Assembly (NCBI GenBank): GCA_018434325.1
Contig: JAHDPO010000061.1
Coordinates: 1 to 36,186 of the forward strand
Length of the DNA stretch: 36,186 nucleotides
DNA from: Clostridia bacterium
Lineage (GTDB): Bacteria > Bacillota > Peptococcia > DRI-13 > UBA5745
Direction of reading: 5' to 3'
The notes below the pieces were generated by a model that was given only the letters and a program-made list of their open reading frames with translations, did not search any database and was not told the DNA's origin. Of this stretch, positions 1-36,186 are shown piece by piece (position 1 is the first letter of the stretch; the number at the start of each line of letters is the position of its first letter). The position numbers and the translations under genes are program-made.

Positions 1-237
1 AGTATATCATCAAATTATGGCAAATATAAGATAAAATTAGCGAGAACTCATCTATTTTCGTGTAATGTTGTGTTTTTCACATCTAAAAACAAAAAAGGCG
101 GGAGTGCTTTCCTCCAAAATCATGTTTCATGTCAAAAAAATCATGTTTCATGCAGCGGACGGTTTTGCAAAGAGATTTCTGATAGATTGAACGTGGAGAA
201 ATAAATGTTATTTCGTTCAATCAAAAGGAGGAAAACT
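1..237. other. Upstream region of the first gene, with direct repeat and leader hairpin
   Basis: No gene is supported here. Two exact 16-bp copies (ending TCATGTTTCATG) lie at 116-131 and 137-152, a 21-bp period that places them on the same face of the helix. An imperfect hairpin at 185-222 (GATTGAAC pairing with GTTCAATC, with an inner GAAATAA/TTATTTC stem) lies directly before the AAGGAGG ribosome-binding site at 225-231. I did not find a convincing -35/-10 pair. The repeats may be operator half-sites; that is inference. Confidence 0.5.
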
Positions 238-2241
238 ATGAAAAAGCAATTTATGGGCATACTGCTCACTCTGTGTATGGTGCTTACCTTACTGCCGACA
301 ACGGCGTTTGCGGCGGAAGCTGTGACCATACTGTCTTACCCCGCAAAGACCGAATATACGGTTGGCGAGGGATTTGACCGAACCGGAATTAAAGCGACGG
401 CTATTGTAGGCGGCGAAAAAAAGGACATCTCTGACGAAATCAGTTTCAGAAACTCCGGCAATGTGACGCTCAATCAAGGTACGATATTTGCGTACATCGC
501 AGGAAAGCAGGAGATTACCCTGCGGTGGACTGCTCCGGGCGAAAAAACAAGCCAAATCGTGGGAAAATATACCGTCACCGTCACCGGCGAATATGTTGCC
601 CCTGAGAAGACGGCGCCCGCACCAACTGAGACTACTTATAAACTGTATGATGCGATAGACAACGGCTGGTACAGCATCCGCCTTGGCTCCATAGCCTCTG
701 GTGCCGCCGGTTTGTGGTATGGCGCTGGGGATGACACTTTTATCAATATCGACGCCGCAGGCAACGCGGTGCTGCGCATAGGAGGCAAAGACACGAAATT
801 CTATGTTGAAAAAAAGCGCATTGTAGACGCTAACACGGCTGAAATAACCATAAAGATGGCGGATGGACGTTATCTGGGAGTTGCGGGCGAAATCGATGAC
901 AGAGCGATGTATAAGGTCGGTACGAACCCGGTCTACCGATCAAAGCCGGATGGCGACATTGTCGGGGAGCTTCCGTCAGGCACCATTCTGGAAGTGACCG
1001 AGATCAAGGGCGACTGGGCAAAGGTAAAGTATGCAGGTAAGGCGTATTATATGTGGGCGGCCAGACTGACAAAAGTAAGTGCGGGCGAGACACGAGTGGC
1101 GGCTGTGGATAAGCCTTACTTATGGCAGATAGAAATCAAGGATAGTGCTGTGGCGGCTAATGTTGTAATGTGCCCCTCCGAGAACCCCCAAATGATGGTG
1201 TTCACTCCTGAAAAAAGCTATAAGGACGGGGCGAGGGTTACCCTAACTCAACTTGTTGCGAATGTTTCTAACGTGCGTTTTGAGGACTGGGGAGTACCCG
1301 TTAGCAACATGGAAATGGCACAACTCTTCTCTGGCGTGTTCAATAATTTAAGTAAATACTATCCTGAAGAGAGCCCGGTGAAATGGACCAACGAAAGAAT
1401 CACAACCCACGGACAAGCCGCTATAGATCAGTGTTACGGCTGGCGGGTCTTTACCAATCCCAATATGAATTGGAGCGCGAATCCCACCTATGGGGAATTT
1501 ACATCGTACCTGATCAAACTCATGGACTATAACAAAGGCCAGGTTAGCCGCAAGGTGGCTCCCTTTACCAAGGACACCATCAGGAGCTTTGCCATCGGTG
1601 GCGACACGAGCGCCAACGCAAAAATTACATGGGAGCAGGCAGCGACCCTCCAATATAAAACCATCTGGTGGGAAGAAGAAGAAAATGTGAGGTTAGGTGA
1701 AGTAAGCGGCGTGAGAGACAAAGTAGAGATTCTTCGGTTGGCCGTGCCGCCGCGGAACCTGAAGTCTTCCGGGGGGACGCCCGGCCAGACACCCGCACCG
1801 ACCCCTGCGCCCACCAACATCGTTACGGCAACGCCTACCAACACCAAGTTTATGTTAAACGGTGCGGAGGTTGCGTTGCCCGCCTACAGCATCGGCGGCA
1901 ACAACTACGTTAAACTCCGGGATGTGGGCGCACTCCTGAAAACACGCTTTGATGTGCGCTGGGAGGACGGCAAGGCGAAGCTGTATAACCATGTGGCGTA
2001 CACCAAGACGAGCGGAGAGCTTGTCGCAATCGGCAAAGACAGTAAAAGTGCGACACTAAGCACCACAGATTTCGTGTGGGGTGACACCGGCACAACGGTG
2101 ACGGGGATGACCGCCTACACCATCGGGGGTAACAACTATATCAAACTGCGGGACATCGCAAAGCTGTTTGACTTTGATGTGGACTGGCGCGATGGCAAAG
2201 CGTGGATTGAGCCTGACGTGTCGCCGTACACGGAGGATTGA
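238..2241 (+). CDS. Secreted protein with Ig-like, SH3-like and stalk (copper amine oxidase N-like) domains
   Basis: A 667-residue exported protein. The ATG at 238 is chosen over an in-frame ATG at 205 because AAGGAGG lies just before 238 and the protein then begins with a typical signal peptide (MKK, hydrophobic core, cleavage near AFA at 24-26). Residues about 30-117 resemble a bacterial Ig-like domain (YPAKTEYTVGEGFD). About 224-282 resemble an SH3-type wall-binding domain. After a Pro/Thr linker (about 513-535), the last 120 residues hold two related units, each with YxIGGNNYxKLRD and a W-DGKA motif, as in copper-amine-oxidase-N/stalk domains of Bacillota surface proteins. The middle (about 290-500) is not recognised. 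Role: probably envelope-associated; no enzyme motif is seen. It is the first of three envelope genes on this strand. Confidence 0.8.
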   Translation: MKKQFMGILLTLCMVLTLLPTTAFAAEAVTILSYPAKTEYTVGEGFDRTGIKATAIVGGEKKDISDEISFRNSGNVTLNQGTIFAYIAGKQEITLRWTAPGEKTSQIVGKYTVTVTGEYVAPEKTAPAPTETTYKLYDAIDNGWYSIRLGSIASGAAGLWYGAGDDTFINIDAAGNAVLRIGGKDTKFYVEKKRIVDANTAEITIKMADGRYLGVAGEIDDRAMYKVGTNPVYRSKPDGDIVGELPSGTILEVTEIKGDWAKVKYAGKAYYMWAARLTKVSAGETRVAAVDKPYLWQIEIKDSAVAANVVMCPSENPQMMVFTPEKSYKDGARVTLTQLVANVSNVRFEDWGVPVSNMEMAQLFSGVFNNLSKYYPEESPVKWTNERITTHGQAAIDQCYGWRVFTNPNMNWSANPTYGEFTSYLIKLMDYNKGQVSRKVAPFTKDTIRSFAIGGDTSANAKITWEQAATLQYKTIWWEEEENVRLGEVSGVRDKVEILRLAVPPRNLKSSGGTPGQTPAPTPAPTNIVTATPTNTKFMLNGAEVALPAYSIGGNNYVKLRDVGALLKTRFDVRWEDGKAKLYNHVAYTKTSGELVAIGKDSKSATLSTTDFVWGDTGTTVTGMTAYTIGGNNYIKLRDIAKLFDFDVDWRDGKAWIEPDVSPYTED

Positions 2242-2467
2242 TTACTTGTCCTTTGGTACAGGTTAATCATCAAGATCATAATTCATGCTTGAACTATTTT
2301 ATACAGATCGTATGATTTTCGGCGGCGGGGATTTGATAGAGTGACGCATAAAGCTATGTCACATACAGTCCAAATGAAAACAGAGGATTTATAATATAAA
2401 TGCTTTATAAAAACGGTTGACGAATGCGGGATGCACGCATTCGTCTTCGTAAAAAGGAGGAATAACG
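2242..2467. other. Intergenic region with leader hairpin before the lemA-like gene
   Basis: The gap holds a perfect 10-bp inverted repeat, GACGAATGCG at 2419-2428 and CGCATTCGTC at 2436-2445, just ahead of the AAGGAGG ribosome-binding site of the next gene. It lacks a T-run, so it looks more like a leader structure or operator than a terminator. A TATAAT at 2390-2395 is a possible -10 box but has no good -35. A weaker imperfect hairpin (2238-2270) follows the preceding stop codon. Confidence 0.45.
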
Positions 2468-3100
2468 ATGCTTACAACCTTCATCACAACCGCCGTAATT
2501 ATTGCGGCCATTGTTCTATGGATCATCTCCACCCAGCGAAGACTGGTAGTGCTGGATGATAATATAAAGAATGCCATGAGCCAGATCGGGGTGCAGCTTT
2601 CCAGCCGCTTTGATGCTCTGATGGCCCTTTTGGATTTGACTAAGAGCTATGACAAACACGAAAGCGAAACGATTATTGAAACTATCAAATTAAGAAGAAG
2701 CGTCATCACGGCAAAATCCACGCCGGTTGATGTGATGCGTCAAGAATGGGTTATTTCCGAAGCCTTGGGCAAGATTGTCATAGTGACCGAGCAATACCCC
2801 AACCTTAAAGCCAATCAAAATTATATCAAAGCCATGGGCGCAGTGGAGACCTTTGAAAATATGGTGCGCACCAGCCGCTTGATCTACAATGCCAGCGTAA
2901 CCAAATTAAACCGTGAGATCCGCATATTTCCTGTCTTAATGGTCGCCAGGATACTGGGTTTTGACCAAAGAGAGTATCTTGTGGAACAGGTGGCAGACGG
3001 GAAAGGCATTAGATTTGACTCCAGAGGGCGGTTGAAATTCGCTACAGTGGACTTAAATTCCCAGAGTACAACATCAACGCAAGCCGGATTTGACCGATGA
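2468..3100 (+). CDS. LemA family membrane protein
   Basis: A 210-residue protein with one N-terminal membrane helix (about 3-20), then a helical cytoplasmic or extracellular body. The block YPNLKANQNYIKAM, followed by ENMVRTSRLIYNASVTKLNREIR, matches the LemA signature (YPxLKAnxnF... E.. I...R..YN..V..yN). LemA proteins have an N-out membrane helix and a four-helix bundle; their function is poorly defined. The C-terminal 40 residues (about 165-210) are not characteristic. The start is supported by AAGGAGG eight bases upstream. Its position between two exported surface proteins suggests an envelope role, but this is only context. Confidence 0.8.
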   Translation: MLTTFITTAVIIAAIVLWIISTQRRLVVLDDNIKNAMSQIGVQLSSRFDALMALLDLTKSYDKHESETIIETIKLRRSVITAKSTPVDVMRQEWVISEALGKIVIVTEQYPNLKANQNYIKAMGAVETFENMVRTSRLIYNASVTKLNREIRIFPVLMVARILGFDQREYLVEQVADGKGIRFDSRGRLKFATVDLNSQSTTSTQAGFDR

Positions 3101-3120
3101 TTTGCTTGGAAATGCAGACT

Positions 3121-3146
3121 GTGCCAAAATTGTTAATTTGTGGCAC
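3121..3146. promoter_or_regulatory. Inverted repeat and possible promoter before the SLH protein gene
   Basis: GTGCCA (3121-3126) and TGGCAC (3141-3146) form an inverted repeat with partly pairing AT-rich flanks inside. A TATAAT at 3152-3157 with TTGTTA at 3130-3135 (16-bp spacer) is a plausible sigma-A promoter, so the dyad would overlap the -35 region as an operator. It could also serve as a weak terminator for the lemA-like gene. Confidence 0.4.
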
Positions 3147-3182
3147 TACAATATAATTTAACATTTAGGAGGAATTCAATCT

Positions 3183-6100
3183 ATGAGAAAAATAATGAGC
3201 ATATTACTGACTCTAACCTTGATACTGGGCCTACTCCCGGTAACGGCAGCGGCAGACGGAGGCTCGGCAACTGAAGTATGGGTGGGGGGTACCAATGTTG
3301 TAAACGGAGATAATATTACATATTGGTTGAACGGCAGTGACGGTGGCATTGATTCCACCGATGCCGATGAAGAAAACTACAATGTAAAATTTGATCCAAA
3401 TGAAGGGAAACCCACCCTTACCCTCAGGGAAGCATCAATTATGAAATCATATACTGTACCATCGGGAGTGTTTACTGGATCTAAATATGGTATTTATTCT
3501 AATGTTGAACTGGAACTTGTGATAGTAGGCGATAATAACAGGGTAATTTCAGAAGATGTATCTGATAAAAGCAGTGCCGGTATATATGTTTACCCCGGCA
3601 ATCTTATGATATCCGGTAGCGGCACCTTAACAGTCTATGGTGGAAAAGGATCATTTAGCTACGGTATATTTATTGGCAGCGGGGATTTAACTGTTGAAAG
3701 CGGCAATTTGGTGGCTGGCGGGGAAAATGATGCTACGCAAAAAAGTTGCGGTATTGAACTTCAAGGAAATGGGCATCTTATTATAAAAAATGGCAGCAAG
3801 GTAACAGCATCCGGAGGGAAGACTGCTTATCCCAGCTATGGCGTTATTAGCACGAATCCTACTGGCAAAATAATTGTTGAAAGCGGTGGTAAACTATCGG
3901 CAAAGGGAGGTAGCTCTACATTATCAAATAGTTACGGTATTCATAGTACCAGTCTGGACATAAATGGTGAATTAACAGCAATCGGGGCTTCCGCCGGAAC
4001 ATATAGCTATGGCATCAGGGGCAACAATATCACTATTAGCAGTGGCGCTGTTGTCAGTGCTGTCGGCAGTATAGCTACTAATAAAAGTTACGGCATTTTG
4101 GTCGGTAATAATCCCGGTAACAAGATCAGCATAAATGGGGGAGAGGTAACAGTTTATGCCCAGAGCCATGCTATGGATATAGCTCCCGATGTGTCAGGCT
4201 TTGACAATCTACAGGTTACTGCTAGTGAAAATTATACCGGCACGCCAACAACCCAATACAAATCCGATTCAATTGGTGACTACAAATACTTAAAGTTTGG
4301 GCCTGACAACACATCCCCCACAGTTACTTCGGTATCGGTGCCGCCAGAGGGAGACTATTCGAACGGACACACTTTGGACTTCACGGTAAATTTTGACGAG
4401 AATGTGACTGTAGACACAACAAACGGCACACCGTATATCGTGCTGACGGTTGGTTCAATAACAAAGCAGACCGTTTATGTCAGTGGCAGCGGCACACAAA
4501 AGCTAGTCTTTCGGTATACGGTGAATGCGGGCGACAGTGACAGCGACGGCGTCAGCATTGACTCTCTAATCCTCAACGGTGGCACCATTCAAGATGCAGC
4601 AGGAAACAATGCGAACTTGACGCTCAATGACGTAAACAGCACAGCCGGGATACGGGTAAATCCCCTGGTAGCTCCTTCCATCACTAGCCATCCGTCCTCT
4701 CAGACGGTGACCGAAGGGCAGTCAGCTACTTTCTCGGTTACGGCAAACGGAACAGGTTCAATCTACCAGTGGCAGGTTAACACCGGCTCAGGCTTTACGA
4801 ACATCTCGAACGGCCCATTGTATAGCGACGCCATGACGGCGACGCTGACAATCACCGGAGTAACCGCAGGGATGAACGGCTATCAATACCGTGCCATCAT
4901 CAGTGGCACGGCAGCGCCTGTTGCTACCTCAAATTCAGCCACGCTAACGGTAAACGCTGCGCCCAGCTACACCATTACAGCCAATCCGACCACTAAGGAC
5001 TTCAGTTCGCTGACGGTGGGCTACACTGCCCAGGCAGCGCAGACTGTCACCATCACAAACACCGGAAACTCCAGCGTGACGCTGACCCAGCCGACCAGCA
5101 CCAACTACACCATCGGCATACTTAGCTATACCACACTGGCGGCAAACGGCACGGCTACCTTTACCGTTGCTCCGAAAGCCGGTCTTGCGGTGGGCAATTA
5201 CGATGAAACGCTGACAGTAAGCACCGACCACAGCACCAATGCCACGGTAGAATTGAGTTTTTCTGTAACGGCGGCTCCTACCTACACCATCACCTTCAAC
5301 CCGAACGGGGGCTCGGTCAGTGAAACATCACGCTCAGTTGCATCCGGCACAGCGGTAGGAACGCTCCCGACACCGACACGTTCTGGCAGTTACAGCTTTG
5401 ACGGCTGGTATACGGCGGCAAGCGGCGGATCTCAAATATCTGCAAGCACAACCGTCAGTGCAAATGTGACCTACTATGCCCATTGGACTTACGCCGGCGG
5501 CGGTGGCTCTAGAAGTGGCAGCGGAAGCTCCTCAAACGACAACAGCAGCCCTGTTATCGTCATCCCACCCGCACCGGACAAGCCGAATTCACCTACACAG
5601 GGGGAAATCAAGGTTTCCGGCACAGTGGACAGTAAGGGCAATGTTACAGTGAACATTTCCGACAAAACTGTGACCGATGCCTTTGAGAAGGCTCTGATGG
5701 ACGCCAAGAAAAACGGCAACGAGCAAAATGGAATCACGGTGATCCTCCGTGTTGATACCGGCAGTAAGACCGGCTCTAATGTTACGGTCAATCTGCCTAA
5801 GACCGTGCAGGACACTATCATTGAAAAGAAAATCGTCAACACCATTGTGGTGGTAGATAACCCCGACATCCGAATCGGCATGGATTTGGCTACCGTGCAG
5901 GAAATCAACAGACAGGTAAAATCGGATGTCAACATCACCGCCACCCGTGGGGACAGTAGCAAGCTGACCGGTGATGCGAAAAAAGCCATCGGTAGCCGCC
6001 CGTTATTCGACCTCAAGGTGAACTACGGCAACAGCAAGGCAGTTAGCAGATTCGGCGCAGGCAGTGTGTCAGTAACGATTCCATACACCCTCGGCGCAAA

Positions 6101-7103
6101 TGAAAAAGCCGGTAATGTGCAGGCGGTCTATGTGGATGAAAGTGGCAAGGTACAGTGGTTGATCAACTCAGTCTATGACAGCTTGAACAGGGTACTGCGC
6201 TTTAGTACCAACCATTTCTCCACCTACGGCGTTGGCTACAAGCAGGATGCCCCCACCTTCACCGACATCGGTAGCCATTGGGCAAAGGATGATATTGGGT
6301 TTGTGGTAAACCGTGGACTGTTCAGCGGCACTTCCAACACTACCTTCAGTCCCAACACGGCTATGACTAGAGGAATGTTTGTCACTGCCCTTGGCAGACT
6401 GGCAAACGCCGATGTGAACACCTACGCAAAGAGCAGCTTCAGCGATGTGAAGAACGACGCCTACTATATGGGCTACATTGAGTGGACAAGCAAAAACAGC
6501 ATCGTAGCAGGCATTGGTGATGGCAAGTTTGCACCGGATCAATCTATCACCCGTGAGCAGTTGGCGGTCATCATGAGCAACTACGCCAAAACTATCGGGT
6601 TCACTCTGCCAAAGGTTCATGCAGAAAACGCCTTTACGGACAATGCCAAAATCAGCGCCTACGCCAAGGATGCGGTAAAGCAGATGCAGATGGCAGGTGT
6701 TATCAGCGGCAAGAATGGGAATCTCTTTGATCCACAGGGCGTGGCTACCCGCGCCGAGGTTTCGGCAGTGCTGCGCCGCTTCGTGGAACTGGCGATTTCC
6801 AGCGATACCATGCAGGGCTGGACGATGAACGACTCCGGTAAATGGATGTACTACGAAAACGGTAAGCCCATTACAGGCAAGAAGAACATCGACGGCTCGA
6901 CCTATACCTTTGATCAATACGGCGTGACGGCGGATGTGCCAAAAAACTTGAAGTACACCACCTACACCGTACAAAAGGGTGATAGCTTTTGGCTCATCGC
7001 GCACAAGCTGGGCTGTACCATGAGCGAACTGGAACGGCTGAACAACAAGAGTAGGTTTGACCTAATCCATCCGGACGATGTGCTAAGTGTACCGGAGAAA
7101 TAA
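3183..7103 (+). CDS. Large S-layer-type surface protein: Ig-like, InlB repeat, three SLH domains, LysM
   Basis: A 1306-residue exported protein with a start supported by AGGAGG at 3168-3173. Signal peptide at 1-24. Residues about 30-345 form a beta-helix-like region with about eight spaced YGI/CGI motifs (SYGI at about 159, 250, 275 and 302). Then: an Ig-like/SwmB-like domain (about 380-495), a second Ig-like domain (497-592), an Ig-like domain of the type seen in abnormal-spindle/HYDIN families (596-697), an InlB B-repeat (701-768; FNPNGGSV, FDGWYT, YYAHW), a Gly/Ser/Pro linker, an unassigned domain (805-1015), three SLH domains (1026-1078, 1086-1140, 1151-1202), a cell-wall-binding-like repeat (GWTMNDSGKWMYYENGKP, about 1212) and a C-terminal LysM (1260-1304; YTVQKGDSFWLIA). 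SLH domains bind secondary wall polymers and LysM binds peptidoglycan, so the protein is probably doubly anchored. An adhesin-like or structural role is likely; the ligand is unknown. Confidence 0.92.
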   Translation: MRKIMSILLTLTLILGLLPVTAAADGGSATEVWVGGTNVVNGDNITYWLNGSDGGIDSTDADEENYNVKFDPNEGKPTLTLREASIMKSYTVPSGVFTGSKYGIYSNVELELVIVGDNNRVISEDVSDKSSAGIYVYPGNLMISGSGTLTVYGGKGSFSYGIFIGSGDLTVESGNLVAGGENDATQKSCGIELQGNGHLIIKNGSKVTASGGKTAYPSYGVISTNPTGKIIVESGGKLSAKGGSSTLSNSYGIHSTSLDINGELTAIGASAGTYSYGIRGNNITISSGAVVSAVGSIATNKSYGILVGNNPGNKISINGGEVTVYAQSHAMDIAPDVSGFDNLQVTASENYTGTPTTQYKSDSIGDYKYLKFGPDNTSPTVTSVSVPPEGDYSNGHTLDFTVNFDENVTVDTTNGTPYIVLTVGSITKQTVYVSGSGTQKLVFRYTVNAGDSDSDGVSIDSLILNGGTIQDAAGNNANLTLNDVNSTAGIRVNPLVAPSITSHPSSQTVTEGQSATFSVTANGTGSIYQWQVNTGSGFTNISNGPLYSDAMTATLTITGVTAGMNGYQYRAIISGTAAPVATSNSATLTVNAAPSYTITANPTTKDFSSLTVGYTAQAAQTVTITNTGNSSVTLTQPTSTNYTIGILSYTTLAANGTATFTVAPKAGLAVGNYDETLTVSTDHSTNATVELSFSVTAAPTYTITFNPNGGSVSETSRSVASGTAVGTLPTPTRSGSYSFDGWYTAASGGSQISASTTVSANVTYYAHWTYAGGGGSRSGSGSSSNDNSSPVIVIPPAPDKPNSPTQGEIKVSGTVDSKGNVTVNISDKTVTDAFEKALMDAKKNGNEQNGITVILRVDTGSKTGSNVTVNLPKTVQDTIIEKKIVNTIVVVDNPDIRIGMDLATVQEINRQVKSDVNITATRGDSSKLTGDAKKAIGSRPLFDLKVNYGNSKAVSRFGAGSVSVTIPYTLGANEKAGNVQAVYVDESGKVQWLINSVYDSLNRVLRFSTNHFSTYGVGYKQDAPTFTDIGSHWAKDDIGFVVNRGLFSGTSNTTFSPNTAMTRGMFVTALGRLANADVNTYAKSSFSDVKNDAYYMGYIEWTSKNSIVAGIGDGKFAPDQSITREQLAVIMSNYAKTIGFTLPKVHAENAFTDNAKISAYAKDAVKQMQMAGVISGKNGNLFDPQGVATRAEVSAVLRRFVELAISSDTMQGWTMNDSGKWMYYENGKPITGKKNIDGSTYTFDQYGVTADVPKNLKYTTYTVQKGDSFWLIAHKLGCTMSELERLNNKSRFDLIHPDDVLSVPEK

Positions 7104-7195
7104 ATGGATGGTTCCTTTTCCAAAACGCTAAGGTTTTCGGCAACAGGTTAGTAGCAATGGAATTAGCAGGAACGAGATCAGTATATAAATATAGC

Positions 7196-7235
7196 AAGGG
7201 TGGAAGCTGATATCGGTTTCCACCCTTACTTTTCC
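7196..7235 (+). terminator. Probable terminator of the SLH-protein gene
   Basis: A perfect 10-bp stem (AAGGGTGGAA at 7196-7205, TTCCACCCTT at 7218-7227) with a 12-nt loop is followed by a short T-rich stretch (ACTTTTCC), about 90 bp after the stop codon. The T-run is interrupted, so this is probable rather than certain. Confidence 0.6.
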
Positions 7236-7357
7236 GTATTCAGTTTGCTTTTCTTAAATTGTCCCTATGACACTGTGGACTTGGGGCCCGCTTCTGCTGT
7301 TTTATTTTTTAGGAGAGGAACGCTATTAATAAAATCGGTTAAGTCCCAGCCTTTTGC

Positions 7358-7491
7358 GCAAAATTGCAGGTTTAAAGTGTGCCGTTTATTCAAGATAGTG
7401 TCTATTCTTTCGAAGATGCACTAAACATAGACAAATGCAGTCAAATGCAGGCTCCAAACAGTATTCCGACACTTTAAACTTGCAATTTTGC
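7358..7491. repeat. 23-bp near-perfect inverted repeat pair (134-bp unit)
   Basis: The 23 bases at 7358-7380 (beginning GCAAAATTGCA) recur inverted at 7469-7491 with one mismatch. The 88 bp between them include a shorter TGTCTAT/ATAGACA pair, so the whole could fold as a cruciform or long hairpin. It may be a bidirectional terminator structure or a small MITE-like remnant. I see no clear target-site duplication. Confidence 0.6.
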
Positions 7492-7535
7492 TTATTTTTC
7501 AGTTCCCTCGGCCAAAAGGCTGATTTTCACCTGGC

Positions 7536-8675
7536 TTAGGGATTTTCCACGTTGAGAATCTTCTGGATCTGCTCGTCGGTCAGCTCATAGTCAAAGAATT
7601 CCCGGTAGAAATACTTGACCTCCTCGGCCATATTAATGTCGGCAAAGGCTTCGGGATGGAGCTTCTGAGCCATCCACATGCATTGCAGCACGCATTGCAC
7701 ACCGGAATCCCAATAGAATACGCCTACGGGGGAGGCATAAACCTTGCCCTCCTTCACCGCCTTCAGCACGGCAAACTTGGGATCACCGGTCAGCTCGGCC
7801 AAAACCTGATCGATGGTCTGGTTTTGGGAGACGCCGATGTGGTCTACGAAAATATGGTCCGGATTCCAGGAAATGATCTGCTCCAAAGAGATTTCTACGA
7901 AGGAATGGCCTTGAATTTCCTTGGAGAGGCTCACACCTCCTGCGTAAGCGATCATTTCGGTAACGTCGGAGTCGGCGCCGACGGAGCGATTAATGGCACT
8001 GCTGGCAAAATATACTTTAGGGCGCTGCTCATCGGTCAGCGTATTGGTGTAGTCGGTGATCCGCTTCATCTTTTCATCAAAATAGTCGGCATATTTCTGG
8101 GCCCGCTGCGGTGCGTCGCCGCCTACGATGTCTGCATAGCGGAAAAGAATGCCTTTAATGTTGTCAAAGGGCTCGGGGCTGGGGTCCCAGGGTACAGCCA
8201 CCATGCCGGCCCGGTTAATGGCCTCCACCGTCTGGGGATTGCCGAAGCAGAAGGCCACTTGAACCCCTTTGCTAAGCAGAGCTTCCGTATCCAGGTCATT
8301 GGCGTTGGGCAGGACTTCCACTTCGCCTAAGCGCTTATACACCAGGTTGGACCAGGGCCAGGCCTTGACGTGGGAGGCGGAAGCCAGCACGATTTTGTCC
8401 TCCGCACCCAAGAGCACCAGGCGCTCATAGGCCGGGCCAAAGAGAGCGGCCACTTTGTCCACTACCGGAGGGACCTCAGCCTGAGTACCGTCGCTGAGGA
8501 TAGTGACGGTCCTTGAGGTAGCAGCAGGCGCAGCGCTTGCTTCCGCCTGGCTGGGCTGGCTATCGCTGGCCGGGGGAGTCGTCGGAGAAGCCGGGGCAGC
8601 TGCCTGGCTTCCGCAGGATGCCAGTATGGATAATACAAACACCAGGGTCAATAACAGGGATAAAGTGCGTTTCAT
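7536..8675 (-). CDS. ABC transporter substrate-binding lipoprotein, iron-chelate/cobalamin (FepB/BtuF) type
   Basis: A 379-residue lipoprotein and the last gene of a metal-chelate import operon. The start at 8675 is preferred over an ATG 15 bases upstream because that ATG sits inside the GAGGAGG ribosome-binding site. The signal peptide ends in a lipobox, LASC, with Cys21; an Ala/Ser/Pro-rich linker follows to about residue 55. The body (VTILSDGTQAEVP, then a two-lobe helical-backbone layout ending with VYASPVGVFYWDSG) fits class III periplasmic binding proteins, which pass siderophores, haem or corrinoids to FecCD/BtuCD permeases. Tryptophans in the cleft region (AWPWSN, VPWDPSP) could contact an aromatic or chelate ligand; that is inference. 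The gap to the upstream ATPase gene is 21 bp. The ligand cannot be told from sequence. Confidence 0.88.
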   Translation of the reverse strand: MKRTLSLLLTLVFVLSILASCGSQAAAPASPTTPPASDSQPSQAEASAAPAATSRTVTILSDGTQAEVPPVVDKVAALFGPAYERLVLLGAEDKIVLASASHVKAWPWSNLVYKRLGEVEVLPNANDLDTEALLSKGVQVAFCFGNPQTVEAINRAGMVAVPWDPSPEPFDNIKGILFRYADIVGGDAPQRAQKYADYFDEKMKRITDYTNTLTDEQRPKVYFASSAINRSVGADSDVTEMIAYAGGVSLSKEIQGHSFVEISLEQIISWNPDHIFVDHIGVSQNQTIDQVLAELTGDPKFAVLKAVKEGKVYASPVGVFYWDSGVQCVLQCMWMAQKLHPEAFADINMAEEVKYFYREFFDYELTDEQIQKILNVENP

Positions 8676-8696
8676 GTTTTTCCTCCTCATTTTCTA

Positions 8697-9479
8697 TTAG
8701 TGGAACAGCGGTGCGCAAGTTTTTACCCGGGCGCCGTCCTCGTCGGTCAGATAACCGATACAAGTCTCAATATGATAGGCTTTGCGCAGGTTTTCCTTCG
8801 TAATAATCCCGTGGCCCTCACCGCTTTTGCTGCTGCCGTCATCCAGAATCAGCAGAGTTTTGGTGGCGCACATAAAAGCGTGATCCGGGTTATGGGTGGT
8901 CATGATAACGCCCATGCCCTGCTGCCGCAAGCCGTTGATTTTGCTCATAACCTGAGCCTGATTGCCGAAATCCAGGTTGGAGCTGGGCTCATCCAGCACC
9001 AGAAAACGGGGCTGCTGAGCCAAAGCCCTGGCAATCATGATCATCTGCTGCTCGCCGCCGCTGATCTGGGTGTAAACCTTGCCCGCCAGATAGGTGACGC
9101 CCAGGGCAGCCATGGCCTCATGGGCAATCCGGTAATCCGCCTTCTTAGGCGAGGAAAAAATGCCCAAGTGGGCGGTACGGCCCAGGGCCACCACCTCCTC
9201 TGCCGTGAAGGGAAAGGGGGGCGTATGAGCTTGAGGCACATAGGCGATCAGCTTAGCCATTTCCTGTACGGAATAGGTAAGCCGGTCCCGCCCATCCACC
9301 AAAACCGTTCCTTCTATCGGTTTAAGCAATCCCAGCAGGGTTTTAAAAAGGGTCGTCTTCCCCACGCCGTTGGGGCCTAAGAGGCAAAGAGTTTCACCGG
9401 AGGCCACGCTGAAGGAAATATGCTGAATAATTTTTCGCCGGCCATAACCGCAGGCAAGGTTGTTCGCTTCCAATTTCAT
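8697..9479 (-). CDS. ABC transporter ATP-binding protein, FecE/BtuD type
   Basis: A 260-residue ATPase of a metal-chelate importer. The true start is the ATG at 9477-9479, which overlaps the permease stop codon as ATGA; the longer frame running upstream merely shadows the permease. Walker A GPNGVGKTT (35-43), a Q-loop region around VPQAH (82-86), ABC signature SGGEQQ (140-145), Walker B FLVLDEP (159-165) and the H-loop His at about 196 are all intact. It powers uptake through the FecCD-type permease encoded just upstream. The C-terminal 50 residues (after about 210) are longer than the minimal family length and contain several charged residues of unknown role. Confidence 0.93.
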   Translation of the reverse strand: MKLEANNLACGYGRRKIIQHISFSVASGETLCLLGPNGVGKTTLFKTLLGLLKPIEGTVLVDGRDRLTYSVQEMAKLIAYVPQAHTPPFPFTAEEVVALGRTAHLGIFSSPKKADYRIAHEAMAALGVTYLAGKVYTQISGGEQQMIMIARALAQQPRFLVLDEPSSNLDFGNQAQVMSKINGLRQQGMGVIMTTHNPDHAFMCATKTLLILDDGSSKSGEGHGIITKENLRKAYHIETCIGYLTDEDGARVKTCAPLFH

Positions 9480-10531
9480 TTCAGCGTCTCCTTCTTTCCT
9501 TTCAACAGTAGAAAGATAAAAAAGGGCGCTCCCACAATGGAAGTAAGAATGCCGATAGGCAATTCGATAATGAACAGACCCCGGGCGATGGTATCCACCA
9601 GCAGCATGAAAGCAGCGCCGGCCAAAGCCGATGCCGGCAGCAGCACCTTGTAATCCGCTCCCATCAGCAGGCGGGAAAGATGGGGAATAATCAGCCCGAC
9701 CCAGCCAACCACGCCGGCTACCGCCACGCAGGAAGAAGTAATCAGGGTAGCGCAAACAATAATAACCATTCGTATCCGCCTGGCGTCAACGCCTAAGGTG
9801 TAGGCCTCTTCCTCGCCGAAGGAAAGAGCATTGATGCGCCAGCGCAGCAGCACCAGGGGAATTATCCCCAGGAGCAGAGGCAGCAGCATAAACAGGATGG
9901 ATTGAATGCTGATGGAAGCAAAGCCCCCCATCAGCCAAAAGGTGATCACCGGCAGCTTCGAATAAGGGTCGGCCACGTATTTGGTAATGGAGACAAAGGC
10001 TTGAAACAAGGCTCCCACCACCATGCCGGTAAGGACGAGGGTGAGCACCTGATTGCCGCCGTAGCTGATGGTCGAGGCCACGGCATAAGTAAGAACCACA
10101 GCCAGAATACCCATGCCAAAGCCCATGATGTGGATGCCGGCAAAATTCAGGTCCAGCAATATGGCCAGGGCGGCACCCAAACTGGCCCCCGCCGACGCTC
10201 CCAGCAAATCGGGAGAGGCCATCGGGTTTTTGAACACGCCCTGATAAGCGGCCCCGGCTATACTAAGCCCGGCTCCGATCAGGAGGGCTGCCAGAATTCT
10301 GGGAAAACGCACATGAAAAAGAACGGCATATATCGTTTCATCTGCGACAGGATAGCCCAGCAGCCGGTTATTTACCGCTTGCAGAATTTCCCTGACATGA
10401 AGGCGGTACTGCCCGGTAGCGCAGGCCAGCAAGACAACACAAACCAAAACGACTCCCATGAGCAAGAACTTCCGGGTAGTGCGCGCCCTTCTTTTCTCCG
10501 CCATTGGCTCCGCTGTTTGCACGGCCTTCAT
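9476..10531 (-). CDS. FecCD/BtuC-family iron-chelate ABC transporter permease
   Basis: A 351-residue membrane permease. The start at 10531 (MKAVQTAEPM...) overlaps the methyltransferase stop codon by four bases (ATGA). Family motifs are clear: an early RFPRILAALLIGAGLSIAGAAYQ block, NPMASPDLLGASAGASLG after it, and VGWVGLIIPHLSRLLMG near the C-terminus, which is the coupling-helix region contacting the ATPase. About nine to ten hydrophobic segments are visible, as expected for this family. The N-terminal 25 residues are charged and cytoplasmic. The permease probably works as a dimer with the ATPase and lipoprotein encoded downstream. Confidence 0.93.
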   Translation of the reverse strand: MKAVQTAEPMAEKRRARTTRKFLLMGVVLVCVVLLACATGQYRLHVREILQAVNNRLLGYPVADETIYAVLFHVRFPRILAALLIGAGLSIAGAAYQGVFKNPMASPDLLGASAGASLGAALAILLDLNFAGIHIMGFGMGILAVVLTYAVASTISYGGNQVLTLVLTGMVVGALFQAFVSITKYVADPYSKLPVITFWLMGGFASISIQSILFMLLPLLLGIIPLVLLRWRINALSFGEEEAYTLGVDARRIRMVIIVCATLITSSCVAVAGVVGWVGLIIPHLSRLLMGADYKVLLPASALAGAAFMLLVDTIARGLFIIELPIGILTSIVGAPFFIFLLLKGKKETLK

Positions 10532-11424
10532 CCTTCGGCCCGGCAGGCTTTGTCCCGTACATCCCAGAGCACATAGCCAAAATAGCGCTCCGAGCGTAGG
10601 GGAACCATACCGTCCGCCGCCGCCTGCCGGCAGATATAGTCTTTTATCCGCTGAGTATGGGAGGCCACATCCACCTTGTCTTCGGCAAAGAGCTGGGCAT
10701 AGTAGCGGCACATATCTTCATCGGGCCCTACCCGATCCTCGGTGATCTGCTTATGAAAGAAGGTTTCCGGATAGTAGCCTTTAAGCCACAGCAGGTTAAA
10801 CAGGGCATAAAAAAGCCGTCCGTCCGCCAAAGGATGGGGCCTTGGTTCCAGGCCGAAGACCTGAGCGCCAATCTCCTCCTCCAGTTCATCCCGCCAATGG
10901 ACAAAGCTGCTATTTAAGCAATAGCCCCGGCTCATGGCCATGAGCTTTTCCAGATCCTCAATATTTTGTACCGCCTCGGTAATATTGGTGATTACCAGGT
11001 CAAACTGCTTTTCCCAGCCCATTGCCTTAATGTCGGCCTTCCTGAAATCGCAGACATGATAAGATACATTGGCCAGACCCAGGGAGCGGGCATAGGCTGC
11101 ACCATGCTCCAGCATGCGGGGTGACAGATCGATGCCTGCGCTATGGCCGGCGGTCTTGGCAAGCTCGGCCACAAAGCGGCCGGGGCCGCAGCCCACGTCA
11201 ACCGCCCTTGACTCCGGCCCTAAAAGCCCCCGTTTCTTCAGGCAATCAGCCAGATAGGTCACTCGCCCCTCAATCTGCCGGAAATATTCTCCGCCCGCCT
11301 GGAGCTGCCGCTCCCAGGCGTCGGCCCGATCATTCCACATCTGGGGAGTGGGTATAAATTCTGACTCATTCCGATATTGCCACAAATCTTGGAAATAAGA
11401 GAGCTCTTTTTTGCCAGGCTGCAT
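10528..11424 (-). CDS. Class I SAM-dependent methyltransferase heading a metal-chelate transport operon
   Basis: A 298-residue protein with the SAM-binding motif VDVGCGPGRF (about residues 75-84) and a following acidic-loop motif GIDLSPRML, typical of class I methyltransferases. The C-terminal 130 residues (a WRDEL... region, then LFNLLWLKGYYPE) are not recognised and probably form the acceptor domain. I chose the ATG at 11424 because GGGGTG lies seven bases before it. A GTG at 11448 is in frame but lacks a ribosome-binding site. The gene is translationally coupled to the permease by a 4-bp overlap, so its product probably modifies the transported chelate or something made from it. The substrate is unknown. 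Confidence 0.82.
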   Translation of the reverse strand: MQPGKKELSYFQDLWQYRNESEFIPTPQMWNDRADAWERQLQAGGEYFRQIEGRVTYLADCLKKRGLLGPESRAVDVGCGPGRFVAELAKTAGHSAGIDLSPRMLEHGAAYARSLGLANVSYHVCDFRKADIKAMGWEKQFDLVITNITEAVQNIEDLEKLMAMSRGYCLNSSFVHWRDELEEEIGAQVFGLEPRPHPLADGRLFYALFNLLWLKGYYPETFFHKQITEDRVGPDEDMCRYYAQLFAEDKVDVASHTQRIKDYICRQAAADGMVPLRSERYFGYVLWDVRDKACRAEG

Positions 11425-11457
11425 TACAGCACACCCCACTTTACTCACATCGTATTT

Positions 11458-11481
11458 CGAAATGTTTTCAAAAACATTTCG
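11458..11481. promoter_or_regulatory. Perfect 11-bp palindrome, likely operator of the methyltransferase/ABC operon
   Basis: CGAAATGTTTT and AAAACATTTCG flank a two-base centre with no mismatch. The site lies just downstream of the predicted transcription start of the minus-strand operon, where a bound repressor would block initiation or elongation. It does not fit a classical Fur box. The cognate regulator is not identified. Confidence 0.7.
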
Positions 11482-11492
11482 ATTGTCGTCTT

Positions 11493-11521
11493 ATTTTAGA
11501 AAATACTTCGATTAAAGTCAA
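11493..11521 (-). promoter_or_regulatory. Sigma-A promoter of the methyltransferase/ABC operon
   Basis: Read on the minus strand: TTGACT (-35, 11516-11521), a 17-bp spacer, then TAAAAT (-10, 11493-11498). The predicted start near 11486 places the 24-bp palindrome immediately downstream. Confidence 0.75.
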
Positions 11522-11536
11522 GGCATATGGAAATAC

Positions 11537-13297
11537 TCAGCGATATTTTTTCAATTTATCATAAAGGCAGGTCAGGGAAATCCCCAGCTCTTTAGCCGCA
11601 GCCTTCTTTCCCTCCAGGGCTTCGCCGTGGCGCTTAAGGGCCGCCAAAATCATCCGCTTTTCCATAGCGCTGAGGCTTTTTCCCTGCATCTGTTCCAAAG
11701 GAACCGCCTCCGAAGGATAGAGTATTGAAGTAACATCCTCCCGGGTAATCAAGGCGCCATCCCCCAGGATCATCAGCTTTTCCACCAGGTTTTCCAACTC
11801 CCGGATATTGCCCGGCCATTCATAATCACGAAGTTCCTGAATGGCTCCGTCAGCCATTCGGGGGATCTGGTTTTCGCTTAAGGGCTCCATGCCGTTGATC
11901 TTGCCCCCTGCCTCCCGCAGCACCCGGGTAGGAAAGGTTTTCCTCTCAAACCAATCCTTCTCACAGTATTTGCGGATCATTTGACGGGCTAAAAGGGAGA
12001 TATCCTCCCGCCGCTTGCGCAGCGGCGGCAAATGGATATGGATCACATTCAACCGGTAATACAAGTCGCTGCGAAATTTTCCCTGGGCCACAGCCTCTCT
12101 TAAATCTTTATTTGTAGCGGCAATGATTCGCACATCTATCCGGACGGGATGGACAGCGCCTATGCGCTCAACCTCCTTTTCCTGAAGCACCCGCAAAAGT
12201 TTAGCCTGGAGATAGGGGTCCATATCGCCGATTTCATCCAGAAATATGGTGCCGCCATTGGCCAGCTCGAATTTGCCTATTTTAGCTTTGCTTGCTCCGG
12301 TAAAGGCGCCTTTTTCATAGCCAAAAAGCTCGCTTTCCAAAAGAGTGCCGGGAATAGCCGGACAATTGACTTTGATAAAAGGCCCTTTAGCCCGGCCGCC
12401 AAATTCATGAATGCCGTGAGCAAACAGCTCCTTGCCGGTGCCGGATTCGCCGGTGATCAGCACCGTAGACGCACTATCCGCCGCCTGTTTGGCTTGACTG
12501 ACACATGTCTTGAAATCCGCCGATTCCCCCACCAGATCCATAAAAGTATATTTCGGCTGGTTCATGGAGTGAATCTCTTGTTTCAGCGAATCTATTTCTT
12601 CTTTGCTGCGGTCCAGTATTTTAATCATCTTTTCGATCAGGTCGGCGTCGTTAAACACCGTCACCGCCCCGGCCAGCCGGCCGTCGCTGATCAGCGGCGA
12701 GGCATTGGCGATAATCGTTTTGCCGTTAGTCACATGATTGTTGCCAAAAACCGCTTTGCCGGTGCGCAGCACTTCGGCCAGGCTGCCATCCGGCGATACA
12801 TCAAAAACGCTAAAGCCCAGTCGTTCTTTAGCCGGTATACCTAAAATTTTTGTAAATGCGGCATTCACATAAGTAATGATGCCGTTTTCATCCACTACCT
12901 CGATGCCCTCCTGAGCCGCTTCCATAGCAGCCTCCGCCTGGTAGTAGTTCTGCTCGCTTTTCAGCAGACGGCTGAATATGGGCGCCAAATGTCCACACTG
13001 TTCACGATCATAAACCAGGCTGCCCTGAGACCGGGCCCTCTCCACATAACCGGCAGCTTCCTCAAGGCTCAACGTATCGACGATCAGATCAAAATCGCCC
13101 TGCTCCGCTGCCGCCAGGGTAATGGAAGAGCAATATACGGGCACCTCATTTTCCTGAAACCAGATAATCTCTTCACTTTTTGCGGATGGGTCAAGGATTG
13201 CCGCCAGCTCCACATCATGAACCAGCTTCAAAGCCCGCAGCGTCTCCAGCTGCCGGTTAAAAGCTCCAATCAGTAAGAGCCTGGATTTTTTGCGCAC
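11537..13297 (-). CDS. Sigma-54-dependent transcriptional activator (Rossmann-like sensor, PAS, AAA+, Fis HTH)
   Basis: A 586-residue enhancer-binding protein. The GTG at 13297 is the best start because AGGGGG lies eight bases upstream; an ATG inside that site would be a poor choice. Residues about 5-100 look like a Rossmann-type fold (RLLLIGAFN...), followed by a PAS domain (about 120-220) and a short coiled coil (about 225-245). The AAA+ domain has Walker A GESGTGKE (283-290), the sigma-54 contact loop GAFTGA (331-336), Walker B TIFLDEIGD (350-358) and WPGNIREL. A segment of about 30 residues before WPGNIREL (around 453-485) is longer than usual. The C-terminus is a Fis-type HTH (about 560-586). 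Divergent orientation from a -24/-12 promoter strongly suggests that it activates the 13706-20150 operon on sensing a metabolite. Confidence 0.93.
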   Translation of the reverse strand: MRKKSRLLLIGAFNRQLETLRALKLVHDVELAAILDPSAKSEEIIWFQENEVPVYCSSITLAAAEQGDFDLIVDTLSLEEAAGYVERARSQGSLVYDREQCGHLAPIFSRLLKSEQNYYQAEAAMEAAQEGIEVVDENGIITYVNAAFTKILGIPAKERLGFSVFDVSPDGSLAEVLRTGKAVFGNNHVTNGKTIIANASPLISDGRLAGAVTVFNDADLIEKMIKILDRSKEEIDSLKQEIHSMNQPKYTFMDLVGESADFKTCVSQAKQAADSASTVLITGESGTGKELFAHGIHEFGGRAKGPFIKVNCPAIPGTLLESELFGYEKGAFTGASKAKIGKFELANGGTIFLDEIGDMDPYLQAKLLRVLQEKEVERIGAVHPVRIDVRIIAATNKDLREAVAQGKFRSDLYYRLNVIHIHLPPLRKRREDISLLARQMIRKYCEKDWFERKTFPTRVLREAGGKINGMEPLSENQIPRMADGAIQELRDYEWPGNIRELENLVEKLMILGDGALITREDVTSILYPSEAVPLEQMQGKSLSAMEKRMILAALKRHGEALEGKKAAAKELGISLTCLYDKLKKYR

Positions 13298-13386
13298 TTG
13301 CCATTCCCCCTTCATAGGCACTTGCCCTAATTAAATCAGAATTAAAGAGAAAATGCAATGAGGCGGTTTGTGCTTCCATTCACTTT

Positions 13387-13403
13387 ATTTCAATTTTTGA
13401 AAT
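13387..13403. promoter_or_regulatory. Dyad, possible enhancer site for the sigma-54 activator
   Basis: ATTTCAA and TTGAAAT flank a three-base centre, about 215 bp upstream of the -24/-12 promoter. Distance and symmetry are compatible with an upstream activator sequence; no consensus is known for this regulator. Confidence 0.4.
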
Positions 13404-13466
13404 TATCTATTTCAGATTACGTAATGCATATTGCTCTCTTAATATTTCCTCATTTAGCCCTCAATA

Positions 13467-13487
13467 TATCGATAATTGTTATCAATA
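13467..13487. promoter_or_regulatory. 21-bp dyad, likely enhancer site for the sigma-54 activator
   Basis: TATCGATAA and TTATCAATA around a TTG centre form an inverted repeat with one mismatch. It lies about 130 bp upstream of the sigma-54 promoter, the usual distance for a Fis-HTH activator that loops DNA. Confidence 0.5.
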
Positions 13488-13605
13488 GATTTCAGATTCT
13501 TAAATAAACTTATTAACCCAGGTTTATAAAATGGCCAAGCCCCGATTCTCGCCGATCCGCTTCTCTCCGCGGTTTAGGGGCAATCCTTCCCTCCTTTTTC
13601 ATGAT

Positions 13606-13620
13606 TGGCACAGTTCTTGC
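13606..13620 (+). promoter_or_regulatory. Sigma-54 (RpoN) -24/-12 promoter
   Basis: TGGCAC (13606-13611), five bases, TTGC (13617-13620) matches the RpoN consensus exactly at its invariant positions. The predicted transcription start is near 13632, just ahead of a strong ribosome-binding site. Together with the divergent activator gene this is strong evidence for RpoN control of the following operon. Confidence 0.92.
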
Positions 13621-13649
13621 GTATGCTTATAGTGGGGAGGAGGTGATAA

Positions 13650-13709
13650 TTGCCTATCGGCCAGTATCCGTTGTCAACCAGAAAGAATAATAAGGAGGGA
13701 ATTGCGTGA
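13650..13709 (+). CDS. Possible 19-residue leader ORF coupled to the permease gene
   Basis: A TTG at 13650 follows GGAGGAGGTGATAA closely, and the frame (MPIGQYPLSTRK..., 19 residues) ends with a TGA that overlaps the GTG start of the permease (GTGA). The strong ribosome-binding site would otherwise have no gene behind it. The peptide could serve translational coupling, or be a chance frame. There is no family match that I can recognise. Confidence 0.35.
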   Translation: MPIGQYPLSTRKNNKEGIA

Positions 13710-15058
13710 TTATTGTTATCGTACCATTTTGTGTTCTGCTTGCCATTATTCTGATCAAAAAAATCCCTTACATTGGCGGCAACATTACCGCCGGCCTTCT
13801 GATCACCGGTCTCTTGGCACTCCTGATGGGTGGTATTTATAATCCTGTACAATGGCTGACTGCTTGGATCGACGGCGTCGACCGTATCGCCTGGGTTATG
13901 TGTCTGACTATTTTCGGCAGCTTATATGCGGAAACCCAGGTTCGCATGGGGACTATGGATACCGTCCTCAATGTAATGCGGGCTAAATTCGGCCGCTCAC
14001 CCCGGGGACTCATTGTCTGCATCGTTCTTGCCCTTTGTATCGCCGGCTCCCTTTTGGGCGACGCTGTGGCAGCCTCCACCGTTATCGGCGTTTTGATCAT
14101 CCGCTCTCTGGCGGAAATGGAGCTTAGCGGCGAACAGATCGCCTGTACCATCGTAATGGGCGCCAGCCTTGGCTCCATTATGCCTCCCGTTACCCAGTCT
14201 GTTTTTCTTTCAGCCTCCCTGGTAGGCGTCGACCCCACCGACGTAACGAAAATCGCTTACTTCACCGTAGGCCTGGGCATCATTATCTGTTGTTTCTATG
14301 TGGCTTACAGCTTTATTAAGATCAAATCTTTGCCTGAGGATCTGATCCCCAAAGAAACCGCCGGACAAATTCTGAAAAAGAACTGGCCCGTGTTGATCCC
14401 GCTGATTCTTTTAGTCTTTATTATTCTGCTTCGCCTGATTTTCAAAATTGATCTGGTTACCATGTTCTTCGGCTTCATCCTCGTCCCCCTTTCCAAGATG
14501 AAGATCCTGAAAGGCTTGACGAATTTAATCGTATTTACCATGATCATCGTCACCATCGTCAGCTGTTTTTATGCTTCTGTGCGGAAAAACCTTGCCGCTA
14601 CGATGAAAACTGGTATACTTAATGTTAAGAACAGTATTTTTGTTCAGGGCTCTGCCGGCCTGATGCTGGGCGCCTTTTATGCCGCCGGACAAATCGAAGC
14701 CGTTAAGAATTTCGCCTTGGGCTTAAATCAACATTTGTTGAAGCTTGGCGGCGCCGTTGCCTTAAATCTTATCGGTATGCTGACCGGCTCTCAGTCTACG
14801 GCTCAAAACTCTATCTTTGCTTTCTTTGGACCGGCCCTCATCGAAGCCGGGGTTGATCCGATCAAGGCCGCTATCGTCGGTTCCCATATCGCCGCTTCCG
14901 GCCAGGGCATGCCTCCTGCCGACCTGACCTGCTTTGTGGTCTGCGGCTTAGTCGGAGGTATTCTCAGTAAGAAGGTTGACCCCGTAAAAACCATGATTTT
15001 GAATCTGCCTATGTGCGTCTATCTCTTTGTCGTCGGCTGCATTTTCATGTACATTTAA
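13706..15058 (+). CDS. DctM-like (IT-superfamily) permease, first main gene of the sigma-54 operon
   Basis: A 450-residue, very hydrophobic protein with about eleven membrane segments. The GTG start is supported by AAGGAGGG at 13692-13699. The repeated half-site pattern (MGASLGSIMPPVTQSVFLSA in the first half, HIAASGQGMPPADLTCFV in the second) resembles the re-entrant loops of TRAP large subunits and related ion-transporter-superfamily carriers. No DctP or DctQ partner is encoded nearby, so it may act alone as a secondary transporter or recruit partners from elsewhere. Its place at the head of an oxidoreductase operon suggests that it imports the substrate, probably an amino acid or related carboxylate; that is inference. 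Alternative: another IT-superfamily carrier of unknown specificity. Confidence 0.72.
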   Translation: MIIVIVPFCVLLAIILIKKIPYIGGNITAGLLITGLLALLMGGIYNPVQWLTAWIDGVDRIAWVMCLTIFGSLYAETQVRMGTMDTVLNVMRAKFGRSPRGLIVCIVLALCIAGSLLGDAVAASTVIGVLIIRSLAEMELSGEQIACTIVMGASLGSIMPPVTQSVFLSASLVGVDPTDVTKIAYFTVGLGIIICCFYVAYSFIKIKSLPEDLIPKETAGQILKKNWPVLIPLILLVFIILLRLIFKIDLVTMFFGFILVPLSKMKILKGLTNLIVFTMIIVTIVSCFYASVRKNLAATMKTGILNVKNSIFVQGSAGLMLGAFYAAGQIEAVKNFALGLNQHLLKLGGAVALNLIGMLTGSQSTAQNSIFAFFGPALIEAGVDPIKAAIVGSHIAASGQGMPPADLTCFVVCGLVGGILSKKVDPVKTMILNLPMCVYLFVVGCIFMYI

Positions 15059-15084
15059 TCATCTAACTATCCGGGATTAGCTGT

Positions 15085-15125
15085 GGCGCTCCCTGACGGC
15101 GGGCTCCGCTGCAGGAGCGCCTTTT
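15085..15125 (+). terminator. Intrinsic terminator or attenuator after the permease gene
   Basis: GGCGCTCC (15085-15092) pairs with GGAGCGCC (15114-15121), extended by CTG/CAG, and is followed by TTTT. It lies inside the operon between the permease and the flavoprotein genes, so it may lower rather than stop downstream expression. No second -24/-12 site is visible after it. Confidence 0.7.
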
Positions 15126-15174
15126 CTAATTATTTTGAATCTGCCCTTTTGGTTAAAAAAAGGAGGAAACTTCC

Positions 15175-16347
15175 GTGGAAAAACAATGGGATGCGATCAT
15201 CATTGGCGGCGGTATCATCGGCCTGGCCTGCGCTTACTATTTGACGGATGCGGGCCAATCGGTGCTGCTCCTGGAAAAAGGCGATTTGGGCCAGGGCGCT
15301 TCCACCTCTTGCGACGACATGATCTTCCTGCAATCAAAAAAACCCGGCATTCTTTTGACTATTGCGCTGGAGAGCCTGGAAATGTACCGCCGCCTTGAAC
15401 AAGACCTGCCGGCCTCCATCGAATTTGAAAGCCGGGGCGGTATGGTGCTGATCGAATCCGAAAGCCAGATGGGCCATATGCAGGATTTTGTCCGCCAGCA
15501 AAAGGCCCTCAATCTTGATGTGGAGCTGCTGACAAAAGAGCAGGCAAGAAAAATGGCTCCTCTTGTCAGCAAGCATGTGCTGGGCTCCACGTACAGCCCC
15601 ATGGATTCCCAGGTCAATCCCTTACAGGTTATGCGAGGCTTTGTTAAGGCCGCAGCATCAAAAGGCTTGGAAATACGCCGTCACTGCGGCGTCAAGGCTT
15701 TGGATAATCCGGCTCCTTACCATTGGAAAGTTACAGCCGATGACGGTAAGGTTTATGAAAGCCGTTTCGTGATTAACGCCTGCGGCGCCTGGGCCGCTCA
15801 GGTAGGCGAGCTGACGGGGCTGGAATTGCCCATCAAGCCTAAAAGAGGACAAATTCTGGTTACCGAATCCGTTCCCGCTTTTGGCCAAACTAATTTTTGG
15901 AGCGCCGATTATATCGTAATGAAACTAAATCCCGACTTCGCTAAGGAACGCAGTGCCTTAATGAATGATTTAGGCATCGGCTTATCTATGTCCCAAGCCC
16001 AAAGCGGCAACTATTTCCTGGGGGGTACCAGGGAATTTGCCGGCTTTGACAAAACCGTCGACCGCACAGCCTTGCATTTGATTTTAAAAGAAGCGGTGCG
16101 TTTTTTCCCGGCTTTGGAAAAGGTCAATATCATCCGCACCTTCTCCGGCTTTCGTCCGGCAGCCGCCGACGGCAAGCCCTTTATCGGCCCCGTCGCCAGC
16201 CAGCCCGGTATGTATATCGCCGCCGGCCACGAAGGGGATGGTATCGCTTTAGCTCCCATTACCGGCTACGCCATCAGCCGGATGATTACCGGCCAGCCGC
16301 TGCCCTATGATTTTAGCGAGCTATCGCCTGCCCGCCTGGGCATTTAA
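15175..16347 (+). CDS. FAD-dependent oxidoreductase, DAO family (HcnC / D-amino-acid or imino-acid dehydrogenase beta-like)
   Basis: A 390-residue flavoprotein. The GTG start is supported by AGGAGG at 15161-15166. The N-terminal dinucleotide-binding motif IIIGGGIIGLACAYYL and the glutamate of LLLEKG bind FAD. A C-terminal block (TFSGFRPAAADGKPFIGP, then YIAAGHEGDGIALAP) is typical of the glycine/D-amino-acid oxidase family. Relatives that occur with HcnA/HcnB-like iron-sulfur partners (HcnC, octopine/nopaline oxidase B subunits, D-hydroxyproline dehydrogenase, archaeal proline dehydrogenase beta) oxidise amines and pass electrons to the partners instead of to oxygen. The following genes encode exactly such partners, so this is probably the catalytic subunit. 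The substrate is unknown. Confidence 0.85.
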   Translation: MEKQWDAIIIGGGIIGLACAYYLTDAGQSVLLLEKGDLGQGASTSCDDMIFLQSKKPGILLTIALESLEMYRRLEQDLPASIEFESRGGMVLIESESQMGHMQDFVRQQKALNLDVELLTKEQARKMAPLVSKHVLGSTYSPMDSQVNPLQVMRGFVKAAASKGLEIRRHCGVKALDNPAPYHWKVTADDGKVYESRFVINACGAWAAQVGELTGLELPIKPKRGQILVTESVPAFGQTNFWSADYIVMKLNPDFAKERSALMNDLGIGLSMSQAQSGNYFLGGTREFAGFDKTVDRTALHLILKEAVRFFPALEKVNIIRTFSGFRPAAADGKPFIGPVASQPGMYIAAGHEGDGIALAPITGYAISRMITGQPLPYDFSELSPARLGI

Positions 16348-16370
16348 TGATATAGAAAGGGGCGCATCCC

Positions 16371-16637
16371 ATGGAGGAATTATTCATTTGCCGCTGCGAA
16401 GAGGTCACCCGCCAGGAGCTGGAGCAAGCCATCGCCGACGGCGCCATTTCGATGAACGAATTAAAACGCTGGACCAGAGCGGGAATGGGTCTTTGCCAGG
16501 GCAAGACCTGCGCCAAGCAGGTTATGGCCCTTTTAGCGCAGAAGACAGCTCAAAGCCCTGCTGCGGTTAAACCGGCTACCACCCGCAACCCCGTCAGGCC
16601 GATGCAGATTAGCTATATGACCAAGGAGGCGGAATAA
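16371..16637 (+). CDS. BFD-like [2Fe-2S]-binding protein
   Basis: An 88-residue protein with Cys7 and Cys9 (CRCEE) and Cys42 and Cys47 (CQGKTC), the four-cysteine pattern of BFD/NirB-type [2Fe-2S] domains. In HcnB and related dehydrogenase subunits this domain is normally the C-terminus of the large flavoprotein; here it is a separate small subunit, and the flavoprotein downstream is correspondingly short. The C-terminal 35 residues are Ala/Pro/Lys-rich and probably flexible. The start has GAAAGGGG upstream. The protein likely relays electrons within the complex. Confidence 0.88.
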   Translation: MEELFICRCEEVTRQELEQAIADGAISMNELKRWTRAGMGLCQGKTCAKQVMALLAQKTAQSPAAVKPATTRNPVRPMQISYMTKEAE

Positions 16638-16639
16638 GC

Positions 16640-16972
16640 ATGCCGGAAATCAAGGTTAAAAATCATCGCGTAATCAAACACCCCATATTGTCGGAAGATG
16701 CTCCTTGCGACGTCAGTATTTTCGTGGACGGCAAAGAGATTCCGGCAAAAGCCGGCGAACCCATTGCGGCAGCCCTCCTGGCTTCCGATATCCACATCTT
16801 CCGGCAAACAGCCAAAAAAGGCTACCCCCGGGGGATTTTCTGCGGCATCGGCCGCTGCACCGACTGTGTTATGACGGTGGACGGCCAGCCCAACGTGCGA
16901 ACCTGCGTAACTCCTGTACGAGCCGGCATGAAGGTCGAGACGCAAATCGGGTTAGGAAGGTGGGCGGAGTGA
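16640..16972 (+). CDS. HcnA-like [2Fe-2S] ferredoxin subunit
   Basis: A 110-residue protein with Cys68, Cys73, Cys76 and Cys89 (FCGIGRCTDC, then RTCV), the spacing of plant-type [2Fe-2S] ferredoxin domains. The N-terminal half (VSIFVDGKEIPAKAGEPIAAALLA) is the usual beta-grasp part found in HcnA and in sarcosine-oxidase-alpha N-termini. It starts two bases after the previous stop codon with GGAGG upstream, so it is cotranslated with the complex. Role: an electron-transfer subunit between the two flavoproteins. Confidence 0.9.
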   Translation: MPEIKVKNHRVIKHPILSEDAPCDVSIFVDGKEIPAKAGEPIAAALLASDIHIFRQTAKKGYPRGIFCGIGRCTDCVMTVDGQPNVRTCVTPVRAGMKVETQIGLGRWAE

Positions 16973-16974
16973 GC

Positions 16975-18081
16975 ATGAGAAAAGTACAGGCCATTGTTAT
17001 CGGCGCCGGTCCTGCCGGCTTGGCCGCTTGCATTGAAATTGCCAAGGCCGGCGGCAAGGCTGTCTTAATCGACGAAAACGCCAAACCCGGCGGCCAGTTA
17101 TTTAAACAAATCCATAAGTTTTTCGGTTCCCGGGAGCACCGGGCCGGCGTCCGGGGTTACGATATCGGCAGCCAGCTCCTTAAGGAAACCGAGGAGCTGG
17201 GCGTTGAGGTTTTCCTGGATTCACCGGTCTACGGCTTGTTTCAGGACCCTCAGGGAATTATGGTCAGCTATATGCATGAAGGTCAGGAAAAAGCACTGCT
17301 GGGCGAGAAGGTGATTCTGGCTACCGGAGCAGCGGAAAATGCCTTGACTTTTCCCGGCAGCACCCTGCCGGGAGTAATGGGGGCAGGCTGCGCCCAAACC
17401 ATGATCAATGTTAACCGGGTATTGCCGGGAAAGAAAGTCATCATGGTAGGCTCCGGTAATGTAGGTTTGATTGTTTCTTATCAGCTGATGCAGGCGGGGG
17501 CCGACGTAGCGGCTCTTATTGAAGCGGCTCCCAGCATCGGCGGCTACGGCGTTCACGCCGGCAAGATCCGCCGGGCGGGGGTACCGATTTTAGTCGGCCA
17601 TACTATTAAGCGGGCTATGGGCAAAGACCAGGTGGAGGCTGTGGAAATTGTGGCCCTGGATGAAGGGTTTCAGGAGATTCCCGGCACCGGACAAGTTATG
17701 GCCTGCGATACCGTCTGTATTGCCGTAGGCTTAACGCCCCTGACGGAGCTGGCTTGGCTGGCCGGCTGCGAATTCACGTTTATTCCTTCTTTAGGAGGTC
17801 ATATTCCTATCCATGATGAGAACATGGCGACTACGGTGCCGGGCTTATATGTAGCCGGGGATATCGCCGGAGCTGAAGAAGCCAGTACGGCCATGGAGGA
17901 AGGGCGGCTGGCCGGCATTGCCGCAGCGGAAGCCCTGGGGCTTTATGACGAGATAACCGCAGCCCCGTTGAAGGGATCGGTGTGGACCAGAATGGACGCC
18001 CTGCGCACAGGCCCCTTCGGCCAGAAGCGTTTTGACGCTAAAGCGCAAATGCTGGAAACCGCCAAAGGAGGTAAGGAGTAA
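16975..18081 (+). CDS. HcnB-like FAD/NAD(P)-binding oxidoreductase subunit
   Basis: A 368-residue flavoprotein. I use the ATG at 16975, two bases after the preceding stop; a GTG six bases earlier is also possible. The longer frame from 16705 is a shadow of the ferredoxin gene. FAD-binding GAGPAG (10-15), a central VILATGAAE block, the second dinucleotide motif GSGNVG (159-164) and a C-terminal GLYVAGDIAG mark the pyridine-nucleotide-disulfide-oxidoreductase fold. HcnB-type subunits are usually longer because they end in a BFD-like iron-sulfur domain; here that part is encoded separately upstream. It ends in TAATG, overlapping the next gene by one base. Confidence 0.9.
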   Translation: MRKVQAIVIGAGPAGLAACIEIAKAGGKAVLIDENAKPGGQLFKQIHKFFGSREHRAGVRGYDIGSQLLKETEELGVEVFLDSPVYGLFQDPQGIMVSYMHEGQEKALLGEKVILATGAAENALTFPGSTLPGVMGAGCAQTMINVNRVLPGKKVIMVGSGNVGLIVSYQLMQAGADVAALIEAAPSIGGYGVHAGKIRRAGVPILVGHTIKRAMGKDQVEAVEIVALDEGFQEIPGTGQVMACDTVCIAVGLTPLTELAWLAGCEFTFIPSLGGHIPIHDENMATTVPGLYVAGDIAGAEEASTAMEEGRLAGIAAAEALGLYDEITAAPLKGSVWTRMDALRTGPFGQKRFDAKAQMLETAKGGKE

Positions 18082-18596
18082 TGAAAGACGAAATCAGATT
18101 TACCGGCATTCCTTCTGCCGGCGATTTGGCGGCTATTCCGGGCATTGCCGGTGAAGAACGTTTTGAAAAAGGCGCTGTGGCCGTCATCGAATGCGTTCAG
18201 GAGATTCCTTGCAATCCTTGTGAGAAGGCCTGCCCTTTCGGCGCCATTACCGTAGGACAGCCTATTACCAGCCTGCCGGTGCTGGACGAAGAAAAATGCA
18301 CCGGCTGCGGGGCTTGCCTGGCCAAATGTCCGGGCCTGGCCATTTTTCGGGTACACAAGAATTATACCGAGGACACGGCTTTAGTAGAATTTCCTTTTGA
18401 ATACCTGCCCCTGCCTCAGGAAGGTGATACGGTAGCCTGCGGCGGCCGGGACGGCAATTACGTTTGCGACGGTAAAATCCTCAAAATCAACCAAAGCAAA
18501 GCCTTCGACGGCACCACTTTAGTTGCCGTGGCCGTACCCAAAGAGCATTACATGACTGTTCGCACCATCTGCAGAAAAAAGGAGGCTAATTTATGA
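18081..18596 (+). CDS. Ferredoxin-type 2x[4Fe-4S] electron-transfer protein
   Basis: A 171-residue protein. Two cysteine sets are visible: Cys38, Cys44, Cys47, Cys51 (ending CNPCEKACP) and Cys73, Cys76, Cys79, Cys83 (CTGCGACLAKCP). The second is a classical [4Fe-4S] motif; the first has an unusual C-x5-C spacing. A C-terminal region of about 80 residues, with two further cysteines around 121 and 130 (VACGGRDGNYVCDG) and one in TICRKK, has no family that I recognise. The gene overlaps its neighbours on both sides (TAATG and ATGA). It probably connects the dehydrogenase complex to a low-potential or membrane electron acceptor. Confidence 0.85.
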   Translation: MKDEIRFTGIPSAGDLAAIPGIAGEERFEKGAVAVIECVQEIPCNPCEKACPFGAITVGQPITSLPVLDEEKCTGCGACLAKCPGLAIFRVHKNYTEDTALVEFPFEYLPLPQEGDTVACGGRDGNYVCDGKILKINQSKAFDGTTLVAVAVPKEHYMTVRTICRKKEANL

Positions 18597-19324
18597 CAAT
18601 TGCTAAAGGCGGTATTACCAACCAGGGCATGATTATCGGCGTATTGATGCTGGACACGGTTTTTCCCCGTATCCCCGGTGATGTAGGCAACGGCTGGACC
18701 TTTGACTTTCCCGTGATGTACCGGAAGGTTATCGGCGCCAATCCCACCAGCGTAGTAAAAAATGCGGACCCCGCCCTGCTTCAGCCTTTTATTGAAGGGG
18801 CTCAGGCTCTGGAGGCAGCCGGCTGCAAGGCGATTGCCACCAGCTGCGGTTTCCTGGTTATGTTCCAAAAAGAAATGGCGGCGGCGGTAAATATCCCCGT
18901 TATTTCCTCCAGCCTTTTGCAGGTGCCTTTTGTCAGCCGGTTTTTAGGTCCGGACAAAAAAGTAGGCATTATCACGGCCAAAGCCTCCTCCTTAACCGAG
19001 AAGCACTTCAAAGGAGCCGGTATGGAAGGCTGCTCTTTTGCCATACAAGGCATGGAGGAATTCCCGGAATTTTTCCGTGCTTTCATTGAAAACTATGATA
19101 CGATGGACGTGGAAAAGGCTACCGAAGAAATGCGGGAAGCCGGCCGCAAGCTGGTCAGAGAAAACCCCGATGTGGGCGCTATCGTTTTAGAGTGCACCAA
19201 TATGCCGCCTTTTGCTTATGCCGTTCAGGAGGTCACCGGGCTGCCGGTCTACGATGTGGTCACCTTGATCCGCCATACCGCCATGAGCGCGGTGCGGGGG
19301 CCTTTTGCCGCCAGAAGCCTCTAA
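18593..19324 (+). CDS. Aspartate/glutamate racemase superfamily protein
   Basis: A 243-residue protein with the two catalytic-type cysteines of PLP-independent racemases, Cys85 (IATSCGF) and Cys201 (VLECTNMPP), each followed by a conserved-looking loop. The KVGIITAKASSL block between them matches the start of the second lobe in this superfamily, which also includes hydantoin racemases and maleate isomerases. It overlaps the 4Fe-4S gene by ATGA. With a D-amino-acid-oxidase-like enzyme in the same operon, the simplest reading is that it interconverts L and D forms of the substrate before oxidation; that is inference. Other superfamily activities remain possible. Confidence 0.82.
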   Translation: MTIAKGGITNQGMIIGVLMLDTVFPRIPGDVGNGWTFDFPVMYRKVIGANPTSVVKNADPALLQPFIEGAQALEAAGCKAIATSCGFLVMFQKEMAAAVNIPVISSSLLQVPFVSRFLGPDKKVGIITAKASSLTEKHFKGAGMEGCSFAIQGMEEFPEFFRAFIENYDTMDVEKATEEMREAGRKLVRENPDVGAIVLECTNMPPFAYAVQEVTGLPVYDVVTLIRHTAMSAVRGPFAARSL

Positions 19325-19391
19325 GAAGGAAGAACCTCCAATAGAGGCGGAATTCCCATGAGGAAAAACCCCCAGAAAGGAAGAATTTCAA

Positions 19392-20150
19392 ATGAATATT
19401 TTGCTTTCCGGCTGTAATGGCCGCATGGGCCAGGCCGTAGTACGCCAGGCCGCTGAAGCCGGCATGAAGATCATAGCCGGTTATGACATGAATGCTGTAA
19501 AGCTGAATGATTTCCCGGTTTATGACAATTTTGAGGCAATCGCCGAAGCAGCCGACCTGGTCATTGACTTCAGCCATATTTCCGCTACACCTCAGGTTTT
19601 GGAATATTGCCGGGCCAAAAAGCTGCCTCTGGTGCTCTGCACTACCGGCATCAAAGATGAGCTGGAGGCTAAGGTTGTGGCAACGGCCGCAGATATCCCC
19701 ATCTTTAAATCCTTCAATATGTCCCTGGGCATCAGCCTTTTGCAGGCTCTAGTCCGGCAGGCCGCCAAAGTATTGGGAGGCGCCTATGATATCGAGGTTA
19801 TTGAAAAGCATCATAACCAGAAGGTGGACGCCCCCAGCGGCACTGCTTTGATGATAGCCGACGCCGCGGCTTCCTGCCTGGATTTCCAGGCGGAATACAC
19901 CTATGACCGCACGCAGGAGCATAAAAAGCGGGACCGCAAAGAAATCGGCATTCATGCCGTCCGGGGCGGCACTATTGTAGGGGAGCATGAAGCCATGTTC
20001 ATCGGGCCCAATGAAATTATCTCCATCAGCCATTCCGCCCAGTCCCGGGAGCTCTTTGCCAATGGCGCCATCAAGGCCGCCGGCTTCATCCTCGACAAGA
20101 AGCCCGGCATCTATAATATGGATGATCTGGTCAGCTCCCTAAGCCGCTAA
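19392..20150 (+). CDS. dapB: 4-hydroxy-tetrahydrodipicolinate reductase
   Basis: A 252-residue protein with the N-terminal nucleotide-binding motif GCNGRMGQ (7-14) and the diagnostic active-site stretch KHHNQKVDAPSGTA, with His140, His141 and Lys144, plus FSHISA and TGI(K) blocks at the expected places. DapB reduces the cyclic imine from dihydrodipicolinate synthase with NAD(P)H in lysine and diaminopimelate synthesis. All key residues are present, so it should be active on dipicolinate-type cyclic imines. It is not next to dapA or other lysine genes but closes the sigma-54 oxidoreductase operon, 67 bp after the racemase gene. It might instead process a cyclic imine made by the dehydrogenase. 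Confidence 0.9.
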   Translation: MNILLSGCNGRMGQAVVRQAAEAGMKIIAGYDMNAVKLNDFPVYDNFEAIAEAADLVIDFSHISATPQVLEYCRAKKLPLVLCTTGIKDELEAKVVATAADIPIFKSFNMSLGISLLQALVRQAAKVLGGAYDIEVIEKHHNQKVDAPSGTALMIADAAASCLDFQAEYTYDRTQEHKKRDRKEIGIHAVRGGTIVGEHEAMFIGPNEIISISHSAQSRELFANGAIKAAGFILDKKPGIYNMDDLVSSLSR

Positions 20151-20229
20151 ATTGGAACTATGGCTTAAAGCTGCTAAGCAACACGTAAAAACCGAAGGGG
20201 GTGTCTCAAAATAGCGCTGAAAGGCGCTG

Positions 20230-20251
20230 AGGAGGGGCACCCTCCTTTTTT
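20230..20251 (+). terminator. Intrinsic terminator after dapB
   Basis: A 7-bp stem (AGGAGGG at 20230-20236, CCCTCCT at 20240-20246) with a three-base loop is followed by a run of six T, 80 bp after the dapB stop codon. It lies within the left end of the inverted-repeat element, so the element appears to supply the terminator. Confidence 0.8.
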
Positions 20252-20436
20252 GTTTTTTCTCTCTTTTCAGCAAGGAAAGCTGATCCCCAAAGGAAGAGAG
20301 GGCACCTCTCCTCAATGTCATTTAGATAAGGGTCAAATGAAAAAGCGGAAAGTGGTAGGGTAGTTGCCGCCGGTGCCTTGGGGTGCCCGCCTGTGGCTGG
20401 GGAGCAGTTATCTTTAGACGATTCTGTCCTACGGGC

Positions 20437-20478
20437 TCAATCCTGCAGATTCAATCCTGCAGATTCAATCCTGCAGAT
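20437..20478. repeat. Three tandem copies of a 14-bp unit
   Basis: TCAATCCTGCAGAT occurs three times without gaps. It contains the palindrome CTGCAG. It lies within the inverted-repeat-bounded element. There are no spacers, so it is not a CRISPR. Confidence 0.85.
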
Positions 20479-20542
20479 TCTATCTGCTATCCGCAGATCC
20501 TGGGGCGCAGATGTTCCGCTATCCTGAGATAATTGGGCGCAG

Positions 20543-20765
20543 ATGTACAATTTTTGCGTTTGTATGCGTTTTCCGGATTCGGCCTGTACAATTTTTGCGT
20601 TTGTGGGTGAATTGCAGCTGCTGCCGAGGCCTATTTTAGCCAAATCGAGGCCTATTTTGCGCAATTTCTTCGGTTGTAAGGGAATACTTCCCCTGCATTT
20701 CACCTACAAACGCAATTTTTGTACACCCTGCCCCGGCCAATTGACCACAACCGCAATTTTTGTAC
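20543..20765. repeat. Cluster of short related repeats around CAATTTTTG
   Basis: CAATTTTTG occurs at least four times (near 20546, 20588, 20712 and 20755). The first two are embedded in GTACAATTTTTGCGTTTGT-like context; the last two are embedded in ACGCAATTTTTGTACA, so the outer context is inverted while the core is not. A GAGGCCTATTTT pair (near 20626 and 20647) and a GCGCAGATGT pair (near 20505 and 20534) lie in or near the same block. The pattern is internal to the inverted-repeat element. Confidence 0.55.
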
Positions 20766-20995
20766 AAGCTACCGCCGCCAAGGGTCCACTACAGCAGTAC
20801 CGGGAGTCATCGTTGCATTTTGCATTGTTCTATTGACGCGGCGCCGGCCAATGCTCCATGAATTCGCAACTTTTTGCTTATCTAAATGACATTGCCCTCT
20901 CCTCAGCGTTTTCTTTGCTGTTTTGAGACATCCCCTTCGTTATGGCACAGCGGCGAAGCCAGGTGAAAGCCGGGCCAACTGCTCAGCTCTCCTGT

Positions 20996-21964
20996 TTATC
21001 CCAACGCGGTTCGGATGATCTCCAGAGTCTCGTTGGCGCCGCTCATTTGGAGGACGACGTTTTTGCCTTTCAGCCTATTCTTGAGTTTTAATGCCGCCTG
21101 GATTGTCGATGCCCCGGCAGCCTCAGCAAGATTATGAGTGAATTGAAGCGATAGACGGATTCCTTCGCGTAGCTCGTCTTCTGAAAGCAGGATAAAATCA
21201 TCCACCTTGTCACGGTAAATAGAAAAGGGCAGCTCAAAGGCTTCACCGGTGGCAAAACCGCCGGCAAATGTGGCGTTTGGCGCCTTTATTATTTTTCCCG
21301 CCTTCCAGGACTGGCAGGCAGCCTGTGATGCTGCAGCCTGCACGGCGTAGATTTCGACTTGCGGCTTAATCATCTTAAATACAGTAACGGCGGCGGCCAA
21401 TTCACTGCCGCCTCCAATCGGCAGAATAACAGCATCAATATTTGGCAAATCCCTAAGGACTTCCAAAAACTCCGTACCTACACCGTTTATTAAATGAGGC
21501 TCATTTGCGGCATGAATATAGTGCAAATTTCTTTTTTCTTGTATTTCAACGCCGGCTTTAGCGGCTTCCTCAAAATTATTGCCTGCTTCAATCAGCGTTG
21601 CCCCCGTATTTTTAATCAGATCATTTTTTTCCGGATTATTATTCTTGGGAACAACGATGGTTGCGGGAATCCCATACAGCTTAGCTGATGTCGCAATGGA
21701 AATACCGTGATTACCGGTGGAAAAGGTGATTACCCCCGATATATTTTCTCGGCTCAAATGATGCATAATATTGACGCCGCCGCGAATTTTAAAGCTGCCG
21801 CCCGGCTGATGATTTTCGTGTTTTATGTATATTTGGCAGCCGGTTAAATCTGAAAGATTTTGATAATAGCATAGCTGTGTCGGTATCAGGTGCTGATAAA
21901 TAACTTTTTCAGCTTTTAATATTTCTTCCAGGGATACTGGAATATCCTTAAATATGTCGGCCAT
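20996..21964 (-). CDS. Threonine/serine dehydratase-like PLP enzyme
   Basis: A 322-residue fold-type II PLP enzyme. The PLP lysine is Lys59 in GGSFKIRGG; a STGNHG motif and a glycine-rich phosphate-binding loop PIGGGSELAA follow at the expected positions. The length equals catabolic threonine dehydratases without an ACT domain. The family deaminates threonine or serine to 2-oxo acids; close relatives include serine racemases and the ectoine-utilisation EutB enzyme, so the exact substrate is open. The start is backed by GGGAGGG on the minus strand. It follows metY in the same direction, with a 110-bp gap containing a hairpin. Confidence 0.85.
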   Translation of the reverse strand: MADIFKDIPVSLEEILKAEKVIYQHLIPTQLCYYQNLSDLTGCQIYIKHENHQPGGSFKIRGGVNIMHHLSRENISGVITFSTGNHGISIATSAKLYGIPATIVVPKNNNPEKNDLIKNTGATLIEAGNNFEEAAKAGVEIQEKRNLHYIHAANEPHLINGVGTEFLEVLRDLPNIDAVILPIGGGSELAAAVTVFKMIKPQVEIYAVQAAASQAACQSWKAGKIIKAPNATFAGGFATGEAFELPFSIYRDKVDDFILLSEDELREGIRLSLQFTHNLAEAAGASTIQAALKLKNRLKGKNVVLQMSGANETLEIIRTALG

Positions 21965-22010
21965 TATTTCACCCTCCCTCTGTTCATGACATTTGCCCTA
22001 TTTTAACATA

Positions 22011-22040
22011 GAACCCGCGGAGAATATACTCCACGGGTTC
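22011..22040 (-). terminator. Hairpin between metY and the dehydratase gene
   Basis: GAACCCG-C-GGAG (22011-22022) pairs with CTCC-A-CGGGTTC (22029-22040) with one mismatch and a six-base loop, 35 bp past the metY stop. There is no real T-run on the minus strand, so termination may be partial. Confidence 0.4.
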
Positions 22041-22074
22041 CGTTTCATTCCATTTTATATTGAAGATAAAGCTC

Positions 22075-23370
22075 CTAGCCGTTGAAGGCCTGCTCCAGGT
22101 CGGCAAGGATATCCTTGATGTTTTCCGTGCCGATGGACAACCGCACAGTGGTGGGCTTGATGCCTTGCTCCAACAATTCCGCCTCGGAAAGCTGGGAATG
22201 GGTGGTGCTGGCCGGATGGATTACCAGGCTTTTGACGTCGGCCACATTGGCCAGCAGGGAAAAGAGCTGTAAACGGTCAATGAAGTTGCGGGCATCGCCG
22301 GCGTCGCCTTTGATTTCAAAGGTAAAAATCGAGCCGCCGCCCTGGGGGAAATATTGACGGTACAGCTGATGGCTGGGATCGCCGGCCAAAGAAGGATGGT
22401 GCACTTGCTCTACCTGCGGATGTTTAGCAAGATAGTTCACGACATTGAGGGCGTTTTCCACGTGGCGCTCTACCCGCAAGTTAAGTGTCTCCACGCCCTG
22501 CAAAAGCAGGAAAGCGTTAAAAGGTGAAATAGCCGCACCGGTATCCCGAAGCAAAATTGCCCGGATCTTGGTGACAAAGGCGGCAGGGCCTACGGCCTTC
22601 GTAAAGCTGACGCCATGATAGCTGGGGTTGGGCTGAGTCAGCGAGGGGAAACGCCCGCTGGCTTCCCAGTCGAATTTGCCGCTGTCGACAATGACGCCGC
22701 CAAGAGTGGTGCCGTGGCCGCCGATAAACTTGGTAGCCGAATGTACAACGATATCGGCGCCGTGTTCAATGGGCCGCAATAAATAAGGAGTGGCAAAGGT
22801 GTTGTCCACCACCAAAGGAATGCCATGGCTGTGGGCTATGGCCGCTACCTTTTCAATATCGATAATATTGGAATGGGGATTACCCAGACTCTCGATAAAA
22901 ATAGCCTTAGTCCGTTCATTGATGGCCTTTTCAAAAGCGCCTTCCTCGTCGGGATCCACGAAAGTGGCGGCAATACCGTACTCCGGCAAAGTGTGGGCCA
23001 GCAGGTTGTAGGTGCCGCCGTAAATAGTCTTGGCAGCTACAATATGATCGCCGGCCTGAGCCAGATTCTGAAAGGCGTAGCAAATAGCCGCAGCGCCCGA
23101 AGCCACTGCCAAAGCCGCTACCCCTCCCTCCAAAGCAGCCAGCCGCCGCTCCAGAACATCCTGAGTACTGTTGGTCAGACGGCCATAAATATTGCCGGCT
23201 TCGGCCAGGCTGAACCGGGCCGCTGCCTGATCGCAATCCCGAAAGACGTAAGAGGTGGTCTGATAGATGGGTACAGCCCGGGCGTCGGTAGCCGGGTCCG
23301 GCTGCTCCTGACCGATGTGTATTTGCTTCGTTTCAAAGGACCAATTTTCTGTGTTCGTAATGTTTGCCAT
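22075..23370 (-). CDS. metY: O-acetylhomoserine sulfhydrylase (aminocarboxypropyltransferase)
   Basis: A 431-residue Cys/Met-metabolism PLP enzyme. The PLP lysine is Lys214 in [35 protein letters not shown]-type N-terminal residues, YGRLTNST and the long insert near [14 protein letters not shown] are typical of MetY rather than MetB or MetC. MetY makes homocysteine from O-acetylhomoserine and sulfide, and can also act in cysteine supply. The start has AAAGGAAG upstream. Expression appears controlled by a consensus promoter, a dyad operator and a Cys-codon leader ORF, listed separately, which fits sulfur-amino-acid regulation. Confidence 0.93.
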
Positions 23371-23409
23371 AATTATTCATCTTCCTTTCTTTTGTCGCGC
23401 TTTAAAAAG

Positions 23410-23484
23410 TTAATTAAAACAACAGCCGGGCATTCGCCTGCTGTGTATGTTTTTGCGCAACAATTGAAAAAAGCTGAATATCAT
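23410..23484 (-). CDS. 24-residue leader peptide ORF with tandem Cys codons upstream of metY
   Basis: On the minus strand, ATG at 23482-23484 has a perfect AAGGAG eight bases before it, and the frame runs 24 codons to TAA, ending RRMPGCCFN. It lies within the metY leader, starting about 37 bases after the predicted transcription start and ending about 39 bases before the metY start. Two adjacent UGU codons sit next to a hairpin (23422-23444), the arrangement expected of a ribosome-mediated cysteine attenuator. The ribosome-binding site and position are directly visible; the attenuation role is inference. Confidence 0.65.
   Translation of the reverse strand: MIFSFFQLLRKNIHSRRMPGCCFN
23422..23444 (-). 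promoter_or_regulatory. Leader hairpin overlapping the Cys codons, possible attenuator
   Basis: ACAGC pairs with GCTGT and GGC with GCC around a GAAT loop, with small internal bulges; TTGTTTT follows on the minus strand. The stem covers the 3' half of the leader ORF and abuts the UGU UGU codons. It could act as a weak intrinsic terminator whose formation depends on ribosome position. Confidence 0.5.
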
Positions 23485-23501
23485 GGTGTCATCTCCTTAA
23501 C

Positions 23502-23534
23502 CTATAATACTTATCGGAATTATAAGTATTATAG
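23502..23534. promoter_or_regulatory. 33-bp dyad operator at the metY promoter (CymR-like?)
   Basis: CTATAATACTTAT (23502-23514) and ATAAGTATTATAG (23522-23534) are perfect inverted 13-mers around a 7-base centre. They overlap the -10 box and start site, so a bound protein would repress. On the plus strand the centre reads ATCGGAATTA, which matches the conserved end of the published CymR box of Bacillus subtilis as I recall it. A CymR-like Rrf2 protein is encoded at 28600-29025. Confidence 0.65.
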
Positions 23535-23556
23535 CGGCAACGAAACCGCTTGTCAA
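23528..23556 (-). promoter_or_regulatory. Consensus sigma-A promoter of metY
   Basis: On the minus strand TTGACA (23551-23556), a 17-bp spacer and TATAAT (23528-23533) form a perfect consensus promoter. Such a strong promoter normally needs tight negative control, which fits the overlapping dyad. Confidence 0.92.
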
Positions 23557-23562
23557 CCAAAA

Positions 23563-23598
23563 TAAAAACGGCCGCAGCAATTTTTCGCGCCGCAGCCG
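23563..23598 (-). terminator. Terminator of the TRAP transporter operon
   Basis: On the minus strand a 10-bp GC-rich stem with two G-U pairs (arms 23569-23578 and 23589-23598) is followed by TTTTTA, 18 bp after the DctM stop codon and just before the metY promoter. Confidence 0.75.
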
Positions 23599-23615
23599 CC
23601 TTGATAGTTTTCTCG

Positions 23616-24902
23616 TTATAAAAAGCTTGGCAACCATAAAGAAAGCTGAGGTATATACGTGATCAGCAAAAGAGCAATCAGCAGCGGAATAAATAAGGGG
23701 AATAGCTCCTTTAATATCTTTTCCATAGGCCGCTGAGCAATTTGTGCCACCGTAAACAAACCTACGCCGAAAGGCGGCGTCAGCATACCTATGGTAAGAT
23801 TGAAAACCAAGATCACGCCCAAATGGATGGGGTTTATACCTATAGCATGGGTGACAGAAAGCAGAATAGGCGTCAATATGGTTAGGGCCGAGATCGTTTC
23901 CATAAACATGCCTACCAGCAGCACCAGAATGTTGATCATCAGGAGAATCAACGCTTTGGAGTCGGAAAAACTCAGAAACCAGGAAGAAACCATTTCCGGA
24001 AACCGCTCCATGGTCAATACCTTGCTAAATACAGAAGCTGCAGCAATGATCATGAATATACCTGCACTGGTTTTATAAGTTTCCATAATGCAGCCTTTCA
24101 GCAACCGGAAAGAAAACTTGCCTTTAATCACCTGGATTATCAATAGATATAACACTGCTGCCGCACCGGCTTCACTGGGACTAAAAATCCCCATCAGCAT
24201 AGAGACAATAATTGCCGGAATTAAAATCAGTACATATAATGCATCTTTCGTAACCTGCCACAAGGATTCCTGCCGGTCATTAGCCAAAGAAGTGCCGGCA
24301 ATCGCAGCCTGAGGTTTTAATTTACTCTTGATTTGCAGAGATACAAAGAAATACATTGTTATGGTGATCAAAATTGCGGGAATCATCCCGGCCATTAAGC
24401 AACCCAGTGTAGAAACCTGCGCCAGCACCGCATAAATGACCAAAGGGATACTTGGCGGAAAAATCGGACCTACCATAGAGGTCGCTGCCGTTAAAGCAGC
24501 ACCATAATCCCGGGAAAATCCTTCATCCTCCATGGCTTTGATCTCGATTTGTCCCAGCCCTCCGATGTCCGCAATAGCAGCTCCGGACATGCCGGCAAAA
24601 ATCAGACTTACCACGATATTGGTTTTTGCCGTATAGCCTTTGGTATGACGCAGCAAAACTTTAGCGAACTTAAACAACTTTTCCGTTTCCCCAAAGGAAT
24701 TGATCAGTGATCCCATCAAAATAAACAATGGGCTGGCCAAAAGGGGAAAAGAGTTTAACGCCTGGTAAATAGAATAGGCCATGGTGGAAATCGGTAAACC
24801 CTTAATCAAAATATACACTAAAGCGGGAATGCCCATGGCGGAAACTATCGGCAAACCCAGGAGAAGCATGGCCAGAAAAAGAAGCAGGACTAAAGCAATC
24901 AT
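23616..24902 (-). CDS. TRAP transporter large permease (DctM)
   Basis: A 428-residue membrane protein with about twelve hydrophobic segments. Family blocks are clear: LLFLAMLLLGLPIVSAMGIP at the N-terminus, FAGMSGAAIADIGGLGQIEI, and TSMVGPIFPPSIPLVIYAVL (the PPS hairpin loop), with LTPPFGVGLF in the second half. DctM forms the ion-coupled channel for a carboxylate-type solute delivered by the DctP lipoprotein. The start overlaps the DctQ stop as ATGA. It is the last gene of the operon. Confidence 0.95.
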   Translation of the reverse strand: MIALVLLLFLAMLLLGLPIVSAMGIPALVYILIKGLPISTMAYSIYQALNSFPLLASPLFILMGSLINSFGETEKLFKFAKVLLRHTKGYTAKTNIVVSLIFAGMSGAAIADIGGLGQIEIKAMEDEGFSRDYGAALTAATSMVGPIFPPSIPLVIYAVLAQVSTLGCLMAGMIPAILITITMYFFVSLQIKSKLKPQAAIAGTSLANDRQESLWQVTKDALYVLILIPAIIVSMLMGIFSPSEAGAAAVLYLLIIQVIKGKFSFRLLKGCIMETYKTSAGIFMIIAAASVFSKVLTMERFPEMVSSWFLSFSDSKALILLMINILVLLVGMFMETISALTILTPILLSVTHAIGINPIHLGVILVFNLTIGMLTPPFGVGLFTVAQIAQRPMEKILKELFPLFIPLLIALLLITYIPQLSLWLPSFL

Positions 24903-25378
24903 GAGGGGCCTCCCTTCTTCTTTTTCAGGCTAGCCAGCAGGTTGGCTAAAGCCCAAAGGCCCCAAAGCCCGGTGAAGATGATGATCCAGGTATGGAGCCA
25001 GGAATAAGGGATGCCGGCAGCGTGAGTAGTAAGTTTGATGATCCTGGGAAACAGCTCTAATTCTCCCAGGATCATCGCCCCCACTAAAACCAGGATAGAA
25101 AGCCTGCTCATCAAGTAAATCAAGGTCTTTCCAGCTTTCGGCATTCGATCCAGGAAGATATCAATGCGGAGATAAGTATCTTCTTTCTCCACTATACAGA
25201 CACCACCATAGATCATGGCAATTAAAGCATATACGGCTACTTCTTCCGCAAATTTCAATGGATAATCAAAAAAGGTTCTGGTGACAATCTGGGCGCCGAC
25301 GACGCCCAGAATAAGCAGGTTTAAGACTATTTCCAAACCGTCTACAATGGTGGTCAGCCATTTAACCAGTTGTTTCAT
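24899..25378 (-). CDS. TRAP transporter small permease (DctQ)
   Basis: A 159-residue protein with four membrane helices and the DctQ-typical R-x-F-F-x-x-P-L-x-x-x-E-E motif (RTFFDYPLKFAEE, about 34-46). DctQ helps dock the binding protein to DctM. It lies between DctP and DctM with 24 bp and a 4-bp overlap respectively. The C-terminus is Lys-rich, as expected for a cytoplasmic end. Confidence 0.92.
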   Translation of the reverse strand: MKQLVKWLTTIVDGLEIVLNLLILGVVGAQIVTRTFFDYPLKFAEEVAVYALIAMIYGGVCIVEKEDTYLRIDIFLDRMPKAGKTLIYLMSRLSILVLVGAMILGELELFPRIIKLTTHAAGIPYSWLHTWIIIFTGLWGLWALANLLASLKKKKGGPS

Positions 25379-25402
25379 TCCACATTCCTTCCCTTTCCCG
25401 GG

Positions 25403-26446
25403 CTATTTGCCCAAAATGGTCAGGATCCTTTGATAGTTTTCGCCCCAGTCTCCTTCAAATTCCCGGAAAACATCATCCCGAATCGCCGCCCAATCAAACT
25501 CCAGCTGCTCCTTTTCAATGATGGTCATTCCTGCTTTAACCATAACTTCCCGCTTTTCTGCATTCGTCGAATTAATTTCTTTTTGCACAGCCTGCCTGGC
25601 TTCCACTCCGGCTTGCTGGAGAATCCCTTTATCCTCGCCGGAAATCTTATTCCAGCTGGTTTCGTTAATAAAAACGCCGGAGAGCGTAGGATTATGGTCG
25701 GTCATGATCACATATTTTACAATCTCCTGCATTCCCGTATCCACAATATACGTAAAGGGCAGGCCTGTACCGTCGATCATGTTGGTTACCAAAGAAGGAA
25801 TCACTTCACTCCAGCTCATAGGCGTAGGTGTAGCCCCCATGGATTTCATAGACGTCATGAAAATAGCACTGGGTAAAACCCGAATTTTTAATCCCTTCAG
25901 ATCCTCTGCCCGGTAAATGGGTTTGTTGGTAAGTATCTGCTGATTACCCCAGGAATAGGTGGCCAGCAGCTGAACGCCGGACCCCGACAGTTCTTCATTG
26001 ATAACCTCCATGATCTCCGAGCCGGGAGTCGTAATCTGGAATAGCTGTTCATCATTATCATACAGATAAGGCGCCTCCAGAATAGACAATAATTTGCATA
26101 AATCCGTGATTTCACTGACATCGTGCTGACTGATATCGGCAATACCCGTCTGGGTGCTTTCAATATCATTGCCCGTCAAGGTGCCGCCAAAATATAGTTC
26201 AATCTTAACTCTCCCCTGGGTTCTTTCTTCTACAAGGGTTTTAAACGTATTACAGAATATACCGGCAGGTGAGTTTTCTCCGTTGACATCACTGAATTTT
26301 AACACTACAGGCTCAAGAGGCTGAGTTTGATCACTGCTTGATACTGCACCGCCGCCGGCAATACCGGTGCCACCGCTGCCGCAAGATGTCAGGAAAGCAA
26401 GCAACAACAATATGGCTAATAACGCGAACCACTTGTTCTTTCTCAT
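25403..26446 (-). CDS. TRAP transporter solute-binding lipoprotein (DctP)
   Basis: A 347-residue lipoprotein. The ATG at 26446 is chosen because AAGGAGG lies seven bases upstream and the protein then starts MRKNKW with a lipobox LTSC (Cys22); the longer frame would overlap the neighbour. LKFSDVNGENSP begins the mature fold, and LKGLKIRVLPS carries the arginine that binds solute carboxylates in DctP proteins. WSEVIPSLVTNMIDG is the usual hinge/helix region. The solute is probably an organic acid, but sequence does not say which. Its operon partner is an M29/NicX-like metalloenzyme. Confidence 0.92.
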   Translation of the reverse strand: MRKNKWFALLAILLLLAFLTSCGSGGTGIAGGGAVSSSDQTQPLEPVVLKFSDVNGENSPAGIFCNTFKTLVEERTQGRVKIELYFGGTLTGNDIESTQTGIADISQHDVSEITDLCKLLSILEAPYLYDNDEQLFQITTPGSEIMEVINEELSGSGVQLLATYSWGNQQILTNKPIYRAEDLKGLKIRVLPSAIFMTSMKSMGATPTPMSWSEVIPSLVTNMIDGTGLPFTYIVDTGMQEIVKYVIMTDHNPTLSGVFINETSWNKISGEDKGILQQAGVEARQAVQKEINSTNAEKREVMVKAGMTIIEKEQLEFDWAAIRDDVFREFEGDWGENYQRILTILGK

Positions 26447-26459
26447 GGTATATCCTCCT

Positions 26460-27425
26460 TCACTCATTTCCGTCCTGCAAAATACCGTTCTTCATCAGAA
26501 TCTCGCCATCAAGTTCAATGGTTGGGTGCCAATAAACTAAGTCCATATGTTCCGGGGCATCATTTTTACCCCCAAAGCCCAGATTATTGCCTAACGCAAA
26601 ATGTCCTGTGCCATACAATCCTTCGTCTTCTGCGATAGCCCCCACTAATTTGCCGCAGGGATTAAGCCCGATAGCAAACTCAGCAATCACAAAAGATGAT
26701 TCGGCTTTTGTGTCGGCTAATATCTGTTTTAAGGTTTCACTTTCCTCCTTTCCTTCGATGGCCGTTACCCGCCCTTTTTCAATGGTGAGAATAATGGGAT
26801 TTTTAATCAAACCAATAGCTGTCCCACTGGCATCCGCTACTAATCGTCCTATTGTTTCATCCTCTACCGGCGCAATATATACTTCAAGCGCCGGCAAGCC
26901 GATTAATTGGCCGGGATCATGGCAAATCCCTGAGCAGACATAGGCTTTTCTCCCCTTTAATGAAAGGGTTAGTTCCGTTCCTCCCGGCGCTGTCACTCTC
27001 ACCTTTTCCGCCTTATCAAAAGCATCTTTGACCCGGTTTAACAGTGGCTGCAGTGCCAGATAATCTGCTTCAATGGGGCCGGTGCTTAACGTGGCTTCTG
27101 TGGCCTCGGTGATAGCAATCACCCGTCCGCCTCTGGCTTTGCATTTGTCTACAGCTTTCGTGTAAGCCAAAGTTTTCGTGGTGACACAAAGCAGCACATC
27201 AGCCGCTTCCACTGCTTTTTCCGCCGGCAGAGACAACTGCCCATTATTAAGTCTGCCATTGTACGTAATGCGAGTAACCAAGCCCCTGGCCTCTTCTGCC
27301 GCCGCGGCCAGGCAATCCCCTAAAATAGCCGGCCGTAAAATATCCGTAATCACGACAACCTGCTCTCCCGGCCGCACATTGGCACAAACTTGCACTACCT
27401 TTTTAGCCCCTTGTGAAACCTCCAT
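26460..27425 (-). CDS. M29-aminopeptidase-like / NicX-like metalloenzyme
   Basis: A 321-residue protein. The ATG at 27425 follows AAAGGAG with eight-base spacing; an upstream in-frame ATG is less likely. The C-terminal third carries metal-ligand-like residues in the order of the M29 family: Glu249 (IAEFAIGLNP), Glu266/Glu268 (EDEGLYGTGH), His275, then His293 and Asp295 (EHMDLV). The family contains thermophilic aminopeptidases (AmpS) and the ring-cleaving 2,5-dihydroxypyridine dioxygenase NicX. It is shorter than AmpS (about 400 residues) and closer in size to NicX. It heads the TRAP operon, 13 bp before dctP, so it likely acts on the imported solute. Confidence 0.75.
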   Translation of the reverse strand: MEVSQGAKKVVQVCANVRPGEQVVVITDILRPAILGDCLAAAAEEARGLVTRITYNGRLNNGQLSLPAEKAVEAADVLLCVTTKTLAYTKAVDKCKARGGRVIAITEATEATLSTGPIEADYLALQPLLNRVKDAFDKAEKVRVTAPGGTELTLSLKGRKAYVCSGICHDPGQLIGLPALEVYIAPVEDETIGRLVADASGTAIGLIKNPIILTIEKGRVTAIEGKEESETLKQILADTKAESSFVIAEFAIGLNPCGKLVGAIAEDEGLYGTGHFALGNNLGFGGKNDAPEHMDLVYWHPTIELDGEILMKNGILQDGNE

Positions 27426-27608
27426 ACGCTTAACTCCTTTAAACACGCATTTACTTTGTCCGTACTGGTTGTTGTTTTAGTACCGTTTCTATTGTTTTGA
27501 TTATATCATACATCAATTTTTAAAAAATTCAATATCTATTAAACAATTTAAATAAAAAGAAGCTGCCGCAAATTTGCGGCAGCTTTTCCAACTATATTTT
27601 TCTAAAGC
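27426..27608. other. Control region of the TRAP operon and terminator of the GntR-type gene
   Basis: On the minus strand an extended -10 (TGATATAAT, near 27500) is a possible promoter without a good -35. An imperfect dyad CCGTACT...AGTACCG lies at about 27459-27484 between it and the ribosome-binding site, a plausible operator for the GntR-type regulator encoded upstream. The terminator is listed separately. Confidence 0.4.
27560..27585. terminator. Bidirectional-looking terminator after the GntR-type gene
   Basis: A perfect 26-bp palindrome (AAGCTGCCGCAAA and its complement) is followed on the minus strand by CTTTTTATTT, 23 bp after the regulator stop codon. Confidence 0.9.
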
Positions 27609-28583
27609 CTATAAGCATTTTAAACTTTCCCGCAGAACTCCTAAAGATTGCGCATTTATCTGCTCAAAAAAAGTATAGATATTGGCTTCGGGACATAAAT
27701 CATGCAAGACTATTTCATGGGGATGAACAGTGAAGAAGTTTTTTGCCCAACCTGCCAGATTTTTGATTTGTTGCTCATCCTCCTTGGTACCATTGAGAAC
27801 TACCGGACGAATATCCAGGTCTTCCCGGAAACATTGAACACAATTCATCAGATATTGGATGGAATGAGTAGCTTTCACCACTACGCCGACCTTGGCTGCC
27901 GGGGGCAAATGATGAATATCGGTCAAAGTCTTCTTACTAAGCTCCACCACTACCCCATAAACAGGAATATTAAAAGGCTGGAGAATTTGCAGTACTTTGG
28001 CATAATGGAAATAGGTAGTTACCACCGCTTTATAATTTTTCAGCCGATTATCATTTTCGCCTATATATTCTTCCAAATCGGATAAAAGCATATAATCTGT
28101 GGTCATTCCCAGATGCTCTCCAAGCTGCGGGCAATAAATATCTCTGTCCTGAATATCACATTCTATAAATAATATTTTCCCTGCAATATTTTGGGCCAGG
28201 GTCTTATCCAGAGCATCTTCAAAAAGCTCTCGTATTCGTTCCGTGGGGAGGCCCTTTGCCAGACATTGCGTGATAAATTCGGCAATTCCATCCTGCCCCC
28301 ATTGATTGGCTCGAGTTTTATCACGGTATTCCTGCACAACTTTTGTGCCATGATTGGGACGGGTGATTACCAGGCCCATTTCTTCCAATAATTTATAAGC
28401 GGCCCGAATAGTTTCGACGCTAAGCTCCAGCTCTTTTGCCATCTGTCTTACCGGAGGAAGATTGCCGCCGTTATCCATGTTGCCAAGACAAATGCTCCAT
28501 TTGATATTGTCTGCCAATTGTTTGAACAGCGGAGTAGGCAGGTTTTTGTTGACGTGCCATACTTGAGGAATATTGTATTGCAT
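27609..28583 (-). CDS. GntR-type regulator with an unusual C-terminal sensor domain
   Basis: A 324-residue protein. The first about 85 residues form a GntR/YtrA-like winged helix (PLFKQLADNIKWSI, then LPPVRQMAKELELSVETIRAAYKLLEEMGLV and a GT wing). The remaining 240 residues are not a standard FadR, HutC or aminotransferase domain; stretches such as KILFIECDIQDRDIYCPQLG and VVTTYFHYAKVLQIL suggest an alpha/beta ligand-binding fold of periplasmic-binding type, which is inference. AAGGAGG precedes the ATG. It starts 16 bp after the Rrf2 stop, so the two are cotranscribed, and it lies directly upstream of the TRAP/M29-like operon, its likely target. Confidence 0.78.
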   Translation of the reverse strand: MQYNIPQVWHVNKNLPTPLFKQLADNIKWSICLGNMDNGGNLPPVRQMAKELELSVETIRAAYKLLEEMGLVITRPNHGTKVVQEYRDKTRANQWGQDGIAEFITQCLAKGLPTERIRELFEDALDKTLAQNIAGKILFIECDIQDRDIYCPQLGEHLGMTTDYMLLSDLEEYIGENDNRLKNYKAVVTTYFHYAKVLQILQPFNIPVYGVVVELSKKTLTDIHHLPPAAKVGVVVKATHSIQYLMNCVQCFREDLDIRPVVLNGTKEDEQQIKNLAGWAKNFFTVHPHEIVLHDLCPEANIYTFFEQINAQSLGVLRESLKCL

Positions 28584-28599
28584 TAACCAACCTCCTTGC

Positions 28600-29025
28600 C
28601 TAAATCGGCAGGCCGTGATCCTGGCGGTCTATAATGTCCTGCAGGGTAAGATTATCTAAATACTGGGCTATCACATCGCCGAGCCCTTGCCAGGCTTGCC
28701 GGGCGGTACAGGTGGAATAACGGGGACATTCGGCGCCGCCGTCTTCCAAACAGGCAAGAGGCGCAATGCTGCCCTCTGTCAAACGCAAAACAGCCCCCAG
28801 GGTATACTGATCCGGCGGCTTGGCCAGCTTATAGCCGCCCTGGGCCCCCCTGGTAGTCTTCAAATAGTCGGTGCGGTTTAGCAGCATCATGATTTGATCC
28901 AGATATCTTTTGGAAATCTCCTGCCGCTGAGCTATGGTTTTCAGGGAGATGTAGCCCTCGTCCTGATGCTGAGCCAGATCCAGCAATACCCGCAAAGCGT
29001 ACCGTCCCTTGGTCGATATTTTCAT
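28600..29025 (-). CDS. Rrf2 family regulator, CymR-like
   Basis: A 141-residue protein starting MKISTKGRYALRVLLDLAQH, the typical Rrf2 opening, with a winged helix (SLKTIAQRQEISKRYLDQIM, RGAQGGYKLAKP). Unlike Bacillus CymR, it has cysteines in the region used for cluster or redox sensing: CLEDGGAECPRYSTC. CymR represses cysteine-synthesis genes with CysK as partner; IscR/NsrR relatives bind iron-sulfur clusters. The start at 29025 has GAAGGTGGG upstream; longer frames are unsupported. TTGCAG and TAGAAT with a 17-bp spacer (29061-29089) form a weak promoter. metY at 22075-23370 is a possible target. Confidence 0.88.
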   Translation of the reverse strand: MKISTKGRYALRVLLDLAQHQDEGYISLKTIAQRQEISKRYLDQIMMLLNRTDYLKTTRGAQGGYKLAKPPDQYTLGAVLRLTEGSIAPLACLEDGGAECPRYSTCTARQAWQGLGDVIAQYLDNLTLQDIIDRQDHGLPI

Positions 29026-29175
29026 GCTCCCACCTTCATACGGCGTTATGACGTATTTTGATTCTACCACGTTTTTCAAGGAGCTGCAATCACCGGGCGG
29101 CCCGGACAGCTGAAATAGAGCGAGCTGCCGCAAATGTACAGCTCTTTTTACAGTCCTTTTTCTCTTTACCCTGTG

Positions 29176-29204
29176 TTGACAAAATTCTTCCTATCGCTTA
29201 GACT
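29176..29204 (+). promoter_or_regulatory. Sigma-A promoter of the cobalt transport operon
   Basis: TTGACA (29176-29181), a 17-bp spacer and TAGACT (29199-29204), ending about 18 bases before the riboswitch aptamer. Confidence 0.8.
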
Positions 29205-29221
29205 TGAGATGACAAAAATTT

Positions 29222-29388
29222 ATCAGGTGCGCATACTTTTGGGTATGCGGTAAAAGGGAAGCCAGGTGTAATTCCTGCGCGGAGCCGCCGCTGTAATGGT
29301 CGAGCTTGTTCCAAGGAGCCACTGTATCGCAAGATATGGGAAGGCGGAGCAAGTGTAGAAGCCTAAGTCAGAAAACCTGCCTGTTAAA
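29222..29388 (+). ncRNA. Cobalamin riboswitch
   Basis: The conserved cobalamin-aptamer landmarks occur in order: AAAAGGGAAGCCAGGTG (near 29252), AATTCCTGCGCGGAGCCGCC (the AATCCTGCGCGG-type core), GCTGTAATGG, GCCACTG, ATGGGAAGGCGGAGCA, and the B12-box side AAGCCTAAGTCAGAAAACC (near 29361). Adenosylcobalamin-type ligands bind such aptamers and switch off downstream genes. Here the aptamer precedes a terminator and cbiMNQO, so high cobalamin should reduce cobalt import. Confidence 0.96.
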
Positions 29389-29479
29389 TCAGCCGTTTTA
29401 CGGCGACCCCACGGTTAACGGACTCTTTAACGAGTGTGCGGTCTTGGCTATTGAAGTATGCCTATGCTTCGATTTGTTG

Positions 29480-29508
29480 ACCCGTCCTTGTTATCGGACG
29501 GGTTTTTT
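29480..29508 (+). terminator. Riboswitch expression-platform terminator
   Basis: ACCCGTCC (29480-29487) pairs with GGACGGGT (29496-29503), followed by a run of T. It lies 25 bp before the cbiM start and about 90 bp after the aptamer, so the riboswitch most likely acts by transcription termination. Confidence 0.92.
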
Positions 29509-29533
29509 GTTTTTGAAACAAGGAGGAAAAATC

Positions 29534-30289
29534 ATGACAAAATTACAAAAACGGATTGTCTCTTTACTCGCTGTCTTCTCTGTTTTTTTCTGCCTGACGC
29601 CGCCGGCCAATGCCATGCACATAATGGAAGGCTATCTCCCCTTCGTTCACAGCGTCGCCTGGGGCGTTCTCTGCCTGCCTTTTCTGGCGGCGGGGATGTT
29701 CAGCATCCAAAAAACCGTCAGCCAAAAAAGAAACACATTGCTTCTGCTGGCTATGGTGGGCGCCTACGCTTTTGTGCTGTCGGCTTTAAAAATCCCCAGC
29801 GTCACCGGCTCCTCCAGCCATCCCACCGGCACGGGATTAGGCGCTATCCTGTTTGGGCCTTCCCCTATGGCCATACTGGGCTTGATCGTTTTACTTTTTC
29901 AGGCTATCCTGCTGGCCCACGGCGGCCTCACCACCCTGGGCGCTAATACCTTCAGCATGGCCATCGCCGGCCCCTTTGTTACCTATGGTATTTACCGCCT
30001 TTGCAAATCCCTGAAAGTCAACAGGATGGCAGCCGTATTCCTGGCGGCGGCTCTGGGCGATTTATTTACTTACTGCGTCACCAGCTTTCAGCTGGCTTTG
30101 GCTTACCCCAGCGAGGTCGGCGGTATCGGCGCCTCTTTAGCAAAGTTCATGAGTGTGTTTGCTTTGACGCAAATACCCTTGGCCATCATCGAAGGCCTGC
30201 TGACGGTAGCCGTGGTGGTTGGCCTGGAGTCCTGGGCAAAGCCGGAGCTTGCCCAGCTGGGTTATCTGAAAGGAGCAAAGGAAGCATGA
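29534..30289 (+). CDS. cbiM: Energy-coupling factor cobalt transporter substrate-binding subunit CbiM
   Basis: A 251-residue membrane protein. The ATG at 29534 follows AGGAGG; the longer frame upstream would run through the riboswitch. It has a signal peptide ending ANA, so the mature protein begins MHIMEGYLP, whose N-terminal Met-His coordinates Co(II) in CbiM/NikM proteins. The [21 protein letters not shown] and [19 protein letters not shown] blocks are diagnostic. CbiM is the metal-specific S-component of the CbiMNQO importer. It overlaps cbiN by four bases. Confidence 0.96.
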
Positions 30290-30579
30290 AAAACAAAGGT
30301 TTATTAGTAATCATCCTTCTATTGGTCTGCGGGCTTATTGCCATCATTCCTTTAGCCCTCATCTCCGATTCTGAGTTTGGCGGCGCCGACGGTCAGGCCG
30401 AAGAAATCATCCTGGAGATCGCTCCGGATTACGAGCCTTGGGCGGAAAGCATTCTGGAGCCCCCCGGCGGCGAGACGGAAAGCCTGCTCTTTAGCCTGCA
30501 AGCCGCTTTAGGCGCCGGTATAATCGGTCTGGGCTTCGGCTATTTCATTGGCCGCAGCAAGCATCAAAAAGAAGTCTAA
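30286..30579 (+). CDS. cbiN: Cobalt transport protein CbiN
   Basis: A 97-residue protein with two membrane helices (about 5-27 and 68-88) and an extracytoplasmic loop containing [23 protein letters not shown]-type residues, of which the D/E-x-x-Y-x-P-W core is characteristic of CbiN. CbiN helps load metal into CbiM. The ATG at 30286 overlaps the cbiM stop codon. Confidence 0.94.
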
Positions 30580-30588
30580 AAGAGCAGC

Positions 30589-30614
30589 AGCCGGCTTAAC
30601 TAGAAGCCGGCTTT
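30589..30614 (+). terminator. Intra-operon hairpin between cbiN and cbiQ
   Basis: AGCCGGCTT (30589-30597) and AAGCCGGCT (30604-30612) form a perfect 9-bp stem, but only TTT follows. It may set relative expression or protect mRNA ends rather than terminate fully. Confidence 0.5.
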
Positions 30615-30633
30615 GCCTTGCAGGGAGCCGCCT

Positions 30634-31557
30634 ATGATCATCAGCTGCTTGTTTTCTCTGGCTGTCTATTGCCTCTTTTACGGCAGATTGCCTTCCCACC
30701 TTCTCCTTTTCGTTGTTTTACTGCTCTTTGGCGGCAGCCTTTTCTTTCGCCATAAGCACGGCCACCGTCACGGCGGCTTCTTATCCATCGACGTTCAGGT
30801 TCAGAAATCCCGGCTAAAATCCTGGCATCCGGGAGTAAAAACCTGTTTTGCAGTCATGGCCGCCTTGATCTGTATCGCTGCCGATTCGTTCTGGCTGTCG
30901 CTTTTTGTGATCTGCAGCATGATGCTGTTTACCATCTATGGCGGTAAAACCCCTGCTCATTACTACTTCGCCCTTCTGACGGCGCCGCTGACCTTCATCA
31001 TTCTGGGAGTAGTGGCAATTTTATTCGAAATATCCCCGGTTCCCTTGGGGCTGTTGGATATAGCCATCGGGGGCCGCTACCTTTGCGTTACCGCCGCCGG
31101 CCAGCAGGCCTCCTTATCTCTGATAAGCCGGGCTTTTGCCGCCGTCAGCTGTCTATATCTCCTGAGTTTAAGCACCCCCATGCATCAGATTATCCGTTTT
31201 CTGCGAAAAATAAAAACCCCTGCCCTGATGGTGGAGTTGATGTACCTGATTTACCGCTACATATTTCTTTTGCTGGCTACTCAGCAGCAAATGGCCACGG
31301 CGGCGGAATCCCGTCTGGGCTACCGGGATTGGCGCACCTCTTTGCGAACTATGTCCGCCTCCTCTCTCAACCTGCTTTTTCTCAGCTTTCGCCGCTCCGC
31401 CGACTGCTTTGCCGCCATGGAAGCCCGCTGTTATGACGGAGAAATTGCCTTTTACGAGAGCGAAGCCGCAGTGCGTAAGCCAGAGATATTGGCGGCAGCG
31501 GCCTATTTGCTGCTTTTGGTTGGATTCTGGTATGGTACAAGGAGATTACAAGGATGA
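30634..31557 (+). CDS. cbiQ: Cobalt ECF transporter transmembrane subunit CbiQ with His-rich N-terminal extension
   Basis: A 307-residue membrane protein; the ATG at 30634 follows AGGGAG (an upstream TTG is less likely). From about residue 50 it is a normal CbiQ: SIDVQVQKSRLKSWHPGVK at the start, and RSADCFAAMEARCYDG-type coupling motif near the C-terminus that contacts CbiO. Before that lie about 48 extra residues: one or two hydrophobic segments and a histidine cluster FRHKHGHRHGG (His40, 42, 44 and 46) that could bind metal. Most CbiQ proteins are roughly 220-270 residues long. The gene overlaps cbiO as ATGA. Confidence 0.9.
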   Translation: MIISCLFSLAVYCLFYGRLPSHLLLFVVLLLFGGSLFFRHKHGHRHGGFLSIDVQVQKSRLKSWHPGVKTCFAVMAALICIAADSFWLSLFVICSMMLFTIYGGKTPAHYYFALLTAPLTFIILGVVAILFEISPVPLGLLDIAIGGRYLCVTAAGQQASLSLISRAFAAVSCLYLLSLSTPMHQIIRFLRKIKTPALMVELMYLIYRYIFLLLATQQQMATAAESRLGYRDWRTSLRTMSASSLNLLFLSFRRSADCFAAMEARCYDGEIAFYESEAAVRKPEILAAAAYLLLLVGFWYGTRRLQG

Positions 31558-32411
31558 ATGATGTTTTATTGGCATTAGATAAGCTGGACTACTCCTATGA
31601 GGATGGCTCTTTTGCTCTTAAAGGCCTTTCTCTGGCGATCCGCAAAGGCCAGCGTATTGCCGTTTTGGGCAACAACGGCGCCGGCAAATCTACTTTTTTT
31701 CTTTTATGCAACGGCATTTTAAAGCCAGACAAGGGCGCCATGTCTTATGGCGGAAAAACCATAGATCCCCGCAAAAAACAGGACCTCATGGGGCTGCGGC
31801 AGCTGGTGGGCATTATTTTTCAGGATGCCGACCACCAAATTATCGGCTCCACTGTGGAAAGCGAAGTATCTTTCGGGCCCATGAATTTAAAGCTGCCCCG
31901 GGAAGAAGTGGCCCGGCGGGTGGATCAAGCCTTGCAGGCCATGGGATTGACGGAGCATCGCCACAGACCGCCTCATTATCTTAGCGGCGGCGAAAAAAAA
32001 CGAGTGACCATTGCCGACATTCTGGCCATGGAGCCGGAGATTCTTTTGTTTGACGAGCCTACGGCTTTTCTGGACCCTGCCGGCGTCCGCACCCTGGAAG
32101 GCCTGTTGTCCGAGCTGCATCAGCAGGAAAGGGCCCTTTTAGTCTCCACCCATGATATCGACTTTGCCTGGCGCTGGGCCCAGCGTATCCTGGTTTTTCA
32201 TGACGGGCAATTACTGGCCGACAGTACGCCCGAACAAATATTCGCCGACGGCCCTTTACTGGAGCAGGCCGGGCTGCGCCGGCCCTACCTCTACGATTTT
32301 ACGCTGTCACTGCAAGCCCATTTCGGCTGGCCGCCGGATGTCTGGCCCAGGACGACGACAGAAATCGAAGCTTACTTCAAAGCAAATTCAGCCAATGCAT
32401 CCAGCCGCTAA
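31554..32411 (+). CDS. cbiO: Cobalt ECF transporter ATP-binding subunit CbiO
   Basis: A 285-residue ABC ATPase: Walker A GNNGAGKST (39-47), Q-loop IIFQDADHQI, signature LSGGEKKR, Walker B ILLFDEPTAFLDP and the switch His in VSTHDIDF. The FQDADHQI Q-loop is typical of ECF/CbiO ATPases. It powers CbiMNQ. The last 35 bp overlap, tail to tail, with the beta-lactamase-like gene on the other strand; no terminator is visible for either gene there. Confidence 0.95.
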   Translation: MNDVLLALDKLDYSYEDGSFALKGLSLAIRKGQRIAVLGNNGAGKSTFFLLCNGILKPDKGAMSYGGKTIDPRKKQDLMGLRQLVGIIFQDADHQIIGSTVESEVSFGPMNLKLPREEVARRVDQALQAMGLTEHRHRPPHYLSGGEKKRVTIADILAMEPEILLFDEPTAFLDPAGVRTLEGLLSELHQQERALLVSTHDIDFAWRWAQRILVFHDGQLLADSTPEQIFADGPLLEQAGLRRPYLYDFTLSLQAHFGWPPDVWPRTTTEIEAYFKANSANASSR

Positions 32412-34239
32412 ACAGAAGACCGGTTAGTCCCCAGGCGATCAGCAGCATTTTCAGCAGCTTTTGTCTGGTTTTTTTATTGATGGCGTAAACAAGACCGATG
32501 ACGGCGGCGGCCAGGATCAGCCTCGCCCCCAGCTTCAGCCATCGACCATAAGAAAGCAGCGAAAAGGATAAGACGCCCTTGTATATCAATAATGCCAAAG
32601 CAGCGAAAGCGGCAAGCTGCAAAATACAGCATGAGGCAATAATAAAGCAGCGTTTAAATGAACCGGGACGTCGGCAGGCGCTTCGGCCTGCGCTCCGGTC
32701 GGCGCTCCGGTCGGCGCTCCAGCCTGCCCCCCTGCGCCTGTTAAACAGCAAGACGAATTGCCGCCGCAGGCAAGCAAGAGTGAGACCGGCAAATAAAAGC
32801 GGCAGAATCCCTTGCCAATACGGCTGCTGCCAAGAGGGGGCTTTGGCAAAGGTGATGGCTGATTCTGTGGCCAGTATGATTTTGCCCTCCTTATTTAAAA
32901 ACTTTATTACGCCTAAGGGGGATTCGTACAGATCCCGGCCAATCAGCCTGAGGCTTTCTCCTTTGATGGCAAAACCTTTGTCAATAGAGCCCGTAATGGT
33001 CAGGTCCTTGCCCGGTATAAGGTAGCGCAGAATTTTTTCCACCGTCTGAAAACTGGAGCAGTGATTTACATAATAACCGCTGACGTCCATCGTGGCTTCG
33101 CCGCTATCCCCTGCCGCAGCAGCCGCCCCGGCCGCCCCGGCCGCCTCCGCCGGCGGCCCGTACAGTAGCGCCGTGGCTTTGGCCATCATGGCATTGATCT
33201 CCTGCTCCGGCAAGTAAGTATTGCAAGAGAAAAAAACGCCGGTCTGCTTTTCCGGGTACAAAGCGATGCGGCTGTAGAAGTGAAGGGTCTCCCCCTTTTT
33301 ATCATAATAAAGCTGGCCGTTGGTGATTTTTCTGTTCCAGGTATAGCCCATTCCCGCCAGCTCCTCCGCCATGGTAAACTGTCGGTCAAAAAGCTGTGCT
33401 TTCAATTGCGGCGATAATACGCGGCTATCCTGCCGGTCAAGCAGCCAGCTCATATAATTTGCCATATCGGCGGCGGTGGATATGGCGGAACCCTCCGGAT
33501 AGAGGTTTATGTAGGGCTCAAGGGTTTCCTGGCCATTTGGCAGATAAGGCTTGGAGACATAGACAATATCCTGCATATATTCAAAGGTGGTGCGCTGCAT
33601 AGCCAAAGGCAAAAAAATCTTTTCCAGGCAAAAAGCGGCAAAGTCCTGCCCGCTGACCTCTTCCACCACGTAGGCTGCCAGGGCAATCCCGTAATTGGAA
33701 TAAGAAACGGCCTCTCCCGGCTTTAGAATCTGAGCCGGCCGATATTTGACTACGGTTTCTTCAAGAGGCTCTGTTTGACTGACCGCATAAACGGCTATAC
33801 CCGTCACCACATCTTCAAAACCGGCCGTGTGGGTAAGCAGCTGTCTCATGGTCACCGGATAATCCAAAGCCGGGAAAGCCCGGCGGACATAATGAGCAAT
33901 ATCCTCATCCATATCCAGCCTGCCTTCCTGTTTCAGTATTTGCGCTGCCACCGCCACGAAAGTCTTGGATATTGAGCCGATACGAAAAGCTGTTTTTTCG
34001 CCGTCGGCAGCTATTCCCTGGTATTGATCGGCAAAGCCAAGGCCGCGGCACAGCAGCACTTCCCCTTCCTGAACGACGGCCAATACGGCGCCTTTTGCTT
34101 TACCCTCTCCTACCAAAGCCTCAGCGGCTGCCGTTAACTCCCCTGCTAAACTCTCCGAAGCGCCTTGCGCAGCGGTAGAGCCGGCCCCTATTGAAATGAG
34201 CAGCAATACAGATACCAGCAATTTCATTAATTTCGTCAT
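32377..34239 (-). CDS. Membrane-anchored serine beta-lactamase-like (class C / PBP-type) protein
   Basis: A 620-residue protein with a signal peptide (about 1-25), then a beta-lactamase-family domain to about residue 350: catalytic SxxK Ser89-Ile-Ser-Lys92, the LLTHTAGF block and YxN Tyr180-Ser-Asn182. These proteins are often peptidases, esterases or D-amino-acid-processing enzymes rather than true beta-lactamases. After an Ala/Gly-rich stretch (about 365-375), a beta-strand domain leads to four C-terminal membrane helices (about 480-500, 530-555, 570-590, 600-618). The loop between the first two contains a short tandem repeat (ADRSADRSAGRSA). The ATG follows GGAGG at ten bases. It is divergent from the two-component genes at 34423. 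Confidence 0.88.
   Translation of the reverse strand: MTKLMKLLVSVLLLISIGAGSTAAQGASESLAGELTAAAEALVGEGKAKGAVLAVVQEGEVLLCRGLGFADQYQGIAADGEKTAFRIGSISKTFVAVAAQILKQEGRLDMDEDIAHYVRRAFPALDYPVTMRQLLTHTAGFEDVVTGIAVYAVSQTEPLEETVVKYRPAQILKPGEAVSYSNYGIALAAYVVEEVSGQDFAAFCLEKIFLPLAMQRTTFEYMQDIVYVSKPYLPNGQETLEPYINLYPEGSAISTAADMANYMSWLLDRQDSRVLSPQLKAQLFDRQFTMAEELAGMGYTWNRKITNGQLYYDKKGETLHFYSRIALYPEKQTGVFFSCNTYLPEQEINAMMAKATALLYGPPAEAAGAAGAAAAAGDSGEATMDVSGYYVNHCSSFQTVEKILRYLIPGKDLTITGSIDKGFAIKGESLRLIGRDLYESPLGVIKFLNKEGKIILATESAITFAKAPSWQQPYWQGILPLLFAGLTLACLRRQFVLLFNRRRGAGWSADRSADRSAGRSACRRPGSFKRCFIIASCCILQLAAFAALALLIYKGVLSFSLLSYGRWLKLGARLILAAAVIGLVYAINKKTRQKLLKMLLIAWGLTGLLFSGWMHWLNLL
32677..32724. repeat. Four tandem 12-bp units within the beta-lactamase-like gene
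   Basis: Units related to GGCGCTCCGGTC run from 32677 to 32724; the second and third are nearly identical. On the minus strand each encodes four residues of the Ser-Ala-Asp-Arg type, so length changes keep the frame. It lies in the loop between two membrane helices. Confidence 0.85.
33122..33148. repeat. Three 9-bp units encoding an Ala/Gly linker
   Basis: GCCGCCCCG occurs twice and GCCGCCTCC once, coding on the minus strand for an Ala-Ala-Gly type linker between the catalytic domain and the C-terminal part of the beta-lactamase-like protein. Confidence 0.8.
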
Positions 34240-34422
34240 AGGCCATCACCCTCCAGTTTTTCTAAAGCCATTGTATGGCCTTAGCCTGAAAGGGGGCTGT
34301 TTTTTAGTTTAAATTTACCTTAAATCGCCGGCCGGCGGATTTATTAACGGCCCATTATTTGCTATTCTATAATTAAACCTGCTCATGAAAAGCGGCTATC
34401 CGCAGCTAAGGAGGGAAGGCTT
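34240..34422. promoter_or_regulatory. Divergent control region with OmpR-type direct repeat and dyad
   Basis: TTTAAAT at 34308-34314 and CTTAAAT at 34319-34325 are direct repeats with an 11-bp period, the usual layout for OmpR/PhoB-type response regulators such as the one encoded next door. TATAAT at 34368-34373 with TTAACG at 34344-34349 (18-bp spacer) is a plausible promoter for the regulator. A dyad AAAGCCAT/ATGGCCTT at 34264-34282 lies near the beta-lactamase-like start. Confidence 0.45.
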
Positions 34423-35124
34423 TTGAATATCCTGATTGCAGAAGATGAAAAAGATATCCGTAATTTACTGGCCATCAGCCTGGAGGAAAAGGGCTATACT
34501 GTTTTTCCGGCCAAAAACGGCGCGGCCGCCTGGGAAATCATTAAAACCCAAGAAATCCATCTGGCTATCCTGGACGTCATGATGCCGGAGCTGGACGGGT
34601 TTAATCTTTTACGAAGAATCCGGGAGGTCAGCACCCTGCCGGTGATCTTCCTGACAGCAAGGACCGAGGATATGGATAAAGTCTTAGGCTTGGGCCTGGG
34701 GGCCGATGATTATCTGGCCAAGCCCTTTTCCATGAACGAGCTGGCAGCCCGGGTGGCCGCCCAGCTGCGCCGTAATCATGAATATCTCAATCCCAAAGAG
34801 CCGGAGACCTTAAGCCTGCAATACGGCGAGCTTTACATCGACAAAAAAGCCTGCTGCGCCTACCTAAGCGGCCGGCTGCTGGAGCTTAATCCCAAAGAAT
34901 ATAAGCTGCTGGTATTTCTCATGGAAAATCCCGAGAGGGTTTTTACGAAAAAGCAGCTTTACAACGCCGTATGGGGTGATGATTATTTCTACGACGACAA
35001 TACCATCATGGTACACATCAGCCACCTGCGCAACAAAATAGAAGGCGATACCCAAAGCCCCGAATACATCAAAACCATACGGGGCCTGGGCTATAAGCTG
35101 CACAAGATCGGCGGCAGCCGATGA
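34423..35124 (+). CDS. OmpR/PhoB-family response regulator
   Basis: A 233-residue two-domain regulator. The TTG start follows AAGGAGGG. Receiver domain (1-115): the acidic pair Glu7/Asp8, phospho-acceptor Asp51 (AILDVMMPELDG), Thr78 and Lys100 (LAKPFS). The C-terminal winged helix (about 130-228) has the OmpR-type LNPKEYKLLVFLMENP, TKKQLYNAVWG, VHISHLRNKIE and IRGLGYKL blocks. It overlaps the kinase gene as ATGA, so the pair is coexpressed. The neighbouring divergent beta-lactamase-like gene and the direct repeat between them suggest local regulation of the envelope enzyme. Confidence 0.95.
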   Translation: MNILIAEDEKDIRNLLAISLEEKGYTVFPAKNGAAAWEIIKTQEIHLAILDVMMPELDGFNLLRRIREVSTLPVIFLTARTEDMDKVLGLGLGADDYLAKPFSMNELAARVAAQLRRNHEYLNPKEPETLSLQYGELYIDKKACCAYLSGRLLELNPKEYKLLVFLMENPERVFTKKQLYNAVWGDDYFYDDNTIMVHISHLRNKIEGDTQSPEYIKTIRGLGYKLHKIGGSR

Positions 35125-36186
35125 AGAGCAAAATCTTTCGCCAGTTTTTGGCCAATTATCTGGCGATACTTTTACTGTCCCTGCTGGCGGCGGTTCTGGC
35201 TTTTTTGTTGCTCTCCCTGGCCGACGGCGCCCTGTCCAAGACACTGATGAAAAGCGTCTACACCGCCGGCGCTTTAATGCGGGACGATTACAGGGATATC
35301 GATACCGCCGGCGTCGTCGATAATGGCGGCGGCGTGCAGGTCATCGACGGCAGCCATCGGGTAATCTATTCCCAAGGCCTGGACATCGTCGGCAAAAGCC
35401 GGCTTTCAACGGCGGAATTCACGGATTTCCTGACCCAAAGCAAAGCCAAAGGCCTGCCTTATCACATCGACGTGCTTTATAACGACAGGTCGGATTTTTG
35501 GCTGGTGGTTACCTTTCCCACCTCTATCCGCCTGGATTTCTCCCTGGTATACAACCGGGCGGCGGCTTCAAAGGATATGGGCAGCGTGGCCGGAATCTTC
35601 GGCGCTGTCGGGCTTTTTTACTTTCTTCTGCTGGCCGTGTTCGCCTTGATTTTTTCCCGGCTTACCTCCTCAGGCATCACCGGGCCGCTGCAGAAGCTTT
35701 GCGAAGGAACGAAACGCTTGCGGGAAGGCGATTATTCCGCCCGGGTCAATTTGCAGCTAAAAAACGAGTTCAAAGAGCTGCAGGATACCTTTAATGAAAT
35801 GGCGGAAAAAATCGAAAAGGAAACGGCATTAAGGGAAGAGGCGGAAGCGGACCGCAAGCGGATGATCCTGGACATTTCTCACGATTTAAAAAATCCCCTG
35901 GCCAGTATCGCCGGCTATAGCGAGCTTTGCCTGCGAAAGGCGGCGGAATGGCCGTCGGTGCAGGAGCAGGCGCCGATGCCGGTGCAGGAGCAGATGCAGG
36001 CGCAGGTGCCAGTGCAGGCGCAGGCGCAGGTGCCGGTGCAGGCGCAGGCGCAGGAGCCGATGCAGGAGCAGGCGCAGGAGCCGATGCTGGCGCAGGAGCC
36101 GATGCTGGCGCAGGAGCCGGTGCAGGCGCTGGCGCAGGTGCCGGCGCAGGCGCAGGTGCAGGTGCCGGTGCAGGTGCAGGTGCCGG
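35121..36186 (+). CDS. Sensor histidine kinase, partial, with in-frame repeat array after the H-box
   Basis: The open frame begins at ATG 35121 (overlapping the regulator stop) and runs past the window end; 355 codons are visible. Two membrane helices (about 10-33 and 155-178) flank an extracytoplasmic sensor (about 35-150). A HAMP domain (about 180-232) and short coiled coil lead to the H-box ILDISHDLKNPLASIAGYSEL with His254. Normally the second DHp helix and the ATPase domain would follow. Instead, from about residue 280 the protein reads only Gln, Val, Ala, Pro, Glu, Met and Leu in a repeated pattern to the end of the window. Whether catalytic domains follow is not visible. It probably phosphorylates the regulator encoded upstream. 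Confidence 0.88.
   Translation, partial: MKSKIFRQFLANYLAILLLSLLAAVLAFLLLSLADGALSKTLMKSVYTAGALMRDDYRDIDTAGVVDNGGGVQVIDGSHRVIYSQGLDIVGKSRLSTAEFTDFLTQSKAKGLPYHIDVLYNDRSDFWLVVTFPTSIRLDFSLVYNRAAASKDMGSVAGIFGAVGLFYFLLLAVFALIFSRLTSSGITGPLQKLCEGTKRLREGDYSARVNLQLKNEFKELQDTFNEMAEKIEKETALREEAEADRKRMILDISHDLKNPLASIAGYSELCLRKAAEWPSVQEQAPMPVQEQMQAQVPVQAQAQVPVQAQAQEPMQEQAQEPMLAQEPMLAQEPVQALAQVPAQAQVQVPVQVQVP
35958..36186 (+). repeat. Hexanucleotide-type coding repeat array (GTGCAGGCGCAG-like), runs off the window
   Basis: At least 229 bp made of degenerate units such as GTGCAG, GCGCAG, GTGCCG, GAGCCG and GAGCAG. In the kinase frame nearly every codon ends in G and encodes V/A/P/Q/E/M/L in alternation with Q or P. 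Higher-order repeats occur, for example ATGCTGGCGCAGGAGCCG twice near 36080-36120. All unit sizes are multiples of three, so length change keeps the frame. Confidence 0.93.

Follow-up and report, generated by a model that had tools for sequence, protein, structure and literature searches.

A coding minisatellite in the DHp turn of a histidine kinase gene split over two contigs of a Clostridia bacterium

The window, a stretch of 36 186 nucleotides, comprised contig C70 in full; the draft genome to which it belongs (G000) totals 3.83 Mb in 70 contigs. Its last gene was a histidine kinase ORF that began at 35121, was overlapped at its start by 4 bases of the 3′ end of a response regulator gene, and stayed open to the end of the contig. 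The features at this locus were as follows.

34423-35124, plus strand: gene of an OmpR/PhoB-type response regulator (Pfam Response_reg and Trans_reg_C).
35121-36186, plus strand: 5′ part of the histidine kinase gene (ORF and Pfam), with a transmembrane sensor, HAMP, DHp helix 1 and the first part of a repeat array.
35880-35882, plus strand: codon of the phospho-acceptor His254 in SHDLKNP (from the sequence; invariant across 16 homologues).
35940-35956, plus strand: first bases of the insert (AAEWPS), ahead of the regular repeat and directly after the helix 1 end in the model of a same-genus relative, G004 (alignment to G004; model).
35957-36186, plus strand: coding minisatellite of GGNGCN hexamers (Tandem Repeats Finder and hexamer profile), continuing on contig C58, bases 1-192.

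The sensor half of the kinase was unremarkable up to the H box. Pfam placed HAMP at residues 184-232, and the H box SHDLKNP, with His254, lay in DHp helix 1, in agreement with an earlier note on this DNA that had described both as normal. The Pfam HisKA domain was matched only at profile positions 2-31 of 66, ending at residue 278. The sequence departed from the relatives at 35940 (residue 274), and the regular array followed from 35957. Tandem Repeats Finder reported the array at 35957-36183 as about 38 copies of a 6-bp unit with an 18-bp higher-order unit, at a score of 217; the best score among 200 dinucleotide shuffles of the region was 77. Read in the kinase frame, Gln, Pro or Leu alternated with Val, Ala or Glu. 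The array was open in all six frames, a composition effect of the repeat, and its openness was not accepted as evidence of coding; the array is shown to be coding because an in-frame continuation exists on a second contig.

This contig, C58, came to light when the genome was queried with the kinase DNA; the first 170 bases of C58 matched the array at 93 %. It begins within the array and reads in the same repeat frame through ...QVPVQKGPAEIKGYLEIIAKNSQRASRLLSQFF... into DHp helix 2 (EIKGYLEII), followed in frame by a HATPase_c domain (E = 4.5e-25) with an N box (HNLADNALRYN) and G boxes (DDGIGI and GGSGLGL), and by a stop codon at base 781. The units have periods of 6, 18 and 42, and one repeat frame holds on both contigs, as is typical of frame-keeping coding VNTRs. 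The earlier note had placed the array between the two DHp helices and had proposed looking beyond it for an ATPase domain with N and G boxes; helix 1 is indeed on C70, helix 2 on C58 past the array, and the ATPase domain follows. Neither the stop codon nor the frameshift that it had named as possible objections was seen in the assembled parts. Contigs C33, C64, C48 and C3 were rejected as the true continuation: their local similarity to the array was only 68-76 %, and none had the ATPase half of a kinase adjacent.

An uninterrupted kinase gene, 84 % identical to the split kinase, was present in G004 (on the contig of record JAHDMJ010000033.1, Clostridia bacterium R1-B15.2), flanked upstream by the genes of C70 and downstream by those of C58 (a zinc-ribbon gene and DUF3810 plus peptidase S11). 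Since the gene order of G004 matches both contigs, the right end of C70 and the left end of C58 are neighbours; judged by this synteny, the array is what broke the assembly between them. The further objection that the array might be an assembly artefact was rejected, as the kinase-array junctions occur independently on two contigs, flank both sides of one turn, and belong to contig ends that G004 makes adjacent. Order- and class-wide searches for further orthologues returned none beyond the five relatives already found.

The DHp turn of close relatives is about five residues long. G004 was contiguous across it, with the loop KKMGQGAEEEIKGY, and the alignment read ...ELCLKK-MGQGAEE-EIKGYLEI... 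in G004 against ...ELCLRK-AAEWPS-[array]-KGPA-EIKGYLEI... in the split kinase. The G004 kinase was modelled with AlphaFold2 from 16 sequences (mean pLDDT 76); the model had helix 1 at residues 216-273, helix 2 at 279-307 and the turn at 274-278. Because the alignment and the modelled helix ends coincide with it, the insert replaces exactly the DHp turn. The array itself was predicted as coil, with a pLDDT of about 50 throughout and helix up to residue 276, in a single-sequence model of residues 228-355 whose confidence was low, as expected for disorder.

Insert sequence amounted to 247 bases on C70 and 205 bases on C58, compared with an equivalent of 7 residues in G004. An exact 110-bp block was common to both array ends (window 36047-36156 and C58 31-140), with different flanks. 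If the block is one place (the best overlap), the insert is 282 bp or 94 codons, and the codon phases agree; if it is two copies, the insert has 452 bases or more, some 150 codons. The insert thus has a minimum length of 94 residues, and probably of 150, the middle of the array being unassembled and both its total length and its frame across the gap being deduced from the two contig ends.

The block and its surroundings also contained in-frame AGGAGCCGATG units, which are candidate internal starts. Two proteins might in principle be made from the gene, the fragment of helix 2 and the ATPase domain being started within the array at an in-frame ATG preceded by AGGAG (CAGGAGCCGATG). Several EPM units occur on both contigs, the last at most 10 codons from the end of the array on C58, but the spacing of 3 nt between AGGAG and ATG is short and the repeat unit itself generates the motif, and such a dual product is regarded as very improbable.

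The array kinase shares with the class I kinases of the HisKA type (Pfam PF00512; HK853, WalK/VicK and CovS-like) the order sensor-HAMP-DHp-HATPase and the H, N and G boxes, and these kinases were its best matches in sequence and fold, HK853 and WalK-type kinases being the best among solved structures. Their DHp turn, though, is short, whereas that of the array kinase is filled by 94 or more residues of repeat. The H-box and helix-2 motifs were 38 residues apart in 15 of the 17 homologues that allowed the measurement and 32 or 39 apart in the others. Among the HisKA domains of G000 and G004, 32 of 33 matched at least 51 of the 66 profile positions unbroken, and the array kinase, which lacks a helix 2 following a short turn within an uninterrupted profile, was the only one interrupted. 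A census of nine genomes of the family gave 159 HisKA hits; those listed, which did not include the weakest, were full length except for one at a contig edge. The statement of the earlier note that no kinase family with such an insert was known has held so far, in that none was found in 20 homologues or in the listed HisKA domains of the nine genomes; the insert was seen in one genome, and this comparison covers one family of genomes and the 20 homologues. In the literature, by the titles found, there was no repeat insertion in a DHp loop and no coding minisatellite in a kinase.

The regulator and the kinase resembled pairs of the VanRS and PhoBR types, scoring best against models of VanR, VanS, WalK, PnpS and PhoB, but all scores were far below the curated cut-offs and no named system can be assigned. 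With NCBIfam, the G004 kinase reached 180 bits against a cut-off of 400 for VanS and 182 against 725 for WalK, and the best models for the regulator, VanR and PhoB, were likewise below their cut-offs. The neighbours of the pair, an AmpH/class C β-lactamase-like protein and a D-Ala-D-Ala carboxypeptidase, hint at a role in the cell wall.

Between G000 and G004, dN/dS was 0.093 before the array, 0.161 after it and 0.071 in the partner regulator. Comparison of the C-terminal half with three outgroups gave no excess of changes on the array branch (7 against 7, 5 against 11 and 1 against 10), and relaxed selection after the insertion was seen in neither analysis. By these measures purifying selection has acted on both halves of the kinase over most of the period since the lineages split; dN/dS is an average over that whole period, in which a very recent disabling insertion would leave no sign. 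The array could have turned the kinase into a young pseudogene, through a frameshift in the unassembled part or failure to form a bundle, the intact motifs being a relic. The centre of the array does lie in an unsequenced gap, no other kinase examined had so large an insert in its catalytic core, and the genus acquires repeats readily. Set against this are the agreement of the repeat frame on C70 and C58, the intact catalytic motifs with no acceleration on the array branch, and the divergence among array copies (the 110-bp exact block with different flanks), which indicates that the array is probably not brand new; recent inactivation is considered unlikely. The reading preferred here, with a probability of about two in three, is of a single histidine kinase gene that is divided between the two contigs and encodes a kinase that is still active and carries a disordered tether in its DHp turn. 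A point against it is that dN/dS is somewhat higher in the C-terminal half (0.161) than in the N-terminal half (0.093).

The DNA of the array suggests where it may have come from. In the GGNGCN register, positions 1, 2, 4 and 5 were 97, 87, 100 and 100 % one base, and positions 3 and 6 only 47 and 63 %. The variable positions correspond to third codon positions if the kinase strand is read as Gly-Ala, or the opposite strand as Ala-Pro, and similar DNA in relatives encoded mostly (AP)n linkers and sometimes (GA)n. The kinase array therefore has the same GGNGCN DNA as the Ala-Pro and Gly-Ala linkers of the lineage, but it is read in the third frame (Q/P/L alternating with V/A/E) and lies inside a conserved domain. 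The most economical account is that repeat DNA of the linker type entered the turn as a copy, or expanded there from such a seed, and that the frame now read is not the one in which it evolved. Tandem arrays numbered 13.2 per 100 kb in G000 and 17.9 in G004, compared with 3.9 in the control, a single genome with a G+C content of 0.41 against 0.50 in the genus; the samples included contigs picked for their arrays, and in the unpicked part of G004 52 arrays were counted over 270 kb, a density of about 19 per 100 kb. Across 55 orthologue pairs there were eight insertions of at least 8 residues, mostly of low complexity, one of them being the kinase array, cut by the contig end. As the genus is rich in repeats, a mutational origin of the array is likely, and it probably arose by slippage or repeat transfer. 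Like the coding VNTRs and contingency loci of bacteria, it is tandem and in coding frame with a period that is a multiple of three, but the on/off frame switching of contingency loci is not expected of it. The usual places of coding VNTRs are surface proteins and linkers rather than the interior of a catalytic four-helix bundle.

Other repeats were noted in the two genomes. Directly after the kinase stop, C58 785-1588 is about 800 bases of repeat-rich intergenic DNA, absent from G004, with 45-bp units (GCAGATGTTCCTACGG...) and inverted AAATTGCA motifs; at C58 1831-2292, on the minus strand, a zinc-ribbon protein has a GAGAGSGSGSGSG run in place of a shorter, unrelated stretch in G004. In the window, a 12-bp coding array (SADR/SAGR) at 32672-32724 lies in the C-terminal part of the AmpH/β-lactamase-like protein and is missing from the G004 orthologue. 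Repeats of 14 and 32 bp at 20437-20544 contain the motif GCAGAT / GCTATCCGNAGAT, which is found again in arrays of several contigs, C58 included, and in G004, a dispersed repeat family of the genus. Related G+C-rich hexamer arrays stand at contig ends, at C64 1-226 downstream of a GGDEF/EAL gene and near the end of C33 in an apparently intergenic stretch, and are probably further assembly breaks. A FliY-like protein (C48 494-2125) has a linker in which an 18-bp unit encoding QPMQQP is repeated about 27 times. In G004, contig C35 has a 647-bp GGNGCN array at 3380-4026 (54-bp unit, 12 copies), the other strand of which is an Ala-Pro-rich ORF of 315 residues.

In the preferred reading of an active, tethered kinase, the GGNGCN array would replace in frame a turn of some five residues with a disordered segment rich in Q, V, A, P and E, and the gene would be translated through the whole array, its unassembled middle included. 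Packing of the two DHp helices into the four-helix bundle of the dimer should still be possible, as the insert would project from the hairpin tip like a flexible tether; the turn being a surface tip, the insert would be tolerated and the enzyme would most likely stay active. Whether autophosphorylation occurs in cis or in trans is reported to be fixed by the short DHp loop, through its length or its handedness (PMC6798134; PMC5956149). A long chain would no longer impose one topology, with mixed or switched cis/trans directionality as the predicted outcome, and the short-loop rule may have been lost.

It is improbable, and somewhat more so than inactivation, that a length-variable disordered loop frees the kinase from that rule with its length setting the balance of cis to trans or of kinase to phosphatase. 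A rheostat of this kind, tuned under selection by gain and loss of units, is a shade more doubtful still. Unit lengths in multiples of three, the reported effect of loop handedness on cis or trans (PMC6798134; PMC5956149) and the differing near-copies at the array ends on C70 and C58, which fit recent rearrangement or length variants, would all suit it. The variable bases of the array are, however, second codon positions in the kinase frame, where the residues show no sign of selection; the repeat-rich genome offers a mutational explanation, and the array is known from one genome, with one genome per species compared. If length did set the balance, array length would govern a two-component system that stands among cell-wall genes.

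A probably active kinase with a disordered turn of 94 to 150 or more residues and an 84 % identical relative with a normal turn would together form a direct natural test of the cis/trans loop rule, and the pair would also probe how much change the core of a signalling enzyme tolerates. For the lineage, the array suggests that repeat growth can enter a conserved catalytic core as well as linkers.
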